64,000 nt of DNA, taken from positions 1-64,000 of the forward strand of contig JANDJZ010000057.1 of assembly GCA_027943245.1 (NCBI GenBank). Reading direction: 5' to 3'. The position numbers and the translations under genes were made by a program. Under the pieces are notes generated by a model. It ran no database searches and was not told the DNA's origin. It saw only the letters and a list, made by a program, of their open reading frames with translations. This DNA is from Acanthamoeba sp. SK_2022b (taxonomy: Eukaryota; Discosea; Longamoebia; Acanthamoebidae). Below, piece after piece: positions 1 to 64,000 of the stretch (the stretch's first letter is position 1; the number at the start of each line of letters is the position of its first letter).

Positions 1-1316
1 GAACCCGCCGTCGCGTTGAGGATCAGCGTGCCGCCGTTTTCGGCGCTGAGGGTTTGGATCTCGAAGATATCGTCTTCTTTCTGGGTATTGATATCGCTGG
101 CGATGATGAGCTTACCGCCGCGCGCGGTGACGTTGGCCTGCAGCCCAGTGAGATCGCCGTTCAGCGTCGTGTGCCCGGCGGTGTTGATCACCTCGCCTTC
201 GCCGCTCATCTTGTTGCTGAAGACGTAATTGCCGTCGGTATGGTTAAAATACACATAGCTGCGGAACAATCCGCCCCGCAGGGCGATCGCCGTCTGGGCA
301 TCGATAGTGCCTGCAGCGCCCGCCGCGCCGAGCGTCGGCTCGGTCAACCCGGTGCCGGTATCCATGTTGCCGCGGCTGCCGATAATCAGCGCGCCGCGGT
401 TAGAACCGGAGCCGGTCTTGCCCAGCACCACTTCGTTGCCGCCGGCGGAGAATGTCCCGCCGTCCATGACCGCCAACACGCCATTGCCGTAATCGCCGAC
501 GTTGACGCTGCTGCCGCTGGTAAACCGTGAGCCGTTGCCGGCGATCGTCAGCTCGGCGGTTTTACGCGCGCCGGAGACGCCCGCCACCTGAATATTACCG
601 ACGTTGACCGCGCCGCCGTTCAGCACGTCCAGATCGCCGTAAAGCGTGAGCGCACGGCCGACGTTCCACTGGGAATTGGCCCCCGTGACCGTGGCTTTCG
701 GGCTCAGCGTATCGGTCTCGCCCGGCCCGCTGCCATTACCGATGCGCGCGTCAAAGGCGGTATTCAACACCGCGCCGTCTTCAATCGCCAGCGTGGATCG
801 CGCCCCTAAGTCGGTGCCGACGCTGAGAAAATTGCTGGTGACGCGGGAACCGGCGCCGGTGGCGATCAGGTGGCTGTCATAGCCGCGCGTGGTGCCGACC
901 ACGATCTCTTTCGCGCTGGCCAGCGCGCCGTCCTCAACCCGCAGGGTGCCCCGCCCCAGATTCAGGCCGCCGCGCAGCACGAACTGATCGTTCACCGCGT
1001 TCAGCTCGGCATTCGGCCCGCGGACCGTGACCAGGCTGTCATGAATTTGGCCGTTGAACATCCGGCCGATATTGATGTTATAGGCGCTGATCTTGCCATT
1101 CTCGATCAGCAGGTTGCCGCTTTGATTGCGGCCGACGTAAACATCCCCGGTGTAGGCCAATGATTCGGTAATTTTTGAGTCGCCGTCAAAAATAGCATCG
1201 TCTGCGCGAGCGATATCGGCGGGCGCCAGCATCAACAGCGGCGCGGAAAATAGAGCGAGGTAAAGTTTGGAAAGCGGTGTTTTAACCGCTAAAGGGTACG
1301 ATGTCTTGTCATTCAC
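1..1316 (-). CDS. Autotransporter adhesin, N-terminal part (truncated by window edge)
   Basis: An open minus-strand frame runs from a GTG start at 1316 to the left edge, about 438 codons without a stop. A CGGAGAT ribosome-binding site lies upstream of the GTG; the overlapping ATG frame closes after seven codons. The N-terminus has a signal peptide (hydrophobic stretch LYLALFSAPLLMLAP, likely cleavage after IARA). The rest is Gly/Asn/Ala-rich and built of short repeating strands with NVG, DGG and TVTG turns, typical of beta-helical passenger domains of AIDA/pertactin-type autotransporters. The C-terminal beta-barrel, if present, lies outside the window, so the class is inferred from the passenger only. 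It probably acts at the cell surface. Ligand unknown. Confidence 0.8.
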   Translation of the reverse strand, partial: MNDKTSYPLAVKTPLSKLYLALFSAPLLMLAPADIARADDAIFDGDSKITESLAYTGDVYVGRNQSGNLLIENGKISAYNINIGRMFNGQIHDSLVTVRGPNAELNAVNDQFVLRGGLNLGRGTLRVEDGALASAKEIVVGTTRGYDSHLIATGAGSRVTSNFLSVGTDLGARSTLAIEDGAVLNTAFDARIGNGSGPGETDTLSPKATVTGANSQWNVGRALTLYGDLDVLNGGAVNVGNIQVAGVSGARKTAELTIAGNGSRFTSGSSVNVGDYGNGVLAVMDGGTFSAGGNEVVLGKTGSGSNRGALIIGSRGNMDTGTGLTEPTLGAAGAAGTIDAQTAIALRGGLFRSYVYFNHTDGNYVFSNKMSGEGEVINTAGHTTLNGDLTGLQANVTARGGKLIIASDINTQKEDDIFEIQTLSAENGGTLILNATAG

Positions 1317-1511
1317 GGGCTATCTCCGTACTCGTTGGCGTGATGGCGCGAAATTTATTGTTATGGGTAAACTCACTGCGCTAGAGGAAGTGTGAGGCGT
1401 TATTTCGCGCACGCCGGTTTAGTGATCGTCGAAGTAAAAGCTTATTGCCCCCCGGCGCTGACGCTCCGACGATGGAAAACCAGGAAGCGGAAATACCGCC
1501 CCCAAAGCGAA

Positions 1512-1826
1512 TTATTTATGCGTGACCACCGGCGTACAGGTCGGCGCGCTCAGCGACGGCGACGAACCTAAAATTCCCGGCATCATCAGCGACGAGCAAT
1601 CGAAAATACGGCCCTTTTCCGTGGTGGCGCGATATGAAAGTTTTTGGCCGCCCAGCGCATCCGGCTGCGCGCCATTGACGTTGGTCACGGTAATTTCGTC
1701 CGACGAGCCCAGGCCCAGCATTTTGGCGGTTTCCGCCTGCAGCAGTGGAATGGCCTGATCGGTTTTCAGGGTGGAACAACCGGCTATCATCATCGTCGCG
1801 GTTAAAGCGATAAGTGGTTTCTTCAT
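1512..1826 (-). CDS. Small lipoprotein of unknown function
   Basis: The 104-residue product starts with a lipoprotein signal peptide ending in the lipobox MIAGC, with Cys17 as the predicted lipidated residue; Ser at the next position favours the outer membrane. The mature part (about 88 residues) has two further cysteines, in DCSS and APTC, that could form a disulfide. I do not recognise a named family. It lies 195 bp downstream of the autotransporter start, on the same strand, so the two could share a transcript. Upstream it faces the divergent response regulator at 2002. Confidence 0.8.
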   Translation of the reverse strand: MKKPLIALTATMMIAGCSTLKTDQAIPLLQAETAKMLGLGSSDEITVTNVNGAQPDALGGQKLSYRATTEKGRIFDCSSLMMPGILGSSPSLSAPTCTPVVTHK

Positions 1827-1922
1827 AAATTATCCTTTATAACCAATCAGTTAAAATTATCGATTGGCTTTATGTTTTCTCTTATCCAAATCCTCGAATA
1901 ATATATTTCCCTTTCCTAAACG

Positions 1923-1950
1923 AAAAAACCCTCCTAAAGTAGGGAGGGTT
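1923..1950 (-). terminator. Terminator-like hairpin between divergent genes
   Basis: An 8-bp stem (AACCCTCC / GGAGGGTT) is followed on the minus strand by six T. It lies about 100 bp upstream of the lipoprotein start and points towards it, so it could be a leader attenuator or end a short RNA starting near 1990. No protein-coding gene on this strand ends here. Confidence 0.5.
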
Positions 1951-1990
1951 GATAATAATTCATCAGACTTATCTGAACTGTGAAGGCGAA

Positions 1991-2004
1991 AGGAGAATCC
2001 TTTG
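1991..2004 (+). promoter_or_regulatory. Ribosome-binding site deciding a TTG start
   Basis: AGGAGA at 1991-1996 lies five bases before TTG at 2002. No ATG or GTG in this frame is near a comparable Shine-Dalgarno sequence, and the receiver domain begins immediately after this TTG, so translation of the response regulator very likely starts at TTG. Confidence 0.75.
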
Positions 2005-2634
2005 GGGCAGGATTATGCGTTGGTCGTTGATGACCATCCATTGGTAGCAAGCGGCATCGCTAATTTTCTCAGCACGCATTGCCGATTCAAACAGGCGCAT
2101 GTGGTGACCAATGAAGAGAATTGCTACCGTCATATTAGGGAAAATGGCCCGCCGCGTTTACTGGTGATTGATTTTTGGCTCTCTTCCGGTACAGCGTTGA
2201 AATTACTCAAAGAAGTAAAACAACGTTATCCGCAGGTACGGATTTTAGTGGTCAGCGGCGACGAGAATAACGATATCTGGCAGAAAGTGCACAATGCCGG
2301 CGGGCACGGATTCGTATTAAAAAACGAGCCACCTGAATTATTCGCCAGGGCGGTTTTTGCGCTAAATAATAATCAGGAGTGGTTCCCGGAGGGAAATGAA
2401 CTTGCTATTAAAAGCAGCCATGACCATTTAAATAAATTCAATTTAACGCCGAGGCAAATCGACGTATTAACCATGATGTTGCGCGGCCTACCAAATAAAA
2501 GAATCGCGACACAACTCTCTATTTCCGAACCTACCGTCAAAGAACATATCAGCAATATATTGAAAAAGATCGGCGTCAACAGCCGGGTAGAAGCCATCAC
2601 GCTGTTGCACGGCAAACGGGATCCGTCGTCATGA
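2002..2634 (+). CDS. NarL/LuxR-type response regulator
   Basis: The 210-residue protein has an N-terminal receiver domain (about residues 5-120) with the acidic pair in VVDDHP, the phospho-acceptor Asp in LLVIDFWLSSG and the conserved Lys in FVLKNEPP. A linker leads to a C-terminal GerE/LuxR helix-turn-helix (LTPRQIDVLTMMLRGLPNKR ... SEPTVKEHISNILKK). It is thus a DNA-binding output regulator. It overlaps the hybrid kinase by 4 bp (ATGA), so the pair is translationally coupled and likely forms one phosphorelay. The target genes are not visible; the divergent lipoprotein and the autotransporter beyond it are plausible candidates by position only. Confidence 0.9.
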   Translation: MGQDYALVVDDHPLVASGIANFLSTHCRFKQAHVVTNEENCYRHIRENGPPRLLVIDFWLSSGTALKLLKEVKQRYPQVRILVVSGDENNDIWQKVHNAGGHGFVLKNEPPELFARAVFALNNNQEWFPEGNELAIKSSHDHLNKFNLTPRQIDVLTMMLRGLPNKRIATQLSISEPTVKEHISNILKKIGVNSRVEAITLLHGKRDPSS

Positions 2635-4415
2635 GGTTTTTCCAGAATTTACAAAATGATGGTATCTCCCCACGCGCGCAGATCCGCCTGCTGGACAACA
2701 CCTTCATGCGGCTGGTATTCAGTTTCACAGCCGTGCCTTTCGTCGGCATCCCGTTCGCCATCTGGATTTATTTGCTGGGTGATGAACTCGGCCCCACCAT
2801 TACCTGGATCATCGTTTACCTGCTATGCGCCGTGGCGATCCGAATATGGCACCGTCGCTACCTGCATGAGGCCAAGGAAAATGATGAAGACACCGTGCTG
2901 CGCCGCTGGCTGCCGCGCATTAATAAGGTGGCGTTTATTCACGGGTTAGGGATCTCATCACTCTATTTAATTACGCCGCAGACCCATAACTTTGACTTTT
3001 TTCTGCTGCTCAATATCAGCATCGCCGCGATCGTCGCCGCCAACGCAACGCATCTGACGCCGGTTATCAGCACCTTTACCCGCTTTTTCTTCGCCTCCTG
3101 GGGGCTGCTGAACCTCGGCATCATCTGCCGGCTGGAAGACGTGATGTTCATCGTGCTGATGCTGAACTTGCTGTACGGCTTCGCCATTTACCGCCACGCG
3201 TTAACCTCGCATGCGTTCTTTATCCAGCAGGCGTTGCTCGAAGAACAAAGCTCGCGCCTGGCGGAGCAGTTCCGCCAGGCTAAAGAGGAGGCGGAACAGG
3301 CGCTGCTGGACAAGAACCAGTTCCTGACCACCGCCAGCCACGATCTGCGCCAGCCGGTGCACGCCATGGGCTTTCTGATCGAAGCCATCATCCACAAAAA
3401 CCGCGACGACAGCCTGACGCCGCAGCTGCTGGATCTGCAGCAGAGCGTGCGTTCGGTGCATTTGATGTTCAATTCACTGCTCGATCTCAGCAAGATCGAA
3501 TCCGGCAACGTACGCACCGCCGCCACCCATGTGGATATCGGCGCCCTGCTCGACTCGGTGATCACCCTGTTCCGCGAAGAGGCCAACAGCCGCGCCCTGG
3601 CGCTGCGCACCTGGCGGCCCAAACGGCGCATCAGCGTGATGGGCGATCCGCTGCTGGTGCGGCAATCGTTGATTAACCTGATCCAAAACGCCCTGCGCTA
3701 CACGCAACAGGGCGGCGTGCTGATCGCCATCCGCCCGCGCGGCGCCGAGTGCCTGGTGGAAGTGTGGGACACCGGCGTGGGCATCGCCGACGAAGAGAAA
3801 AGCAAAATCTTCTCCCCTTACTACCGCCCCGAACTGGCGTGGAAAATCGACAGCGCCGGCCACGGGCTGGGGCTGGCGGTGGTGGCGCGCTGCGCCAAGC
3901 TGATGAAGGTGAAGTACGGCATGCACTCCGTCGAAGGCAAAGGTTCGCGCTTCTGGATGCGCTTCACGCAATACATCGGCGAAGATAAAGCGCCGGAAAC
4001 CGCGGCTGCCTACGACAACACCGCCACGCCCATCCGCTATGCGCCGCTGCGCGGCGCCTGCCTGGTGGTGGACGACGATCCCTTGGTGACCTCCGCCTGG
4101 GAGAGCCTGATGAGCACCTGGGGCATCACCGTGCGCTGCGCGGCCTCCGCCGAGGAAGCCTTCGCCATTGTCGACGACGGTTTTACGCCGTTCGCCGTGC
4201 TGTGCGACCAGCGCCTGCGTTCCGGCGAGAGCGGTTTCGACATCCTGAAAGCGCTGTTCGAACGCCTGCCGGACGTGAGCGGCGCGATGGTCAGCGGCGA
4301 GTTCAACTCGCAGATATTGCAAGAGGCCGAGCAGGAAGGCTATCTGGTGCTGCGCAAACCGCTGGAGCCGGCCAGGCTGCATGCGCTGCTGACGCAGTGG
4401 GGGGCGGCATCTTAG
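2631..4415 (+). CDS. Hybrid sensor histidine kinase with C-terminal receiver
   Basis: A 594-residue membrane kinase. The first ~195 residues contain about six hydrophobic segments and no obvious periplasmic sensor domain, so it probably senses within or near the membrane. A coiled-coil stretch (EEQSSRLAEQFRQAKEEAEQ) leads to the HisKA dimerisation helix with the phospho-acceptor His in TASHDLRQPVHAMG. The ATPase domain shows the N box (LINLIQNALRY), the G1 box (VWDTGVGI) and the G2 box (GHGLGLAV). A C-terminal receiver (LVVDDDPLV, LCDQRLRSGESG, Lys in VLRKPLEP) completes it. There is no HPt domain, so either the receiver is regulatory or a separate HPt protein is used. Partner: the regulator at 2002. 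Confidence 0.92.
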   Translation: MRFFQNLQNDGISPRAQIRLLDNTFMRLVFSFTAVPFVGIPFAIWIYLLGDELGPTITWIIVYLLCAVAIRIWHRRYLHEAKENDEDTVLRRWLPRINKVAFIHGLGISSLYLITPQTHNFDFFLLLNISIAAIVAANATHLTPVISTFTRFFFASWGLLNLGIICRLEDVMFIVLMLNLLYGFAIYRHALTSHAFFIQQALLEEQSSRLAEQFRQAKEEAEQALLDKNQFLTTASHDLRQPVHAMGFLIEAIIHKNRDDSLTPQLLDLQQSVRSVHLMFNSLLDLSKIESGNVRTAATHVDIGALLDSVITLFREEANSRALALRTWRPKRRISVMGDPLLVRQSLINLIQNALRYTQQGGVLIAIRPRGAECLVEVWDTGVGIADEEKSKIFSPYYRPELAWKIDSAGHGLGLAVVARCAKLMKVKYGMHSVEGKGSRFWMRFTQYIGEDKAPETAAAYDNTATPIRYAPLRGACLVVDDDPLVTSAWESLMSTWGITVRCAASAEEAFAIVDDGFTPFAVLCDQRLRSGESGFDILKALFERLPDVSGAMVSGEFNSQILQEAEQEGYLVLRKPLEPARLHALLTQWGAAS

Positions 4416-5245
4416 CGGGCCAGATGACGCAGCAGGCCTTCAAGGTTACGCTCCCCCTCCGGGGTTTGCGCACCGGCCTTCAGCCCGCCGCGAATCAACC
4501 GCTCCGCGGCCGGGCGTGCGAACAATCCCGCCCAGGCGTCGTGCTCGCGATAAAAACCGGCCTGCAGATCCGGCGCAGGCATCGCCTGTTTGGCCGCCGC
4601 AATCACGCCCGCAGGCAATGCCGCGATGTTGCGCGCTAACCGATCGACGAAATCATCCAGCTCGGCGGCAGGCAAGGCGCGGTTAATCCAGCCGTAGCGT
4701 TCTGCGGTAGCGGCATCGATGAGATCGGCGCCCAGGATCACTTCCAGAGCGCGGCCGCGCGTCATTCGGCTCGTCAGATACTGCGTCGCACCGCCGCCGG
4801 GCGTAATGCCCATCAAGGCCTCGCACTGGGCCAGCCCCACCGCTTCCCGTGCCGCGAAAGCCATATCGGCCGCCGCCACAAACTCGGCGCCGCCGCCGCG
4901 CGCCAGCCCAGCCAGCTTAACGAGAGTGACCTGCGGCTGGCTGCGCAGCAGTTCGCCAAACGCCTGGAACGGATTAAGCCCCTCCGGCGCGTTGCTCGCC
5001 AGTTCGTCGAAAGCGTGCGGCTCATCGATCAAGGTCATGTCGACGTGAGCGATGAAAAACGCTGGGTTCGCGCTCTGGAACACCAACACGCGCGTATCCG
5101 GATCGTCACGCACCGCGAGCAATAAACGGCTGATTTCCGACATCAGCGCCACATCAAGCACGTTTACCGGTGGGTTATCGATAGCGATCGTCATCACGCC
5201 GTGCGCATAAGACAGCCTGAGTTTGCTGAAATCTGTATCTGTCAT
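4412..5245 (-). CDS. Enoyl-CoA hydratase/isomerase family protein
   Basis: A 277-residue crotonase-fold protein. The oxyanion-hole region is seen in KLAGLARGGGAEFVAAADMA and a second glycine-rich stretch is MGITPGGGATQYL. The C-terminus has the usual helical cap. Classical hydratases have two catalytic glutamates; only one (in GGGAEF) is clear here, so an isomerase or other crotonase reaction is possible and the substrate cannot be named. It is convergent with, and overlaps by 4 bp, the hybrid kinase gene. It is divergent from the HxlR regulator at 5368, with palindromes between them, so that regulator probably controls it. Confidence 0.85.
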   Translation of the reverse strand: MTDTDFSKLRLSYAHGVMTIAIDNPPVNVLDVALMSEISRLLLAVRDDPDTRVLVFQSANPAFFIAHVDMTLIDEPHAFDELASNAPEGLNPFQAFGELLRSQPQVTLVKLAGLARGGGAEFVAAADMAFAAREAVGLAQCEALMGITPGGGATQYLTSRMTRGRALEVILGADLIDAATAERYGWINRALPAAELDDFVDRLARNIAALPAGVIAAAKQAMPAPDLQAGFYREHDAWAGLFARPAAERLIRGGLKAGAQTPEGERNLEGLLRHLAR

Positions 5246-5264
5246 CTCAATGTCCTTTTACCTG

Positions 5265-5318
5265 GGGTACAAGTGCGGGTTATTCGTACCCTGTTTCGAA
5301 TGGTATACTTTGCATACC
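5265..5318. promoter_or_regulatory. Two palindromes between crotonase and HxlR genes
   Basis: GGGTAC at 5265-5270 is mirrored by GTACCC at 5286-5291. A second dyad, GGTATACTTTGCATACC, spans 5302-5318. Both are in the 122-bp divergent promoter region. HxlR proteins bind dyads as dimers, so these are candidate operators for autoregulation and for control of the crotonase gene. This is inference from position and symmetry. Confidence 0.5.
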
Positions 5319-5367
5319 TGGCGTCAATTACGCACCTTAAGCATCCCAGGGATGCAGGAGGATACCG

Positions 5368-5730
5368 ATGGATAAGACCGATGTTGTTTACCGCGCCGAC
5401 TGCCCAAGCCGCATCGTGCTCGATCAGATTGCCGATAAATGGTCCATGATGGTGCTGGAAGTGCTGCGCGAGCCGCAGCGTTTCAACGCCATCAAGCGCC
5501 GTCTGGATGGCGTTACGCAACGCGTGCTGACCCAGACACTACGCAAGCTGGAACGCAACGGCATGGTGCATCGCAAAGTGTTGGACGGGCGGGTGCTTGG
5601 CGTCGAGTATTCGCTGACGCCGCTTGGCAAATCCCTGCAGGGGCCGTTCTCGGTACTGTTCGACTGGACGTTAGGGAATATCGAGGCGATTCAGGAGTGC
5701 CAGCGCAAGTATGATGAGCAGGACGAGTGA
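5368..5730 (+). CDS. HxlR-family winged-helix transcriptional regulator
   Basis: The 120-residue protein has the HxlR signature: a Cys near the N-terminus (RADCPSR), then IADKWSMMVLEVLREPQRFNAIKR and GVTQRVLTQTLRKLERNGMV, forming the winged helix-turn-helix, and YSLTPLGKSL in the wing. The single N-terminal Cys is at the position used for thiol sensing in some members such as YodB and HypR, so redox or electrophile sensing is possible but unproven. It is divergent from the crotonase gene at 4412-5245. Confidence 0.9.
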   Translation: MDKTDVVYRADCPSRIVLDQIADKWSMMVLEVLREPQRFNAIKRRLDGVTQRVLTQTLRKLERNGMVHRKVLDGRVLGVEYSLTPLGKSLQGPFSVLFDWTLGNIEAIQECQRKYDEQDE

Positions 5731-5934
5731 TGCGATCCCCAAAGTCTTTCACTTGCAGGAAAACGAGGGTTAGGCAGCCATCGGGCTATCAGGCCATGAT
5801 GAATCGCTTAAACAGCAGCTGCTGGATGTCCTGATGGTGTGACAATGGAGTCAATACAGTGCCTTACGGTACGCGTGTGCTCAAAGGCCACCTGCTGTTC
5901 CAATGCAATCCCTTAATGTTGAGCACTGTAATGC
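5731..5934. other. Non-coding scar without recognisable gene
   Basis: Two hundred bases with stops in all frames at short distance. It is directly downstream of the antitoxin remnant at 5935-6090, where a cognate toxin gene would be expected, but I see no toxin-like reading frame. Probably decayed sequence from an earlier insertion. Confidence 0.4.
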
Positions 5935-6090
5935 TTAAAGCCCATCCAACAGCTGTTCCTTCGAGAACACACGCCCTTCCGCTTTATCCTTCTCTGACAG
6001 CATCAGCAATTTCAGCAGAGCAATGGCGTTCTCTCGCTCCTGCAACTGCTCATAGGATTCTATAACGTAGTTGATGGTCTCTACTTTCAT
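5935..6090 (-). pseudogene. Phd/YefM-family antitoxin remnant with internal deletion
   Basis: A 51-codon frame on the minus strand starts with ATG at 6090 and ends with TAA at 5935. The first residues (MKVETINYV) match the start of a Phd/YefM antitoxin subgroup, and the C-terminal half (IESYEQLQERENAIALLKLL ... GRVFSKEQLLDGL) matches its end. The usual middle segment of about 25-30 residues, which forms most of the DNA-binding fold, is absent, as if deleted in frame. No toxin gene is recognisable beside it. It lies outside the 14-kb element, next to the attachment repeat. The family assignment is from memory of the subgroup and needs an alignment. Confidence 0.6.
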
Positions 6091-6224
6091 CGTATCCCCA
6101 GGCGCTATCAATCATACCAAGGTCTGAACATAGGCCATATTTCGACCACAAACAATAATCTGCTTTACCCATAACTTACCTCAATGGCTGACAACAGGCA
6201 GAAAAGATATGGCCATATAAAGAA

Positions 6225-6250
6225 AAACCCTCTGTAAAAACAGAGGGTTT
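6225..6250 (-). terminator. guaA: Perfect hairpin, probable original guaA terminator
   Basis: A 10-bp perfect stem (AAACCCTCTG / CAGAGGGTTT) with a 6-base loop is followed on the minus strand by a T-rich tract. It lies 45 bp beyond the left attachment repeat. Before insertion of the element this would have been just downstream of guaA, so it is likely the displaced native terminator. Confidence 0.7.
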
Positions 6251-6294
6251 CATTCACTTCGGCCTAGTTACGAACAGGCTGCGGGAAGTGTTAA

Positions 6295-6310
6295 ATCACT
6301 CCCACTCAAT
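6295..6310. repeat. Attachment-site direct repeat, left copy
   Basis: ATCACTCCCACTCAAT here matches ATCATTCCCACTCAAT at 20360-20375 with one mismatch. The right copy is the last codons and stop of guaA (read on the minus strand), so the element integrated in the 3' end of guaA and regenerated that end. Sequence just right of this copy becomes AT-rich, marking the element boundary. Confidence 0.8.
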
Positions 6311-6368
6311 TATATTGTTATAATTAATTCTCATTAAAATCATATAGTTATAAAAAAACCTATCGGCA

Positions 6369-6388
6369 ATACCATAATAAATACCATG
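6369..6388 (+). repeat. ATACCAT(A/G) boxes near the left end
   Basis: ATACCATA at 6369-6376 and ATACCATG at 6381-6388 match boxes clustered between the integrase gene and guaA (20078-20227). They could be arm-type binding sites for the integrase at both ends of the element. This is inferred from the shared word and its location only. Confidence 0.45.
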
Positions 6389-6441
6389 TCAGGAAGATGA
6401 TCCCATTCCTGAATGAAACGGCCTAAACGGCAATAACTTTA

Positions 6442-8727
6442 CTACCGATCCAAGAGAGGAGTGAAAAGGTCTTGAAGAGCTCTATCGTCAAACTTCTCCC
6501 GCTCTCTCTTGTTCGACGGTGGGAAACTCGGGGAGGGAGCGGGACTGCTCCGGTCTTCAATCTCGCCGATTCGGTCCTCGATGTCGGAGACGGCGCGACT
6601 CAAAACATCTTCCGGCACGCCGAAACGGGGCGCGAACTTTTTGAGGGCATCGATACGATCCGATAAGGAGGACTCGCTATCATCCTCGCTGATGCGACTG
6701 GTATTCTCCTCGAACTCTTCTAGCACAGCGGCTTGCAAGGCATGGTTGATGCTGGACGGCAGCCCTTGCGCTGCATCCACTGCATCCACGAGCGTGGAGA
6801 GCATGTCACTCGAACACCAGCGTATAGTGTCCGTGATCGCCTTCTCAAGGAGCTCCAATAATTCGGTTTCGTATATGAATGGCCGCCCATATCCCTTGTC
6901 ACCTAGCCGACAAAATATGTCGATCAAGGCCTCTCCATCCGACCATGCACCAAAGCCCTGCTGTGGATTGCGGGCAATCGCCATAATGCTGTCAGCAAAT
7001 GCCCGCTCGTTCGTGAGCCGCCACCAGTCCATCAATATCCCCAGCCGTTTGGAGTTTGCAGCATCGTTGTATTCAAGCGACCGCGCATCGCCAGCTCGCG
7101 GGCGCCAGTGCGGACGCGTTTCGATCATATCCAGCATGCCAGTGCAGGCTAGGGCGATCTTTGTTTGATCGTCTTCGCTAAGACCGCGCGGATACACAAA
7201 ATCCCACAAACTCGACAACCAGTCTATGGAGACTGCTGTAGGGACAAGACGAATTAATAGCTCTGTGTCCAACAGATAGGATGAGAGATAATCCTTGAGC
7301 GAAGGATTGAGAAAAGAAACCCTTGGTCCGCTGATGTTGACAATGTTGACGAAGCTACCTTCTAGGATGCGAAGGGCTTCTTCGAAGTCCTTAGGCCCGT
7401 GCGGTAGGCCATAGGCTGTGCTCATCGCTGTATGTAAGGGCTCGAAAGACAAGCGAAGCGTGCCAAGGGGCACTCCATACTCCGTGAGAAAAAACATCGC
7501 CATCAAGAGGTGTCTGCACCGATGATCGATGTGTGTCCGGAATGCGGTATCCCAAATCTGGCTAGGGTTATTCAGAGCACCGATAAAGGCCACAGCATAG
7601 TCTGCGGGTTCGATATCACCAATGCGAAATGCATCGGTCATAGCCTCGATGACACGCGGGTTATAGTTCTTGTGATCAACAATTTCCGCAAGCTTCTTGC
7701 TTTCCAATAGCGCACGGATATGCGACTGTGGTGTCTCTGACACGAGTAGATGATTGTAAAGAATCCTCGCCTTAATCCGGCGCGTATAAACACCAACATC
7801 GAGAACGTACTTCGTTACATCGAGGCGCTGGTCGCCAAGATGTTCGGAAACCCTCCGGGCTTCTTCAAAGATGTACCCCCGCGTCGTCAGAATAAAACGA
7901 GCATTTGGGGAGCGACGTACTCGGCTCATGAACCGCGCTAAATCAGAATCCTTGTGCGCCAGAGCTTGCCGGTCGAGGGCAACCCTTCCTAGGAAGTCGT
8001 CGAAAAGGAACACCTGCTTTTTGCTGTCGCTAATGGCCGCGAAGCCGTCCTCTAGACTACGGATGGGAACGAGCTCCCACTCCTCACTCAGGAATGTGTA
8101 ACATAGCATCTCGGCCAGTGTCGTTTTACCAACACCCGGGGGCCCTGAGATGATAAGAAGCCGATGCTTCTCCAGCGTAGCCAGTGATTGATCGAAGCTC
8201 GGGTTTGATGCGTAGACACGGACCTTCTGTTCAATATCTTCTCGCGTGAACGCTGCAAAGGTATGGGCCGCCGCGCGTACGACTCGGTCTAGAACACCCG
8301 CACCTGAAAGCCACAGTTTGATGTGCGACTTGAGAATATCTGGGTACTTCCGGAGAAGACCGTTGAGGTCCTCCGGACCAAAAATATCCGCTTCCGACCT
8401 CAGGCTGGGCCCTATAAGCGGAGTGAGCTTACCCTTTCCAAGTGGGGTGAACTTACAGGAAGTCGCTAAAATGTAGCGAATCGGAGCGAGCTTATCGATT
8501 GAAAATCGCTCACGCTTCATAGTGGCTATCAACTTACCGAACGGCGAACCTTCATAATGCTTCGCCTGTAGAATGACGTTACCATTAGCCTGCGCGTGCC
8601 GGCCATCAATCCCGCCATCCGGCCCTGCGCAGAATGCTTCGAAGCGAAGTCCTTCTTCTCGTCCTATGAGGTCTCGAACAAGATCCTCAAAGTCGGCCGA
8701 TGATAGATTTTTGAAATCGTAACTCAT
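6442..8727 (-). CDS. Mrr-like restriction endonuclease fused to STAND-type NTPase
   Basis: The 761-residue protein starts with a PD-(D/E)XK nuclease domain of the Mrr type: DFEDLVRDLIG (residues 12-22), GPDGGIDGRH with the metal-binding Asp41, and ILQAKHY with Lys56. From about residue 185 there is a P-loop NTPase: Walker A GPPGVGKTT (195-203), Walker B VFLFDDF (239-245) and an arginine-containing strand FILTTRG (278-284), as in nSTAND3 proteins. The remaining ~470 residues are mostly helical, with no repeat family I can name, and probably form the sensor. By analogy with STAND defence proteins, binding of an invader signal would trigger ATP-dependent oligomerisation and DNA cleavage. The start codon overlaps the stop of the upstream AAA_13 gene (ATGA), so the two are co-translated. 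No methylase is nearby. Function is inferred; the domain calls are firm. Confidence 0.85.
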   Translation of the reverse strand: MSYDFKNLSSADFEDLVRDLIGREEGLRFEAFCAGPDGGIDGRHAQANGNVILQAKHYEGSPFGKLIATMKRERFSIDKLAPIRYILATSCKFTPLGKGKLTPLIGPSLRSEADIFGPEDLNGLLRKYPDILKSHIKLWLSGAGVLDRVVRAAAHTFAAFTREDIEQKVRVYASNPSFDQSLATLEKHRLLIISGPPGVGKTTLAEMLCYTFLSEEWELVPIRSLEDGFAAISDSKKQVFLFDDFLGRVALDRQALAHKDSDLARFMSRVRRSPNARFILTTRGYIFEEARRVSEHLGDQRLDVTKYVLDVGVYTRRIKARILYNHLLVSETPQSHIRALLESKKLAEIVDHKNYNPRVIEAMTDAFRIGDIEPADYAVAFIGALNNPSQIWDTAFRTHIDHRCRHLLMAMFFLTEYGVPLGTLRLSFEPLHTAMSTAYGLPHGPKDFEEALRILEGSFVNIVNISGPRVSFLNPSLKDYLSSYLLDTELLIRLVPTAVSIDWLSSLWDFVYPRGLSEDDQTKIALACTGMLDMIETRPHWRPRAGDARSLEYNDAANSKRLGILMDWWRLTNERAFADSIMAIARNPQQGFGAWSDGEALIDIFCRLGDKGYGRPFIYETELLELLEKAITDTIRWCSSDMLSTLVDAVDAAQGLPSSINHALQAAVLEEFEENTSRISEDDSESSLSDRIDALKKFAPRFGVPEDVLSRAVSDIEDRIGEIEDRSSPAPSPSFPPSNKREREKFDDRALQDLFTPLLDR

Positions 8728-10976
8728 GCTGCCGTTTCGTCCACTGCGTCGGTGGCTGTGTTCTCATTCGCAAGTGCTAGAGTAGCTAGCGCTTGTGGCC
8801 CCATCATCATCTCATAATGCGCGAGGTGATTTGTGACTTCGAAGATTCTGCGAAAAATATCGAGATAACGGGTGACCATCGCTTCATCGACAGAAATGTA
8901 CAGGTCATCGTTGAAACTATGCGATCCATCATTCACCCAAGTAAATAGCGAACCACATATTTGCTGGTCGCGACCCTCGAATCTCGCGCAGATGTCATCC
9001 TTATCGAGGTTTCCGAGAATCTTGAAGTAGTTCTCGAGGATGCGTCTTAGCGTGTTTTGGAGCGCGATATTTGATCGGTTCGGCGATCTGACCTCAGCCC
9101 AAAGGAGCTCATAAGAAGTACTGATAGGGTTGTGATTGTAGCTGGTGATTACGGATACATCGTTCACTTTCCGCACGATCCAAAACGTCTCGTGTGCTCG
9201 GCATTCTGTGCCGCGCTTGGGATCGAAAGATACTTCTTTATGGAAGTAGATGTTGTGCGTCAATAGAAAGACCTGCTTAATAAGCCCAGTCCCTCGGCAA
9301 GCCTCATCGAGCACACGTTTGATCAGAGCACTGACGATAAAGAGCACATCGCTGTCAAGGCTAGAGACAGGATCGTCGAACACGACGACTCGCTCCGCAT
9401 TTATCCCGCTTGCATTGATACTGCCTCTAATGAGGTGGTAAAAGTAGAGGAAAGTGATGAAGGTGCGCTCTCCCTCGCTAAGGGTGGTAGCAGCTTCGCT
9501 CCCATCTCCTCTTACAATTTCATAGAGGTTTTGATGTTGGCCAGCGGTCGCGAGGCGGAAACCCGTAAAGCCGAACGATCTTAGAATGGCGTTAATTTCC
9601 GTAACGGTTGGCTGAACACTCGTTACTTCGCGTTCCAACGCTGCAAGTTCGTTACTGGCCTCTGCAAGCGCTGCTCGCTTTGAAGCAAGCCCGGTCGTCA
9701 GGCCAGTAACGGCACGATCAAGCCCCCTTTTCGCGTTATCGTGGTCAGTAAATGCGAGCCTCGACTCCTCAAGTAAACATCTCCAGATTTGCGATATAAG
9801 AGTGGCCCGCTCGGTCGCCAGATTGTCAACTGTCGCATTGTGCTTACCTATCTCAGTATTTGCGTTGGAGATAGCATCTTGAAGGGAGGCGACGATTTCA
9901 CCAACGGGCTCAAGCGTGACTTGCGAACTTGCCTCTTTCCGTTTGCGGTCGATTTGCCGAAGATTCAACTCTAACCGTGCTGAGAGTCGATCGATATCGG
10001 CGCGAAACGCTACCACATCAAGATACTTGCTTCCCGCACTGTGGATCAACTCGAGCCGAGACAAAAGGGTTTTGGAGTGAGCATCATATGCGTCCCTTAT
10101 GCGTTCGATTGCTGCGATATCAGCAAGATAGGTTTCGTCAAAGTAGTCATTCAGTTTTGTTTTTAGAGAGTCGTTCATCTCCTGCTGGCAGAATGGGCAC
10201 TGCGGCCCCGCTTCGTCTACATAACCAAGGCCTTGCCGCACCCAGTCGCTGTTGCCGAGGCGACGTATAAGTGCAGCGATGTCAACGTCTTCTTTCCCTA
10301 CGATTTTTTTCGAGAGAACTGCCGAGCCTTCAAGGACCACAAGGTCGTTGGCGTCAAACACTACCATGGGTGTAAGACGTTCGAGCCCTTTCTCAAAAAT
10401 TGTCAGCGCACGTTGTTTGAGCTCGTCAAGCGGGACAATCTCAGCAGAGTTCTGCGCCCACTCCATCAGGATCTTGTCGCAAAAGTTAGCCTTTGAACTT
10501 CGGAAGCCAGTGAATGCCTCTTGAAAATAAGGATCGTGGACTGTCTTGATCTCCCAGCATTTCTGTTCTATGCCAGTCCTTAAAGTCTGGAGTTCCCCGA
10601 GCTTGCCGGAGCTTACGTCACCCAAGGTATTTTGGAGTTGAGCAATGTCTCGGGTTAGGGATTGCACTTGGGCGTTCGCCGCTTCGATCTTGGCAAGCGT
10701 TTCAGCCTCCGCCTGCCCCAGCGTGAAAATGCCCGGCATCTGTTGAGCGAAATTCCGAGAGCAGAAGTCACTGTTGTAGACAAGACGCTCCAATGGCTGA
10801 CCGGTCCACGTAACAGCGCAGGCGGGTTTTGAAGCGGGGTCTGCAATGACACGCGAGATAGTCGTTTTACCCGATCCATTGGTACCAAAAATAAAATTGA
10901 TTGAGCGAAGTCCTGCCAGACGTTGCGTATTTGCCCCGTAACTTGCTTCGTTTGTTATAGAAATATCAGATAGCAT
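8724..10976 (-). CDS. AAA_13 (RloC/PrrC-like) ATPase with zinc-hook motif
   Basis: The 750-residue protein has an SMC/Rad50-like ATPase head split by a coiled coil. Walker A is GTNGSGKTT (31-39), the ABC signature LSEGE is at 499-503, Walker B VVVFDDP is at 530-536, and the H-loop His is in LLTHN (574). The coiled-coil region carries CPFC (260-263), a CxxC like the zinc hook of Rad50 and RloC. After the head, RRILENYF (644-651) and NDGSHS (His686) supply an Arg-xxx-Glu ... His arrangement reminiscent of the anticodon-nuclease triad of PrrC/RloC. It may therefore be an ATP/GTP-gated tRNA nuclease, or a DNA-end sensor regulating the partner nuclease. A GAAAGGGGA ribosome-binding site precedes ATG 10976. 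It is the first gene of the cargo operon, in the place where traI follows traJ in IncP plasmids. Confidence 0.85.
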   Translation of the reverse strand: MLSDISITNEASYGANTQRLAGLRSINFIFGTNGSGKTTISRVIADPASKPACAVTWTGQPLERLVYNSDFCSRNFAQQMPGIFTLGQAEAETLAKIEAANAQVQSLTRDIAQLQNTLGDVSSGKLGELQTLRTGIEQKCWEIKTVHDPYFQEAFTGFRSSKANFCDKILMEWAQNSAEIVPLDELKQRALTIFEKGLERLTPMVVFDANDLVVLEGSAVLSKKIVGKEDVDIAALIRRLGNSDWVRQGLGYVDEAGPQCPFCQQEMNDSLKTKLNDYFDETYLADIAAIERIRDAYDAHSKTLLSRLELIHSAGSKYLDVVAFRADIDRLSARLELNLRQIDRKRKEASSQVTLEPVGEIVASLQDAISNANTEIGKHNATVDNLATERATLISQIWRCLLEESRLAFTDHDNAKRGLDRAVTGLTTGLASKRAALAEASNELAALEREVTSVQPTVTEINAILRSFGFTGFRLATAGQHQNLYEIVRGDGSEAATTLSEGERTFITFLYFYHLIRGSINASGINAERVVVFDDPVSSLDSDVLFIVSALIKRVLDEACRGTGLIKQVFLLTHNIYFHKEVSFDPKRGTECRAHETFWIVRKVNDVSVITSYNHNPISTSYELLWAEVRSPNRSNIALQNTLRRILENYFKILGNLDKDDICARFEGRDQQICGSLFTWVNDGSHSFNDDLYISVDEAMVTRYLDIFRRIFEVTNHLAHYEMMMGPQALATLALANENTATDAVDETAA

Positions 10977-11147
10977 TTTATCCCCTTTCGCGCCGATTGC
11001 GAGTCCCCCCGAACGCGAGAATTAGCGAAACGGACTTAAGCATATGCACTACGAAGCCACCTTGCGCCCAGCGTCGCAAAGGATATTCACTCGTTTTTGA
11101 GGAAACCGCATCCAGCTTGGGCCGTCACGACCGACGCAGCTTGGTCA

Positions 11148-11333
11148 TCATTGCTTCGCTGCGGATCCCGAACATGTACAGTCGCACTCAAATGCCTCTT
11201 TCATCTGTCGTAAAAGAATCGACAACTCATCCAAACTTCCATCGCGACGTACTTCGGCAAGCAACTGTTCTGAATAGGCCGGATTGGCGCGGAGATATTC
11301 GACCATTACCTCAATATGTGATCTGTCTTTCAT
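11148..11333 (-). pseudogene. Truncated addiction-module antidote (orphan)
   Basis: The 61-residue frame begins MKDRSHIEVMVEYLRANPAY and continues into a helix ending LSILLRQMKEAF. This is the N-terminal third of a HigA-like putative addiction module antidote protein. The helix-turn-helix part that normally follows is missing: after MKEAF the frame turns into unrelated sequence (ECDCTCSGSAAKQ) and stops. No toxin gene is visible upstream in 11334-11524. It looks like a leftover of gene replacement between traJ and the cargo operon. The family call is from sequence memory. Confidence 0.55.
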
Positions 11334-11524
11334 TTCGCGATACCCCCATCCCTACGGAACAATCAAGCATGCAGAATTTTGATATATTTCATGTTGCCCA
11401 CCGAATTTTATTGGATTGCACAATCCAAAGTACATCAAAATGGATATGTATTGCAGGTTAAACCAGCAACCAATCCCGAAGAAGCATCAAACAGAAAACC
11501 CGAAAAACTGAGCATAACCCTTCG

Positions 11525-11908
11525 TCATTTTCTGGAAAAGACTATAGCGCTCATTTTCTCTCGAATTCCCGCCTGTAATTCGCGAAATTCGATCATCATC
11601 TGCTCAACGTCAACGGGCCTTGCACCTTGACCGCGCTTCTCCGCGAGCCACAACTTCAGCAACCCGGCCACCCGGCCAAGGTCGCCGTTCACGCGCACAA
11701 GATCGGCCACGGCTGACAGGTCAGCCCTTGCCCGAATAGGCGCGTTCAGTCCGGCCGCTTTCATGTAGGCGGACAACGACAAACCGGACTGAGCAGCCCG
11801 GTCGGCCAGCTCGGCCTTTTCGTCGTTGTTCACCCATACCTCTATTCGTTGGCCTCGGGGTCGGGTTCCTCGGCCCTTCCCTTTCGGTTTCTGTTCTTCG
11901 TCACTCAT
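11525..11908 (-). CDS. traJ: TraJ-like relaxosome protein (oriT binding)
   Basis: The 127-residue protein has a basic N-terminus, then RIEVWVNNDEKAELADRAAQ and SGLSLSAYMKAAGL, the ribbon-helix-helix region shared by RP4 TraJ and MobC-type proteins. The C-terminal half (VADLVRVNGDLGRVAGLLKLWL) matches the conserved mobilization-protein helix. TraJ binds one arm of the inverted repeat next to nic and recruits the relaxase. The gene points away from the oriT at 12018-12117, exactly as traJ does in RP4. In RP4 traI follows; here the next genes are an antidote fragment and the cargo operon, so the relaxase is missing and must come from a helper. Confidence 0.85.
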   Translation of the reverse strand: MSDEEQKPKGKGRGTRPRGQRIEVWVNNDEKAELADRAAQSGLSLSAYMKAAGLNAPIRARADLSAVADLVRVNGDLGRVAGLLKLWLAEKRGQGARPVDVEQMMIEFRELQAGIREKMSAIVFSRK

Positions 11909-12017
11909 CAGTGCCCCTTTTCCATCGCGCCCGATGGCGCGGATTGGTGTCGTTGTCTTGCCCGGCTTGCGCCTCCTTTTTGGTGCCCGTGGCTCCTTTG
12001 TCGCGGCAGCGACTGTC

Positions 12018-12117
12018 AGCCTCGCAGAGCAAGATGCCGTCGAGCCGCAGGCGAGTAAGGGGCGGTGGTGGAGGCCCTAGCTGCGTAGCAGCGTAGGCCT
12101 ACAACACACATCTTGCC
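12018..12117 (+). other. oriT: RP4/RK2-like origin of transfer (oriT) with nic candidate
   Basis: Reading the plus strand, CAGCCTCGCAGAGCA (12018-12032) and GAGTAAGGGG (about 12053-12062) match landmark words of the RP4 oriT as I remember it. An imperfect inverted repeat, AGGCCCTAGCTGC (12072-12084) and GCAGCGTAGGCCT (12088-12100), corresponds to the TraJ-binding repeat. Then GGCCTAC is followed, at the same distance as in RP4, by CACATCTTG and CC, resembling the P-type nic consensus YATCCTG|Y with one change. The predicted nick is after G12115. The traJ gene starts about 110 bp to the left, as in RP4. So the site could be recognised by an IncP relaxase or a close relative. Confidence 0.8.
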
Positions 12118-12150
12118 TGCTACCTCTCTGCGATTCTATGCGACCGGAGT

Positions 12151-12272
12151 AGAATCGCCATTAAAACATGGCGTAATCGCGTACATTCGCGCTAATTCGC
12201 ATACATTCGCGTAGCATCGCATTAATCAATTCTTCTAATCGCATAGAATCGCGTACATTTGCATAGAATCGC
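12151..12272 (+). repeat. 10-bp phased array of TCGC-ending units next to oriT
   Basis: Between 12171 and 12220 five consecutive 10-bp units each end in TCGC (TAATCGC, CATTCGC, AATTCGC, CATTCGC, GCATCGC). After a 22-bp gap, four more units follow to 12272 (CTAATCGC, TAGAATCGC, TACATTTGC, TAGAATCGC). AGAATCGC at 12151-12158 is a further outlying copy. A 10-bp period places every unit on one helix face. RP4 has its TraK-wrapped region on this side of oriT, so this may be a DNA-wrapping or bending region for an accessory protein. No traK homologue is recognisable. Confidence 0.75.
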
Positions 12273-12452
12273 GTTCCCGACTGAGTTCATGAGCATCAAG
12301 TACGGACTGACACCAAAAGGAGGGACTTTGAGAGGCCATATGCTAGGCCAGCCAAATCTAAGCCTTGTAAATTGCTCGACTCGGGTGAGAACATAGCTTC
12401 CGTTTACGCGCTTTTTTTCGAAACTCGATCATCAATAAACGACGGAGTAATC

Positions 12453-12662
12453 ATGGCACGAAAAACCCTCGCAGAGCGCCGTTCTGATGCCCTTTCTGAG
12501 CTTGAAACGGCAAAAGCAAGGCTGGCAAAGCTTGACAATGAGGCAGCCGAAAGAATCGGAAGAATTGCAATAAAGTCAGGATTGGTTAATCTTGAGCTGA
12601 CGGACGATCAAGTTCGGGAAGAATTCGACAGAATCGTGGAAAGGATCAGCAAGGGGAATTGA
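12453..12662 (+). CDS. Small conjugal-transfer protein, TraD (Ti-type)-like
   Basis: A 69-residue charged protein beginning MARKTLAERRSDALSELETA, with a helical N-terminus and then AERIGRIAIKSGLVNLELTD. The IGR-IKSGL segment resembles the small TraC/TraD proteins encoded beside oriT in Ti-type and other P-type mobilization regions. The ATG at 12453 has GGAG seven bases upstream and is preferred over the longer frame from 12372. It is divergent from traJ across the oriT and overlaps the next gene's leader, so 12453-12889 is likely a two-gene operon ended by the terminator at 12909. Confidence 0.65.
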   Translation: MARKTLAERRSDALSELETAKARLAKLDNEAAERIGRIAIKSGLVNLELTDDQVREEFDRIVERISKGN

Positions 12663-12664
12663 TC

Positions 12665-12889
12665 ATGAAGACAGCTCACCGCATCAGCGCATTGGCCAAT
12701 CAACTCAACGAACTGCAAGCCTGCCTCGGTCGAGCCAGTGGGCGGGCTAGCAAGAGCGTTATAGAAGCCCAGCGCATTGCGGCCGAGCTGGCTTCTTTAC
12801 TCGAAGAGTGGCACCTTGAAACGTTGCACATCCCTGAAACAGAGCGTGACCTCTATCGCGTACAGAATCCCTATTACGCGGCCCACTGA
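12665..12889 (+). CDS. Small helical protein of unknown function in mobilization operon
   Basis: A 74-residue protein (start ATG 12665, with AAGGGG before it) of two or three predicted helices: HRISALANQLNELQACLGRA, then SVIEAQRIAAELASLLEEWH. It ends YRVQNPYYAAH. I do not recognise the family. The start lies 3 bp after the upstream stop, so it is translationally coupled to the TraD-like gene, which suggests a role in the relaxosome or its control. Confidence 0.6.
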   Translation: MKTAHRISALANQLNELQACLGRASGRASKSVIEAQRIAAELASLLEEWHLETLHIPETERDLYRVQNPYYAAH

Positions 12890-12908
12890 CGCCACGCACC
12901 GGCTTATC

Positions 12909-12936
12909 AAAAGCTCACTTCGGTGGGCTTTTTTTT
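12909..12936 (+). terminator. Rho-independent terminator after the small mobilization operon
   Basis: A 10-bp stem (AAAAGCTCAC / GTGGGCTTTT) with a TTCG tetraloop is followed by a T run to 12936. It ends transcription from 12453-12889. The same TTCGGTGGGC core and T run followed by TGTCCG recurs after the integrase gene (minus strand, 18784-18812). Confidence 0.85.
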
Positions 12937-13053
12937 GTCCGCAAAACGCATCAAAACGGACAGCCAAACTCGTTCCGCTCGTCTTGAAAAACGCGATCAA
13001 AATCATAGTGTTGAGAAACAATCTCGTGAAGATTGACGGACAGTTTACGGACA
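12936..13053. repeat. ACGGACA boxes upstream of trbJ
   Basis: TGTCCG at 12936-12941 faces CGGACA ending at 12962. Two direct ACGGACA boxes follow at 13036-13042 and 13047-13053, one helical turn (11 bp) apart. The same word occurs in pairs at 17111-17128, 18664-18691 and 18756-18784. The spacing suggests binding sites for an element-encoded or helper regulator. Confidence 0.55.
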
Positions 13054-13069
13054 TAAATCCTTGAATTCT

Positions 13070-13093
13070 ATGCGGATACAAGATTATCCGCAT
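13070..13093. promoter_or_regulatory. Perfect 24-bp dyad in the trbJ promoter region
   Basis: ATGCGGATA (13070-13078) and TATCCGCAT (13085-13093) form a perfect inverted repeat with a 6-bp spacer, 66 bp before the trbJ start. It is a candidate operator. A weaker dyad (AATGCCGG / CCAGCATT, 18606-18627) lies at the comparable place upstream of the AlpA-like gene. Confidence 0.6.
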
Positions 13094-13116
13094 ATTTAAA
13101 ACCGCTCCATATCGGT

Positions 13117-13170
13117 CAATAATCAAACCTCGGACGATGACAAAATGAGGTATTCGGTATGGAAATAGAA
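13117..13170 (+). promoter_or_regulatory. 54-bp repeat over the trbJ translation start (copy 1)
   Basis: These 54 bases, including the GAGG Shine-Dalgarno sequence, the trbJ ATG and four codons, match the reverse complement of 18546-18599 except at about five positions. Both copies put the start codon at the same place (ATG here, GTG there). Inside is the dyad ACCTC...GAGGT. It looks like a shared operator/leader that couples expression of the trb and rep/alpA transcripts. Confidence 0.8.
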
Positions 13171-13950
13171 TCGCAAAAAACGTCGGCTTATGCCGCCCGA
13201 AAATTCGGTCGAGGCGCGGCGCTCGCTCTGGCAATGGCAAGCGCAGGCCTTGGTGTAAGTCTCTACATGGCACCGGCTCCGGCCTATGCCATCTACTGCT
13301 CGAACTGCTCGACGTTCTATCAGCAGATGTACGAGTACGCCGAAGCGGTCAACACGCAACTGAACACGGCCCAGCAGTTGCAGACGCAGATCCAGCAGTA
13401 CGACAACATGATTAAGCAGGGCATGTCACTGCCCAGCCGCATGTTCAACACCATCACTGGCGACCTTCAGCGCGTGGCCAGCGTCTACAACTCGGCGCAG
13501 TCGCTCGGCCGCAACATCAGCAATCTGGACGAACAGTTTCGCCAGCAGTTCAAGGGCTATGACAGCTATCTGAACTCGATTGGCCAAGGGCAAAACAACA
13601 TGCCGCAGCGCTATCGGGACTGGGCACAATCCGGCTTCGATAACGCCCGCACGGCCATGCAGGCCGCTGGCGTAAATACCAGCACATTCGAGGATGAGAA
13701 CGCGATGCTGGATCAGTTGGTGAGCCGTTCGCAGTCGGCCGTTGGCCGTCAGCAGGCCATTCAAGCCGGGAACGAGATTGCGGCGCAGAACGTGCAGCAG
13801 CTCCAGAAACTGCGCGATCTGGTGGCCACGCAAATCACCCTGCAAGGCAACTACATGGCGCAGCAAAACGAACGGCAGTCCGTTAGCGATGCCTCCGAAC
13901 AGCAATTCCGCAGCCGTGAAAATACACGCGGCCCGTCTGAGGGGTTCTAA
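13159..13950 (+). CDS. trbJ: P-type conjugative transfer protein TrbJ (VirB5-like)
   Basis: The 263-residue protein has a long N-terminal signal peptide ending APAPAYA, then IYCSNCSTFYQQMYEYAEAV and long alpha-helices (TQLNTAQQLQTQIQQYDNMI), matching TrbJ/VirB5 proteins, which act in the periplasm or at the pilus tip. The C-terminal tail, NTRGPSEGF, is shared with the next gene product. Start ATG 13159 has GAGG eight bases upstream, inside the 54-bp repeat. It heads the operon trbJ-trbK-like-trbL-108 aa gene. All other mating-pair genes (trbB-I) are missing from the element. Confidence 0.9.
   Translation: MEIESQKTSAYAARKFGRGAALALAMASAGLGVSLYMAPAPAYAIYCSNCSTFYQQMYEYAEAVNTQLNTAQQLQTQIQQYDNMIKQGMSLPSRMFNTITGDLQRVASVYNSAQSLGRNISNLDEQFRQQFKGYDSYLNSIGQGQNNMPQRYRDWAQSGFDNARTAMQAAGVNTSTFEDENAMLDQLVSRSQSAVGRQQAIQAGNEIAAQNVQQLQKLRDLVATQITLQGNYMAQQNERQSVSDASEQQFRSRENTRGPSEGF
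13903..13950 (+). repeat. 48-bp repeat at the end of trbJ (copy 1)
   Basis: This stretch matches 14088-14135 at the end of the next gene, in the same frame, with differences concentrated in a central block of about 12 bases. The outer 14 and 20 bases are identical. It encodes the shared peptide ending FRSRxNTRGPSEGF. Confidence 0.9.
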
Positions 13951-13952
13951 CC

Positions 13953-14135
13953 ATGATGATTTCTAAGGCGCTGATTGCCGCCCTCTGCCTCGTCTCGGCC
14001 CTTGGTGGGTCGGCACTGACGGCCGTAGTCGTCACGAACACCGCCGCGCCGGAATGCGCAGCGGTCGGCAATGGCCATCAGGATGACCAATTCCGCAGCC
14101 GCCCAAACACTCGCGGCCCGTCTGAGGGGTTCTGA
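13953..14135 (+). CDS. trbK: TrbK-like small membrane or exported protein
   Basis: The 60-residue product has one N-terminal hydrophobic segment (ALIAALCLVSALGGSALTAV) and a short hydrophilic tail. Its place between trbJ and trbL is that of trbK, the entry-exclusion gene of IncP plasmids. RP4 TrbK is a lipoprotein; here no good lipobox is seen, so exclusion activity is uncertain. The last 16 residues repeat the TrbJ tail with few changes, and the corresponding 48 bp of DNA is duplicated. It lies 2 bp after trbJ and 2 bp before trbL. Confidence 0.6.
   Translation: MMISKALIAALCLVSALGGSALTAVVVTNTAAPECAAVGNGHQDDQFRSRPNTRGPSEGF
14088..14135 (+). repeat. 48-bp repeat at the end of the trbK-like gene (copy 2)
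   Basis: Second copy of the stretch at 13903-13950, in frame with the end of the trbK-like gene. See the trbJ copy for the match. Confidence 0.9.
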
Positions 14136-14137
14136 CT

Positions 14138-15781
14138 ATGCGACGTTCAACCGTTTTCGCGCTTGTCGGCGCGGTGCTCTTGCTATCTGCAACTAGTGCG
14201 ATGGCTGCCGGGGTCGATTTGGCGCAGAGCAACACGTCTATGAACAGCCTTCTGCGGCTGATTCAGAACGCTTCAAACCAATGGGCACCGCGCCTGCATG
14301 ACTACGCCTTGTGGCTCTTGGGATGCCTTGCCGTCATCCAGTTAGTTTGGACTTTTGCTCCTTTGGTCATACGCGGAGCTGAACTGGGCGACATCCTACA
14401 TGAGCTGGTGAAATTCATCCTCGTGATAGGGTTCTTCTATGCGATGCTCGATCACGCGACCGAGTGGGGCGGGGCCATCGTCAACAGCTTCCGGCAGGCC
14501 GGGGCGCACGCGGCAGGGTTGGGTAGTGCGGAGCTGATGCCGGGGGATATGTTCTCAACTGCTGTGGACTTTTCACGGCAGGTGCTGACGGCAGGTGTTT
14601 CGATGTTCAGCCCAATCACATCGGTTGTAGTGGCCGTATCTGCATTGATCGTCCTGATGTGTTTCACGTTTATAGCGGCTCTGGTGTTCGTGACGCTCGT
14701 AGAGGCCTACGTCATCATCAATGCCGCCGTCCTGTTCATGGGTTTCGGTGGCTCTCAATGGACACGCGAATATGCACTGGCTCCCATTCGCTATGCCGTT
14801 GCGGTAGGTGCCAAGCTGTTTGTCCTGACTCTGATTGTGGGGCTGATCATGCAGGTTTCCGCAGAATGGTCGGCAGCCTACACCAACGACGAAGCGTCGT
14901 TGATGACCTTGGTTGGCCTGTCTTTGGTGTGCGCCTACCTGACCAAAACTATCCCTGAATTGATCGGCGGCATGATTAACGGCACGTCGATGGGCGGCGG
15001 CTCCGCAATTGGGGGCATGGCCGCAGCCGGTGCAGCCGGTGCGGCGGCCGCAATCGCTACTGTTGCAACAGCTGGGGCAGCAGCCCCGGCTGCTGGAGCA
15101 CTAGGGGCCGCGGGAACTGGCGGAGGCGCTGCCAGTGCCGCGGGTGGTGGACTGGCCTCCGCATTGAACGCCAGCATGGCAGGCGGCAGTACCGCAGGGG
15201 GCATCGGTGGTGCGACGGGCGTCGGCAGCGCTGGAATTGGCGCAAGCACAGGAGGGGGCAGCGGTGCGACCGCAAAGGCCGCAGGTTCTCGCGTCGGGGG
15301 CGGCGCCGCGTCAGGATCGGCGAATTCAGTGTCGGCGGCCGCTTCGCCTGCTAGCCAACAATCAGGTAGCGGCTTGAAACAAGCCGCCAAACAGGCCGGA
15401 AAAGCTGCGAAGGGTGGTGACGACGATATGGGTCAGCAAGCCGTCGCGCAGCAACGGCAGATGACACCAAAAGAAGGGACTGGCGGCAACGGCAAGGCTG
15501 TTGCGCAGGGCGCAGAGGTGGCCACACGGGCGCTTGGCGTGCTGGGCGCTATCAGCGTACCCGGCATGGAAAGCTCCCACGGGCTTTCGCTCGGGGGCAC
15601 CGGATCTCCCCCTCCTGTCCCCGGCAGTGACAGTCCAGCGCCTGATGACGGCGCTGAGCCGATTGCACAAGCGGAATCCAACATTATTCGTCCGGCATCG
15701 GACACCACTAGCACCGGAGACGTCGGCGCGCTCAATGTGCCCGGCATGGCTTCTAGTGTTAACTCTCAATCGGAGACGTAA
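14138..15781 (+). CDS. trbL: P-type conjugative transfer protein TrbL (VirB6-like)
   Basis: The 547-residue protein has a signal sequence (ending ATSAMAAG), then six or so membrane segments between about residues 60 and 270 (for example WLLGCLAVIQLVWTFAPLVI and YVIINAAVLFMGFGGSQW), the TrbL/VirB6 core. From about residue 275 it is a long Gly/Ala/Ser-rich low-complexity tail ending GALNVPGMASSVNSQSET. TrbL is the polytopic inner-membrane channel component of the P-type secretion system. In IncC plasmids the functional equivalent, TraG, is the target of entry exclusion and is the protein mimicked by SGI1. Keeping TrbL without the rest of the channel therefore suggests it is assembled into a helper's apparatus. 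Confidence 0.9.
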   Translation: MRRSTVFALVGAVLLLSATSAMAAGVDLAQSNTSMNSLLRLIQNASNQWAPRLHDYALWLLGCLAVIQLVWTFAPLVIRGAELGDILHELVKFILVIGFFYAMLDHATEWGGAIVNSFRQAGAHAAGLGSAELMPGDMFSTAVDFSRQVLTAGVSMFSPITSVVVAVSALIVLMCFTFIAALVFVTLVEAYVIINAAVLFMGFGGSQWTREYALAPIRYAVAVGAKLFVLTLIVGLIMQVSAEWSAAYTNDEASLMTLVGLSLVCAYLTKTIPELIGGMINGTSMGGGSAIGGMAAAGAAGAAAAIATVATAGAAAPAAGALGAAGTGGGAASAAGGGLASALNASMAGGSTAGGIGGATGVGSAGIGASTGGGSGATAKAAGSRVGGGAASGSANSVSAAASPASQQSGSGLKQAAKQAGKAAKGGDDDMGQQAVAQQRQMTPKEGTGGNGKAVAQGAEVATRALGVLGAISVPGMESSHGLSLGGTGSPPPVPGSDSPAPDDGAEPIAQAESNIIRPASDTTSTGDVGALNVPGMASSVNSQSET

Positions 15782-15783
15782 TC

Positions 15784-16110
15784 ATGATGAACGATATATT
15801 TTTTGGCCTGATAATGCTCGGCGGCTTTTTTGTTCTCGGTATTGGTATGTGGGCGCTTGGCCAATGGCTGCGACGCAAAGGCTTCGGCCCGCAGCTCGAT
15901 GCCCTGGATAAGCAGTACACGGCACTACAGCATCGTGTGAACCGATTGGCTCTGCCTGCTGCTGCGCATTTGTACGGCGGCATGGGTATGCTTAATCGCA
16001 TGCCACTTTTCGGCAGCAAGAATCAGGTGGTACTGGTAGAGCGTGTGAGAATGGCCATCCTTCAGATGGAAGAGGAAGAACGGCAGCGAGGCAGGGCCAT
16101 CAATCGCTGA
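15784..16110 (+). CDS. Small inner-membrane protein of unknown function after trbL
   Basis: The 108-residue protein has one strong N-terminal membrane segment (IFFGLIMLGGFFVLGIGMWALG) and a charged cytoplasmic part with KQYTALQHRVNRLALPAAAH and a Glu/Arg-rich end (MEEEERQRGRAINR). It does not match TrbM (larger, exported) as far as I can see. It starts 2 bp after the trbL stop and is followed by a strong terminator, so it is the last gene of the trb operon. Confidence 0.75.
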   Translation: MMNDIFFGLIMLGGFFVLGIGMWALGQWLRRKGFGPQLDALDKQYTALQHRVNRLALPAAAHLYGGMGMLNRMPLFGSKNQVVLVERVRMAILQMEEEERQRGRAINR

Positions 16111-16136
16111 CGAGCACAGCCAGTTCCATCGCCCAC

Positions 16137-16164
16137 AACCCCGCCTAAGTGCGGGGTTTTGTTT
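16137..16164 (+). terminator. Terminator of the trb operon
   Basis: An 8-bp GC-rich stem (AACCCCGC / GCGGGGTT) with a 6-base loop and a T-rich tail lies 27 bp after the stop at 16110. Confidence 0.85.
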
Positions 16165-16890
16165 TCCTGCCACAGCTTCTCCGTCTATTACACACCGCAA
16201 AAACGGCCTGTATCGCTCTGTGAGAAGCTTTCACACATGACAGTCATGAACCTATTCCGACACTGAAAAAACGCCACCAAGGCCCATACGATTGGGATTC
16301 TGCACGCTTTCGCTGGCCGTTAGAGGCCTTATGTCGGTTTTGGCCCTGCCCTTCCCTTTTTGGTGCCTGATCGTCTTTTTGCCGGTTTCAACGGCTCGAC
16401 CAGGTGCTGCGACCGGTGGGTAATCCACGGAACTAGCCGCGTCGGCGACGGCAGGCCCGCCCTACCTTTTTTGGTGCCCAACGGCCGTAGGCCGACCAAG
16501 AGCAGCAAGCGATGAGCTGCGCCATCAAGGCGCGGCACTTAGCGCGCATGCTAGAGATTCTTGGAGAATCTTGGATGGAATTTGCGAACGGCCCGCAAAG
16601 GCCCGCTGTTGCTGGGTTTTCAGAAACTGGCCGGGTACTGTTAAACAGGGGGAGCAGCGTTACGGTCGGATGCCTTGGGTCGCCCGATTTCCCATTTGCC
16701 CTTAGCGTACTCGTCCAGCCTCCAACCCACGGCAGCAAGCTCGGCCAGCGCCTTGGGGCGGAGCGCACGCCTTTCATGCGGGAGGGGAGCTGCCGCGAAG
16801 CGGTGGGACCCCCGCAGGGGGCCACGCTTTTGGATCGTGGCGTGATTTCGCACGAATAGGAGTTCCGAACTAACGGATGGGGCCATCGAC
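16165..16890. other. Gene-poor stretch between trb operon and replication origin
   Basis: No convincing gene. A minus-strand frame of 87 codons (16641-16904) contains a plausible segment, ALAELAAVGWRLDEYAKGKW, but has no good ribosome-binding site and no recognised family. A CACCAAAAA-type word (minus strand) occurs around 16354-16368 and 16465-16480 and also at 11975-11988 left of oriT. The stretch may be the remains of deleted plasmid backbone. Confidence 0.5.
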
Positions 16891-16999
16891 TTATGCACAG
16901 GCAAAAGGGTTTTAAACAGTTTTATATATAGTTTTAAAAGATTTAGCGTAAAAAGAAGGAAATTTAATCTTTTAATTCAATGAATTACGCGCGATGCCA

Positions 17000-17078
17000 G
17001 TTCCTAATAGACGGATACCGGTTCCTAATAGACGGCGAAATGGTTCCTAATAGACGGTTTCAGGTTCCTAATAGACAC
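17000..17078 (+). repeat. Four iterons
   Basis: Direct copies of the 15-bp word GTTCCTAATAGACGG at 17000-17014, 17021-17035, 17043-17057 and 17064-17078 (last copy with two changes at its end). They are presumed RepA-binding sites for initiation and copy control. Confidence 0.9.
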
Positions 17079-17110
17079 TCTATCCACAGCGTGGCGGGTT
17101 GTTACCACTT

Positions 17111-17128
17111 TGTCCGCCAACTGTCCGT
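17111..17128 (-). repeat. Paired (A/G)CGGACA boxes downstream of repA
   Basis: On the minus strand, ACGGACA (17122-17128) and GCGGACA (17111-17117) are 11 bp apart, within a stretch starting GATTGACGGACAGTT that is identical to 13031-13045 upstream of trbJ. They lie just beyond the repA terminator. Confidence 0.55.
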
Positions 17129-17139
17129 CAATCAAAATG

Positions 17140-17164
17140 AAAAAAGCCCGCAACGGGGCTCTTT
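17140..17164 (-). terminator. repA terminator
   Basis: A hairpin with AGCCC/GGGCT pairing and, on the minus strand, a run of T lies 22 bp beyond the repA stop. Confidence 0.7.
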
Positions 17165-17178
17165 TGCGATCTCACTCA

Positions 17179-17193
17179 CCGTCTATTAGGAAC
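17179..17193 (-). repeat. Inverted iteron containing the repA stop codon
   Basis: CCGTCTATTAGGAAC is the exact reverse complement of the iteron word. The TAA stop of repA (17186-17188) lies inside it, so the last codons of repA are constrained by the binding site. Confidence 0.9.
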
Positions 17194-18244
17194 CGCCCAG
17201 CGGTTCCGACGAGGAATTGCGGTGCCTCATGACCAGTAGAGGGCCATCCTTCCCCGCTTCTTCGCACAAGGCATATTCAGGCAGGTCATCGGCTTTGATG
17301 ATCCCGCGAAGGAAGAAACAGAATTTTTTGAACGAGCCACCGCTTCCACTGCGTTCGTAAAGGGTCTTGAACGCCCATTTAGCGCTATCCCTGCCTGCGG
17401 CACGGCGAGCCAGTCGGTAGATAAAGCGTCCTATGCCCGGCTCGATCAGGAAGTAGTCCCGATGTACTGTAAGTACCTCCGGCCGCTTGCCCTCGGTGAC
17501 TTCTCGATAAATCCACTCCGGGGCTTCAATCTCGACAGAACTTATCTTCTTGGTGTCCGTGCGTGACAGAACACGATAGCGCGCGATCAGCCCCTCGGCT
17601 TCGGTTGTCCGGAACTTGCCGCTTTCGCGCACTGTCTTGATGGTAGTACCCCGCAACCGATCTAGCGCGGCTTCCACTCCCTGAACCTGACTACTACCGT
17701 TACCACGTCGGGCAAATCTGAGGATGTCGCTAACATGCAGCCGAAACACTCTCCCCGGCTTGCCACCCTTTCCTTCTCGATAGCGGTTCATAGCTTCGGT
17801 CAAGTGAGACACCATCATCAGCACAATGTCGTAGTCCCAAACGGAGGCCATTCCGTGCGCTCCTGCGGACACTTCCACGTATCCATCCGGCAGGTCATAG
17901 CGGATCAGTTCTCCGGCTCGCTTGTCCTTCTTGGACAAACGGAACACGGCCACATCCATGACGCTGCGATTGTCGCGGCCGCCCACGTCATAAAGGCTGG
18001 GCACAAAAAAATCTGGCTGGGCGTCGACTTGTGGAGGCCTGCGGACAAGTGACAACGCATTGTCCCGCTCTTTCGCCCTTTCCATCTGTTCATGCACGGT
18101 CGAGACGTTAGACGGTCTACCGCGTTCAGCAGCCGCAGTTCGGTCACTGTTCCGCTTCCTGATATTTTCAAGGCGTTCCAGTAGCCCGCCAGAGTCGCCT
18201 ATTACCGCGCCTATGGGCTTGAGACCGCTGTTTCGGCTACTCAT
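17186..18244 (-). CDS. repA: Plasmid replication initiator protein (RepA, RPA family)
   Basis: The 352-residue protein begins with a variable basic region (to about residue 75) and then has the conserved initiator core: PDFFVPSLYDVGGRDNRSVM, MASVWDYDIVLMMVSHLTEA, GRVFRLHVSDILRFARR, GVEAALDRLRGTTIKTV and FLIEPGIGRFIYRLARRAAG. This resembles the replication initiator protein A family (winged-helix, iteron-binding). Iterons and a DnaA box are directly downstream. The start ATG 18244 has only a weak ribosome-binding site, so a later start is possible. An intact initiator in an integrated element suggests it can replicate after excision, as SGI1 does when its helper is present. Confidence 0.85.
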   Translation of the reverse strand: MSSRNSGLKPIGAVIGDSGGLLERLENIRKRNSDRTAAAERGRPSNVSTVHEQMERAKERDNALSLVRRPPQVDAQPDFFVPSLYDVGGRDNRSVMDVAVFRLSKKDKRAGELIRYDLPDGYVEVSAGAHGMASVWDYDIVLMMVSHLTEAMNRYREGKGGKPGRVFRLHVSDILRFARRGNGSSQVQGVEAALDRLRGTTIKTVRESGKFRTTEAEGLIARYRVLSRTDTKKISSVEIEAPEWIYREVTEGKRPEVLTVHRDYFLIEPGIGRFIYRLARRAAGRDSAKWAFKTLYERSGSGGSFKKFCFFLRGIIKADDLPEYALCEEAGKDGPLLVMRHRNSSSEPLGGS

Positions 18245-18326
18245 GCGTGCGGCCCAACCGGTGCCGTATTAAGCCCAGTACAGGCGGTCTATTCGTAAAT
18301 GTCGCCTGCAAATCGGTCGCCACAAT

Positions 18327-18557
18327 TCAGGCGCCCATTCCGGGACGAGGGGCCGAGCCGGAATATTTGCATGCATCAATCCATGCCTCGACCTCGGCTA
18401 AATCCCACACGACCTTGCGGCTACTAAGTGCGATGCGCTGAGGAAATTTCCCCTGCTTTTCGAAGTTGTAGATCGTGCGCTCGCACAGTGGAATCATCTC
18501 TAGCAGCTGCTTTTTGCTAATGAGAACTTTACGCGCTCTCCTTAATTCTCTTTCCAC
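18327..18557 (-). CDS. AlpA-like MerR-type helix-turn-helix regulator
   Basis: The 76-residue protein has VLISKKQLLEMIPLCERTIY, NFEKQGKFPQRIAL and VVWDLAEVEAWIDACK, the pattern of AlpA/phage excisionase-type DNA-binding proteins. It starts with GTG at 18557, set by the 54-bp repeat shared with trbJ. It is upstream of repA on the same strand with an 82-bp gap, so both may be on one transcript. Proteins of this type activate or assist excision by a neighbouring integrase, and may also repress their own promoter. Confidence 0.85.
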   Translation of the reverse strand: MERELRRARKVLISKKQLLEMIPLCERTIYNFEKQGKFPQRIALSSRKVVWDLAEVEAWIDACKYSGSAPRPGMGA

Positions 18558-18599
18558 ACCGAATACCTCATTTTGTCATCATCTGAGGTTTAATTATTG
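18546..18599 (-). promoter_or_regulatory. 54-bp repeat over the AlpA-like gene start (copy 2)
   Basis: Inverted copy of 13117-13170. It contains the same GAGG Shine-Dalgarno sequence and the same ACCTC...GAGGT dyad; the start codon is GTG where trbJ has ATG. Confidence 0.8.
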
Positions 18600-18663
18600 C
18601 TACACAATGCCGGTGATTTCCAGCATTTAACCACACATTTTTTCAATTAAATCAATAACTTAA

Positions 18664-18784
18664 TGTCCGTAAATTCACGGTCTGACGGACAAACTTGATA
18701 ACGCAAACCGCTGTTTTTATTAGGTTTAAAATAGGCGCTGAAAGCCAATTTATTGCGTCCGGAAATTCATACATTTTACGGACA
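18664..18784. repeat. ACGGACA boxes between AlpA-like gene and integrase
   Basis: TGTCCGT (18664-18670) faces ACGGACA (18685-18691), and CGTCCGG (18756-18762) faces ACGGACA (18778-18784). Both are inverted pairs with similar separation. The second abuts the T run of the integrase terminator. No gene lies in 18600-18843. Confidence 0.55.
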
Positions 18785-18812
18785 AAAAAAATGCCCACCG
18801 AAGTGGGCATTT
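18784..18812 (-). terminator. Integrase terminator
   Basis: A 10-bp stem (AAATGCCCAC / GTGGGCATTT) with a four-base loop and an A/T run lies 32 bp beyond the integrase stop. In minus orientation its second arm, T run and following GTCCG closely match the terminator at 12909-12936. Confidence 0.85.
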
Positions 18813-18843
18813 CGCGACAAAATGCAGATCTCAAGGCTCCGAA

Positions 18844-20052
18844 TCAGTCCTTGAGGCGGGGCTTCCTGATTGTCCACTCATCGATCATGTCCGCCCAATC
18901 CTGAAGCATTGCCCGGCGCTGATCGCGGTACTCGGCCTTGTTGTAGACGGCGCGAACCCCCTTCTGTTCGTGCGCAAGGCACTTCTCGATCCAGTCAGTG
19001 TTATAGCCCGCCTCATGTAGAAGCGTGCTGGCTGTGCGCCGCAGGTCGTGCGGTCCGAACTTGCCAAGCGACTGCCCTTCCTTCTGGGCCAGACGATAGG
19101 TCAGCGTGAGCACCTGATTGAGCGTCGCGCTGCTCATCGGCAAGTCCGAGTCATAGCGCGATGGCAGCACGTACTCCGAGCCGCCCGCGAAGGTTTTCAG
19201 AGCTATGAAAATGTCGAGCGCCTGCCTAGACAGGAACACCAAATGGGGGTTGCGGCGTTTCATCCGCTCCTTGGGGATTGTCCAAAGCGCTTCGGTGAAA
19301 TTGATCTCGCTCCACGTTGCGTTAGTCAGTTCGCTTTTGCGTACCATCGTCAGCAACAGCAGCTTGGCAGCCGCTCGAATTGAAGGTGTGGTGCCGATAC
19401 GCTCCATGTACTGGTACATCAAGCCGATTTCATCGGGCGTCAGTGCTCGATCTCGCGGCTCGAACTTGGCGATGGTCGAGGGGCGCACCAGATCGGCCGG
19501 GTTCTCGACCTTCTGGCCGCGCTCGATGGCCCAGCGGTAGACCTGCAAGACGATCTCTCGCGAATGCACCGCTGTTGCCGGTGCGCCTCGTTCTACGATG
19601 ACGTCTGTCAGCGCTCGCAAGTCCTCATGGGTAATTTCTATCAGTTTCGAGTTGCCAAATTTCGGCTTTAACTCGCGTTCGTAGACGGAGCGGCGCATGT
19701 CTCGGGTATTGGGCGCCATCTGATAGCCGCGCAACCATTTCTCGGCCCACGCGCCGAATGTCTCTGCATCCTTGACGCGGGCTTTGTCCCGCGCCTTCTC
19801 CTTGGCTGGAGATTTCCCTGCGGCGATCATCTTCTTGGCTTCGCCCAGCAGTTCGCGGGCTTCCGCTAGCGTGATCCCTCCGACACCGTAACGGCCGAAG
19901 GTGATGGTCTCCTGCCTGCCGTGGATCGAGTAGTTGTAGCGGAATGAAATCGACCCCGCAGGCGTGATGGCCACGTAGAGGCCGTCACGGTCATTCACTT
20001 TATAGAGCTTGTCCTTTGGCTTGAGGTTGCGCAGCTTGGTATCAGTCAGCAT
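18844..20052 (-). CDS. Tyrosine integrase, P4/DUF4102 type
   Basis: The 402-residue protein (ATG 20052, the start matching the family; a longer frame to 20109 is less likely) has the N-terminal arm-binding domain (MLTDTKLRNLKPKDKLYKVN ... TFGRYGVGGITLAEAR), a SAM-like core-binding domain and the catalytic domain. The catalytic residues are visible: Arg in TMVRKSEL, His/Arg in HDLRRTAS, His in LAHEQKG and the Tyr nucleophile in VYNKAEY. It lies about 300 bp from the attachment site in guaA. It should carry out integration and, with an excisionase such as the AlpA-like protein, excision of the element. Confidence 0.93.
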   Translation of the reverse strand: MLTDTKLRNLKPKDKLYKVNDRDGLYVAITPAGSISFRYNYSIHGRQETITFGRYGVGGITLAEARELLGEAKKMIAAGKSPAKEKARDKARVKDAETFGAWAEKWLRGYQMAPNTRDMRRSVYERELKPKFGNSKLIEITHEDLRALTDVIVERGAPATAVHSREIVLQVYRWAIERGQKVENPADLVRPSTIAKFEPRDRALTPDEIGLMYQYMERIGTTPSIRAAAKLLLLTMVRKSELTNATWSEINFTEALWTIPKERMKRRNPHLVFLSRQALDIFIALKTFAGGSEYVLPSRYDSDLPMSSATLNQVLTLTYRLAQKEGQSLGKFGPHDLRRTASTLLHEAGYNTDWIEKCLAHEQKGVRAVYNKAEYRDQRRAMLQDWADMIDEWTIRKPRLKD

Positions 20053-20077
20053 GGTCGGGTTGGGTTTCCTCTCAAAA

Positions 20078-20227
20078 ATACCATGCTCAAAAAGCCCCCG
20101 CACCCTCAAAAAAAATTATTTCAGGACAATGGGTTACATAAATTCGATACCATGAACACCCCATTAAAGGCGGCATGGTATCGAGTGCCGAACATGGCAT
20201 CAGGTTCAAATCGTACCATGTACCATG
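20078..20227. repeat. TACCATG boxes between integrase and guaA
   Basis: Copies at 20078-20085 and 20147-20154 (ATACCATG), 20174-20181 (inverted), 20213-20220 and 20221-20227. Two more are at the far left end (6369-6388). The cluster in the 308-bp integrase-attachment interval suggests arm-type integrase sites, perhaps also autoregulation of int. Confidence 0.5.
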
Positions 20228-20287
20228 CCATAAAAACGGGGTGCTTGGCGATACGAAAATTTGCCAGATAGTGCCACACCAAGAACG

Positions 20288-20313
20288 AAAAAAGCCCGCA
20301 ATTACGCGGGCTT
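20288..20313 (-). terminator. Terminator now downstream of guaA (supplied by the element)
   Basis: An 8-bp stem (AAGCCCGC / GCGGGCTT) with a T run on the minus strand lies 48 bp beyond the guaA stop, inside the element. It replaces the native terminator displaced to 6225-6250. Confidence 0.75.
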
Positions 20314-20359
20314 AGAGGTGTTTTAATGCTCTTTAGTGCCAGTCTATGCCGGACGCGGG

Positions 20360-20375
20360 ATCATTCCCACTCAAT
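20360..20375. repeat. Attachment-site direct repeat, right copy, in guaA
   Basis: ATCATTCCCACTCAAT; its first bases include the guaA stop, and the rest encodes the last residues (IEWE). It is paired with 6295-6310. Confidence 0.8.
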
Positions 20376-21938
20376 CGTCGCCGGCGGCTTGCCGCTGATG
20401 TCGTACACCACGCGGGAGATGCCGTTCACTTCGTTGATGATGCGGTTGGAGACGCGGCCGAGGAAGTCATACGGCAGGTGCGCCCAGTGCGCGGTCATGA
20501 AGTCGATGGTTTCTACCGCACGCAGGGAGACCACCCAGTCGTATTTGCGGCCGTCGCCCATCACGCCGACCGAACGCACCGGCAGGAACACGGTGAACGC
20601 CTGGCTGACTTTGTTGTACAGATCGGCTTTGTGCAGCTCTTCGATGAAGATGGCGTCGGCGCGGCGCAGCAGATCGCAGTACTCTTTCTTCACTTCGCCC
20701 AGCACGCGCACGCCCAGACCCGGGCCCGGGAACGGGTGACGGAACAGCATGTCGTACGGCAGGCCCAGCTCCAGGCCGATCTTGCGCACTTCGTCTTTGA
20801 ACAGCTCTTTCAGCGGCTCGACCAGGCCCAGCTTCATCTCTTTCGGCAGGCCGCCCACGTTGTGGTGCGACTTGATCACGTGCGCTTTGCCGGTGGCAGA
20901 AGCGGCGGATTCGATCACGTCCGGGTAGATGGTGCCCTGCGCCAGCCATTTCACCTGCTCTTGCTTGCAGGCTTCTTCGTCGAACACTTCAACGAACACG
21001 CGGCCGATGATTTTACGCTTGGCTTCCGGCTCATCCACGCCCGCCAGTGCGGTCAGGAAGCGATTTTCCGCTTCGACGTGCACGATGTTCAGGCCGAAGT
21101 GGTCGCCGAACATTTCCATCACCTGCTTGGCTTCGTTCAGGCGCAGCAGACCGTTATCGACGAACACGCAGGTCAGGCGTTTGCCGATGGCGCGGTGCAG
21201 CAGCATCGCGGTCACGGAGGAGTCTACGCCGCCGGACAGGCCGAGGATCACGTGGTCTTCACCCACCTGCTCGCGGATGCGCTCAACCGCATCTTCGATG
21301 ATGGTGGCCGGGGTCCACAGGGCTTCACACTGGCAGATGTCCAGTACGAAGCGCTCCAGCATGCGCTGGCCCTGACGGGTATGGGTCACTTCCGGGTGGA
21401 ACTGCACGCCGTAGAAGCGTTTTTCTTCGTTGGCCATAATGGCGAACGGACAGGTGTCGGTGCTGGCGATGGTCACGAAGTCGGACGGGATCGCGGTTAC
21501 TTTGTCGCCGTGGCTCATCCACACGTCCAGCAGCGGTTTGCCGGCCGGGCTGATGGCGTCTTCGATGTCGCGCAGCAGCGCGCTCTCTTTGACGATTTCC
21601 ACCTGCGCGTAGCCGAACTCGCGCTCGTTGGAACCCTGCACATGGCCACCCAGCTGCATCGCCATGGTCTGCATGCCGTAGCACACGCCCAGCACCGGCA
21701 CGCCGGCGTTGAACACGTAGTCCGGGGCGCGCGGGCTACCGGCTTCGGTGGTGCTTTCCGGGCCGCCGGACAGGATAATGCCGCTTGGGTTGAATTCGCG
21801 GATCTGCTCTTCGCTAACGTCCCAGGCCCACAGTTCGCAGTAAACGCCGATTTCGCGCACGCGGCGGGCGACCAGTTGGGTGTATTGCGAACCGAAGTCC
21901 AGTATCAGGATGCGATGCTTATGGATATTTTGTGTCAT
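20361..21938 (-). CDS. guaA: GMP synthase (glutamine-hydrolysing)
   Basis: 525 residues, the usual length. It converts XMP to GMP using glutamine and ATP. The class I amidotransferase domain has the nucleophile Cys in GVCYGMQTM and His/Glu in QFHPEV. The ATP-pyrophosphatase P-loop is GLSGGVDSS. The C-terminal dimerisation domain ends PPATIEWE. Start ATG 21938 gives the family N-terminus [20 protein letters not shown]; a longer frame exists but is not conserved. It follows guaB on the same strand with a 102-bp gap (guaBA operon). Its 3' end is the integration site of the element, and the reading frame is intact. Confidence 0.98.
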
Positions 21939-22040
21939 GTGAGGCGAATTCCAGCAACAAGAGAAAAAGAGCGAAAATGTGTGTTTCGGGATGGGGCTTA
22001 ACGCCCCACCCCGGCCTCTCACTCAGGAGAGGTTAAGGCA

Positions 22041-23504
22041 TTAGCCCATGCGGTAGTTCGGCGACTCTTTGGTGATGGTCACGTCGTGCACGTGGCTTTC
22101 CTGAATGCCGGCGCCGCTGATGCGCACGAACTCCGCCTTGGTGCGCAGATCGTCGATGGTGGCGCAGCCGGTCAGGCCCATGCAGGAGCGCAGGCCGCCC
22201 ATCTGCTGGTGCACGATGGCTTTCAGCATGCCTTTATAGGCCACGCGGCCTTCGATACCTTCCGGCACCAGTTTGTCGGCGGCGTTATCGGTCTGGAAGT
22301 AACGGTCGGAGGAGCCTTTGGACATCGCGCCCAGCGAGCCCATGCCACGGTAAGATTTGAACGAACGGCCCTGATACAGCTCGATTTCGCCCGGGGATTC
22401 TTCGGTGCCCGCCAGCATGGAGCCGACCATCACGCAGGATGCGCCCGCAGCGATCGCTTTGGCGATGTCGCCGGAGAAGCGGATGCCGCCGTCGGCGATA
22501 ACCGGGATGCCGGTGCCTTCCAGCGCTTCCACCGCGTCGGCGATGGCGGTGATCTGCGGTACGCCCACGCCGGTCACGATGCGGGTGGTGCAGATGGAGC
22601 CTGGGCCGATACCCACTTTCACCGCGCTCACGCCGGCTTCAGCCAGCGCTTTGGCGCCCGCAGCGGTCGCGACGTTGCCGCCGACGATCTGCAGATCCGG
22701 GTATTTGGCGCGGGTTTCGCGGATGCGCTGCAGCACGCCTTCGGAGTGGCCGTGCGAGGAGTCGATCAGCAGGACGTCAACGCCTGCCGCCACCAGCGCG
22801 TCAACGCGCTCTTCGTTGCCGGCGCCGGCGCCGACCGCCGCGCCCACGCGCAGACGGCCGTGCTCGTCTTTACAGGCGTTCGGTTTGCGTTCCGCTTTCT
22901 GGAAGTCTTTAACGGTGATCATGCCCAGCAGGTGGAAGCTGTCGTCCACCACCAGCGCTTTTTCTACGCGCTTTTCGTGCATCTTCTGCAGCACCACGTC
23001 GCGTGCTTCACCTTCTTTCACGGTGACCAGGCGATCTTTCGGCGTCATGACCGCGGTGACCGGCTGGGTCAGATCGGTCACGAAGCGCACGTCGCGGCCG
23101 GTGATGATGCCGACCAGTTCGTTGTCTTCGGTGACGACCGGGTAACCGGCGAAGCCGTTGCGCGCGGTCAGCTCTTTCACTTCCTGCAGCGTGGTGGACG
23201 GGGTAACGGTCTGCGGGTCGGTAACTACGCCGCTTTCATGCTTCTTCACGCGGCTGACTTCTTCAGCCTGGCGCTCGATAGACATGTTTTTGTGGATGAA
23301 GCCCAGGCCGCCTTCCTGCGCCAGCGCGATGGCCAGGCCGGATTCGGTAACGGTATCCATGGCTGCGGACAGCATAGGGATGTTCAGGCGGATGGTTTTG
23401 GTCAGTTGAGTGCCGAGCTCTGCGGTGTTAGGCAGAACCGTGGAGTGGGCTGGAACCAGGAGGACGTCGTCAAACGTCAGAGCTTCTTTAGCGATACGTA
23501 GCAT
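22041..23504 (-). CDS. guaB: Inosine-5'-monophosphate dehydrogenase
   Basis: 487 residues. It oxidises IMP to XMP with NAD+, the committed step of guanine nucleotide synthesis. The TIM barrel has the catalytic Cys loop [11 protein letters not shown] and the flap region near GRVAYKGM. Two CBS domains (about residues 90-205) are inserted ([20 protein letters not shown] ...). Start ATG 23504 gives the conserved [20 protein letters not shown]. It is divergent from xseA, and a PurR-like site lies in the gap. Confidence 0.98.
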
Positions 23505-23566
23505 GGGCAATATCTCACCAGGGTGGGCTGTGAAAAAGATAAAATATTGCCGCGGCATTATACAGA

Positions 23567-23582
23567 GCGGAATCGGTTGCCT
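23567..23582. promoter_or_regulatory. PurR-like operator candidate upstream of guaB
   Basis: The minus strand reads AGGCAACCGATTCCGC, close to the PurR consensus ACGCAAACGTTTNCGT. guaBA is PurR-controlled in E. coli. The match is partial. Confidence 0.45.
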
Positions 23583-23674
23583 CCAGCACTTTCTTGCAAA
23601 AAGTCTTGATTACCTTTTTCAGCCATGTAGTATCGACCAATTAAGTGATTGTTTTGAAATTTGATCTGGGTCAC

Positions 23675-25051
23675 ATGTCGCTACCTGTTTCGCCTTCCAT
23701 TTTTACCGTAAGCCGCCTCAATCAGACGGTTCGCCAACTGCTGGAAATGGAAATGGGGCAGATTTGGCTCTCCGCCGAGATCTCCAACCTCTCCCAGCCC
23801 GCCTCCGGCCACTGGTATTTTACGCTGAAAGACGACCGCGCCCAGGTGCGCTGCGCGATGTTCCGCAACAGCAACCGCCGCGTCACCTTCCGGCCGCAAA
23901 ACGGCCAGCAGGTCCTGGTGCGCGCCAGCATCACGCTGTATGAACCGCGCGGCGACTACCAGCTGATCGCCGAGAGCATGCAGCCCGCCGGCGACGGCCT
24001 GCTGCAGCAACAGTTCGAGCAGCTGAAACAGCGCCTGAGCGACGAAGGGCTGTTCGATCAGCAATTCAAGCAGCCGCTGCCCGCCCCGGCCAAACGCGTC
24101 GGGGTGATCACCTCCGCCAGCGGCGCGGCACTGCACGATATTCTGCAGGTATTGCAGCGGCGCGATCCGTCACTGCCGATCGTCATCTATCCCACCTCGG
24201 TGCAGGGCGCGGAAGCGCCGATGCAGATCGTGCGCGCCATCGAGACCGCCAACCGCCGCGACGAATGCGACGTGCTGATCGTCGGCCGCGGCGGCGGTTC
24301 GCTGGAGGATTTGTGGAGCTTCAACGACGAACGCGTAGCGCGGGCGATCTTCGCCAGCCGCATTCCGATCGTCAGCGCCGTCGGCCATGAAACCGACGTC
24401 ACCATCGCCGACTTCGTCGCCGATCTGCGCGCGCCAACCCCTTCCGCCGCCGCCGAACTGGTCAGCCGCAATCAGCTTGAGCTGTTGCGCCAGCTGCAGT
24501 CGCAGCAGCAGCGGCTGGAGATGGCGATGGATTACTACCTGGCGCAGCGCCAGCAGCAGTTCACCCGCATTCACCACCGTTTACAGCAGCAGCATCCACA
24601 TCTGCGCCTGGCACGCCAGCAGACGCTGCTGTTCAAGCTGCAGCGCCGGATGGAAGACGGCATGCAGCAACAGCTGCGCCTGGCCGCCCGCCGCAGCGAA
24701 CGCGCCCAGCAGCGGCTGGCGCAGGTGCAGCCGCAGGGCCGCATTCACCGCTACCAACAGCGCGTACAGCAGCAGGAATACCGCCTGCAGCAGGCGATGG
24801 AGCGGCAGCTCAACGCCTACCGCCAGCGCTTCGGCGTGGCCTGCAGCCAACTGGAAACCGTCAGCCCGCTGGCGACGCTGGCGCGCGGCTACAGCGTGAC
24901 GCAAACCCCGCGCGGCGAGCTGCTGAAAACCACCAAACAGGCGCAGGTCGGCGAACTGCTGAAAACCCGCCTGCAGGACGGCTGGGTGGAAAGCGAGGTG
25001 AAAACCATCACCGTCGCCAAGAAGCCGCGCAAGAAACGCGCGGCCGAGTAA
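23675..25051 (+). CDS. xseA: Exodeoxyribonuclease VII large subunit
   Basis: 458 residues. With XseB it degrades single-stranded DNA in both directions. The N-terminal OB-fold starts [20 protein letters not shown]; the catalytic region includes [29 protein letters not shown] and [20 protein letters not shown]. It is followed by a long Gln/Arg-rich coiled coil and a C-terminal segment (ARGYSVTQ). Start ATG 23675 ([10 protein letters not shown]) agrees with the family; the frame opens slightly earlier. It converges with the GH31 gene, whose stop is 3 bp away. Confidence 0.97.
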
Positions 25052-25054
25052 CCC

Positions 25055-27421
25055 CTACTCCAGCGTAAAACGCTCGCCCGGTTCGCCGTTTACCCACAGC
25101 GCGCGCGTCTCGCCTTCCGGCAGGCTGAGCGCCAACGTGCGCCAGGCCGGGCGGAAACGCCCTTCCGTCGTGATATCCAGCATGATGCGCTGATTGTCGC
25201 AACGCATTTCCCAGCGCAGCCACAGCGCATCGCCCTGCCGCCAGCCGTCGCTTTCACCGTCGTCCTCAAACAGCAGCCCGCTGCTTGCGCCGCAGCCCTT
25301 GAGCGGAAACAGCCGCAGCTCGCGCCGATCGTCGGCGGCCACGTCCACATGCGCCAACCTCTGCGACAGCGGCAGCGCCGCCCCGGCGCGCACCAGCAGC
25401 GGCAGACGCTCCAGCGGCGCCGCCAGCGTCACCGTCTGGCCGCCGCCGAACCACTGGCCGCTGTAGAAGCAGTACCAGCCTTCGCCGTTGTCCGGCAGAT
25501 ACACCGAACGCCGGCGCTGCCCCGGTTCCACTACGCTGGCCACCAGCAGATCGCGGCCGATCAGAAAATCGTCGTTCTCGTCGAAGGTGCGCGCATCCTG
25601 TTCATGATCGAGAAAGGTCGGGCGCAGCATCGGCTCGTCGTCGGCGCAGGCCTGCCATAACAGGGTGTAGAAATACGGCAGCAGCCGGTAACGCAGGTTG
25701 ATCGCCTCGCGCACCGCCGGGGTGGCGGCCGGGTACATCCAGGGCTCGTTGACCGTGGCGTCGTCGTTCCAGGAGTGGATAGTGAAACGCGGATGCATCA
25801 CGCCGTTTTGCACCCAGCGCACCAGCAGCTCCGCATCCGGCTTGTCGCCGGAGAAGCCGCCGACATCGTGGCCGAGGTTATACAGTCCGGACAGGCTCAT
25901 GCCCAGCCCCATGCGGATGTTGTAGCGCAGCGTCTGCCAGCTGGTGCGGTTGTCGCCGCTCCAGGTCTGCACGTAGCGCTGCATGCCGGCGCAGCCGGAG
26001 CGCGAGATCAGGTACGGCCGCTTCTGCGGCGCGAAGCGCTGCTGGGCCTCCATCGAGGCGCGCATCATCAGCAGCGGCATCACCGGGCGGATGTGCTTGA
26101 TGGCAATCGGCCGCCCGAAGCCGTGGCAGCGCGCTTCGCCGTCCCACACTTCGTACTCGTTGTTGTCGTTCCAGGTCGAATCGATGCCCATCTCCAGCAG
26201 CTGCTGCGTGACACCCTGCTGCCACCAGCGCACCGCCGCCGGGTTGGTGAAGTCGAGGTGCGATCCCTCGTCATCCCAGAAGCTGGAGCGCTCGGGCGCG
26301 TCGCTTTGCGAATCGCGGATAAACAGCCCCTGCGCCGCCACCGCCTGATACTGCGGGTGATCCTGCAGCAGGCACGGCTTGATGTTGGCCGCCAGCCTGA
26401 GGCCGGCATCGTGAAACGCCTGGCTCAATTGCTTGGGCTGCGGCACCTTGTCGTAATTCCAGTTGAACACGTAGCGCTTGTTGTTGATCGAGGTGTAGCC
26501 CGACGACAGCTGGAAGGAGTCGCAGGGAATGGCGTGTTGACGGCACAGCGCGATGAACTGCTGCAGCTGCTGCTGGGCGTCCGGCGCGTCGGTGTAGTGC
26601 ATGGTCGAGCCGCTGTAGCCCAGGCTCCACTTCGGCCCGAAGTGGGTGCGGCCGGTCAGGCGCACGAAGGCCTTGGTGACGTCCACTACCTTCGGCCCGA
26701 GGAACAGGTAGTAATCCAGATCGCCCGCTTCGGCCTGATAGCGGCGATAGGCCACGTGGTAGTTGTCGATCTCGTTGCCCAGATCCAGCCAGCAGCTGCT
26801 CAGGTTATCGTAGAACAGGCCGAAACTCGCCTCCGGCCCGCGGGTGATGGTAAACGGAATGTGTTTGTACAGCGGATCGGTGCTGGCGGCGTTGTAGCCC
26901 ATCGCGTCCAGATTGCGCATCTCAAAGCGGCGGCCGGTGCGTTCCAGATCGCCGGCTTTCTCCCCCAGGCCGTAATAGCGCTCATCGGCGAAACGGCGCT
27001 GGTAATGCGCCACGCCGTCGCCGTGCGCATTGAGCAGGTAGGCGCTGGTCGGCCGATCCGCCGCCAAGGGCCGCCACTCGCCGGCGGCGTTGCAATACTC
27101 CCACGCCAACCACAGCGGCTGATGCACCGTTACGCGCAGCCGCGGCGTGCTGACCACCAGCCGATCGCCTTCCTGGCGCAGCTGATAGCCCGGCAGGCCG
27201 AAGCCGGCGACGCTGAGCCGATCGCGCCCCTCCCAGGGCACATCCTCCTGCGGTGCGATGCTCCAGGTGCGATCCAGCGCCAGCTCGCCCTCACGTTTGA
27301 TCAACACGCGGAACAGATCGTTTTCCAGCACGTACAGGCAGAAACGGTGGCGTTCATCGACCAGCAGCTCAACGTGATCGGCATGCTGCGCCGCCAGCGT
27401 CCAGTTTTTCAAGGTTTTCAT
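25055..27421 (-). CDS. Glycoside hydrolase family 31 (alpha-glucosidase/alpha-xylosidase type)
   Basis: The 788-residue enzyme (ATG 27421 preferred over 27427 for its spacing from GTGGA) has the GH31 layout: N-terminal beta-sandwich (RRFADERYYGLGEKAGDLER), a TIM barrel with the nucleophile Asp in GIDSTWNDNNEYEVWDG and the acid/base Asp in WSGDNRTSWQ, and C-terminal beta domains. It lacks a signal peptide, so it is cytoplasmic and acts on an imported oligosaccharide. It is 11 bp downstream of a transporter gene on the same strand. The sugar cannot be assigned from sequence alone. Confidence 0.9.
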   Translation of the reverse strand: MKTLKNWTLAAQHADHVELLVDERHRFCLYVLENDLFRVLIKREGELALDRTWSIAPQEDVPWEGRDRLSVAGFGLPGYQLRQEGDRLVVSTPRLRVTVHQPLWLAWEYCNAAGEWRPLAADRPTSAYLLNAHGDGVAHYQRRFADERYYGLGEKAGDLERTGRRFEMRNLDAMGYNAASTDPLYKHIPFTITRGPEASFGLFYDNLSSCWLDLGNEIDNYHVAYRRYQAEAGDLDYYLFLGPKVVDVTKAFVRLTGRTHFGPKWSLGYSGSTMHYTDAPDAQQQLQQFIALCRQHAIPCDSFQLSSGYTSINNKRYVFNWNYDKVPQPKQLSQAFHDAGLRLAANIKPCLLQDHPQYQAVAAQGLFIRDSQSDAPERSSFWDDEGSHLDFTNPAAVRWWQQGVTQQLLEMGIDSTWNDNNEYEVWDGEARCHGFGRPIAIKHIRPVMPLLMMRASMEAQQRFAPQKRPYLISRSGCAGMQRYVQTWSGDNRTSWQTLRYNIRMGLGMSLSGLYNLGHDVGGFSGDKPDAELLVRWVQNGVMHPRFTIHSWNDDATVNEPWMYPAATPAVREAINLRYRLLPYFYTLLWQACADDEPMLRPTFLDHEQDARTFDENDDFLIGRDLLVASVVEPGQRRRSVYLPDNGEGWYCFYSGQWFGGGQTVTLAAPLERLPLLVRAGAALPLSQRLAHVDVAADDRRELRLFPLKGCGASSGLLFEDDGESDGWRQGDALWLRWEMRCDNQRIMLDITTEGRFRPAWRTLALSLPEGETRALWVNGEPGERFTLE

Positions 27422-27432
27422 AAGCATTCCAC

Positions 27433-28743
27433 TTAGCTGTGTGAAGGTGTTTTCTTACCGCCGCGTTCGGCGATCAGGGCAATCAGGAACAGGGCGCCGA
27501 TCAGGTCGAAGAAACCCATGGCGATGAACAGCGGGTTGAAGCCGACGGTGTCGGATACCGCGCCGATCAGCAGCGTGAACAGGAAGCTGGCGATCCAGGC
27601 ACTGGATCCGCGCATACCATTGACCGTCGCCATCTGATTTTTATCGAACGACTCCACCACCAGCGCACTGAGCATGCAGGAGATCACCTGGTGGCCGAAG
27701 CCGCCGATCGAGATCAGCGCGATCGCCACATAGGGATCTTGAGCGATCGCCACGAACGCCAGCGACACCATCAGGAAAGCGCCGGTCACCGAGCTGGCGA
27801 CCACCGAGTTGACGCGGCTGCAGCCGAACCATTTGCGGTACAGGGTGGTGAGATAGCCGCTGGCGACGCTGCCGATATCCGCCGCCAGGAACGGCAGCCA
27901 GGCGAACATCGCGATCTGTTTCAGGTCCATGCCGCGTTCGGTAGCCAGGTACAGCGGCACCCAGAAGCTGAAGACCGCCCAGGCCGGTTCAGCGAGAAAG
28001 GCCGGGATGGCGATGCCGTAGAACTTCTTGTTCTTGCACAGGCTGGCCAGCGAGGTGAGGAACGGCAGCTTCGGCAGCACCGGCTCGTTGTCTTCGCGGA
28101 TCAGATCCAGCTCTTGCTGGCTGAGGTTCGGGTGCTGCTGCGGCGAGTGGTAGAACAACCACCACAGCACCACCCAGATCAGCGCCAGCGCGCCGGAGAA
28201 CAGGAAGGCGCCCTGCCAGCCGAAGGAGACGTGAGCGATGACGATGATCGGCGGCGCCAGCATGGCGCCGATGGAGAAACCGACGCCCGCCCAGCCGGCG
28301 GCGATCGGCCGTTCCCGCTTCGGGAACCAGTCGGAGATCGCCTTGGCGTTGGCCGGGGTGGCCGCCGCCTCCGCGCCCCCCATGAAGAAGCGCAGAATGG
28401 CCAGTTGCAGCCAGCTGCCGGCGCCGGCGTGCAGCATGCATACCACCGCCCAAATGCTGGCGCAGATCAGAAAGCCCATCTTCAGGCCGATAACGTCGAT
28501 CAGCCAGCCGCAGATCGGCTGAAACACCGTGTAGGCCAGCTGGAACGACGCCACCACCCAGGCATATTGCTCGGTGCTCATGTTCAGGCTGGTTTTCAGC
28601 TCCGGCGCCAAAATGCCCAGCGAGTTACGGGTGATGTAGTTGACCGTGACGCCCAGCAAGAACAGCGCCAGCATCCACCAGCGCAGCGATTTGAACTTGC
28701 GCCGGCCGCTCTGCGCGACCGCCTGATTGATCTCCACACTCAT
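27433..28743 (-). CDS. MFS transporter, anion:cation symporter (hexuronate-like) family
   Basis: The 436-residue protein has about 12 membrane segments and the ACS-type signature (FQLAYTVFQPICGWLIDVIG, RFFMGGAEAAATPANAKAIS, WFPKRERPIAAGWAG). Members carry hexuronates, glucarate and related sugar acids. Start ATG 28743 (MSVEINQAVAQSG) has GGGGAGAG upstream. It forms an operon with the GH31 gene and is divergent from a LacI-type regulator, so it probably imports the glycoside that GH31 cleaves. Confidence 0.9.
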   Translation of the reverse strand: MSVEINQAVAQSGRRKFKSLRWWMLALFLLGVTVNYITRNSLGILAPELKTSLNMSTEQYAWVVASFQLAYTVFQPICGWLIDVIGLKMGFLICASIWAVVCMLHAGAGSWLQLAILRFFMGGAEAAATPANAKAISDWFPKRERPIAAGWAGVGFSIGAMLAPPIIVIAHVSFGWQGAFLFSGALALIWVVLWWLFYHSPQQHPNLSQQELDLIREDNEPVLPKLPFLTSLASLCKNKKFYGIAIPAFLAEPAWAVFSFWVPLYLATERGMDLKQIAMFAWLPFLAADIGSVASGYLTTLYRKWFGCSRVNSVVASSVTGAFLMVSLAFVAIAQDPYVAIALISIGGFGHQVISCMLSALVVESFDKNQMATVNGMRGSSAWIASFLFTLLIGAVSDTVGFNPLFIAMGFFDLIGALFLIALIAERGGKKTPSHS

Positions 28744-28930
28744 CGGTTCTCTCCCCGCGGCCGCCGGCGACGGCAACGCGCGTTTTAGTAGGGTACGTTG
28801 TGCTATCAAACACGGGACGGTGAAAACGGGTCGGCGCCGTATCATTGGCCGACAGACAATCACAACCCCATGATTTATTTTTTGTTTTCTTTTTCGCACA
28901 CCGTTTAAATTGGACTGACAGGTCGCTAAA

Positions 28931-28944
28931 ATTGGTGTACCAAT
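28931..28944. promoter_or_regulatory. ExuR/UxuR-like palindrome upstream of the transporter
   Basis: ATTGGTGTACCAAT is a perfect 14-bp dyad. It differs by one base from the ATTGGTATACCAAT core bound by ExuR and UxuR (GntR family). It lies 187 bp before the transporter start, which fits a hexuronate-responsive input. The local regulator is LacI-type and would be expected to use a different site. Confidence 0.5.
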
Positions 28945-28993
28945 GCAGACTACTCAGCGAGAGCGCGTAGCGAAACGGGGTTTTTTGCAAAGA

Positions 28994-29013
28994 TTTTCAC
29001 AGGCGGGTGAAAA
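28994..29013. promoter_or_regulatory. Inverted repeat near the LacI-type regulator gene
   Basis: TTTTCAC and GTGAAAA with a 6-bp spacer form a perfect dyad 90 bp before the regulator start. It is a candidate operator for the LacI-type protein or a partial CRP-like site. Confidence 0.4.
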
Positions 29014-29102
29014 AATAGTCATAATGGGCATGAAAGCCGGTCAAGAAGCTGAAAATCCGCGGTGAAAATATTCTCATGGACGAATTTGAAGGAGATCACA
29101 GA

Positions 29103-30185
29103 ATGAACGGAAAGCTGAAAATTCAGGAGATCGCTCGCCAAACCGGATTGTCGATCAGCACCGTTTCCCGCGTGCTGGCGGGCAAGGCCAACACAAGCGC
29201 CGAGGCGCGCCGCAAGGTGCTGGACTGTGCGCAGCAAAACGGCATTCTGCAGGGTATTTCCAGCGGCCGGCTGATGCTGAACAACGTGATGGTGTTCGCG
29301 CCGCAGCGCGCGTTCGACGTGCGCACCGACATCTTCTACTACAAGGTCATTCAGGGTATCGCCGCCGCGCTGATGGAGCACGAGGTGCGCATCCGCTACT
29401 GCGGGCTGGAAGAGCAACACAGCGACGGCGCGCTGTTTCTGGAAAAGATGAGCGACCCGCACACCGAAGCGGCGCTGATCATCGGCATCGACGACGAGCA
29501 TATCCACACCTTGGCCGCCGATCTGCACAAGCCCTGCGTGCTGATCAACTGCAGCGATCGGCAGATGCGGCTGGACAGCGTCTCACCGGATCATCAGCTG
29601 ATCGGCGACTATTCCGCCAGCTACCTGTTTCAGCAGGGGCACAGCCATATCCTCAACCTGCAGTGTCTGCGCCGCCACACCATGGAGCTGCGGCTGGCGG
29701 GTATCCGGCAGGCCTACGCCCGGCATCATTTGCCGTTCGACGACGGCCGCCATCTGGTCACCACCTCGGGCTTCGGCGGCGAAGAGGCCGAGCAGGCGCT
29801 GACCACCTATCTCGACGGCCTCCTCGGCCACTCCCCGCTGCCGACGGCGATCCTGGCCGGCGGCGACTACATGGCGGTCGGGGCGGTCAAGGCGCTCAAC
29901 AAGCGGGGGCTGAGCGTGCCGGGCGACGTCTCGGTGATGAGCACCGACGGCTTCAACCTGGCAGAAATCCACGATGTGCCGCTGACCTCGGTGCAGGTTC
30001 CGCGCGATGAGCTGGGCTACGAGGCGATCCAACTGCTGCAGCGGCGCATGCTGCGCGCCGACGCGCCGCCGTGCAATCTGCTGCTGCACGGCCGGCTGGC
30101 GGTGCGCGCCTCGGTGCGGCGCATCAGCCCGCACAAGACCGCGCCGGCGGTGAGCACGCATGACCACAGGCTTTATGACGAGTAG
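29103..30185 (+). CDS. LacI-family transcriptional regulator
   Basis: 360 residues. The N-terminal helix-turn-helix with hinge helix is typical (IQEIARQTGLSISTVSRVLA ... KANTSAEARRKVLDCAQQNG). The effector domain is periplasmic-binding-protein-like, with LPTAILAGGDYMAVGAVKAL and SVMSTDGFNLAEI near the dimer interface. Start ATG 29103 has AAGGAG upstream. It is divergent from the transporter-GH31 operon and is its likely specific regulator. Confidence 0.93.
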   Translation: MNGKLKIQEIARQTGLSISTVSRVLAGKANTSAEARRKVLDCAQQNGILQGISSGRLMLNNVMVFAPQRAFDVRTDIFYYKVIQGIAAALMEHEVRIRYCGLEEQHSDGALFLEKMSDPHTEAALIIGIDDEHIHTLAADLHKPCVLINCSDRQMRLDSVSPDHQLIGDYSASYLFQQGHSHILNLQCLRRHTMELRLAGIRQAYARHHLPFDDGRHLVTTSGFGGEEAEQALTTYLDGLLGHSPLPTAILAGGDYMAVGAVKALNKRGLSVPGDVSVMSTDGFNLAEIHDVPLTSVQVPRDELGYEAIQLLQRRMLRADAPPCNLLLHGRLAVRASVRRISPHKTAPAVSTHDHRLYDE

Positions 30186-30247
30186 GCTACACTTAGGCAC
30201 AGTGCATTCATTCGATGAGGTAAAATTTTTGCCTAAGGAGAGCCACT

Positions 30248-31273
30248 ATGCCAGCCCAGCGCATGCGTTCCGTCATTCCTCCCTACATGCTGCGCCGCAT
30301 CATTGAACACGGCAACGCCCCGCAGCGTGACTGCGCGCTGCACACGCTGAACCACGTGCAAAGCCTGCTCGGCAACAAGCCGCTGCGTTCGCCGACCGAG
30401 AAAAACGCCCGAGCCGGCGAAGCGCTCCGCGATATCTACGATGCCCAGAACGGTACCCAGCTGCCCGGCAAACAGGTGCGCAAAGAGGGCCAGCCCAGCA
30501 ACCACGACGTGGCGGTGGACGAGGCCTACGACTATCTCGGCGTCACCTACGATTTCTTCTGGCAGGCCTACCGCCGCAATTCACTGGATAACCAGGGGCT
30601 GCCGCTGGTTGGCAGCGTGCACTACGGCAAGGAGTACCAGAACGCCTTCTGGAACGGCCAGCAGATGGTGTTCGGCGACGGCGACGGCGAGATCTTCAAC
30701 CGCTTCACCATCGCCATCGACGTGGTCGGCCACGAGCTGGCGCACGGCGTGACCGAGAGCGAAGCCGGGCTGATCTACTACCAGCAGTCCGGGGCGCTCA
30801 ACGAGTCGTTGTCCGACGTATTCGGCTCGTTGGTCAAGCAGTTCCACCTGCAGCAAACCGCCGATAAAGCCGACTGGCTGATAGGCGCCGGGCTGCTCGC
30901 CAAGGGCATCAAAGGCAAAGGGCTGCGCTCGATGTCGGCACCCGGCACCGCCTACGACGATCCGCTGCTGGGTAAAGACCCGCAGCCCGCCAACATGAAA
31001 GATTATATCCAGACCAAGGAAGACAACGGCGGCGTGCACCTCAACTCCGGTATCCCCAACCGCGCCTTCTACCTGGCGGCGACGGCGCTGGGCGGCTTCG
31101 CCTGGGAGAAAGCCGGCTACGTCTGGTATGACACGGTGTGCGACAAAGCGCTGCCGCAAAACGCCGACTTCGCCACCTTCGCCCGCGCCACGGTGAAACA
31201 TGCGCTAGCGCGTTTCGACCAGAGCGTGGCGGACAAGGTGCAGCAAGCCTGGCATCAGGTGGGGGTGGAATAA
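30248..31273 (+). CDS. Protealysin, M4-family metalloprotease
   Basis: 341 residues, a thermolysin-like zinc protease with the short propeptide typical of protealysins. The propeptide contains the PPYMLRRI motif near residue 11. The mature enzyme has HELAH (zinc ligands and catalytic Glu), GALNESLSDVFG (third ligand Glu) and HLNSGIPNRAFYLAA. There is no signal peptide, consistent with an initially cytoplasmic enzyme. An AAGGAG site precedes ATG 30248. The stop overlaps the start of the emfourin gene (TAATG), so enzyme and inhibitor are made together. In Serratia, protealysin is linked to cleavage of host actin and invasion. Confidence 0.95.
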   Translation: MPAQRMRSVIPPYMLRRIIEHGNAPQRDCALHTLNHVQSLLGNKPLRSPTEKNARAGEALRDIYDAQNGTQLPGKQVRKEGQPSNHDVAVDEAYDYLGVTYDFFWQAYRRNSLDNQGLPLVGSVHYGKEYQNAFWNGQQMVFGDGDGEIFNRFTIAIDVVGHELAHGVTESEAGLIYYQQSGALNESLSDVFGSLVKQFHLQQTADKADWLIGAGLLAKGIKGKGLRSMSAPGTAYDDPLLGKDPQPANMKDYIQTKEDNGGVHLNSGIPNRAFYLAATALGGFAWEKAGYVWYDTVCDKALPQNADFATFARATVKHALARFDQSVADKVQQAWHQVGVE

Positions 31274-31614
31274 TGAAACCGCTGCCGACGCTCAATCAGG
31301 ATACGGTCATTGAGCTGGCGCGCGAGGGAGGCTTCGCCTACATTCCCAAACTGGCGGGCCAGCGCCGCATCGCGCTGGCCGATATCACGCCGGAGCAGCG
31401 GCAGCGCCTGAATCAGTTGCTGAACCAGACGCTGCCCTATGCGCAGGAAGAAGGCCAGCCCACCTCCCCCGGCTGCGGCGACCAGCGCTACTACCGCGTG
31501 CAAATCAACTACACCAGCCCCACCCTGAGCACTGAGATCGTGCTGTTAATCCCGGAAAGCAGCGCGCCGCAGGCGCTGGTGGATCTGTGGAAAACCGGCC
31601 AGGTGGATGAGTGA
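31273..31614 (+). CDS. Emfourin, protealysin inhibitor
   Basis: The 113-residue protein is in the position and of the size of emfourin. It begins MKPLPTLNQDTVIELAREGG and includes FAYIPKLAGQRRIALADITP and YYRVQINYTSPTLSTEIVLL. Emfourins are slow, tight inhibitors of the adjacent M4 protease. The start codon overlaps the protealysin stop by one base, so translation is coupled and a matched dose is expected. Confidence 0.9.
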   Translation: MKPLPTLNQDTVIELAREGGFAYIPKLAGQRRIALADITPEQRQRLNQLLNQTLPYAQEEGQPTSPGCGDQRYYRVQINYTSPTLSTEIVLLIPESSAPQALVDLWKTGQVDE

Positions 31615-31618
31615 GGGC

Positions 31619-31840
31619 TTACAGCGGCTGATAGCTGAAATTCACCCGTTTTTTGGAGATCAGCCCGTGCCCGTTCTGGCACAGGTAATCCACCGCCCCG
31701 CAGGCTTTCAATTCTTGCAGCGGCTGCCCGCACTCCGGGCAGCTCGCCAGCTGTTGGTAATCGCGCTGACAGGCTTCACAATGGTAGTGACCCGCTACCC
31801 ACCTCATGGTCTGACTGCATTGCGGACAGTGCGCTTCCAT
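31619..31840 (-). CDS. yfgJ: Zinc-ribbon protein YfgJ
   Basis: 73 residues with three CxxC pairs (CPQC, CEAC, CPEC) and a later single Cys (LCQNGHG), a double zinc ribbon as in YfgJ. The gene is near der and xseA in E. coli as well. Function unknown. It converges with emfourin, with 4 bp between stops, and follows the AEC transporter gene by 12 bp. Confidence 0.9.
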   Translation of the reverse strand: MEAHCPQCSQTMRWVAGHYHCEACQRDYQQLASCPECGQPLQELKACGAVDYLCQNGHGLISKKRVNFSYQPL

Positions 31841-31852
31841 AACGACTCCTGG

Positions 31853-32809
31853 TTAAATCGCGCCCCATGAGCGCAAGAAATAGATCCCCAACGCGGTGGT
31901 GAAGAACGAACCGACGGTGGTGATGGCGATAATGTTGGCCGCCAGCGTGGCGTTGCCGCCCATGGCGCGCGTCATCACATAGCTGCCCGAAGCGGTCGGC
32001 GTGGCGGAAAACAGGAAGATAATGCCCAGCGCCGCCCCCTGAAATCCGCACAGCCAGCCGGCCAGCGTCATCAGGCACGGCACCAGAAACAGCTTGGCCG
32101 CCGACGACAGCGCCGCCACGTTGGACGAGCGGAACATGGCGCGAAAATCCAGGCTGGCGCCGGTGCACAGCAGCGCCAGCGGCAGCGACAGCGCGGAGAT
32201 ATAGCTGCCGGTCTGGCGGATCACGGTCGGGATGCCCAGCCCGGTTTGCGCATACAGCAGCCCGCACACCAGGCCAATGATCAGCGGGTTGGTAACGATG
32301 CTGCGCAGCAAAGACAGGTGGCTGATTTTCTTGCCCTGCCCGCCCTGCAGGCTGCGCGTGAGGGTGATGACCGACAGTATGTTGAACAGGATCACCGTCA
32401 CCGTCAGGTACAGCGAGGCGAGCGCAATGCCTTCGCTGCCATAGGCGGTCATGGCGTAGGCCAGGCCGACGATGGCGGTATTGGCGCGGAAACCGCCCTG
32501 TACGAACACCCCGCGCTCACGCGGCTCTTTCACCAGCCACTTGGCGGCCAGCTCCAAGAGCAGGAAGGTCGCCAGCGTGCCGACCGCGCCAAACAGCACC
32601 AGCGGCAGGTTGCCGAGCAGCTGCGGGTGGTTGGTGGCGATGCTGAAAAACAGCAGGCACGGCAGCGCCAGATTGAACACCAGGCGGGTCGCGCCGTCGA
32701 CAAAGCGGTCATCCATCAGGCGCCAATGGCGCAGCAGGATCCCCAGCAGCATCATCAACAGATTCGGCACGGTGACGTTAAACGCAAAACTCCAGGTTTC
32801 CCAGGACAT
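31853..32809 (-). CDS. AEC-family (auxin efflux carrier-like) transporter
   Basis: 318 residues with ten hydrophobic segments in two five-helix halves (NVTVPNLLMMLLGILLRHW ... PTASGSYVMTRAMGGN ... TTVGSFFTTALGIYFL). AEC members carry organic anions or act in efflux. The substrate is not apparent. It shares a strand with yfgJ and is likely co-transcribed with it. Confidence 0.88.
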   Translation of the reverse strand: MSWETWSFAFNVTVPNLLMMLLGILLRHWRLMDDRFVDGATRLVFNLALPCLLFFSIATNHPQLLGNLPLVLFGAVGTLATFLLLELAAKWLVKEPRERGVFVQGGFRANTAIVGLAYAMTAYGSEGIALASLYLTVTVILFNILSVITLTRSLQGGQGKKISHLSLLRSIVTNPLIIGLVCGLLYAQTGLGIPTVIRQTGSYISALSLPLALLCTGASLDFRAMFRSSNVAALSSAAKLFLVPCLMTLAGWLCGFQGAALGIIFLFSATPTASGSYVMTRAMGGNATLAANIIAITTVGSFFTTALGIYFLRSWGAI

Positions 32810-32866
32810 GGTGTTCCTTCAGGCAGGCGAGGTAATCTTCAGATAATAAAACGATTTCGGGCCAAT

Positions 32867-32898
32867 AAAAAAGGGGCGCGGCATCACTGCCGCGCCCC
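32867..32898 (-). terminator. der terminator
   Basis: An 11-bp perfect stem (GGGGCGCGGCA / TGCCGCGCCCC) with a 4-base loop and a run of six T on the minus strand lies just after der. Confidence 0.9.
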
Positions 32899-32908
32899 AC
32901 ATGAGCGA

Positions 32909-34399
32909 TTACTTGCTCTTTTTCAGGTGGCTCATCAGGCGCTTGCGCTTACGCATCTGGGTCGGCGTCAGCAGGTTGCGTTTGCCGGCGAACGGGTTGT
33001 CCCCCTCTTTGAACTGGATGCGGATCGGCGTCCCCATCACGTTCAGCGAGCGGCGGAAGTAGTTCATCAGATAGCGTTTGTACGAATCGGCCAGATCGCT
33101 GACCTGGTTGCCGTGGATCACCACGATCGGCGGGTTGTAACCGCCGGCGTGGGCATATTTCAGCTTCACGCGGCGGCCGCGCACCAACGGCGGCTGGTGA
33201 TCGTCAACCGCCATCTGCATGATTTTGGTCAGCATCGAGGTATTTACGCGGCGGGTTGCGCACTCGTAGGCTTCCTGTACCGATTCGAACAGGTTGCCGA
33301 CGCCGCTGCCGTGCAGCGCGGAAATGAAGTGCACGCGCGCGAAGTCGACGAAGCCCAGACGCAGGTCGAGCATCTCTTTCACGTGCTCGCGATCTTCTTC
33401 GCTCATGCCGTCCCACTTGTTGACCGCAATCACCAGTGAGCGCCCACTATTGAGGATAAAGCCGAGCAGCGAGAGATCTTGATCGGAGATGCCTTCACGC
33501 GCGTCGATCACCAGCAGCACGACGTTGGCGTCTTCAATCGCCTGCAGGGTTTTGATCACCGAGAACTTCTCGACGGTTTCGGTCACCTTGCCGCGTTTAC
33601 GCACCCCGGCGGTGTCGATCAGCACATATTCGCGTTCGTCGCGCACCATCGGAATGTAGATGCTGTCGCGGGTGGTGCCCGGCATGTCATACACCACCAC
33701 GCGCTCCTCGCCGAGGATGCGGTTAGTAAGCGTAGACTTACCAACGTTCGGACGACCGACGATCGCCAGCTTGATCGGCAGATCCTGCGGGTTGAACTCT
33801 TCTTCCGGCTCTTCGTCTTCTTCGCCTTCCAGCGTTTCGCCGTTTTGCTCGGCCCAGTAAGCGGCGTTGGCCTCTTCCTCGGTCAGCTCGACGTCTTCCG
33901 GTTTTTCCGGCACGAACGGCACCAGCACGTGTTCGATCAGTTGGGTCACGCCACGGCCGTGGGAAGCGGCGATAGCGAACACTTCACCCAGGCCGAGCGA
34001 GTAGAAATCGGCGGTGGCGGTATCCGGATCCAGGCCGTCGGTCTTGTTGGCCACCAGGAAGGTCGCCTTCTGGCGGCTGCGCAGGTGCTGGGCGATGCCC
34101 TGATCCGCCGGCATCAGGCCGGCGCGAGCGTCGACCATGAACAGCACGATGTCCGCTTCTTCGATCGCCAGCAGCGACTGACCGGCCATGCGCGTTTCGA
34201 CGCCGTCTTCGGTGCCGTCGATACCGCCGGTATCGACGATGATGAATTCATTGCCTTCGATTTCAGCACGACCATACTTGCGGTCACGCGTCAGCCCCGG
34301 GAAATCCGCCACCAGCGCATCGCGCGTATGGGTTAAACGGTTGAACAAGGTGGATTTACCCACATTCGGGCGCCCGACCAGCGCGACGACAGGTATCAT
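32909..34399 (-). CDS. der: Ribosome-associated GTPase Der (EngA)
   Basis: 496 residues. Two tandem GTPase domains: the first with [22 protein letters not shown] and NKTD; the second with [23 protein letters not shown] and NKWD. An acidic linker ([12 protein letters not shown]) separates them, and a KH-like domain and basic tail ([19 protein letters not shown]) end the protein. It acts in 50S subunit assembly and is essential. It is downstream of bamB with a terminator between. Confidence 0.98.
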
Positions 34400-34478
34400 T
34401 GTTGAAGCCTCATTACTTAATAATCAATGCGTTACTGCACTGTGGATAGACACCAGCGGTACAGCTTATAAAAATACG

Positions 34479-34508
34479 AAACGGCCCCTGAACATTCAGG
34501 AGCCGTTT
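34479..34508 (-). terminator. bamB terminator
   Basis: Long inverted repeat (AACGGCCCCTGAA / TTCAGGAGCCGTT) 22 bp after the bamB stop, with a weak T tract. Confidence 0.75.
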
Positions 34509-34530
34509 TCAAGCCTTGCGACGAGCGGCG

Positions 34531-35712
34531 TTAGCGGGTGAAAGCGTAAACTTTCCCGCCGCGAGCCTGGATGACCAGCTTGTCGCCGGCCACCATCGGC
34601 GCAGACAGGAAGCCGGAGCTGTCCACTTCCTGCTGGGCGACAAAACGGCCATCGGTGGTGTTGATCCAGTGCAGATAGCCTTCGGCGTCACCGGTCACCA
34701 GATAACCATTATACATCACCGGCGGCGTCAGGTTGCGGTGCAGCAGATCGCTCTGCGTCCACAGGGTCACGCCGCCTTCGGTGCTGAGCGCGACGACGCG
34801 ATCGTTCTGGTCGATCAGGTAGATGCGGCCCGCGTCGACGATGAAATCGTTCACCGAACCCAGCTCGCGTTTCCAGATGATCTGACCGGAACGCAGATCC
34901 AGCGCCGTCAGGTTGCCGTTGTAGCCCAGCGCGTAGACCACGCCGTCAACGATCACCGGCGTGGTGTCCACGTCGTTCAGGCGATCGATTTCGGTCGCGC
35001 CGCTCGGCTGAGAAATACGCTGTTGCCAGATCAGTTGACCCTGCTGCATCAGCACGGCGCTGACGCGGCCGTTGTCACCGCCGACGATGGCGGCGCCAAA
35101 GGCGACGGCCGGCGCGGATTCACCGCGCAGCGACAGCGAAGGCATGTCCAGGTTAACCGTCCATTTCACCGCGCCGTCGGCCTCGTTCAACGCCTGCAGC
35201 ATGCCGTTGGAGGTGTGCACCAACACCATGCCGTCGCTGACAACCGGACGGGAGATCGCTTCGCCGGCCACTTTGGTCTGCCAGGCGATGGCGCCGTCGG
35301 CGGTGTTCAATGCGTAAACCACCGCTTTTTCGCTGCCGACGTAAACCTTGTCACCCGCGACCGTCAGGCCGCCCGACAGCAGCGCAGACAGGTTGCTGGA
35401 GAAGAAACCGGTTTTCTCGGAGAGATTGACCTTCCACTTCTCGTTGCCGCTGTCGGCGTCCATCGCTTTCACGATGCCGAAGCGATCGGCGGCGTAAATG
35501 GTGCTGTCCTGATAGGCCGGACGCAGGTGGGAGTAATACTCACCGATACCGTCGCCCACCGAGGTGCTCCACGCCTTGTTCGGCGTAAACTGATTTTCAA
35601 CTTTCGGCAACGGCGACATGGTAACCACGTCTTCTTCGCTGTTAAACAGCGAGCAACCACTCAGCAAGGCAGCGGAAACCAGTCCGACCAAGAGTGTTTT
35701 ACGCAATTGCAT
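34531..35712 (-). CDS. bamB: Outer-membrane protein assembly factor BamB
   Basis: 393 residues. Lipoprotein signal with lipobox LLSGC (Cys20), then an eight-bladed beta-propeller with repeated blades such as DGAIAWQTKVAGE, DGAVKWTVNLD and DLRSGQIIWKREL. It is the periplasmic lipoprotein of the BAM complex that binds BamA. It is 11 bp downstream of yfgM in the usual hisS-yfgM-bamB order. Confidence 0.97.
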   Translation of the reverse strand: MQLRKTLLVGLVSAALLSGCSLFNSEEDVVTMSPLPKVENQFTPNKAWSTSVGDGIGEYYSHLRPAYQDSTIYAADRFGIVKAMDADSGNEKWKVNLSEKTGFFSSNLSALLSGGLTVAGDKVYVGSEKAVVYALNTADGAIAWQTKVAGEAISRPVVSDGMVLVHTSNGMLQALNEADGAVKWTVNLDMPSLSLRGESAPAVAFGAAIVGGDNGRVSAVLMQQGQLIWQQRISQPSGATEIDRLNDVDTTPVIVDGVVYALGYNGNLTALDLRSGQIIWKRELGSVNDFIVDAGRIYLIDQNDRVVALSTEGGVTLWTQSDLLHRNLTPPVMYNGYLVTGDAEGYLHWINTTDGRFVAQQEVDSSGFLSAPMVAGDKLVIQARGGKVYAFTR

Positions 35713-35723
35713 GGGAATTCCCC

Positions 35724-36344
35724 TTAGCTGGACAAGTTATTCAATTTCATGCGCAGCAGAACCTGCAGCGCCTGAGAAGCGTTGGATTCAATGCCTTTGC
35801 TGTAAGCTTCGCGCGCGCCCTTGGCGTCGCCCTTGGCCAGCAGCACATCGCCGCGCACATCCTGCATCATCGCCGCCCAGCCTTCGCCTTTCACGCCATC
35901 CAGCGTTTTCAGCGCTTCATCCAGCTTTTTCTCCTGCAGCTGGACGCGCGCCAGACGCAGATCGATCATCGCCAACAGGTTGTCGTCTTTGGTCTGGCCC
36001 TGCGCCAGCGCCAGTTGTTGTTCCGCCTTGGCGAAATCATTCTGTTCGACAAAGTGCTTGGCCAACTGCAGCGCGGCCAATACGCCGTAGCTGTTGCCGT
36101 TAGCCTGGACAAATTTCTCCGCGGCAGCCACGTCATCCGGCTTGCCGGCCGCCAGACGATCGCTGGCTTCCTGATAGGATTGCGACGCAGCCATCATGTT
36201 GGAGTTTTCATGGCTCTGCCAGTAACGCCAGCCAACCAGGGCACCAATTCCGAGCACCACGCCCACCGCCAGCGCTTTGCCGTTCTCGGCAAAGAACCGA
36301 CGCAGTGCGTCGACTTGTTCGTTTTCAGTGGTATAGACTTCCAC
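35724..36344 (-). CDS. yfgM: YfgM, periplasmic chaperone-like TPR protein of the Sec translocon
   Basis: 206 residues: short cytoplasmic N-terminus (MEVYTTENEQVDALRRFFAE), one membrane segment (ALAVGVVLGIGALVGWRYW), then a periplasmic TPR-like domain. It associates with PpiD and SecYEG, and with RcsB control in E. coli. The gene is 13 bp after hisS and 11 bp before bamB, so all three are probably co-transcribed. Confidence 0.95.
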   Translation of the reverse strand: MEVYTTENEQVDALRRFFAENGKALAVGVVLGIGALVGWRYWQSHENSNMMAASQSYQEASDRLAAGKPDDVAAAEKFVQANGNSYGVLAALQLAKHFVEQNDFAKAEQQLALAQGQTKDDNLLAMIDLRLARVQLQEKKLDEALKTLDGVKGEGWAAMMQDVRGDVLLAKGDAKGAREAYSKGIESNASQALQVLLRMKLNNLSS

Positions 36345-36357
36345 GGTGTCCTTCTCC

Positions 36358-37632
36358 TTAACCTAACATCAAAGCCAGACGCGCAGCGACTTCGCCTTGC
36401 GCCAGCGTTTCTTGTTCACCACTGCGCAGGTCTTTCACCACCACCTGCTGCGCCGCCACTTCGCTCTCACCCAGGATCAGCGCGATGCGCGCGCCCCATT
36501 TGTCCGCACGGGTGATCTGCTTCTTGAAGTTACCGCCGCCGTAATTGGTCATCAGCTTCAGCTGCGGCGCCGCGTCGCGCACCTGTTCAGCCAGCTGCAT
36601 CGCCGCGCTCTGGGTGCCCGCGCCGGAAGAGATGACGTACACGTCGATAGCCGACGGCGCCTTGAATTCCGGGTTAACCGCCTGCACCAGCAACACCAGG
36701 CGCTCGAGGCCCATGGCGAAACCGACCGCCGGGGTGGCACGGCCGCCCAATTGCTCGACCAGGCCGTCGTAACGGCCGCCCGCGCAGACGGTGCCCTGCG
36801 CGCCCAGGCTGGTGGTTACCCACTCAAACACGGTGCGGTTGTAGTAATCCAGACCGCGCACCAGGCGCTCGTTAACGGTATATGGGATACCTGCCTGCGC
36901 CAAAAGTTCACACAGACCGGCGAAGTGAGCACGGGATTCTTCGTCCAGGTACTCGGACAGGCGCGGCGCGTCGTTCAACAGCGCCTGCACCTCAGGATTT
37001 TTGGAATCCAGCACGCGCAGCGGGTTGCTGTACATGCGGCGTTTGCAGTCTTCGTCCAGCACCTCGACGTGCTGCTCCAGGAACGCCACCAGCGCGTCGC
37101 GGTAGTTGGCGCGCGCCTCCAGAGAACCGATGGAGTTCAGCTCCAGCTTGACGTGCTCGGCGATGCCCAGCGCTTTCCACCAGCGGGCCGTCAGCAGGAT
37201 CAGCTCGGCGTCGATGTCCGGGCCTTGCAGGCCGAACACTTCCGCACCCAGCTGATGGAACTGACGGTAGCGTCCCTTCTGCGGGCGCTCGTAGCGGAAC
37301 ATCGGGCCGATGTACCACAGACGCTGTTCCTGATTGTACAGCAGACCATGTTCGATGCCGGCGCGCACGCAGCCAGCCGTCCCTTCCGGACGCAGCGTCA
37401 GGCTTTCGCCGTTGCGGTCTTCGAAGGTATACATCTCTTTTTCCACGACGTCGGTCACTTCGCCGATCGCGCGTTTGAATAACGGGGTCTGCTCTACAAT
37501 CGGCAACCGGATTTCGCTGTAACCGTAGCTGCCCAGCACCTGCTTGAGGGTGCCTTCAATACGCTGCCATAATGCCGTTTCTTCCGGCAGGTAGTCGTTC
37601 ATGCCGCGAATGGCTTGAATGTTCTTTGCCAC
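36358..37632 (-). CDS. hisS: Histidyl-tRNA synthetase
   Basis: 424 residues. Class II synthetase: motif 1 near [20 protein letters not shown], motif 2 with [19 protein letters not shown], histidine-binding motifs [15 protein letters not shown] and CAGGRYDGL, motif 3 with GFAMGLERL, and a C-terminal anticodon-binding domain. It charges tRNA-His in the cytoplasm. Standard position downstream of ispG. Confidence 0.98.
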
Positions 37633-37771
37633 GTGAGTTCTCTGTCCGTTGTCTGTAAAAATGAACCCGATTATAGGGACTTTGCCGCCCGGTATTCAAC
37701 GCGGATGCGGTTTTCTGCCCTTCAGGTTCATAAACAAGCGGGCCAACAGGCCCGCCGTGTAGCGATAACGC

Positions 37772-38893
37772 TTATTTTTCCAGCAGGTTGACCGTGATGC
37801 GGTTGCTTTCGTCCATCATCGCGGCCTTGGCGCGAATTTTCGCTTCCAGCTGGTCGATCATCTGTTCGTTGTCGAAACGCTCTTTCTGGCGCACGCCGTC
37901 TTCATAGAAGCCGCTCTTCTTGTGGCCGCCGGTCACGCCCATGGTGGACACCAGCGCTTCGCCCGGGCCGTTCACCACGCAGCCGATGATCGAAACGTCC
38001 ATCGGCGTGATGATGTCTTCCAGGCGCTGTTCCAGCGCGTTCACCGTGCCGATCACGTCGAACTCCTGACGCGAACAGGTCGGGCAGGCGATGAAGTTGA
38101 TGCCGCGCGCGCGGATGCGCAGCGACTTCAGGATATCGAAACCGACCTTCACTTCTTCGACCGGATCCGCCGCCAGCGAGATGCGCAGGGTGTCGCCGAT
38201 GCCTTCAGACAGCAGCATGCCCAGGCCGATGGCCGATTTGACCGACCCGCTGCGTGCGCCGCCGGCTTCGGTGATGCCCAGATGCAGCGGCTGATCGATG
38301 CGCGAGGCCAGCAGGCGGTAAGATTGCACCGCCAGGAACACGTCCGACGCCTTGACGCTGACCTTGAACTGGTCGAAGTTGAGGCGATCGAGGATGTCCA
38401 CGTGGCGCATGGCAGATTCCAGCAGCGCTTCCGGCGTCGGTTCACCGTACTTTTCCTGCAGATCTTTCTCCAGCGAGCCGCCGTTGACGCCGATGCGAAT
38501 CGGGATGTTCTTGTCGCGGGCGCAGTCCACCACCGAGCGAATGCGCGATTCGTTACCGATGTTGCCCGGGTTGATGCGCAGGCAGTCTACGCCGTATTCG
38601 GCAACCTGCAGCGCGATGCGATAATCGAAATGGATATCGGCGACCAGCGGCACGTTGACCTGCTGCTTGATCAGCTTGAACGCCTCGGCGGCGTCCATGG
38701 TAGGAACCGAAACGCGGACGATGTCGACGCCCACGCGCTCCAGCGCTTTGATCTGATTAACCGTTGCTTCAACATCGGTGGTACGGGTGTTGGTCATCGA
38801 CTGCACGGCAATCGGCGCGCCATCACCAATAGGCACCTTGCCGACGTAAATGCGTGTAGATTTTCGACGGTTGATGGGCGCTTGGTTATGCAT
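37772..38893 (-). CDS. ispG: 4-hydroxy-3-methylbut-2-enyl diphosphate synthase
   Basis: 373 residues, the penultimate step of the non-mevalonate isoprenoid pathway. The TIM-barrel N-terminus ([38 protein letters not shown]) leads to the C-terminal ferredoxin-like domain with the 4Fe-4S Cys residues in [11 protein letters not shown] and [11 protein letters not shown]. Its cluster supply probably depends on the isc system 10 kb away. Confidence 0.98.
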
Positions 38894-38940
38894 TACTTAC
38901 TCTCCATTGCTGCTCTGACATCACGACCGGGGCCGCGCGA

Positions 38941-39915
38941 TTACTGCGCGGCGACGGTCAGGCGAGCAACACGGTTTGACTTAACGAACCGGCTTAAATC
39001 AACCGGTTTACCCTGATACTGGATCTGTACTGCCGCCGGCGCGCCGATGGTCAGCTTATACGGCGCGGTGCCGGCCAGGTTCAGCTTGCCGCCCTTCTTC
39101 TGGGTGCCGCTGAACAGCGTTTTACCGCTCGCGTCGCTCACCTGCAGCCAGCAGTCAGCGGAGAAGTCCATTACCAGCGCGTTCGGATCGGCTGCCGGCG
39201 CAGCCACGCCCGCATCGGCGGTCGGCAGCGGCGCTTGTGCCGCCGGGGTGGTTTCCGGCAGGGTAGTCTGGCTTGGCGACACCACGGCAGGCTGCTGCTG
39301 AGCCGTGCTCGGCACCTGAGCGGTAGCCGCCGGTGCCTGAGCCGCTGCGCCGGCATCGGCCGGCGCAGCGCTGTTGTCGGTCAACGGCACATTGGTGCCA
39401 GCGTCGGCGTTGCCGTCGGTCAGCGGCACGGACTGCCCTTCGTTATTCTGTGAAAGCTGCGCGGAGGACTGATCGGCCATGGTGGCGATCTCTTCCTGCT
39501 GGGCCTTGTGGTTTTGCCACCACCAGGCGCCGGTCAGGCCGATCACCACAAACACGATAAGCCAGGTGAAGCTCATCAGCCAGCCGTCGCGTTTCTTGCG
39601 GCGCTTGCCCAGCGAGAAGCTTTGCATCGGCGCCACTTTCGCCATCTTCAACGGCGCCTGCTTGGCCAGCATCGGCAGCAGTTCGTCTTCCGGCAAATGC
39701 ACCAGCTTGGCGTAGGAACGGATGTAACCGCGCACGAAGGTGGACGCGAGGTCAGCAGACACGCTGTCTTCCTCGATATCGCGCACGGTGGACATTTTGA
39801 GACACAGGCGTTCTGCAACGGTCTGTTGGCTCAGCCCGAGTTGCTCACGGGCCTGACGCAGGCGCTGGCCCGTCGTCATGGATACGGTTTTATCTTGGGA
39901 GGCTTCAGTATTCAT
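38941..39915 (-). CDS. rodZ: Cytoskeleton protein RodZ
   Basis: 324 residues. N-terminal helix-turn-helix that binds MreB ([22 protein letters not shown] region), a basic juxtamembrane stretch (GKRRKKR), one membrane segment ([17 protein letters not shown]), a Pro/Ala/Thr-rich periplasmic linker and a C-terminal beta domain. It maintains rod shape. It overlaps pilW by 11 bp at its start. Confidence 0.96.
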
Positions 39916-40666
39916 TAGCTAAGAACTGCTGGTACTGTTTGGATTGTGGAAAACTTCGCGCTAGCTGCTTGCCATAGCGTTGAACGCTATCCTGACGGCC
40001 GGCTAACGCGGCGAAACGAATCTGTAACCATAAGCTGCTGGCGCTGGCCGGCAGAACATGCTGATAAACATCCAATAAAAGTTGCGACTGGGCGCGCTTC
40101 CCTTCTCCAAATTGCTTTTCGGCCTCCGCCAACAGCGGAGTGCCTTTGTCCGGATCGACCTTCAGCGCGCGGCTCAACAGCGTGCGCGCCTCATCGTTTT
40201 GTCCGGCCTTGAGAAAACAGTAACCTGCGTTTTCCAGGCTGTCGGCGACCTGGCCATAATCGGGCGCCAGCGCCGCAGCGCTAAACTGCTGTTGCGCCGG
40301 TACATACTGCCCTAAACCGCAAAGAAACGCACCGTAATTATTCAATACGGTGCCATTGCCTGGCGCAAGTTTGAGCGCTTGCCGATAACGCTGTTCGGCC
40401 GCGGCATTTTCACCGATCCGCTGCTCATAGAGCGCCATGCCCAACTGCGTGCGGTAATCCTGTGGGGCCGCGTCCAGCGCCTTTTCCAGGTTCTGGCGCG
40501 CGGCGTCCATGTCGCCTTGCTGCAGGTACTCCAGGCCCAGCTGCAACCGCGTCTGGCCCGCCTCAGAGACTTGTGCATCCTTTTCCGGCGCTGAACCGGA
40601 ACACCCGGCCAACAACCCGGCCGCCAGCCACACACCCCACAGTTTCAGCTTCATGCCCGCATTCAT
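39905..40666 (-). CDS. pilW: PilW-type TPR lipoprotein
   Basis: 253 residues. Lipobox LLAGC near residue 22, then several TPR repeats ([40 protein letters not shown]). This is the type IV pilus biogenesis/stability protein family, although pilus genes are not in the window; in enterobacteria the gene sits between rlmN and rodZ. Two starts are possible (ATG 40666, with AAGGA abutting, or ATG 40654). Overlap with rodZ suggests coupling. Confidence 0.88.
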
Positions 40667-40752
40667 TTCCTTATCGGCCGTCAGCTAACGCCCGCCAGCG
40701 ACACGCTTGCGCATAACAGGCTGTTAGATAACAAAAAATGGTGCTATAGGAT

Positions 40753-41949
40753 TCAGACCGCCCGTACGTTGATAGGTTCCCCGGCCATTTTCTTCTTCAG
40801 GGTACGCTTGGTACGGTCGATCACTTCACCCGCCAGTTGCCCGCAGGCGGCGTCGATATCGTCACCACGGGTTTTACGAACAATAGTCGTAAAGCCGTAT
40901 TCCATCAACACCTTGGAGAAACGATCCACCCGGCTGTTGGAGCTGCGGCCGTAGGGGGCGCCCGGGAACGGGTTCCATGGGATCAGGTTGATCTTGCACG
41001 GCGTGTCTTTCAGCACTTCCGCCAGCTGATGCGCATCGTCGGTGCTGTCGTTGATATGATCCAGCATCACGTACTCGACGGTCACGCGGCCCTGATTGGC
41101 GTTGGATTTTTCCAGATAGCGACGCACCGCGGACAGGAAGGTCTCGATGTTGTACTTGCGGTTGATCGGCACGATCTCATCGCGGATGGTGTCATTCGGC
41201 GCATGCAGCGAGATCGCCAGCGCCACGTCGATCATGTCGCCCAGCTTGTCCAGCGCCGGCACCACGCCGGAGGTAGACAGGGTCACGCGGCGTTTGGACA
41301 GGCCAAAGCCGAAGTCGTCCAGCATGATTTCCATCGCCGGCACCACGTTGTTCAGGTTGAGCAGCGGCTCGCCCATGCCCATCATCACCACGTTGGTGAT
41401 CGGACGTTGGCCGGTCACCTTCAGCGCGCCGATGATTTTCGCCGCGCGCCACACCTGGCCAATGATTTCCGACACGCGCAGGTTGCGGTTGAAGCCCTGC
41501 TGCGCCGTTGAACAGAATTTACACTCCAACGCGCAGCCTACCTGCGAGGAGACGCACAGCGTCGCGCGGTCGGCTTCCGGGATATACACGGTTTCGACCT
41601 GCTGATCGCCGACTTTAATCGCCCACTTGATGGTGCCGTCGGCCGAACGCTGTTCTTCCGCCACTTCCGGCGCGCGGATCTCCGCCACGCGCTGCAGCTT
41701 GCCACGCAGGACTTTGTTGATATCGGTCATCTGTTCGAAATCGTCGCAGCAGTAGTGGTAAATCCACTTCATCACCTGATCGGCGCGGAACGGTTTCTCG
41801 CCCATTTCGGCGAAGAACTCGCGCATTTGCTGGCGGTTCAGGTCCAGCAGGTTGATTTTGGCCGCAGCCGGTTGCTCCACGTTAACGGAGGGGGTAGTCA
41901 GCGAATTATTTTCAGACACGGTGTGCTCGGACGTGATGGGTTCTAACAT
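40753..41949 (-). CDS. rlmN: 23S rRNA (adenine-2503-C2) / tRNA (adenine-37-C2) methyltransferase
   Basis: 398 residues. Radical SAM enzyme with the cluster motif CALECKFC, the methyl-carrying Cys near the C-terminus ([10 protein letters not shown]) and conserved [15 protein letters not shown] and SLHAPND. It methylates A2503 of 23S rRNA and A37 of some tRNAs. The N-terminus is extended by a Ser/Thr-rich stretch before [16 protein letters not shown]. Standard location between ndk and pilW. Confidence 0.97.
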
Positions 41950-42042
41950 AATGATCTCTGGCCTCGTTATTACACGTTATGGCGCTAAAGAATGGACAGT
42001 AAGTTGTGCATTTCAGCCCGCATGATTCGGGTGGCGGCACTA

Positions 42043-42079
42043 AAAACACGCCCCTGACAAGTCGTCTTATCAGGGGCGC
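42043..42079 (-). terminator. ndk terminator
   Basis: A 9-bp stem (CGCCCCTGA / TCAGGGGCG) with a 12-base loop and a T tract on the minus strand, about 110 bp after ndk. Confidence 0.75.
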
Positions 42080-42186
42080 GGCATTGTACAAATTTTAGTA
42101 GCGGGTGGCTACGGCTGAAAGGCATTCAGGGCATTTTTATTGTTTCAGCCGGTGAATGCCTGGTTATCAGCCAAGAAACGGCACGA

Positions 42187-42612
42187 TTAACGTGCGCAGA
42201 TTTCGCTTTCGTTGAAGAAGTAAGCGATTTCGCGCTGTGCAGATTCAACGGAGTCGGAACCGTGCACGGCGTTAGCGGTGAAGCTGTCCGCGTAGTCGGC
42301 ACGCAGGGTACCGGCCAGCGCGTTGTCCGGGTTGGTTGCGCCCATGATGTCGCGGTTGCGCTGCACGGCGTTTTCAGATTCCAGAACCTGCACCATGATT
42401 GGGCCGGAGGTCATGAACTCAACCAGACCGTCGAAGAATGGGCGGCCTTTGTGCTCAGCGTAGAAGCCTTCAGCTTGCTCGCGAGTCAGACGCAGCATTT
42501 TAGCGGCGATGATTTTGAAACCGGCGCGCTCGAAACGCGCATAGATAGCGCCGATGTCGTTGTTGGCTACAGCGTTTGGTTTAACGATGGAAAAGGTACG
42601 TTCTACGGTCAT
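42187..42612 (-). CDS. ndk: Nucleoside diphosphate kinase
   Basis: 141 residues. It equilibrates NTP and NDP pools by a phospho-His intermediate; the active-site region [12 protein letters not shown] contains the His. The N-terminus [12 protein letters not shown] and [16 protein letters not shown] are typical. It has its own terminator and stands alone between rlmN and sseB. Confidence 0.98.
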
Positions 42613-42774
42613 GATGGCCTCTGTATGACTTCCAAAACAGGCCGGTCTGCAATGTTGCCGGCCTTCTCAAGTGGCGCAGATTATATGTGCGCCGTTAACG
42701 CTTGCCTACGGGAAAATCAACATTTCATTAAAAAAATATGATCTTCATGGGCCATTTTCGACAACGTGACGGCG

Positions 42775-43605
42775 CTACTGGGTCTTGTCGGTAGACGGGA
42801 TCAAATTGCGCAGCCAGCTGCCCCAGCGGCGCTGATAAAACGGCTGCGTATGGGAGATCAGATAGTGGCTGATGCCGCGCTCTTTCTCCGACACCAGACA
42901 GAAATCCACTGGTTCGTCGTTCGGCGCCGTTTCGCTGGCGACGCTGCCGGCCTCGTTGATCAACGCCTCGATCTCCGCCGGCTCGGCGTCCACTTCCAGC
43001 CCGATCAGCAAATTCGGCTTCTCGTCCGCCGCCTGGTCGTGCATCAGCGCCAGAAACGCGCGGCGCAGCGGCTTGCGCTGGCTGAACAGCGTGGTCAACG
43101 CGTCCACCATCGCCGACGGATATTCCTCGGGCTGCCCTAGCAGGATTTGGGTCTCTTTGTCGACGTAATGCTCCACCGGTTTGACAATGCCGCCGGTCGC
43201 CAGCAGCATCGCCACCTCTTCCGGATAGAACTCCTTGCCGTACTCCGCCTTCGGGTTGAGGAACAGATCCGCGCCCTGGGTGATTTCGAACAGCACCCGC
43301 GCCGGCATGGCGATAAATGGCTGTTCGTCCTCAACGGCCTTCTGCAATGCCTCCAGCGAGGTGAAGAACGGAATGATGCTGCCGCCGTCCTGCTTCTCCC
43401 AATGCTGGATATTGACCGGCGTATCCGCGTTCAGCGCGATGTCGCCGTCCTGCTGCACCTGCTCGCTGTCGCCGAGGATCAGCACCGTGGCGTCGAGCAA
43501 TTCACGGAAGAACGCCGGGCGGTGGGCCGGCTCCGTCACCGCCAGCTTCAGCAGGCGTTCAAGTTCGTTCTCGCTCGGGGCGGCATCGTGATGATGGGCA
43601 CTCAT
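42775..43605 (-). CDS. sseB: SseB family protein (enhanced serine sensitivity)
   Basis: 276 residues with the SseB N-terminal domain (ENELERLLKLAVTEPAHRPA FFREL region, SIIPFFTSLEALQKAVEDEQ) and C-terminal domain (ISHYLISHTQPFYQRRWGSW). Its biochemical role is not established; overexpression in E. coli gives serine sensitivity. It follows pepB, as in E. coli. A short hairpin (GGCCCAGCATGCTGGGCC, about 43632-43649) lies between them. Confidence 0.93.
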   Translation of the reverse strand: MSAHHHDAAPSENELERLLKLAVTEPAHRPAFFRELLDATVLILGDSEQVQQDGDIALNADTPVNIQHWEKQDGGSIIPFFTSLEALQKAVEDEQPFIAMPARVLFEITQGADLFLNPKAEYGKEFYPEEVAMLLATGGIVKPVEHYVDKETQILLGQPEEYPSAMVDALTTLFSQRKPLRRAFLALMHDQAADEKPNLLIGLEVDAEPAEIEALINEAGSVASETAPNDEPVDFCLVSEKERGISHYLISHTQPFYQRRWGSWLRNLIPSTDKTQ

Positions 43606-43694
43606 GGCAAACTCCAGGGATCAAATAGCGAGGCCCAGCATGCTGGGCCCCGAAGATAATGCGCATTCTAGCGCCCGACGCGGCGGGCGTTCAA

Positions 43695-44990
43695 TTATTT
43701 GGCTTTGCTCAGCAGCAGATTGGCCAGGGTACGCACGCCCAAACCGGTCGCACCGGCCGACCACTGCTCCACCGCGCCTTTGCGGTAGGTGGCGGAACAG
43801 TCGATGTGCAGCCAGCCTTGCTGGTAATTCTTGACGAAGTGCGACAGGAAGGCCGCCGCGGTGCTGGCGCCGGCGGTGTAGGCCGGGCCGGCCACGTTGT
43901 TCAGCTCGGCGAAGTTGGACGGCAGCTGGCTGCGGTGGAACTCGGCCAGCGGCAGACGCCAGAACGGCTCTTGCTCGGCGGCGGCGCTGCTCAGCAGCTC
44001 CTGCGCCAGCGCGTCGTCGAAGCTGAACAGCGCATGGTAGTCGTTGCCGACCGCGGTTTTGGCCGCGCCGGTCAGGGTGGCGCAGTCGATAATCAGCTGC
44101 GGGTTCTGCTCAGAAGCGTCGATCAGGCCGTCGGCCAGCACCAGGCGCCCTTCCGCATCGGTGTTCATCACCTCAACGGTTTTGCCGTTGCGGTAGCGAA
44201 TGATGTCGCCCAGTTTGAAAGCGTTGCCGCTGACCATGTTGTCGGCGCAGCACAGGTACAGCTTCACGCGCTGCTTCAGGCCGCGCGCCGCCGCCAGCGC
44301 CAGGGCGCCGGTGATGGTGGCCGCACCGCCCATGTCAGCCTTCATCGAGTCCATAAAGGCGCTCTGTTTCAGGCTATAACCGCCGGTATCGAAGGTGATG
44401 CCCTTGCCGACCAGGCAGGCGAACACCGGCGCGTCCGGGTTACCGGTCGGGTTGAAGTCGAGCGCCAGCAGCACCGGTGGGCGCTCGGAGCCGCGGCCGA
44501 CGGTGTGGATGCCGGCATAGTTCTGCTCGCGCAGATCTTCGCCCTTGGTGATGCGGTAGCTGACGGCATCACAGCCGACGTCGCACATCAGATCGACGGC
44601 GCGGGTCGCCAGCTGCTCCGGCCCCAGCTCTTCCGCCGGCATATTGATGGTGTCGCGCACCCAGTCTACGATCTTCAGGCGCTTATCCAGCTCCTGACGC
44701 GCGGCTTCCGGCAGCTCGGCCCATTCGACGTTGCGCTGCCCTTTCGGCCCGCGGTAGCCCTGCCAAAACGCCCAGCTGTTTTCCAAGTCCCAACCGTCGC
44801 CGGCCAGCTTGACGTTTTTGATGCCCTGACCGTCAATTTTGCGGCCCGCACGCTGGATCGCACCCAGTTTGTCGGCGCCGGTCAGGTGGATGGTCATCCC
44901 TTCGCCGTTGGTGCTGAGCAGCGCTTTTTCGCCCCAACGGGCGTCGGCAGGTTGTTGCGACAGCGTGACCTGCATGAATTCTGTTGTCAT
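43695..44990 (-). CDS. pepB: Aminopeptidase B (M17 leucyl aminopeptidase family)
   Basis: 431 residues. The M17 catalytic core has [28 protein letters not shown] and the signature [14 protein letters not shown] with metal ligands. It hydrolyses N-terminal residues from small peptides in the cytosol and takes part in cysteinylglycine turnover. It lies downstream of iscX, in the conserved enterobacterial order. Confidence 0.97.
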
Positions 44991-45041
44991 AGCCTTCTTA
45001 CTCCGGATTATTCTTTTATTAATCTTGTCGGATACAAAATA

Positions 45042-45066
45042 AACGGGCCGCCCATGGCAGCCCGTT
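45042..45066 (-). terminator. isc operon terminator
   Basis: Hairpin AACGGGCTGCC / GGCGGCCCGTT followed by TTATTTT on the minus strand, just after iscX. Confidence 0.8.
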
Positions 45067-45073
45067 ACGCTAT

Positions 45074-45274
45074 TTACTCCGCTTCATCTAACCAGACCAG
45101 CAGGATCGCTTCCAGTATTTTTTCGTTGGAAGCCTGCGGATCGTCGTCGAACTCTTCCAGATCGCAGATCCACTGATGCATGTCGGTAAAACGCACGGTT
45201 TTCGGATCGGTGTCCGGGTATTGGTCGTACAGGGCTTCGCCGATTTCTCGGCTGTCGGTCCACTTCAGTCCCAT
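45074..45274 (-). CDS. iscX: Fe-S cluster assembly protein IscX
   Basis: 66 acidic residues beginning [20 protein letters not shown]. It binds IscS and iron and modulates cluster assembly. Last gene of the isc operon. Confidence 0.96.
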
Positions 45275-45306
45275 TATGATCTCCGGGTTGGCGCTGCGGC
45301 TAACAA

Positions 45307-45642
45307 TTAATGCTCACGCGCGTGGTTGACGGTGTAGCGCGGCATTTCGACCACCAGATCTTCGTCGGCGACCAGCGCCTGGCAGCTCAGACGGCTTTCC
45401 GGCTCCAGCCCCCACGCTTTGTCCAGCATGTCGTCTTCCAGCTCACTGCTCTCTTCCAGCGAATCGAAGCCTTCACGCACGATGCAGTGGCAGGTGGTGC
45501 AGGCGCAGGATTTCTCGCAGGCGTGCTCGATTTCAATACCGTTGCGCAGCGCAACGTTGAGGATCGACTCCCCTTTTTCGGCTTCCAGAACCGCCCCTTC
45601 CGGGCAAAGATCTTGATGGGGCAGGAAAACAATTTTAGGCAT
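45307..45642 (-). CDS. fdx: 2Fe-2S ferredoxin
   Basis: 111 residues with the cluster ligands in [12 protein letters not shown] and a fourth Cys in LSCQAL. It supplies electrons during cluster assembly by the ISC machinery. It is 2 bp from the hscA stop. Confidence 0.97.
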
Positions 45643-45644
45643 GG

Positions 45645-47495
45645 TTAAACCTCATCCACAGAATGGCCAGCCAGCGCGCGGCGAATGGAAGCGTCCATGC
45701 GGCGCGCGGCAAAATCTTGCGTTTGTGCATCTAATGTTTTGATGGCGTCTTCGATAGCGGCGGGATCTTCCCCCTGCGCCGCCTGCTGCAACGCCTGGGT
45801 CGCGGCGGCGATCACCTGGCTTTCCGCCTCGCTCAACAGCGCGGCGTCGGTGGCCAACGCGCCCTGCAGGCTTTCCAGCACCCGTGCGGCTTCCACGCGT
45901 TGCTCCGCCAGCTTGCGCGCGCCCACGTCGCTTTGCGCGTTGGCCATCGAATCTTTGATCATGCCGGCGATTTCGCCGTCCGACAGGCCGTACGACGGCT
46001 TGACCTGGATCGAGGCCTCAACGCCGGTGGATTTCTCCATCGCGGTGACGCTCAGCAGACCGTCGGCATCCACCTGGAAGGTGACGCGAATGTGCGCCCC
46101 CCCGGCAGGCAGCGGCGGCAGGCCGCGCAGCGTGAAGCGCGCCAGCGAACGGCAATCCTGCACCAGCTCGCGCTCGCCCTGCAGCACATGGATCATCATC
46201 GCGCTCTGGCCGTCTTTGAAGGTGGTGAACTCCTGCGCGCGCGCCACCGGAATGGTGGTGTTGCGCGGGATCACTTTCTCCACCAGGCCGCCCATGGTTT
46301 CGAGGCCCAGCGACAGCGGGATCACGTCCAGCAGCAGCATGTCGCTGTCCGGCTTGTTGCCCACCAGGATGTCGGCCTGGATCGCGGCGCCGATGGCGAC
46401 CACTTTATCCGGATCGATCGACGTCAGCGGCGTGCGGCCGAAGAAGGCCCCCACCTGCTCACGCACCAGCGGCACGCGGGTGGAACCGCCGACCATCACC
46501 GCTTCCAGCACCTCGTCGGCGGCGACGCCGGCGTCTTTCAGCGCGCGGCGGCAAGCCATCAACGTACGTTTCACCAGCGGAGCGATCAATGCTTCGAACT
46601 GGGCGCGGGTCACCTCGCCCTGCCAGCCGGCTACCTCAACGCGCACGCTGTCGGCATCGCTCAACGCGATTTTGGCGGCGATAGCGGCATCCAGCAGCTG
46701 GCGCTGCACGCCGTGGTCGCTGCGATCGGCCACGCCGGCCTGCTCGCGCAGCCAGTCGGCCAGCAGGTGATCGAAGTCGTCGCCGCCCAGCGCGGAATCG
46801 CCGCCGGTGGCCAGCACTTCGAACACGCCGCGGCTGAGGCGCAGAATGGAGATATCAAAGGTGCCGCCGCCCAGATCGTAAACCGCGATCACCCCTTCCT
46901 GGCCGGAATCCAGCCCGTAGGCGATCGCCGCCGCGGTCGGTTCATTCAGCAGGCGCAGGACGTGCAGGCCGGCCAGACGCGCCGCGTCTTTGGTGCCCTG
47001 GCGCTGCGCGTCGTCGAAGTAGGCGGGAACGGTGATCACCACGCCATCCAGCTCGCCTTCCAGCGCCGCTTGCGCGCGCGCGGACAGGGCCCGCAGGATA
47101 TCGGCGGAGACGCCGACCGGGTTAACCGGGCCGGCGGCGGTGACGATCAGCGGCAGGCCGTTGTCGCTGGCCTGGAATTGATAAGGCAAGTTCGGGTAAC
47201 GTTGCTGCACGTCCGCCAACGAGCGGCCCATCATGCGTTTGATGGAGCTGACGGTATTGGCCGGATCCTGCGCCGCCTGTTGGCGCGCCTCCCAGCCGAC
47301 GCGCTGCGCGTCCGCCTGATAATGCACCACCGAAGGCAGCAAATAGCGGCCCTGTTCGTCGGCCAGCGTTTCCGCTTGCCCACTGCGCACCGTGGCGACC
47401 AGCGAGTTGGTGGTGCCTAAGTCGATGCCGGCGGCCAGACGTCGCTGGTGCGGCGCGGCGCTGAGGCCAGGCTCACTAATTTGTAATAAGGCCAT
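45645..47495 (-). CDS. hscA: Hsp70-type chaperone HscA
   Basis: 616 residues. Hsp70 ATPase domain with [27 protein letters not shown] and [12 protein letters not shown], then a substrate-binding domain. With HscB it binds the LPPVK motif of IscU and drives cluster transfer. Standard isc operon position. Confidence 0.98.
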
Positions 47496-47527
47496 GTTGA
47501 AGCTTCCACAATCAGAATCAGAAGGTG

Positions 47528-48049
47528 TTACTCAAAACCCAGCAGTTTTTCTTCGAGTTGTTCAACCTGTTGCTGGAGTTTGTCCAAAAAGCGCAGCTTG
47601 CGCACGGTGTCGGCGGCATCCGCCCACTGTTCACTGTCCAACTGCTGCAGCATCAGCGCGCTGCGCTGCTTGATGGAGACGGCCAGCCGCGCGCCGAAAT
47701 CGGCCAGCAGGCTTTCCGCCTCCGGCTTGCGCTCAATGGCGTCGAGCTCTTCGCGCAGTTCCAGCTGTTCCATCAGGAACGCGGTGTCGCGCATCGTATG
47801 CTGTTCGTTGCCCAGATCGAAGCCGTGCAAAGATAGCATATACTCCGCGCGTTTTAACGGGTGCTTCAGCGCCTGGTAGGCTTCGTTGATGGTCGCCGCC
47901 TGCTGCAACGCCATCAGGCGTTCGCGCTCCGGCTGGTTGGCGAAACGATCGGGGTGGAATTGGCGCTGCAGATCCTGGAAGCGGGACGCAAGCAGGCTGC
48001 CGTCCACGGTGTAGCGAACTGGCAGCCCGAATAAAGTAAAGTAATCCAT
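47528..48049 (-). CDS. hscB: J-domain co-chaperone HscB
   Basis: 173 residues. The J domain has the HPD motif (QFHPDRF), and the C-terminal helical domain binds IscU. It stimulates HscA ATPase activity. 32 bp upstream of hscA. Confidence 0.97.
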
Positions 48050-48111
48050 AGCGTGCTCTGGGCGTTAGCGGATGAAGTTCCCCCGCCGAAACGGGGGAGC
48101 ACGATGGACTG

Positions 48112-48435
48112 TCAGACGTTGAAACTCTCGCCGCAGCCGCATTCGCTTGAGACGTTCGGGTTGTTGAACTTGAAGCCTTCGTTCAGGCCTTCCTTAACGA
48201 AATCAAGCTCGGTGCCGTCAAGGTAGACCAGGCTCTTGCCGTCGATGATCACCTTGATGCCTTTGTCTTCAAACACGATGTCGTCATCGTTGGCTTCGTC
48301 AACAAATTCCAGCACGTACGCCATCCCGGAGCAGCCGGAAGTTCGCACTCCCAGACGCAGGCCGAGACCTTTGCCGCGGTTCGTCAAAAACGCCTGAACA
48401 CGCTGCGCAGCGCTGTCGCTCATGGTAATAGACAT
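48112..48435 (-). CDS. iscA: Iron-sulfur assembly protein IscA
   Basis: 107 residues from ATG 48435 ([11 protein letters not shown], the family start; an 18-bp longer frame exists). The three conserved Cys are in RTSGCSGM and ECGCGES. A-type carrier for Fe-S delivery. Confidence 0.97.
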
Positions 48436-48489
48436 CACAACCTCACACTTCACATCAAAGCCCGGCGCGGCCGGGCCGACTCAGACAAA

Positions 48490-48876
48490 TTACTTGGCGC
48501 TGTGCTTGCTCTTATAGTCGGCAATCGCTGCTTTGATGGCGTCTTCAGCCAGGATCGAGCAGTGAATTTTGACCGGCGGCAATTCCAGCTCTTCGGCGAT
48601 CTGGGTGTTTTTGATCGCTTCAGCCTGATCCAGCGACTTGCCTTTCATCCATTCGGTCACCAGCGAGCTGGAGGCGATGGCGGAACCGCAGCCGTAAGTT
48701 TTAAAGCGCGCGTCTTCGATGATGCCTTCATCGTTAACCTTGATCTGCAGCTTCATCACGTCGCCGCAAGCCGGCGCCCCTACCATGCCGCTGCCGACGG
48801 TAGGATCTTCGTTGTCGAAAGAACCCACGTTGCGCGGGTTTTCATAATGATCGATTACTTTTTCGCTGTAAGCCAT
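48490..48876 (-). CDS. iscU: Fe-S cluster scaffold IscU
   Basis: 128 residues. Cluster ligands are in GAPACGD, YGCGSA and HCSILAED, and the HscA-binding LPPVK motif is present. Cluster assembly takes place on this protein with sulfur from IscS. Confidence 0.98.
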   Translation of the reverse strand: MAYSEKVIDHYENPRNVGSFDNEDPTVGSGMVGAPACGDVMKLQIKVNDEGIIEDARFKTYGCGSAIASSSLVTEWMKGKSLDQAEAIKNTQIAEELELPPVKIHCSILAEDAIKAAIADYKSKHSAK

Positions 48877-48900
48877 GACCTTGCTCCTGAAACCTGAGAA

Positions 48901-50115
48901 TTAATGATGCGCCCATTCGATGCTGTTGATGTCCACGCCCTGCTTGAACATCTCCCACAGTGGGGACAGATCGCGCAGACGGCCGATGGATTTACGCACC
49001 AGTTGAATGGTGTAGTCGATCTCTTCTTCCGTGGTGAAACGCCCCAGAGAGAAACGGATCGAGCTGTGCGCCAATTCATCGCTCATGCCCAGCGCGCGCA
49101 GCACGTAGGACGGCTCGAGGCTGGCGGAGGTACAGGCTGAACCGGAGGAAACGGCCAGGTCTTTCAGCGCCATGATCAGCGACTCGCCTTCAACGTAGTT
49201 GAAGCTGACGTTCAGGATGTTCGGTGCGCCGTGCTCCAGATCGCCGTTCAGATACACTTCTTCCATATCTTTCACGCCGTTCCACAGACGATCGCGCAGG
49301 GTGCGCAGACGCGCCATCTCTTCGGTCATCTCTTCTTTGGCGATGCGGTAAGCTTCGCCCATGCCGACGATCTGGTGGACAGGCAGGGTGCCGGAACGCA
49401 TGCCGCGCTCGTGACCGCCGCCGTGTACCTGCGCTTCGATGCGGATGCGCGGCTTGCGGCGCACATACAGCGCGCCGATGCCTTTCGGGCCATAGATTTT
49501 GTGGCCGGAGAACGACATCAGGTCGACTTTCAGCTTGCTCAGATCGATAGGCAGTTTGCCCACGCTCTGGGTGGCGTCAACGTGGTAGATGATACCGCGC
49601 GCGCGGCACATTTCGCCGATCGCTTCGATGTCCTGCACCACGCCGATTTCGTTATTGACGTGCATGATGGAGACCAGAATGGTGTCATCGCGCATCGCCG
49701 CTTCGAGATCCTGCAGGCTGATGATGCCGTTGCTCTGCGGCGCCAGGTAGGTCACTTCAAACCCTTCGCGCTCCAGCTGACGGCAGGTGTCCAGCACGGC
49801 TTTGTGTTCGGTTTTGCTGGTGATGATGTGCTTGCCTTTTTTCTGGTAGAAATTGGCAGCGCCTTTGATCGCCAGGTTGTCGGATTCGGTCGCCCCGGAG
49901 GTGAAGACGATTTCGCGTGGGTCGGCGCCCACCAGTTCGGCGATTTGGTTACGGGCGATGTCTACCGCCTCTTCCGCCTGCCAACCGAAACGGTGGGAAC
50001 GGGAAGCCGGGTTGCCAAAAGTGCCGTCCAGGGTCAAAAACTGCATCATCTTCTCAGCAACGCGCGGGTCAACCGGCGTCGTTGCTGAGTAATCCAGATA
50101 AATCGGTAATTTCAT
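48901..50115 (-). CDS. iscS: Cysteine desulfurase IscS
   Basis: 404 residues. PLP Lys in [13 protein letters not shown] and the catalytic Cys loop in [14 protein letters not shown]. It releases sulfur from cysteine for Fe-S clusters, thiamine and tRNA thiolation. 24 bp upstream of iscU. Confidence 0.98.
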
Positions 50116-50169
50116 TGCTCTTGTGCTCCGTACATCACTTCCAAAAACTAAAATAATTTCGCCAGCTGC

Positions 50170-50664
50170 TTATGCGCGCAGATTAACGTTGATAGTTTCT
50201 TGCGGACGACCGTTGGCCGTGCGGCGCGTATCGTTGTTTTGACGATCCGCCACCACCAGCACTTCCTGGTTATTGACCAGTTCTGCCAGCGTAATGTTGT
50301 TCAGGAACCCGCTGATGCGCTCGCTCAGATCGCGCCACAGGGCGTGGGTCAAGCAGCGATCGCCGCCCTGACAGCCTTCTTTGCCCTGGCAACGGGTTGC
50401 ATCTACCGATTCATCGACGGCAGTGATGACAGCGCCAACGGCGATCTCACCCGCATCTTTACCCAGCAGATAACCACCGCCCGGACCACGCACGCTGGCC
50501 ACCAGGCCGTTCTTGCGCAGACGGGAGAATAATTGTTCCAGATAAGAGAGCGAAATACCCTGGCGTTCGGAAATGTCCGCCAGTGGTACCGGCCCTTCCT
50601 GGGAATGCAGCGCTACGTCAAGCATAGCGGTTACGGCATAACGGCCTTTGGATGTCAGTCTCAT
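50170..50664 (-). CDS. iscR: Fe-S-responsive regulator IscR
   Basis: 164 residues. Rrf2-type winged helix ([20 protein letters not shown]) and the three cluster-ligand Cys in [15 protein letters not shown] with a nearby His. With a 2Fe-2S cluster it represses its own operon. First gene of isc. Confidence 0.98.
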
Positions 50665-50708
50665 AGCTCAATGGTTACCTGTTGGTCAAATATGGCCGAA
50701 AGTCTGAC

Positions 50709-50733
50709 ATTCCTGAGTAAAACAGTCAACTAT
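50709..50733 (-). promoter_or_regulatory. IscR type 1 binding site
   Basis: On the minus strand this 25-bp stretch starts ATAGTTGACTGTTTTACTC and fits the type 1 IscR consensus in all but two positions. It is about 45-70 bp before iscR, over the promoter, as in E. coli. Confidence 0.8.
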
Positions 50734-50857
50734 TTAACCTAGTAATTGACTCAAGTATTAGCACGTTTTGAACTTAGCAAGAACAAAGGTATATAAAATA
50801 CATGTTATAACCTTTGGATAACTAATACTATTGTCGCCCACCGTTATGCCACATCAA

Positions 50858-51592
50858 TTAATTACCTTGATGTTTATCCTGTTTCTCGATCGACGTCAGC
50901 ATGCCGCGCAGGATATTCAGCTCCTGCCCTTCCGGGCGCGCGCGGGTGAACAGCCGACGCAGGCGGCTCATCACCTGCCCCGGATGGGACGGGCGAATAA
51001 AGCCGGTGCGCTGCAGCGTCTGCTCCAGATGCTGATAGAAACGCTCGAGGTCATCCACCAGCGGATACGGCGTCTCTTCCAGCTGCGGCGCGCCCGCCTG
51101 TTGGCGATCGAGGTAAGCCACGCGCACTTCATACGCCAGTATCTGCACCGCCATCGCCAGGTTCAGCGAGCTGTAGTCCGGGTTGGCCGGAATGGCGACG
51201 TGGTAGTGGCACTTCTGCAGTTCATCGTTGGTCAACCCGACGCGTTCGCGGCCGAACACCAGCGCCACCGGCGCGTGTTCGCCCTCGTGCACCGCGCGCA
51301 CGCCGCATTCACGCGGCTCCAGCATCGGCCACGGCAAGGTGCGAGAACGTGCGCTGGTGCCCACCACCAGGCTACAGCCGGCGATGGCGTCATCGAGGGT
51401 ATCGACGATAGTGGCGTTGCCGATCACGTCGCTGGCACCGGCGGCCAGGGCGATGGCCTGAGAATCGGGTTTGATCAGCGGATTAACCAGATAAAGGTTG
51501 GTTAAACCCATGGTTTTCATGGCTCTGGCGGTCGAGCCCATGTTGCCGGTATGTGAAGTCTCTACCAGAACAATGCGGATATTGTGCAGCAT
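50858..51592 (-). CDS. trmJ: tRNA (cytidine/uridine-32-2'-O-)-methyltransferase
   Basis: 244 residues from ATG 51592 ([20 protein letters not shown]). SPOUT-fold knot region: [15 protein letters not shown] and [15 protein letters not shown]. It methylates position 32 of several tRNAs. Standard place between suhB and iscR, divergent from suhB. Confidence 0.96.
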
Positions 51593-51711
51593 ACAAACTC
51601 TGAGCGTGGCGGAAAATCGCAGCATCTTAACACAGCCGTAGGCAATTTGCCGAACAGCTGCTATACTTCGCGCCGTTTCCTGTTCTTTAACATCCTAGTT
51701 GGAAGATACCC

Positions 51712-52515
51712 ATGCATCCGATGCTGACTATCGCCGTGCGCGCTGCGCGCAAGGCCGGTAACCTGATTGCCAAAAACTACGAAACCCCGGACGCTGTAGA
51801 AGCGAGCCAGAAAGGGACCAATGACTTCGTCACCAACGTCGATCGCGATGCAGAGCATCTGATCATCGACGTCATCCGCAAGTCTTATCCGCAACACAGT
51901 ATCGTGAGCGAAGAACGCGGTGAGCTGATCGGCGAAGATCGCGATGTGCAATGGGTGATCGATCCACTGGATGGCACTGCAAACTTCATCAAACGTTTCC
52001 CTCATTTCTCCGTTTCCATCGCCGTACGCATCAAAGGCCGTACTGAAGTGGCCGTGGTCTACGATCCGATGCGCAACGAACTGTTCACCGCCACTCGCGG
52101 CCAGGGCGCACAGCTCAACGGTTACCGCCTGCGCGGCACCAACGCCAAAGATCTGGATGGCACCATCCTGGCGACCGGCTTCCCGTTCAAGGTCAAGCAG
52201 CACGCAACGCCTTACATCAACATCGTCGGCAAACTGTTCACCCAGTGTGCAGACTTCCGCCGCACCGGTTCCGCCGCGCTGGATCTGGCCTATGTGGCCG
52301 CCGGCCGCGTAGACGGGTTCTTCGAAATCGGCCTGAAGCCGTGGGATTTCGCCGCGGGCGAACTGCTGGTGCGTGAAGCCGGCGGCCTGGTGACCGACTT
52401 CGTCGGTGGCCACAACCACTTCAGCTCCGGCAACGTGGTTGCAGGCAACCCGCGCGTAGTGAAAGCCATGCTGGCCACCATGCGTGAAGAACTGAGCGAA
52501 GCGCTGAAGCGTTAA
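51712..52515 (+). CDS. suhB: Inositol-1-monophosphatase / Nus-factor SuhB
   Basis: 267 residues. The metal-dependent phosphatase motifs are VSEERGELIG, WVIDPLDGTANFIKRFPHF and KPWDFAAGELLVREAGG. In enterobacteria SuhB also takes part in rRNA antitermination with NusA and RNA polymerase. Its terminator has been split by the IS4-family element just downstream. Confidence 0.97.
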   Translation: MHPMLTIAVRAARKAGNLIAKNYETPDAVEASQKGTNDFVTNVDRDAEHLIIDVIRKSYPQHSIVSEERGELIGEDRDVQWVIDPLDGTANFIKRFPHFSVSIAVRIKGRTEVAVVYDPMRNELFTATRGQGAQLNGYRLRGTNAKDLDGTILATGFPFKVKQHATPYINIVGKLFTQCADFRRTGSAALDLAYVAAGRVDGFFEIGLKPWDFAAGELLVREAGGLVTDFVGGHNHFSSGNVVAGNPRVVKAMLATMREELSEALKR

Positions 52516-52543
52516 TCGCCAGAAGCGAATCGAAAAAAAAGCG

Positions 52544-52555
52544 CTGCCGATGCAG
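52544..52555. repeat. 12-bp target-site duplication, left
   Basis: CTGCCGATGCAG, repeated at 53968-53979. Before insertion this single copy was the top of the suhB terminator hairpin. Confidence 0.9.
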
Positions 52556-52564
52556 TAATGCTTG

Positions 52565-53884
52565 TCAGTTAAGCTTTTGAGGAAGCCGCAACGTATAACG
52601 TTGCGGCTTCTTTTTTACTGCCCGCGGGTAATGCCTTTGCCGTCGAGAAGGAAGTACGAAGCTCCCCGCCATTGCCAGGATATCATTCATTATCTTCGGG
52701 ACTTTCCCTGGGGCAACTGCCGGAAGCAGGCTCAGTTGGGCTGTCAGATATAACGCAGCCTGTTTAAAACCGATTTGATAAGGCTCTACATGCTTCAGGC
52801 TGTTAGCCATCTGCGCCATCATGAAGCGCAGCAGGTTATAAGCCAACGCCACGCCCCACAGTTCCTGCCTGACCAACTCCGGCTTTTTGCTTCTCAGAGT
52901 CAGTTCGTTCTGCAGCAGATACTGCTTCATCTCCCTGAAGCCATGTTCTATCTCCCAACGATGCCCATACAAGTCGACGATATCGGCTTTGGGGTAGCGT
53001 AGCGGATCGCACATCGAGGTCAGGATTTGGACTTTCTTGCCATTAACCTCTTTGCTTATCAGTCTGGCTATCAGCATTTCCGGGGCAGCCGGCCATTTCT
53101 TGCGGGCTTGCGGGCTTAACTTCAACTCAACGAGCTCCTGCCCCGTACCCAGCCTCTCCCGTACCCGATATTGTGCGTCTTTGCGCAGTGGGAGCATCCA
53201 GTGTTTCTCCGCTCCCGAGGCGCTCCAGTGATGAAGGAGTCCCAGCGCATAAAAACCTTTATCCAGTATCGTCAACGAGTGCTCCGGTGTCTGCTCAGCC
53301 AACTGTGCTGCAAGGTCAACCTCACTGGTTTCCGAGACGCTGCCGAAGCTCACGCCTGTCAGCAAGTGACTGGTGACCTCCATCTGGCAGACCATGCGAA
53401 GCTGCGGCCAGTCGGAACGCGCGTGCTCATTGGCAGTGCGTCCGAAGGCTGCGTCATTTTCGGGCGTATCGGGCGTTCTCCACAACGTGCCATCTACAGC
53501 CAGGAGTGTCAGGCCATTCCAGTGCGATAACGGGGTCTTTTCGAACCAGAGTTGACGTGTTTTTTCAAACACCAGCCTGACTACCTCTTCGCCGAGCCGC
53601 TGGCGCGCCTGTACTACGGCGCTGGGCGCTACAAAAGGACGTCTCCCCGGTAGCATGATATCGAGATGAGAAACAAGCTGGTTCATTGAAAGCGAGCGAA
53701 ACAGGGACATTCCGACCACGGCCCAGACCATCATTTCCATGGGAAGACGGCGCTTTCGAAGAGTCACAATCCCGGTATCAGCGAGGCATTCATCGATAAG
53801 CTCAGGTGAGAGCAAGTCGGAAAGCGCAGCGAATTCTTTGGGGGAGAATTTAAGAACGGTATCAAGAGCCTGACTCAGCAACAT
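52565..53884 (-). CDS. IS4-family transposase
   Basis: 439 residues. DDE residues: first Asp in TLLAVDGTLWRTPDT, second Asp in LTILDKGFYALGLL, and the Glu in the family YREK-like region HRWEIEHGFREMKQYLLQ. Full length for the family. The ribosome-binding region is in a hairpin (53890-53918), which should limit translation of read-through transcripts. Confidence 0.93.
   Translation of the reverse strand: MLLSQALDTVLKFSPKEFAALSDLLSPELIDECLADTGIVTLRKRRLPMEMMVWAVVGMSLFRSLSMNQLVSHLDIMLPGRRPFVAPSAVVQARQRLGEEVVRLVFEKTRQLWFEKTPLSHWNGLTLLAVDGTLWRTPDTPENDAAFGRTANEHARSDWPQLRMVCQMEVTSHLLTGVSFGSVSETSEVDLAAQLAEQTPEHSLTILDKGFYALGLLHHWSASGAEKHWMLPLRKDAQYRVRERLGTGQELVELKLSPQARKKWPAAPEMLIARLISKEVNGKKVQILTSMCDPLRYPKADIVDLYGHRWEIEHGFREMKQYLLQNELTLRSKKPELVRQELWGVALAYNLLRFMMAQMANSLKHVEPYQIGFKQAALYLTAQLSLLPAVAPGKVPKIMNDILAMAGSFVLPSRRQRHYPRAVKKKPQRYTLRLPQKLN
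52582..52616 (+). terminator. Terminator inside the IS, reading inward from suhB
   Basis: A 13-bp perfect stem (GAAGCCGCAACGT / ACGTTGCGGCTTC) with a run of six T on the plus strand, within the last codons of the transposase. It would stop suhB transcripts entering the IS, replacing the lost suhB terminator. Confidence 0.75.
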
Positions 53885-53889
53885 AAAAA

Positions 53890-53918
53890 AATCCGTAACC
53901 TCAGAGAGATTACGGATT
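53890..53918 (-). promoter_or_regulatory. Hairpin before the transposase start
   Basis: AATCCGTAA / TTACGGATT with an 11-base loop is followed on the minus strand by a T run and then the ATG. It could be a terminator for read-through, or sequester the ACGGA ribosome-binding region, as in other IS4-type elements. Confidence 0.6.
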
Positions 53919-53967
53919 CTTACACAGCGACAGGATCGTTCAAGTGATCCTTAACTGATCGGCATTA

Positions 53968-53979
53968 CTGCCGATGCAG
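53968..53979. repeat. 12-bp target-site duplication, right
   Basis: Second copy of CTGCCGATGCAG. Confidence 0.9.
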
Positions 53980-53996
53980 CGCTTTTTTTATGCCCG

Positions 53997-55019
53997 TTAG
54001 CGGGAGAAGGGCCGGATGCCGCCGCCGAATTCCGGCTGCGCGCTGACGTACAGCAACAGCCCCGCAGCCAACAGGATCAGGCCGCCGGCCAGCGCCAATG
54101 CCCCCCAGGCCACCGCGCTCCAGGCGGCGGGCGCGCGCGAACGGCTGAGGCGCACCGCCAGCCGGCGGCTGTAATGCACCAGCAGTGCCAGCATCGAGAT
54201 GGTCAACGAGGTGCCGAACGCCATCGCCAGCGCGGAGATCACTCCCCAGCCGAACACGCCGATCACCTTGGAGAACAGCAGCACCAAAATCGCCCCCGAA
54301 CAGGGGCGCATGCCCATCGCCAGCACGATGGCGGCCTGAGTGCGCCAGTCGCTTCCCGCCTGCAGCTCGCTGTCGCTCGGCAGATGCCGGTGGCCGCAGC
54401 CGCAGTGGGCGCTGTGCACATGATCCGCCGCCAGCGGCGCCAGGCTGTTGATTCGCAGCGCCGGCGCCGGGCGCATCGCCTTGATCGCCGCAAACAGGCG
54501 TTTCAGCGCGCGCCAACTCAGCAGCACGCCAAGCAGCATCACCAGAATAAAACTGCCTTTTTCCAGCCAGAAGCTGCTTTGGTGCAGCTGGCGCGAAGAG
54601 AGCTGCAATACCACCAGCATCAGCGTGACCAGCGCGATCGCTACCCCGCCCTGTACCAGCGAGGCGGCGAAGGTCAGCTTCAGGCTGCTTTTCAGCCGCG
54701 CCGGATGGGTAGCCAGGTAGGTGGCGATCACCACTTTGCCGTGGCCGGGGCCGAGCGCATGCAAGACGCCATAGCCGAGGCTGAACAGCATCAGCGCCAG
54801 CCCGGCCTGCTGCGGCGCGGCCTTCACCTGCTGCAACAGCCCCGCCATCTGCTGGTGCAGCGCTTTTTGCCATACCACGCTCTGCATCAGCAGCTGCGGC
54901 CAATAGTGCCACGCCAGCAGCGCGGCGGCCGCCAACGCCAGCGTGAACGGCAGCAGTGGCCACAGGCCGAAGGCCCAGTGGCGTCGGCTCGTCGTCGGAG
55001 GTGAGAAATTTAACGACAT
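53997..55019 (-). CDS. NicO-family metal transporter, ZevB-like
   Basis: 340 residues with six to seven membrane segments and the NicO signatures HALGPGHGKVVIATYL and GMRPCSGAILVLLFS. A His/Cys-rich cytoplasmic loop (HVHSAHCGCGHRHLP) may bind metal. The gene overlaps by 10 bp a DUF1007 gene, the arrangement of zevAB (zinc uptake in Haemophilus). Nickel/cobalt transport of the RcnA type is the alternative. It converges with suhB across the IS. Confidence 0.8.
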   Translation of the reverse strand: MSLNFSPPTTSRRHWAFGLWPLLPFTLALAAAALLAWHYWPQLLMQSVVWQKALHQQMAGLLQQVKAAPQQAGLALMLFSLGYGVLHALGPGHGKVVIATYLATHPARLKSSLKLTFAASLVQGGVAIALVTLMLVVLQLSSRQLHQSSFWLEKGSFILVMLLGVLLSWRALKRLFAAIKAMRPAPALRINSLAPLAADHVHSAHCGCGHRHLPSDSELQAGSDWRTQAAIVLAMGMRPCSGAILVLLFSKVIGVFGWGVISALAMAFGTSLTISMLALLVHYSRRLAVRLSRSRAPAAWSAVAWGALALAGGLILLAAGLLLYVSAQPEFGGGIRPFSR

Positions 55020-55645
55020 TGCAGCGTCACCCGCTGGGCGAACTGCTGCCCCAGCGCCAGGTCTTCACCGGGCGAGTCGTTCTTGTCGAGCGACAGCGCA
55101 TAGGCCTGCAGCGACGCATTCGGCTTCGGCGTCATCAGCTTATAGCTACACAGCTGCGCCATCTCCGGCGGCAGATGCAGCGCATTTTGGTCTTTATAGG
55201 TCATATCCACGAAATAAGTCGGATCGTAAGTAGAAAGTTCGAACGGCTTGCCCGCCAGCGGCTGTGGCTCGGCCAACGGCAGCACGAACTCCAGCACCGC
55301 CTGATTGCCCTGGCGCGACAGGTGATATTCGCTGGGCAAGTTCAGGTATTTCACCGGCTTGCCGTCGCGGTAAAGATCGGTGAAATAGTGCTGCCCCAGT
55401 ACGTTGGCCATCACTTCCGCCGCCAGCTTTTTCCACACTTCAGAATCGCTCTTGGCGTTTTTCGCATCGTAGAGCAGATCCGCCGAGGTGATTTCATCCA
55501 TCACCCACACCATTTTCAGGCCGACCAGCCGCTGGTCTTTGGCGACGAAGGTGGTATTCATGTCGATAAAGCTGTGCGGATGCGCGATCGCACCGGCGCA
55601 GAACACGGCGCCGAAGGCAGCCAAAAGACGACGTAACTTCATCAT
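55010..55645 (-). CDS. DUF1007 periplasmic protein, ZevA-like
   Basis: 211 residues with a signal peptide (LLAAFGAVFCAGAIAHPHSF), the mature end starting with HPHSFI, a likely metal-binding His motif. DUF1007 proteins pair with NicO-type transporters. Overlap with the downstream transporter gene indicates coupling. Confidence 0.82.
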   Translation of the reverse strand: MMKLRRLLAAFGAVFCAGAIAHPHSFIDMNTTFVAKDQRLVGLKMVWVMDEITSADLLYDAKNAKSDSEVWKKLAAEVMANVLGQHYFTDLYRDGKPVKYLNLPSEYHLSRQGNQAVLEFVLPLAEPQPLAGKPFELSTYDPTYFVDMTYKDQNALHLPPEMAQLCSYKLMTPKPNASLQAYALSLDKNDSPGEDLALGQQFAQRVTLQCR

Positions 55646-55827
55646 TATCCTGTCTTACCTGCATTTATTATAACGTAACACAAATAAATACCGAACGGCC
55701 CGCCTCTCCCGGCAATATTTGTGACGAAAGTTGTAAGCCGAAGTAAAAGCCGCGCGGTAACCCTGCCATTACAAAGCCTTTTGCTATGCTTAGGCATAAT
55801 CGCAACCTTTTATGCCGGAAGGTGATA

Positions 55828-57093
55828 ATGAGCCTGGACACCTCTCCCGTGCCCGAGCTCTCCGGACAACAACGGCGCTGCCATCTGCTGCTGATGCTGT
55901 ACACGCCGGAGCCCGAGTTACAGCTGGAGACCCTGAGCCGAATCAACGGCGTCGCCCCCCCGATAACCCGGCAAGATATAGCCGAGGTGGCCAGTGAAAT
56001 CCAGCGTTTCCACCACCTGGAGATCGCCGTCGATCGCGATCGTGGTTACCAACTGCGGGGCAGTGCGCTCGACCAGCGCCTGTGCCTGATCCATTGGCTG
56101 CGGCGGGCCCTGCGCTGCAGCCCGCAATTCGTTGAAGGCGATTTCGCCCCGCGCCTGCGGCACGCGCTGGCGGCCGATGCCGCCCCGGCGTCTGCGCTGG
56201 CAGAGGCGATCGATGCCTGCGAGCCGCTGCTCAACCGCCGCTTCGATGCACGCGACCGCCAATTCCTGCAGCATTATCTGCTCTACTGCGCCTGGCAAAA
56301 TCGCCTGCGGCAGCATCCGCGTTTCGACGCCGTTCAGCGTGACTGGCTGCGGCAAAAACCGGAGCAGCAGGCCGCCGCCTGGCTGCATCAGGCCTGCAAC
56401 CGGCTGTTTAATCAGCCGCCGCAGGCAGACGAGCGCGATTTTTTGGCGCTGACGTTTACCATGTTGAAAAATCACAGCTACCACAGCAACGACTCCGCGC
56501 AGGAACAGCGGCTGATGGCGGCCATCGACAGCATGGTCGAGCGCTTCCAGCAACTTTCCGGCATGGCCTTCAGCAGCAAAACGGAGCTGGTCAGCCAGCT
56601 GTTTGCCCATCTGGCGCCGGCGCTGGAGCGCTGCCGTTTCGCCATCGGCATCGACAATATGCTGCTGGAAGAAGTGGTGCGCAAATACCCGCGGCTGATG
56701 CGCACCACGCAGGAAGCGCTGAAACCGCTGGAGCAGGAGTACGGCGTGCATTTTTCCAACGAGGAGGCCGGCCTGGTGGCCATCAGCTTCGGCGCCTGGC
56801 TGATGCAGGACAACGCGCTGCAGGAAAAACAGGTGCTGCTGCTGACGCTGGACAACCCGCAGTTGGAAGAAGAAGTGGAATACCAGATCCGCGAGCTCAC
56901 GCTGCTGCCGCTGAACATCAAGTATCTGCCGCTGAGCGACTATCTGCGCGGCGGCACACCGCAGGGCGTCATGCTGGTGATCACCCCTTATGCGGCAGTG
57001 CACAGCGATCCGCACCCGCCGCTGATCTATACCGAACTGCCGCTGGAAACCCGGCAGCGCCAGGCGATCCGCGCGCTGCTGGAAGCCCCTTAA
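55828..57093 (+). CDS. csiE: Stationary-phase inducible protein CsiE
   Basis: 421 residues from ATG 55828 (MSLDTSPVPEL; GGAAGGTGAT precedes it). PRD-like helical domains with no clear helix-turn-helix output at the expected position: QRLCLIHWLRRALRCSPQFV, then YHSNDSAQEQRLMAAIDSMV and FSNEEAGLVAISFGAWLMQ. In E. coli csiE is controlled by RpoS and CRP and lies beside hcaT, as here. Function unclear. Confidence 0.9.
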   Translation: MSLDTSPVPELSGQQRRCHLLLMLYTPEPELQLETLSRINGVAPPITRQDIAEVASEIQRFHHLEIAVDRDRGYQLRGSALDQRLCLIHWLRRALRCSPQFVEGDFAPRLRHALAADAAPASALAEAIDACEPLLNRRFDARDRQFLQHYLLYCAWQNRLRQHPRFDAVQRDWLRQKPEQQAAAWLHQACNRLFNQPPQADERDFLALTFTMLKNHSYHSNDSAQEQRLMAAIDSMVERFQQLSGMAFSSKTELVSQLFAHLAPALERCRFAIGIDNMLLEEVVRKYPRLMRTTQEALKPLEQEYGVHFSNEEAGLVAISFGAWLMQDNALQEKQVLLLTLDNPQLEEEVEYQIRELTLLPLNIKYLPLSDYLRGGTPQGVMLVITPYAAVHSDPHPPLIYTELPLETRQRQAIRALLEAP

Positions 57094-58239
57094 TCAGCGG
57101 CTGACGCTGACCGCCGGCGGCCGGATGAACAAGGCCGGCACCGCGACCGCCGCCATCACCCAGAATACCCCGCCCTGCCAATGTTCGAACAGGAACCCGG
57201 CAATGACCGTCATGACGGCGATGCCGCCGCCCATCGCCAGCGCCGAATACACCGCCTGCAGCCGGATCACCTCTTGTCCCTGGCGTGCGGCGATAAAGCG
57301 CATCGCCGCCAGATGGCAGACGGTGAAGGTGCCGCAGTGCAGGATCTGGATCAGCAGCAGCCAGCCCAGCTCGGTGCTGTAGGCCATCAGGCTCCAGCGC
57401 AGCACGCCGCAGCAGGCGGAGAGCAACAGCAGGTTGCGCGCATTCCAGCGGCGGAACAGCACGTTGCTGCTGGCGAAAATAATCACCTCCGCCACTACGC
57501 CGAGCGACCACAGATAGCCGATGGTCGAGGCCGAATAGCCCGCCTCCTGCCAGTAAATGGAGCCGAAGCTGTAGTAGCCGGCATGCGCCCCCTGTAGCAG
57601 CGTGACGCACAACAGGAATCGCCAGACCGGCCCTTCTTTCAGCAGTGCCCACAGCGAGCGCTCGGCTCCGCTGTGCGTGCGCGCTTCGCCCTGCGGCATG
57701 ACGCTCGGCTTCAGCAACATGCCCAGCAGCATCGCCAACACGCTGAAGATCAGGCTGTAAAGAATGGCGTTATGGCCCCACACCGCCACCAGCTGCCCGG
57801 TCAGCGCCGAGCCGATGACGAACGCCAGCGAGCCCCACAGCCTTACCCGGCCGTAGTCCATACGGATCTGCTTTTGCCAGGTGCCGGCCAGCGCGTCGGT
57901 CAGCGGCACCAGCGGCGAGAAGAACAGGTTGAACCCCGCTATCACCAGCATCAGCCAGCCCCAGCCGTTGCCGAAGCAAAAGCCGACCGCGAAGGCCAGG
58001 GTCAGCAGCGCCAGCAGGCGCAGGGCGGAGACTAAATGAGAGGGATCTTTAACGCGGGGTGCAATCAGTAAACTGCCGAGGAAGCGGGCCACCAAGCCGG
58101 CGCCGAGCAACATGCCGATGGTTTCGGGTGCGATGCCCTCGCCTTTCAGCCATACGCCCCAGAACGGTAAGAAGATGCCATAGGAAAAGAAGTAGGTGAA
58201 ATAACTGAGAGCGAGCCAACGCGTTGATTGCAGAACCAT
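57094..58239 (-). CDS. hcaT: MFS transporter HcaT (3-phenylpropionate permease-like)
   Basis: 381 residues with 12 membrane segments, beginning MVLQSTRWLALSYFTYFFSY. Conserved GVWLKGEGIAPETIGMLLG and MDYGRVRLWGSLAFVIGSAL mark the HcaT/LacY-like branch. The E. coli homologue is annotated as a phenylpropionate importer. No hca dioxygenase genes are in the window. The stop abuts that of csiE with no gap. Confidence 0.88.
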   Translation of the reverse strand: MVLQSTRWLALSYFTYFFSYGIFLPFWGVWLKGEGIAPETIGMLLGAGLVARFLGSLLIAPRVKDPSHLVSALRLLALLTLAFAVGFCFGNGWGWLMLVIAGFNLFFSPLVPLTDALAGTWQKQIRMDYGRVRLWGSLAFVIGSALTGQLVAVWGHNAILYSLIFSVLAMLLGMLLKPSVMPQGEARTHSGAERSLWALLKEGPVWRFLLCVTLLQGAHAGYYSFGSIYWQEAGYSASTIGYLWSLGVVAEVIIFASSNVLFRRWNARNLLLLSACCGVLRWSLMAYSTELGWLLLIQILHCGTFTVCHLAAMRFIAARQGQEVIRLQAVYSALAMGGGIAVMTVIAGFLFEHWQGGVFWVMAAVAVPALFIRPPAVSVSR

Positions 58240-58350
58240 GATCCCTCCGGAGTGAGGGCAATACTTTGACAGAGCTCACACTGCCCCGCAATCGTCATTC
58301 CACTTCAATGCGTTAGAGTGCCAGACAGTTCACAGTTTGCTGCTGGCGGG

Positions 58351-58378
58351 CATAAAAAAACCCGCCGCAGCGGGTTTT
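58351..58378 (-). terminator. glyA terminator
   Basis: Hairpin AACCCGC/GCGGGTT with a long T run on the minus strand, 18 bp after the glyA stop. Confidence 0.9.
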
Positions 58379-58395
58379 GTCGGGCGAAAGCGGGA

Positions 58396-59649
58396 TTATG
58401 CGTAAACCGGCAGGCGGGCGCAGATATCCAGCACTTTCTTCTTGGTGCGTTCGATGGTGGCTTCATCGTTGATGTTGTCCAGCACATCGCAGATCCAACC
58501 GGCCAGTTCGCGCACGTCGGCCTCTTTGAAGCCGCGACGGGTCACGGCCGGGGTGCCGATACGCACGCCGGAGGTAACGAACGGGCTCTTCGGATCGTTC
58601 GGCACGCTGTTTTTGTTGACGGTGATGTTGGCGCGGCCCAGGGCAGCGTCCGCTTCTTTACCGGTCAGGTTTTTGTCGACCAGATCCAGCAGGAACAGGT
58701 GGTTATGGGTGCCGCCGGAGACCACTTTGTAGCCGCGCTGCAGGAACACGTCCACCATCGCCTTGGCGTTGACCGCCACTTGCTGCTGGTAAACCTTGAA
58801 CTCAGGCTCCATCGCTTCTTTCAGCGCCACCGCCTTGCCGGCGATCACGTGCATCAGCGGGCCGCCCTGGCCGCCAGGGAACACGGCGGAGTTCAGCTTC
58901 TTGTACAGCTCTTCGTCGCCGCCCTTCGCCAGGATCAGGCCGCCGCGCGGGCCCGCCAGGGTTTTGTGGGTGGTGGTGGTGACGATGTGCGCGTGCGGTA
59001 CCGGGTTCGGGTACACGCCGGCGGCGATCAGGCCCGCTACGTGCGCCATGTCGACGAACAGGTAAGCGCCGATGCTGTCGGCGATTTCGCGCATTTTGGC
59101 CCAATCAACCACGCCGGAGTAAGCGGAGAAGCCGCCGATGATCATTTTCGGCTTGTGGGTTTGCGCCTGCTTGGCCAGATCGTCATAGTCGATTTGACCT
59201 TTGTCGTCGATGCCGTAAGGCACCACGTTATACAGTTTGCCGGACAGGTTGACCGGGGAACCGTGGGTCAGGTGGCCGCCGTGCGCCAGGTTCATGCCCA
59301 GAATGGTGTCGCCCGGCTGCAGCAGCGCGGTGTACACGGCGAAGTTAGCCTGGGAGCCGGAGTGCGGCTGCACGTTGGCGTAATCGGCGCCGAACAATTC
59401 TTTGGCGCGATCGATAGCCAGCTGCTCAACGATATCCACGTATTCGCAGCCGCCGTAGTAACGCTTGCCCGGATAGCCTTCAGCGTATTTGTTGGTCAGC
59501 TGGGAACCCTGAGCCTGCATCACGCGCGGGCTGGTGTAGTTCTCAGACGCGATCAGCTCGATGTGCTCTTCCTGACGCACCACTTCCTGCTCCATGGCAC
59601 GCCACAGTTCCGCATCGTAATCGGCAATGTTCATTTCACGCTTTAACAT
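58396..59649 (-). CDS. glyA: Serine hydroxymethyltransferase
   Basis: 417 residues. PLP Lys in [15 protein letters not shown], substrate-binding [15 protein letters not shown], and conserved [14 protein letters not shown]. It interconverts serine and glycine with tetrahydrofolate, the main one-carbon source for purine synthesis. Divergent from hmp with a PurR-like site upstream. Confidence 0.98.
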
Positions 59650-59769
59650 CCGGCATCTCCTGACTTAAATCAGCTAACTAAAAAATCACCAAATAACTAC
59701 CCGTTTGGGTTCTGGGCCACAGTGTAAACCGTTTCGCCCCACCGAAGATAGGTCTTGACAGAGGTTTTT

Positions 59770-59785
59770 ACGCAAACGATTGGCA
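59770..59785. promoter_or_regulatory. PurR-like operator upstream of glyA
   Basis: ACGCAAACGATTGGCA; its reverse complement (TGCCAATCGTTTGCGT) shares the core of the E. coli glyA PurR site. It lies 121 bp before the start. Confidence 0.6.
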
Positions 59786-59944
59786 TAAGGTGGCGCAAGG
59801 CTTTGATCCGCGAAACGCCGCCGTTTATCAACGGACATTTCCTCATGCGAACGATGCGCTTTTTTCATGTTCTGTGAGCGCGATCGACGCCCGAAGAACA
59901 CCGCAACGAAAACAAGGGTATTTACAAGCGACGCGGAACCCAAT

Positions 59945-59967
59945 AAGATGCATTTAAAATGCATCAT
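59945..59967. promoter_or_regulatory. NsrR operator upstream of hmp
   Basis: AAGATGCATTTAAAATGCAT (continuing CAT) is nearly identical to the NsrR consensus AAGATGCATTTNAAATGCATC. It is centred 51 bp before the hmp start, consistent with nitric-oxide-relieved repression. Confidence 0.88.
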
Positions 59968-60006
59968 TACAATTATCGTCAAGATCCCAACCCAAGGAGC
60001 GCTTCC

Positions 60007-61197
60007 ATGCTGGATAGCCAAACCATCGCCACCGTGAAATCCACCCTTCCCCTGCTGGCTGCGACCGGGCCGAAGCTGACCGCCCACTTTTACGATCGCA
60101 TGTTCGCGCACAACCCGGAATTGAAAGACATTTTCAACATGAGCAACCAGCGCAACGGCGATCAGCGTCAGGCGCTGTTCGACGCCATCTGCGCCTATGC
60201 CGCCAACATCGAGAACCTGGCGGCGCTGCTGCCGGCGGTGGAGCGCATCGCGCAGAAGCACACCAGCTTCAATATCCAGCCGGAGCAGTACAACATCGTC
60301 GGCGGTCACCTGCTGGCGACGCTGGACGAAATGTTCAGCCCGGGTCAGGAAGTCCTGGACGCCTGGGGCAAAGCCTACGGCGTGCTGGCCAACGTATTTA
60401 TCCAGCGTGAAGAGCAGATTTATCAGCAGAGCGAAACCGACAACGGCGGCTGGCGCGATCTGCGCGCATTCCGCATCCTGAAGAAACAGCCGCAGAGCGA
60501 CGTGATCTGCAGCTTCGTGCTGGCGCCGGTGGACGGCGGCCGGGTGGCGGACTTCAAACCGGGGCAATACCTGGCGGTCTACATCAAGCACGACAGCCTG
60601 GAGCATCAGGAAATTCGCCAGTACTCGCTGACCACCTCGCCGAACGGCGAGTTCTACCGCATCGCGGTGAAGCGCGAAGATCAGGGGAAAGTGTCCAACT
60701 ACCTGCACCAGCAGGCGCAGGAAGGCGACGTGATCTACATCGCCCCGCCGCACGGCGACTTCTTCCTCGACGTGGCGCCGACCACGCCGGTGGCGCTGAT
60801 CTCCGCCGGCGTCGGCCAAACCCCGATGCTCGGCATGCTCAACACCCTGCACGACAACCAGCATCAGGCGCAGGTCCACTGGCTGCACGCGGCGGAAAAC
60901 GGCAGCGTGCACGCCTTTGCCGATGAGGTAGCGGATATTGCCGGGCGTATGCCGAATCTGAGCCGCCATGTGTGGTACCGCGAGCCGGGTGCCGATGACG
61001 TGGAAGGCCGCGACTACCACAGCCGCGGATTGATGGATTTGAGCGCGCTGCAAGGCAGCCTGGCCGATCCGCAGATGCACTATTACTTCTGCGGCCCGGT
61101 GGCCTTCATGCAGTTCGTGGGCAAACAACTGCTGGAGATGGGCGTAGAGGCCGAACGCATCCACTACGAATGTTTCGGCCCGCATAAGGTGCTGTAA
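60007..61197 (+). CDS. hmp: Flavohaemoglobin (nitric oxide dioxygenase)
   Basis: 396 residues from ATG 60007 ([20 protein letters not shown], with CAAGGAG before it). Globin domain with proximal His near [18 protein letters not shown] domain with [16 protein letters not shown] and NAD(P)H domain with [10 protein letters not shown] and CGPVAFMQ. It detoxifies NO to nitrate. Divergent from glyA as in E. coli. Confidence 0.97.
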
Positions 61198-61234
61198 TGC
61201 GTGCGGAGCGCGGCCGTCAGACCGCGCTCCCCCC

Positions 61235-62419
61235 TCATTTCGCCTGCAGCTGGCGCGCGTCCTGCACCTGCTGCACCGTCACCGGCGCCGCCTGGTTGCC
61301 CCAGCTTCCCCGCAGATAGCTCATCAGATCCGCCGCCTGCCGATCGTTCAACGCCCAGCCGTAAGCCGGCATATCGAACGCCATCGCCTGCTGCGTGGCC
61401 GGGGTATGCGCCCCTTCCAGCACTACCCGCAGCGCGGTCAGCGGATTGTCCGCCGTTACCGTGGCATTGCCCGCCAGCGCCGGAATGACAAAATCGGTGC
61501 CCTCGCCCTTGTTGCCGTGGCAGGTCGAGCAGTACATCGCGTAGGTCGCCTTGCCGCCCGGATTATTCGCCTGCACGGCAGGCGCAGCGGCTTTGGCGGC
61601 GGTTTCCGGCGCCAGGCTGCGCAGGTACACCGCGATGGCGTTCAAATCGCCGTCGCTGAGATACTGCGTACTGTGGGTCACCACCTCGCTCATCGGCCCG
61701 GCGACCGCCGCATGGCGGCTGCGGCCGGTTTTCAGCAGCGCCGTCACCTCTTCCGGCGGCAGGCCGCGCAGATTGGAGGCGTACCAGCCGTCCAGCTCGG
61801 CGCCGCTCAGGAACACCGGTTCCTTACCGTCCAGCCCCTTCTCTTGCATCGCCCAGCCGCGCGGCGTGTGGCAGCTGCCGCAATGGCCCGCGCCCTGTAC
61901 CAGGTAGGCGCCGCGGTTCCACTCGGCGCTTTGCTGCGGATCTGCCTGATACGGCTGGTCGTCGTGGAACAACTGGTTCCACACCGCCAGCGGCCAACGC
62001 ATCGACAGCGGCCAGCTGATGTCGCTGTCCCGGTTGGCGACGTTCTGCGCCGGCACCTCATTCATCAGGTAGTCATACAGCGCGCGCATGTCTTCCGCGC
62101 TCATTTTGGCGTACGAGGTATACGGCATCGCCGGGTAAAGCCGGTGACCGTCTTTGGCCACCCCCTGGCGCATGGCGCGATCGAACTCCTCGAACGAATA
62201 GGCACCGATGCCGTGCAGCTTGTCCGGCGTGATGTTGGTGGCGTAGATAGCCCCGAGCGGCGTCGGGAACTTCATGCCGCCCGCCAGTTCAGCGCCGCCC
62301 GGCGCGGTGTGGCAGGCGGTGCAGTCGCCGGCCTTGGCGACATATTCCCCGGCCGACATCGCCTGGGCCGAGCCGCCGGCCGCCAGCAGGCTCAACAGGT
62401 ACAGCGAACGCAGACTCAT
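61235..62419 (-). CDS. Three-haem c-type cytochrome (dehydrogenase subunit type)
   Basis: 394 residues from ATG 62419 (a perfect AAGGAGG precedes it; the longer frame is not preferred). A signal peptide (SLYLLSLLAAGGSAQA) is followed by three CxxCH haem sites: CTACH, CGSCH and CSTCH, each with a distal Met region. This is the layout of the cytochrome subunit of periplasmic alcohol, gluconate and sorbitol dehydrogenases. Its start overlaps by 4 bp the stop of the flavoprotein gene upstream, so it is probably that enzyme's electron acceptor. Periplasmic or membrane-associated. Confidence 0.92.
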   Translation of the reverse strand: MSLRSLYLLSLLAAGGSAQAMSAGEYVAKAGDCTACHTAPGGAELAGGMKFPTPLGAIYATNITPDKLHGIGAYSFEEFDRAMRQGVAKDGHRLYPAMPYTSYAKMSAEDMRALYDYLMNEVPAQNVANRDSDISWPLSMRWPLAVWNQLFHDDQPYQADPQQSAEWNRGAYLVQGAGHCGSCHTPRGWAMQEKGLDGKEPVFLSGAELDGWYASNLRGLPPEEVTALLKTGRSRHAAVAGPMSEVVTHSTQYLSDGDLNAIAVYLRSLAPETAAKAAAPAVQANNPGGKATYAMYCSTCHGNKGEGTDFVIPALAGNATVTADNPLTALRVVLEGAHTPATQQAMAFDMPAYGWALNDRQAADLMSYLRGSWGNQAAPVTVQQVQDARQLQAK

Positions 62420-64000
62420 GCTCCCTCCTTGGCGGCAACCTTGCCGTAGGCCAGTTCGTTCACCGCGCGCCACGCCTGATCGATCGCCGAGTTGGCGTAC
62501 GGGCTCCAGTCAGAATCGGAGTTGGCGATAACGATCTTGCCGATCGGCTGCCGCGCCGTTTCGATGATTTTCTTGGCTTCTTCTTCATCGTCAAACAGCC
62601 CGTTGAGGAAGTAGGAATAACCGTGCGACCAGCGGTTGACGGTGATCGCCTGAATATCGCGCTGATGGTCGAAACCCGCCTCGCCCAGCATGCCCTGCAG
62701 CTGTTCGCGGATCATCTGCTCATGCACCTCGAACGGCGTGCCCAGCAGCAGCGCGCGCCCTTTGCGCGACTGCTCGCGCGGGCTGAGGCCGCTGCCCGGC
62801 AGCGTCGGCACGTACACCATATGCAGGCCGATTGGCCGATCCGGATCGCGCGGGTGCTGATACCCGCCCATGCTCACCGGGTAGTCCAGCTTCACGCGGC
62901 TGTACGGCGCGGCCGGCGAATAAATTTCGTGCACGCCTAGCTTGATGAACGGTTGCCAGTTGCGGATCACCACTTTGCTGTACACCAACGGCGCCTTGAC
63001 GTTCTGCTTGAGCGCCTCCTGCTGCTCGTGTGACATCTCCGGCACCAGGTACGGGATCATCATGTTATAGCCGGCCATCACCACCTGCCCGGCGCGCACC
63101 TTGGTCATCTTCTCGCCGGTCATGTAGGTGACTTCCACCTTGTCGCCGACGTTGGCCGCGTGCAGCCCGGTGCTGTTCAAACGCAGCTTCACCGGCGACT
63201 CCGGCCGATCGAGCTGGCTGTAGTCGAATTTGGCCAGCACCACGTCGTTCATGTCCTTGCCGGCCGGCGCCACCGCCGGGATCAGCTGGCGCACCATCAG
63301 GCGCGTCAGCGTGGCGTTACCGTCCGGGAAGTGGAACACGTAAGGATCGTCGAGATCCGCCTGCGACTCTTCGTCCAGCGGCGGCAGATTCATGCCTCCG
63401 AGGCCCGGCAGATCGCAGATGCGCGCATCGCTGCACGACGTGCCGTCGATGCCCACCGCCTGGAAGTCGTTGGTGGTCTGCTGGAAATAACGGATCGCCA
63501 GCTCGCTCAGGCCCACTTTTTCACGCAGGAACTGGGTGTAGCTGTGGGTATCGAGCCATTCGACCTTCTGCTCCAGCGTCATCTCCGGCAGATAATCTTT
63601 CTCCACCGTATGCAGCGCGATCAGCGCCTGGCGATCGCTTTCCGGCAGCGGGAAATCGCCGATGAACGCTTCATAAGAGCGGCCGTTGAGGCGATCGCGC
63701 GGAATGTCGTCCGCCACCGTGCGGCCCGGATCGCCGCTCACCACCTTGTCGACGCCGAAGTTCTTGCGATCGAAGTAAACCCCGCGGCTCAGATTCAGAT
63801 CCGGGTAGAAGGTGGTGTCAAACGCCTGCTCCAGTTGGTCGATATCGACGCCGAGCTTGCGCAGCAGCCCCATCGCCACCGGGCTGAAGTTGGAGCGCGG
63901 CGACTGCAGCGATTCGCTGCCGCCGTAGCCGAGCAGCATGCCGTCGTCGGTGTTGAATTCGTTGCGCTTGGCGTGGCCGCCGAAGTCGTCATGGTTGTCG
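62416..64000 (-). CDS. FAD-dependent oxidoreductase, spermidine dehydrogenase-like (truncated by window edge)
   Basis: The open frame extends to the right edge, so the N-terminus with the Rossmann GxGxxG is outside the window. The first visible residues, DNHDDFGGHAKRNEFNTDDG, are the typical continuation of the FAD-binding fold in this family; 528 residues are visible. Other conserved parts are GRSYEAFIGDFPLPESDRQ and VMAGYNMMIPYLVPE. I associate this with spermidine dehydrogenase (SpdH) of Serratia and Pseudomonas, which cleaves spermidine in the periplasm, but the substrate is not proven. Coupled (ATGA) to the three-haem cytochrome. Confidence 0.7.
   Translation of the reverse strand, partial: DNHDDFGGHAKRNEFNTDDGMLLGYGGSESLQSPRSNFSPVAMGLLRKLGVDIDQLEQAFDTTFYPDLNLSRGVYFDRKNFGVDKVVSGDPGRTVADDIPRDRLNGRSYEAFIGDFPLPESDRQALIALHTVEKDYLPEMTLEQKVEWLDTHSYTQFLREKVGLSELAIRYFQQTTNDFQAVGIDGTSCSDARICDLPGLGGMNLPPLDEESQADLDDPYVFHFPDGNATLTRLMVRQLIPAVAPAGKDMNDVVLAKFDYSQLDRPESPVKLRLNSTGLHAANVGDKVEVTYMTGEKMTKVRAGQVVMAGYNMMIPYLVPEMSHEQQEALKQNVKAPLVYSKVVIRNWQPFIKLGVHEIYSPAAPYSRVKLDYPVSMGGYQHPRDPDRPIGLHMVYVPTLPGSGLSPREQSRKGRALLLGTPFEVHEQMIREQLQGMLGEAGFDHQRDIQAITVNRWSHGYSYFLNGLFDDEEEAKKIIETARQPIGKIVIANSDSDWSPYANSAIDQAWRAVNELAYGKVAAKEGA

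Follow-up and report, generated by a model that had tools for sequence, protein, structure and literature searches.

The RloC-type and Mrr-nSTAND3 genes

Two large genes lie side by side on the reverse strand of the window, by which we mean the whole 64,000-nucleotide stretch of DNA that was analysed: a gene for a RloC-type anticodon nuclease (AAA_13; PADLOC PDC-S06) at 8724..10976, which encodes 750 aa and is the first of the operon, and an Mrr-nSTAND3 gene (PADLOC PDC-S73) at 6442..8727, which encodes 761 aa and is the second. The two reading frames were found as an earlier note, made from the sequence alone, had described them, joined by an ATGA in which start and stop codons overlap (8724..8727, reverse strand), and from the sequence this overlap likely couples their translation. 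A scan of 10900-11600 found neither promoter nor terminator. Together the genes form a two-gene cargo that is probably anti-phage. The contig is of enterobacterial type and sits in a 45-Mb, 1,129-contig assembly, which exceeds one bacterium and is probably a mixed or host assembly.

AAA_13 (Pfam, 2.8e-174) spans residues 11-713 of the RloC-type protein, nearly its whole length, and PDC-S06 is its top PADLOC model (1.5e-287). The published definition of RloC asks for ABC motifs, a zinc-hook insert of the CXXC type and the pattern Arg-X3-Glu-X36-52-His, often with Ser preceding the His (PMC2610378). The window protein has a zinc-hook CPFC at residues 260-263 (10188..10199, reverse strand) and, following the definition in PMC2610378, a predicted anticodon-nuclease site, Arg644-X3-Glu648-X37-His686 (8919..9047, reverse strand), in which S685 precedes H686; the ABC ATPase motifs (Walker A, signature, Walker B and His switch) are also present. 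C260, C263, R644, E648 and H686 were invariant in all 18 relatives of one alignment (A2). Among the 47 sequences of another (A7), C260, C263, R644 and H686 were again invariant, as were G31, N33, G34, G36, K37, S500, E503, D534, D535, P536 and H574, and E648, E501 and G502 were conserved in at least 90%. These features bear out the RloC/PrrC-like ATPase with a CPFC hook proposed in the earlier note, and the window protein, which by sequence falls within the definition of RloC, can reasonably be called an RloC and is a putative tRNase. An AlphaFold2 model (mean pLDDT 81.0, pTM 0.44) has long helices on both sides of the hook, which is itself of low confidence; the best Foldseek matches of this model were Rad50 and condensin, followed at lower rank by Lamassu (LmuACB) and retron ATPases, all with low TM-scores.

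For the second protein, Pfam returned Mrr_cat (2.7e-05, residues 6-61) and nSTAND3 (4.6e-50), in agreement with its earlier description as an Mrr-type nuclease fused to a P-loop NTPase. The Mrr-type PD-(D/E)XK nuclease domain covers about residues 1-150 (8278..8727, reverse strand) and keeps its active-site residues (E14, D41, Q54-x-K56); E14, Q54 and K56 were invariant in 63 of 63 aligned relatives, and D41 was D in 62 of them. The nSTAND3 NTPase domain follows at residues 172-327 (7747..8214, reverse strand), and the least conserved part of the protein, mostly helical by prediction, is the C-terminal stretch of residues 491-761 (6445..7257, reverse strand), which is likely a sensor. PDC-S73 matches the N-terminal 524 residues (8.7e-142; model positions 1-527 of 752), with the C-terminus lying outside the match. 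The first 159 residues also match the N-terminus of the PADLOC Argonaute-associated TIR model (1.1e-61), so the Mrr module is common to STAND and Argonaute systems.

Carrier island at guaA

The carrier of the pair is a 14.1-kb GIsul2-type island integrated at guaA. Its att core, TCCCACTCAAT, occurs at the cargo end of the island (6300..6310) and at the 3' end of guaA (20365..20375), and contains the reverse complement of GAGTGGGA, the site that GIsul2 is described as using at the guaA 3' end (PMC9376610). The island is thus of GIsul2 type by insertion at the 3' end of guaA with this core, and trbL, which it carries, is also named in GIsul2 (PMC9376610); it differs from GIsul2 in that its cargo is a defence-type pair. 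Along the island lie a NikA/TraJ-like mobilisation gene adjoining the cargo slot (11525..11908, reverse strand; NikA-like above the cut-off, TraJ model below it), the genes for TrbJ (13159..13950, forward strand) and TrbL (14138..15781, forward strand), and those for replication initiator protein A (RPA; 17186..18244, reverse strand) and a tyrosine integrase (18844..20109, reverse strand). The stretch from the att core at 6300 to the NikA/TraJ-like gene contains no large genes besides the RloC-type and Mrr-nSTAND3 genes, and the earlier suggestion that they are the sole cargo of a mobile element therefore holds.

Short direct repeats at 12175-12262 (four copies of 16 nt) and 17000-17076 (two copies of 34 nt) lie beside the mobilisation and replication genes and may be origins of transfer or replication. 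Two copies of a 53-nt direct repeat, 87% identical, occupy 13903-13955 and 14088-14140; both end in ATG, and the second ends at the start of trbL.

When 5,426 E. coli genomes were searched by megablast with both genes, three had any match and two had the full pair, at 99.5-99.6% identity to that of the window. In these two strains (MB06233 and S1-ISR-02-A) the pair lies at guaA on the same kind of backbone, with zero other annotated genes separating it from the mobilisation gene. Their replication modules differ from that of the window around the same cargo: RepA helicase and an IncQ-type RepC in the two E. coli copies, replication initiator A in the window.

We compared the cargo slot in seven further E. 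coli copies of the guaA island (L142-L148). It was filled by traI, a PIN gene and others in three (SC467, WAT and 210205630), by a KAP-family NTPase in two (PSS-15 and tcmA_3, with an identical protein accession), by a P-loop protein apparently split by an insertion sequence in LT883142, and by a DarT-like and a macro-domain gene together in KCJ3K291. In the three copies with traI, this gene adjoins the mobilisation gene, which upholds the earlier placement of the cargo at the traI position. Because slot contents vary across E. coli copies, the slot holds exchangeable, often defence-type cargo, in a family of elements known as carriers of sul2. A kasugamycin acetyltransferase gene was present in two of the guaA-island copies, with Tet(A) near one.

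Neighbours of Mrr-nSTAND3 across bacteria

To see which genes surround Mrr-nSTAND3, we drew on a collection in which each species is represented by a single genome; of the 102 loci confirmed in it, the best 80 were compared. Gene models here were the longest non-overlapping ORFs and not curated annotation, and of the 24 tblastn matches ending before residue 600, one (L050) is a truncated frame. Among ORFs of 300 aa or longer, the A2 profile at 60 bits or more marked 6 of the 90 immediate neighbours as RloC-like and 1 of the 328 others (one-sided p 5e-4). The lone non-adjacent case (L015), counted in the non-adjacent set, is a single 240-aa ORF away from Mrr-nSTAND3. PDC-S06 was the top model for all seven, a CxxC was present in each, and the full triad pattern was found in six (by regular expression, L021 was without the exact triad). 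On a tree of Mrr-nSTAND3 (79 rows kept, those under 600 aa dropped), the RloC label, carried by 8 rows including the window, needs 6 changes; partner labels were assigned by hand from Pfam scans of representatives and from single-linkage BLAST clusters (E <= 1e-5) that coiled coils can chain together, and the RloC label includes L013 (downstream), L015 (divergent), L053 (convergent) and L068 (554 nt away).

Large neighbours of Mrr-nSTAND3 are enriched for SMC/ABC-type ATPases. Of 76 adjacent proteins with 380 aa or more, 74 were scanned (A3; the other two, L021:10628-13966 and L040:10315-14001, are long downstream ORFs); 76 non-adjacent proteins, picked at random from the 205 eligible, served as controls (A4). 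Pfam detected SMC_N in 30 adjacent proteins versus 6 controls, AAA_21 in 22 versus 7, and AAA_13 in 16, this last family not being among the 25 listed for the controls. In PADLOC (1e-15), the adjacent set matched Old (9), AriA (9), GajA (up to 9, overlapping), LmuB (8), PDC-S06 (6-7 by model) and PDC-S46 (6), and the highest model in the control list was AriA, with 4 of 76. A home-made P-loop regular expression (7/90 adjacent versus 3/328; 10/90 versus 6/328) was rejected as proof of association, and its counts were replaced by those from Pfam because it missed ATPases that Pfam detected.

Other partners were of many kinds. They included S8 proteases (L069, which matches IetS, and L087, S8 by Pfam), HipA (L016, and L034 by BLAST cluster), SIR2 (L083), a T5orf172-domain protein (L053) and, on a Sphingorhabdus plasmid, a Fic protein separated from Mrr-nSTAND3 by a 3-nt gap. 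A class I short Argonaute lies directly upstream of Mrr-nSTAND3 at L019:6392-7942, L027:6508-7962 and L084:6397-7905, and in E. coli MLI107 (L090:8001-14344) Mrr-nSTAND3 shares a four-base overlap with an upstream Avs2-like gene, whose 1,352-aa protein had zero Pfam matches. Neighbours that were not defence-like comprised a ribonucleotide reductase (L039), RACo (L065), transposases (L024, L049) and an integrase (L061). Co-directional genes of at least 300 aa occurred within 30 nt upstream of Mrr-nSTAND3 in 15 of the 80 loci, and downstream in 4. What stays the same from locus to locus is therefore Mrr-nSTAND3, with RloC as one recurrent neighbour among several. Beside the nearest relatives of the window Mrr-nSTAND3, in Pseudomonas (L008, L010 and L002), stands a convergent 817-aa ORF; that of L008 matches PADLOC PDC-S46 (4.1e-273), and those of L010 and L002 belong to the same BLAST cluster.

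Recurrence of the pair

Among the best 120 matches listed for each protein, five further pairs shared longest-contig size (10,164; 35,058; 53,454; 85,548; 166,637 bases) and contig count, and therefore very probably lie on a common contig. The pair is thus very probably present in five more lineages, at the level of shared contigs and not of adjacency. Across the six pairs (the window and these five), the identities of RloC and Mrr-nSTAND3 correlated (Mantel r 0.78), and the one permutation of 720 to reach this value was the true order itself. The earlier note had proposed a neighbourhood search for a conserved pair, and its outcome was divided: the two E. coli copies and the five lineages speak for recurrence, but an RloC-like gene adjoins Mrr-nSTAND3, or stands one ORF off, in only 7 of the 80 loci.

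In six plasmid loci of close relatives, searched with both profiles, a close RloC adjoined Mrr-nSTAND3 in none; Phaeobacter plasmid pP24_b carries both genes, about 14.6 kb apart. Mrr-nSTAND3 was found within the examined flanks of 0 of 45 viral-contig RloC loci, and searches with Mrr-nSTAND3 itself gave at least three relatives in viral contigs and two in phage records. In one class, an RloC relative at E <= 1e-60 occurred in 1 of 385 genomes, and the examined flanks of that locus (L139) contained no Mrr-nSTAND3. A fixed partnership of RloC and Mrr-nSTAND3 was rejected, a relative of the window RloC (E <= 1e-20) being present in 0 of 40 Mrr-nSTAND3 genomes, in a search that covered 40 of the 80 locus genomes without a positive control and at a threshold that also overlooks the diverged RloC-like neighbours of L013, L014, L015, L018 and L021.

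Comparison with known systems

No description of the pair, or of nSTAND3 or Mrr together with RloC, was found in the open-access literature (subscription papers being mostly outside this scope), and the best PADLOC models for the two genes, PDC-S06 and PDC-S73, are separate candidate entries that are not joined as one system, in line with the earlier note, which knew of no described system with exactly this pair. The letter S in the PDC-S names presumably stands for single-gene. Both halves belong to known classes, and their coupling and partner swapping appear new. The window protein shares with RloC (PDC-S06) the Rad50-like ATPase, the CxxC zinc hook and the Arg-X3-Glu-X36-52-His pattern, and differs in that its gene overlaps an Mrr-nSTAND3 gene; likewise, the PDC-S73 entry is Mrr-nSTAND3 alone, whereas the window copy is paired with a RloC-type gene. 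Linkage of RloC to a type I R-M system is described as rare (PMC2610378, PMC3874168), and a 2013 survey reported a subset of RloC-like genes neighbouring R-M and DOC genes (PMC3710099).

The Mrr-nSTAND3 protein resembles AVAST proteins (Avs4, Avs5) in having a STAND NTPase, an N-terminal effector and a helical C-terminus, and its structural matches were 8dgf, 9nc9 and 9jap; Avs5 is also described as containing nSTAND3 (PMC12931631). However, it has 761 aa as against 1,534 residues in the Avs4 chain, and it has a second, tRNase-type gene attached. Membership of AVAST by PADLOC was rejected, since none of the nine families matched at E <= 0.01 was Avs. PrrC offers a further parallel, as an anticodon nuclease that shares its locus with, and is coupled to, a DNA-cutting system, a type I restriction enzyme (PMC2610378). 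PrrC has no zinc-hook insert and is kept silent by the R-M enzyme, whereas the predicted DNA cutter of the window is a STAND protein.

In Lamassu, a SMC/Rad50-like ATPase (LmuB) is coupled to a toxic effector (LmuA), and LmuACB is among the Foldseek matches noted above, but the window ATPase bears its own tRNase-type site. We rejected membership of Lamassu, given a LmuB match of 3.9e-12 against 1.5e-287 for PDC-S06 (a gap of more than 900 bits in PADLOC) and given that the genes adjoining the window ATPase are Mrr-STAND and mobilisation genes and not LmuA or LmuC.

A possible two-step relay and its alternatives

RloC is reported to excise the tRNA wobble nucleotide and to be activated by DNA breaks (PMC2610378, PMC3874168); linear DNA activates it and keeps it active, and break inducers also trigger the response (PMC3874168). 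A DNA-cutting partner would therefore make sense for RloC, whose trigger in infection these sources only propose, as phage-made degradation of host DNA or a restriction enzyme (PMC2610378, PMC3874168). We tentatively favour, at somewhat less than an even chance, a reading of the mobile operon as a two-step defence against phage: Mrr-nSTAND3 would detect the infection and cut DNA, and RloC would respond to the broken ends by cleaving tRNA. The C-terminus of Mrr-nSTAND3 would sense a phage or infection product, upon which the STAND NTPase would oligomerise and turn on the Mrr nuclease. The nuclease would then introduce double-strand breaks, and RloC would read these breaks and cleave tRNA, stopping translation. 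In such an arrangement, a nuclease from the same operon would supply the RloC-activating breaks directly.

The two genes may instead be independent defence genes that share a slot and work alone, their overlap reflecting compact mobile-element design, which we regard as a serious alternative, possible if somewhat doubtful. Their separate status as PADLOC candidates, the close relatives of either found without the partner adjoining, and the many unrelated defence genes beside Mrr-nSTAND3, as expected of defence islands, are all consistent with independence, but the ATGA coupling, the co-divergence of the six pairs, the at least six tree changes to RloC-type pairing and the enrichment of immediate neighbours relative to other genes of the same loci argue against it. 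That Mrr-nSTAND3 is a guard or regulator, restraining or activating by contact an upstream toxic partner (RloC, OLD, HipA, Fic or a protease) with DNA cleavage secondary, seems improbable to us. Such a role would suit the chemical diversity of partners and their preferentially upstream, tightly coupled position (15/80 versus 4/80), and sits poorly with a nuclease site retained in nearly all aligned relatives, with the occurrence of convergent arrangements and with the break-responsive switch of RloC itself (PMC3874168).

The earlier note had the ATPase sensing DNA damage or ends and the STAND nuclease executing, an order that is probably wrong and that we would give very little credence. RloC is indeed a known break sensor, but it is described as break sensor and effector tRNase at once, with an internal switch (PMC3874168), and the window protein has its own effector site; moreover, the variable, sensor-like region belongs to the STAND protein, whose C-terminus is its least conserved part and which recurs with many unrelated effectors.

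Beyond the window, one STAND nuclease with many unrelated toxins would open the idea of a shared trigger with interchangeable executioners to testing in systems other than CBASS and type III CRISPR, the comparison cases for it. Extending the favoured relay, Mrr-nSTAND3 might be a portable break-maker, repeatedly attached to break-reading SMC/ABC-type ATPases in two-step relays, where an immune receptor would translate recognition of the phage into DNA ends and the adjoining end-sensing toxin would respond by shutting the cell down, with RloC, OLD/GajA-like, LmuB-like and perhaps PDC-S46 proteins as candidate partners; we consider this generalisation rather unlikely. The enrichment of Rad50/SMC-like ATPases beside Mrr-nSTAND3 is in keeping with a cutter and an end-reader, whereas HipA, Fic, proteases and Argonautes as neighbours do not fit that logic and favour either a general trigger or guard role or simple packing within defence islands.
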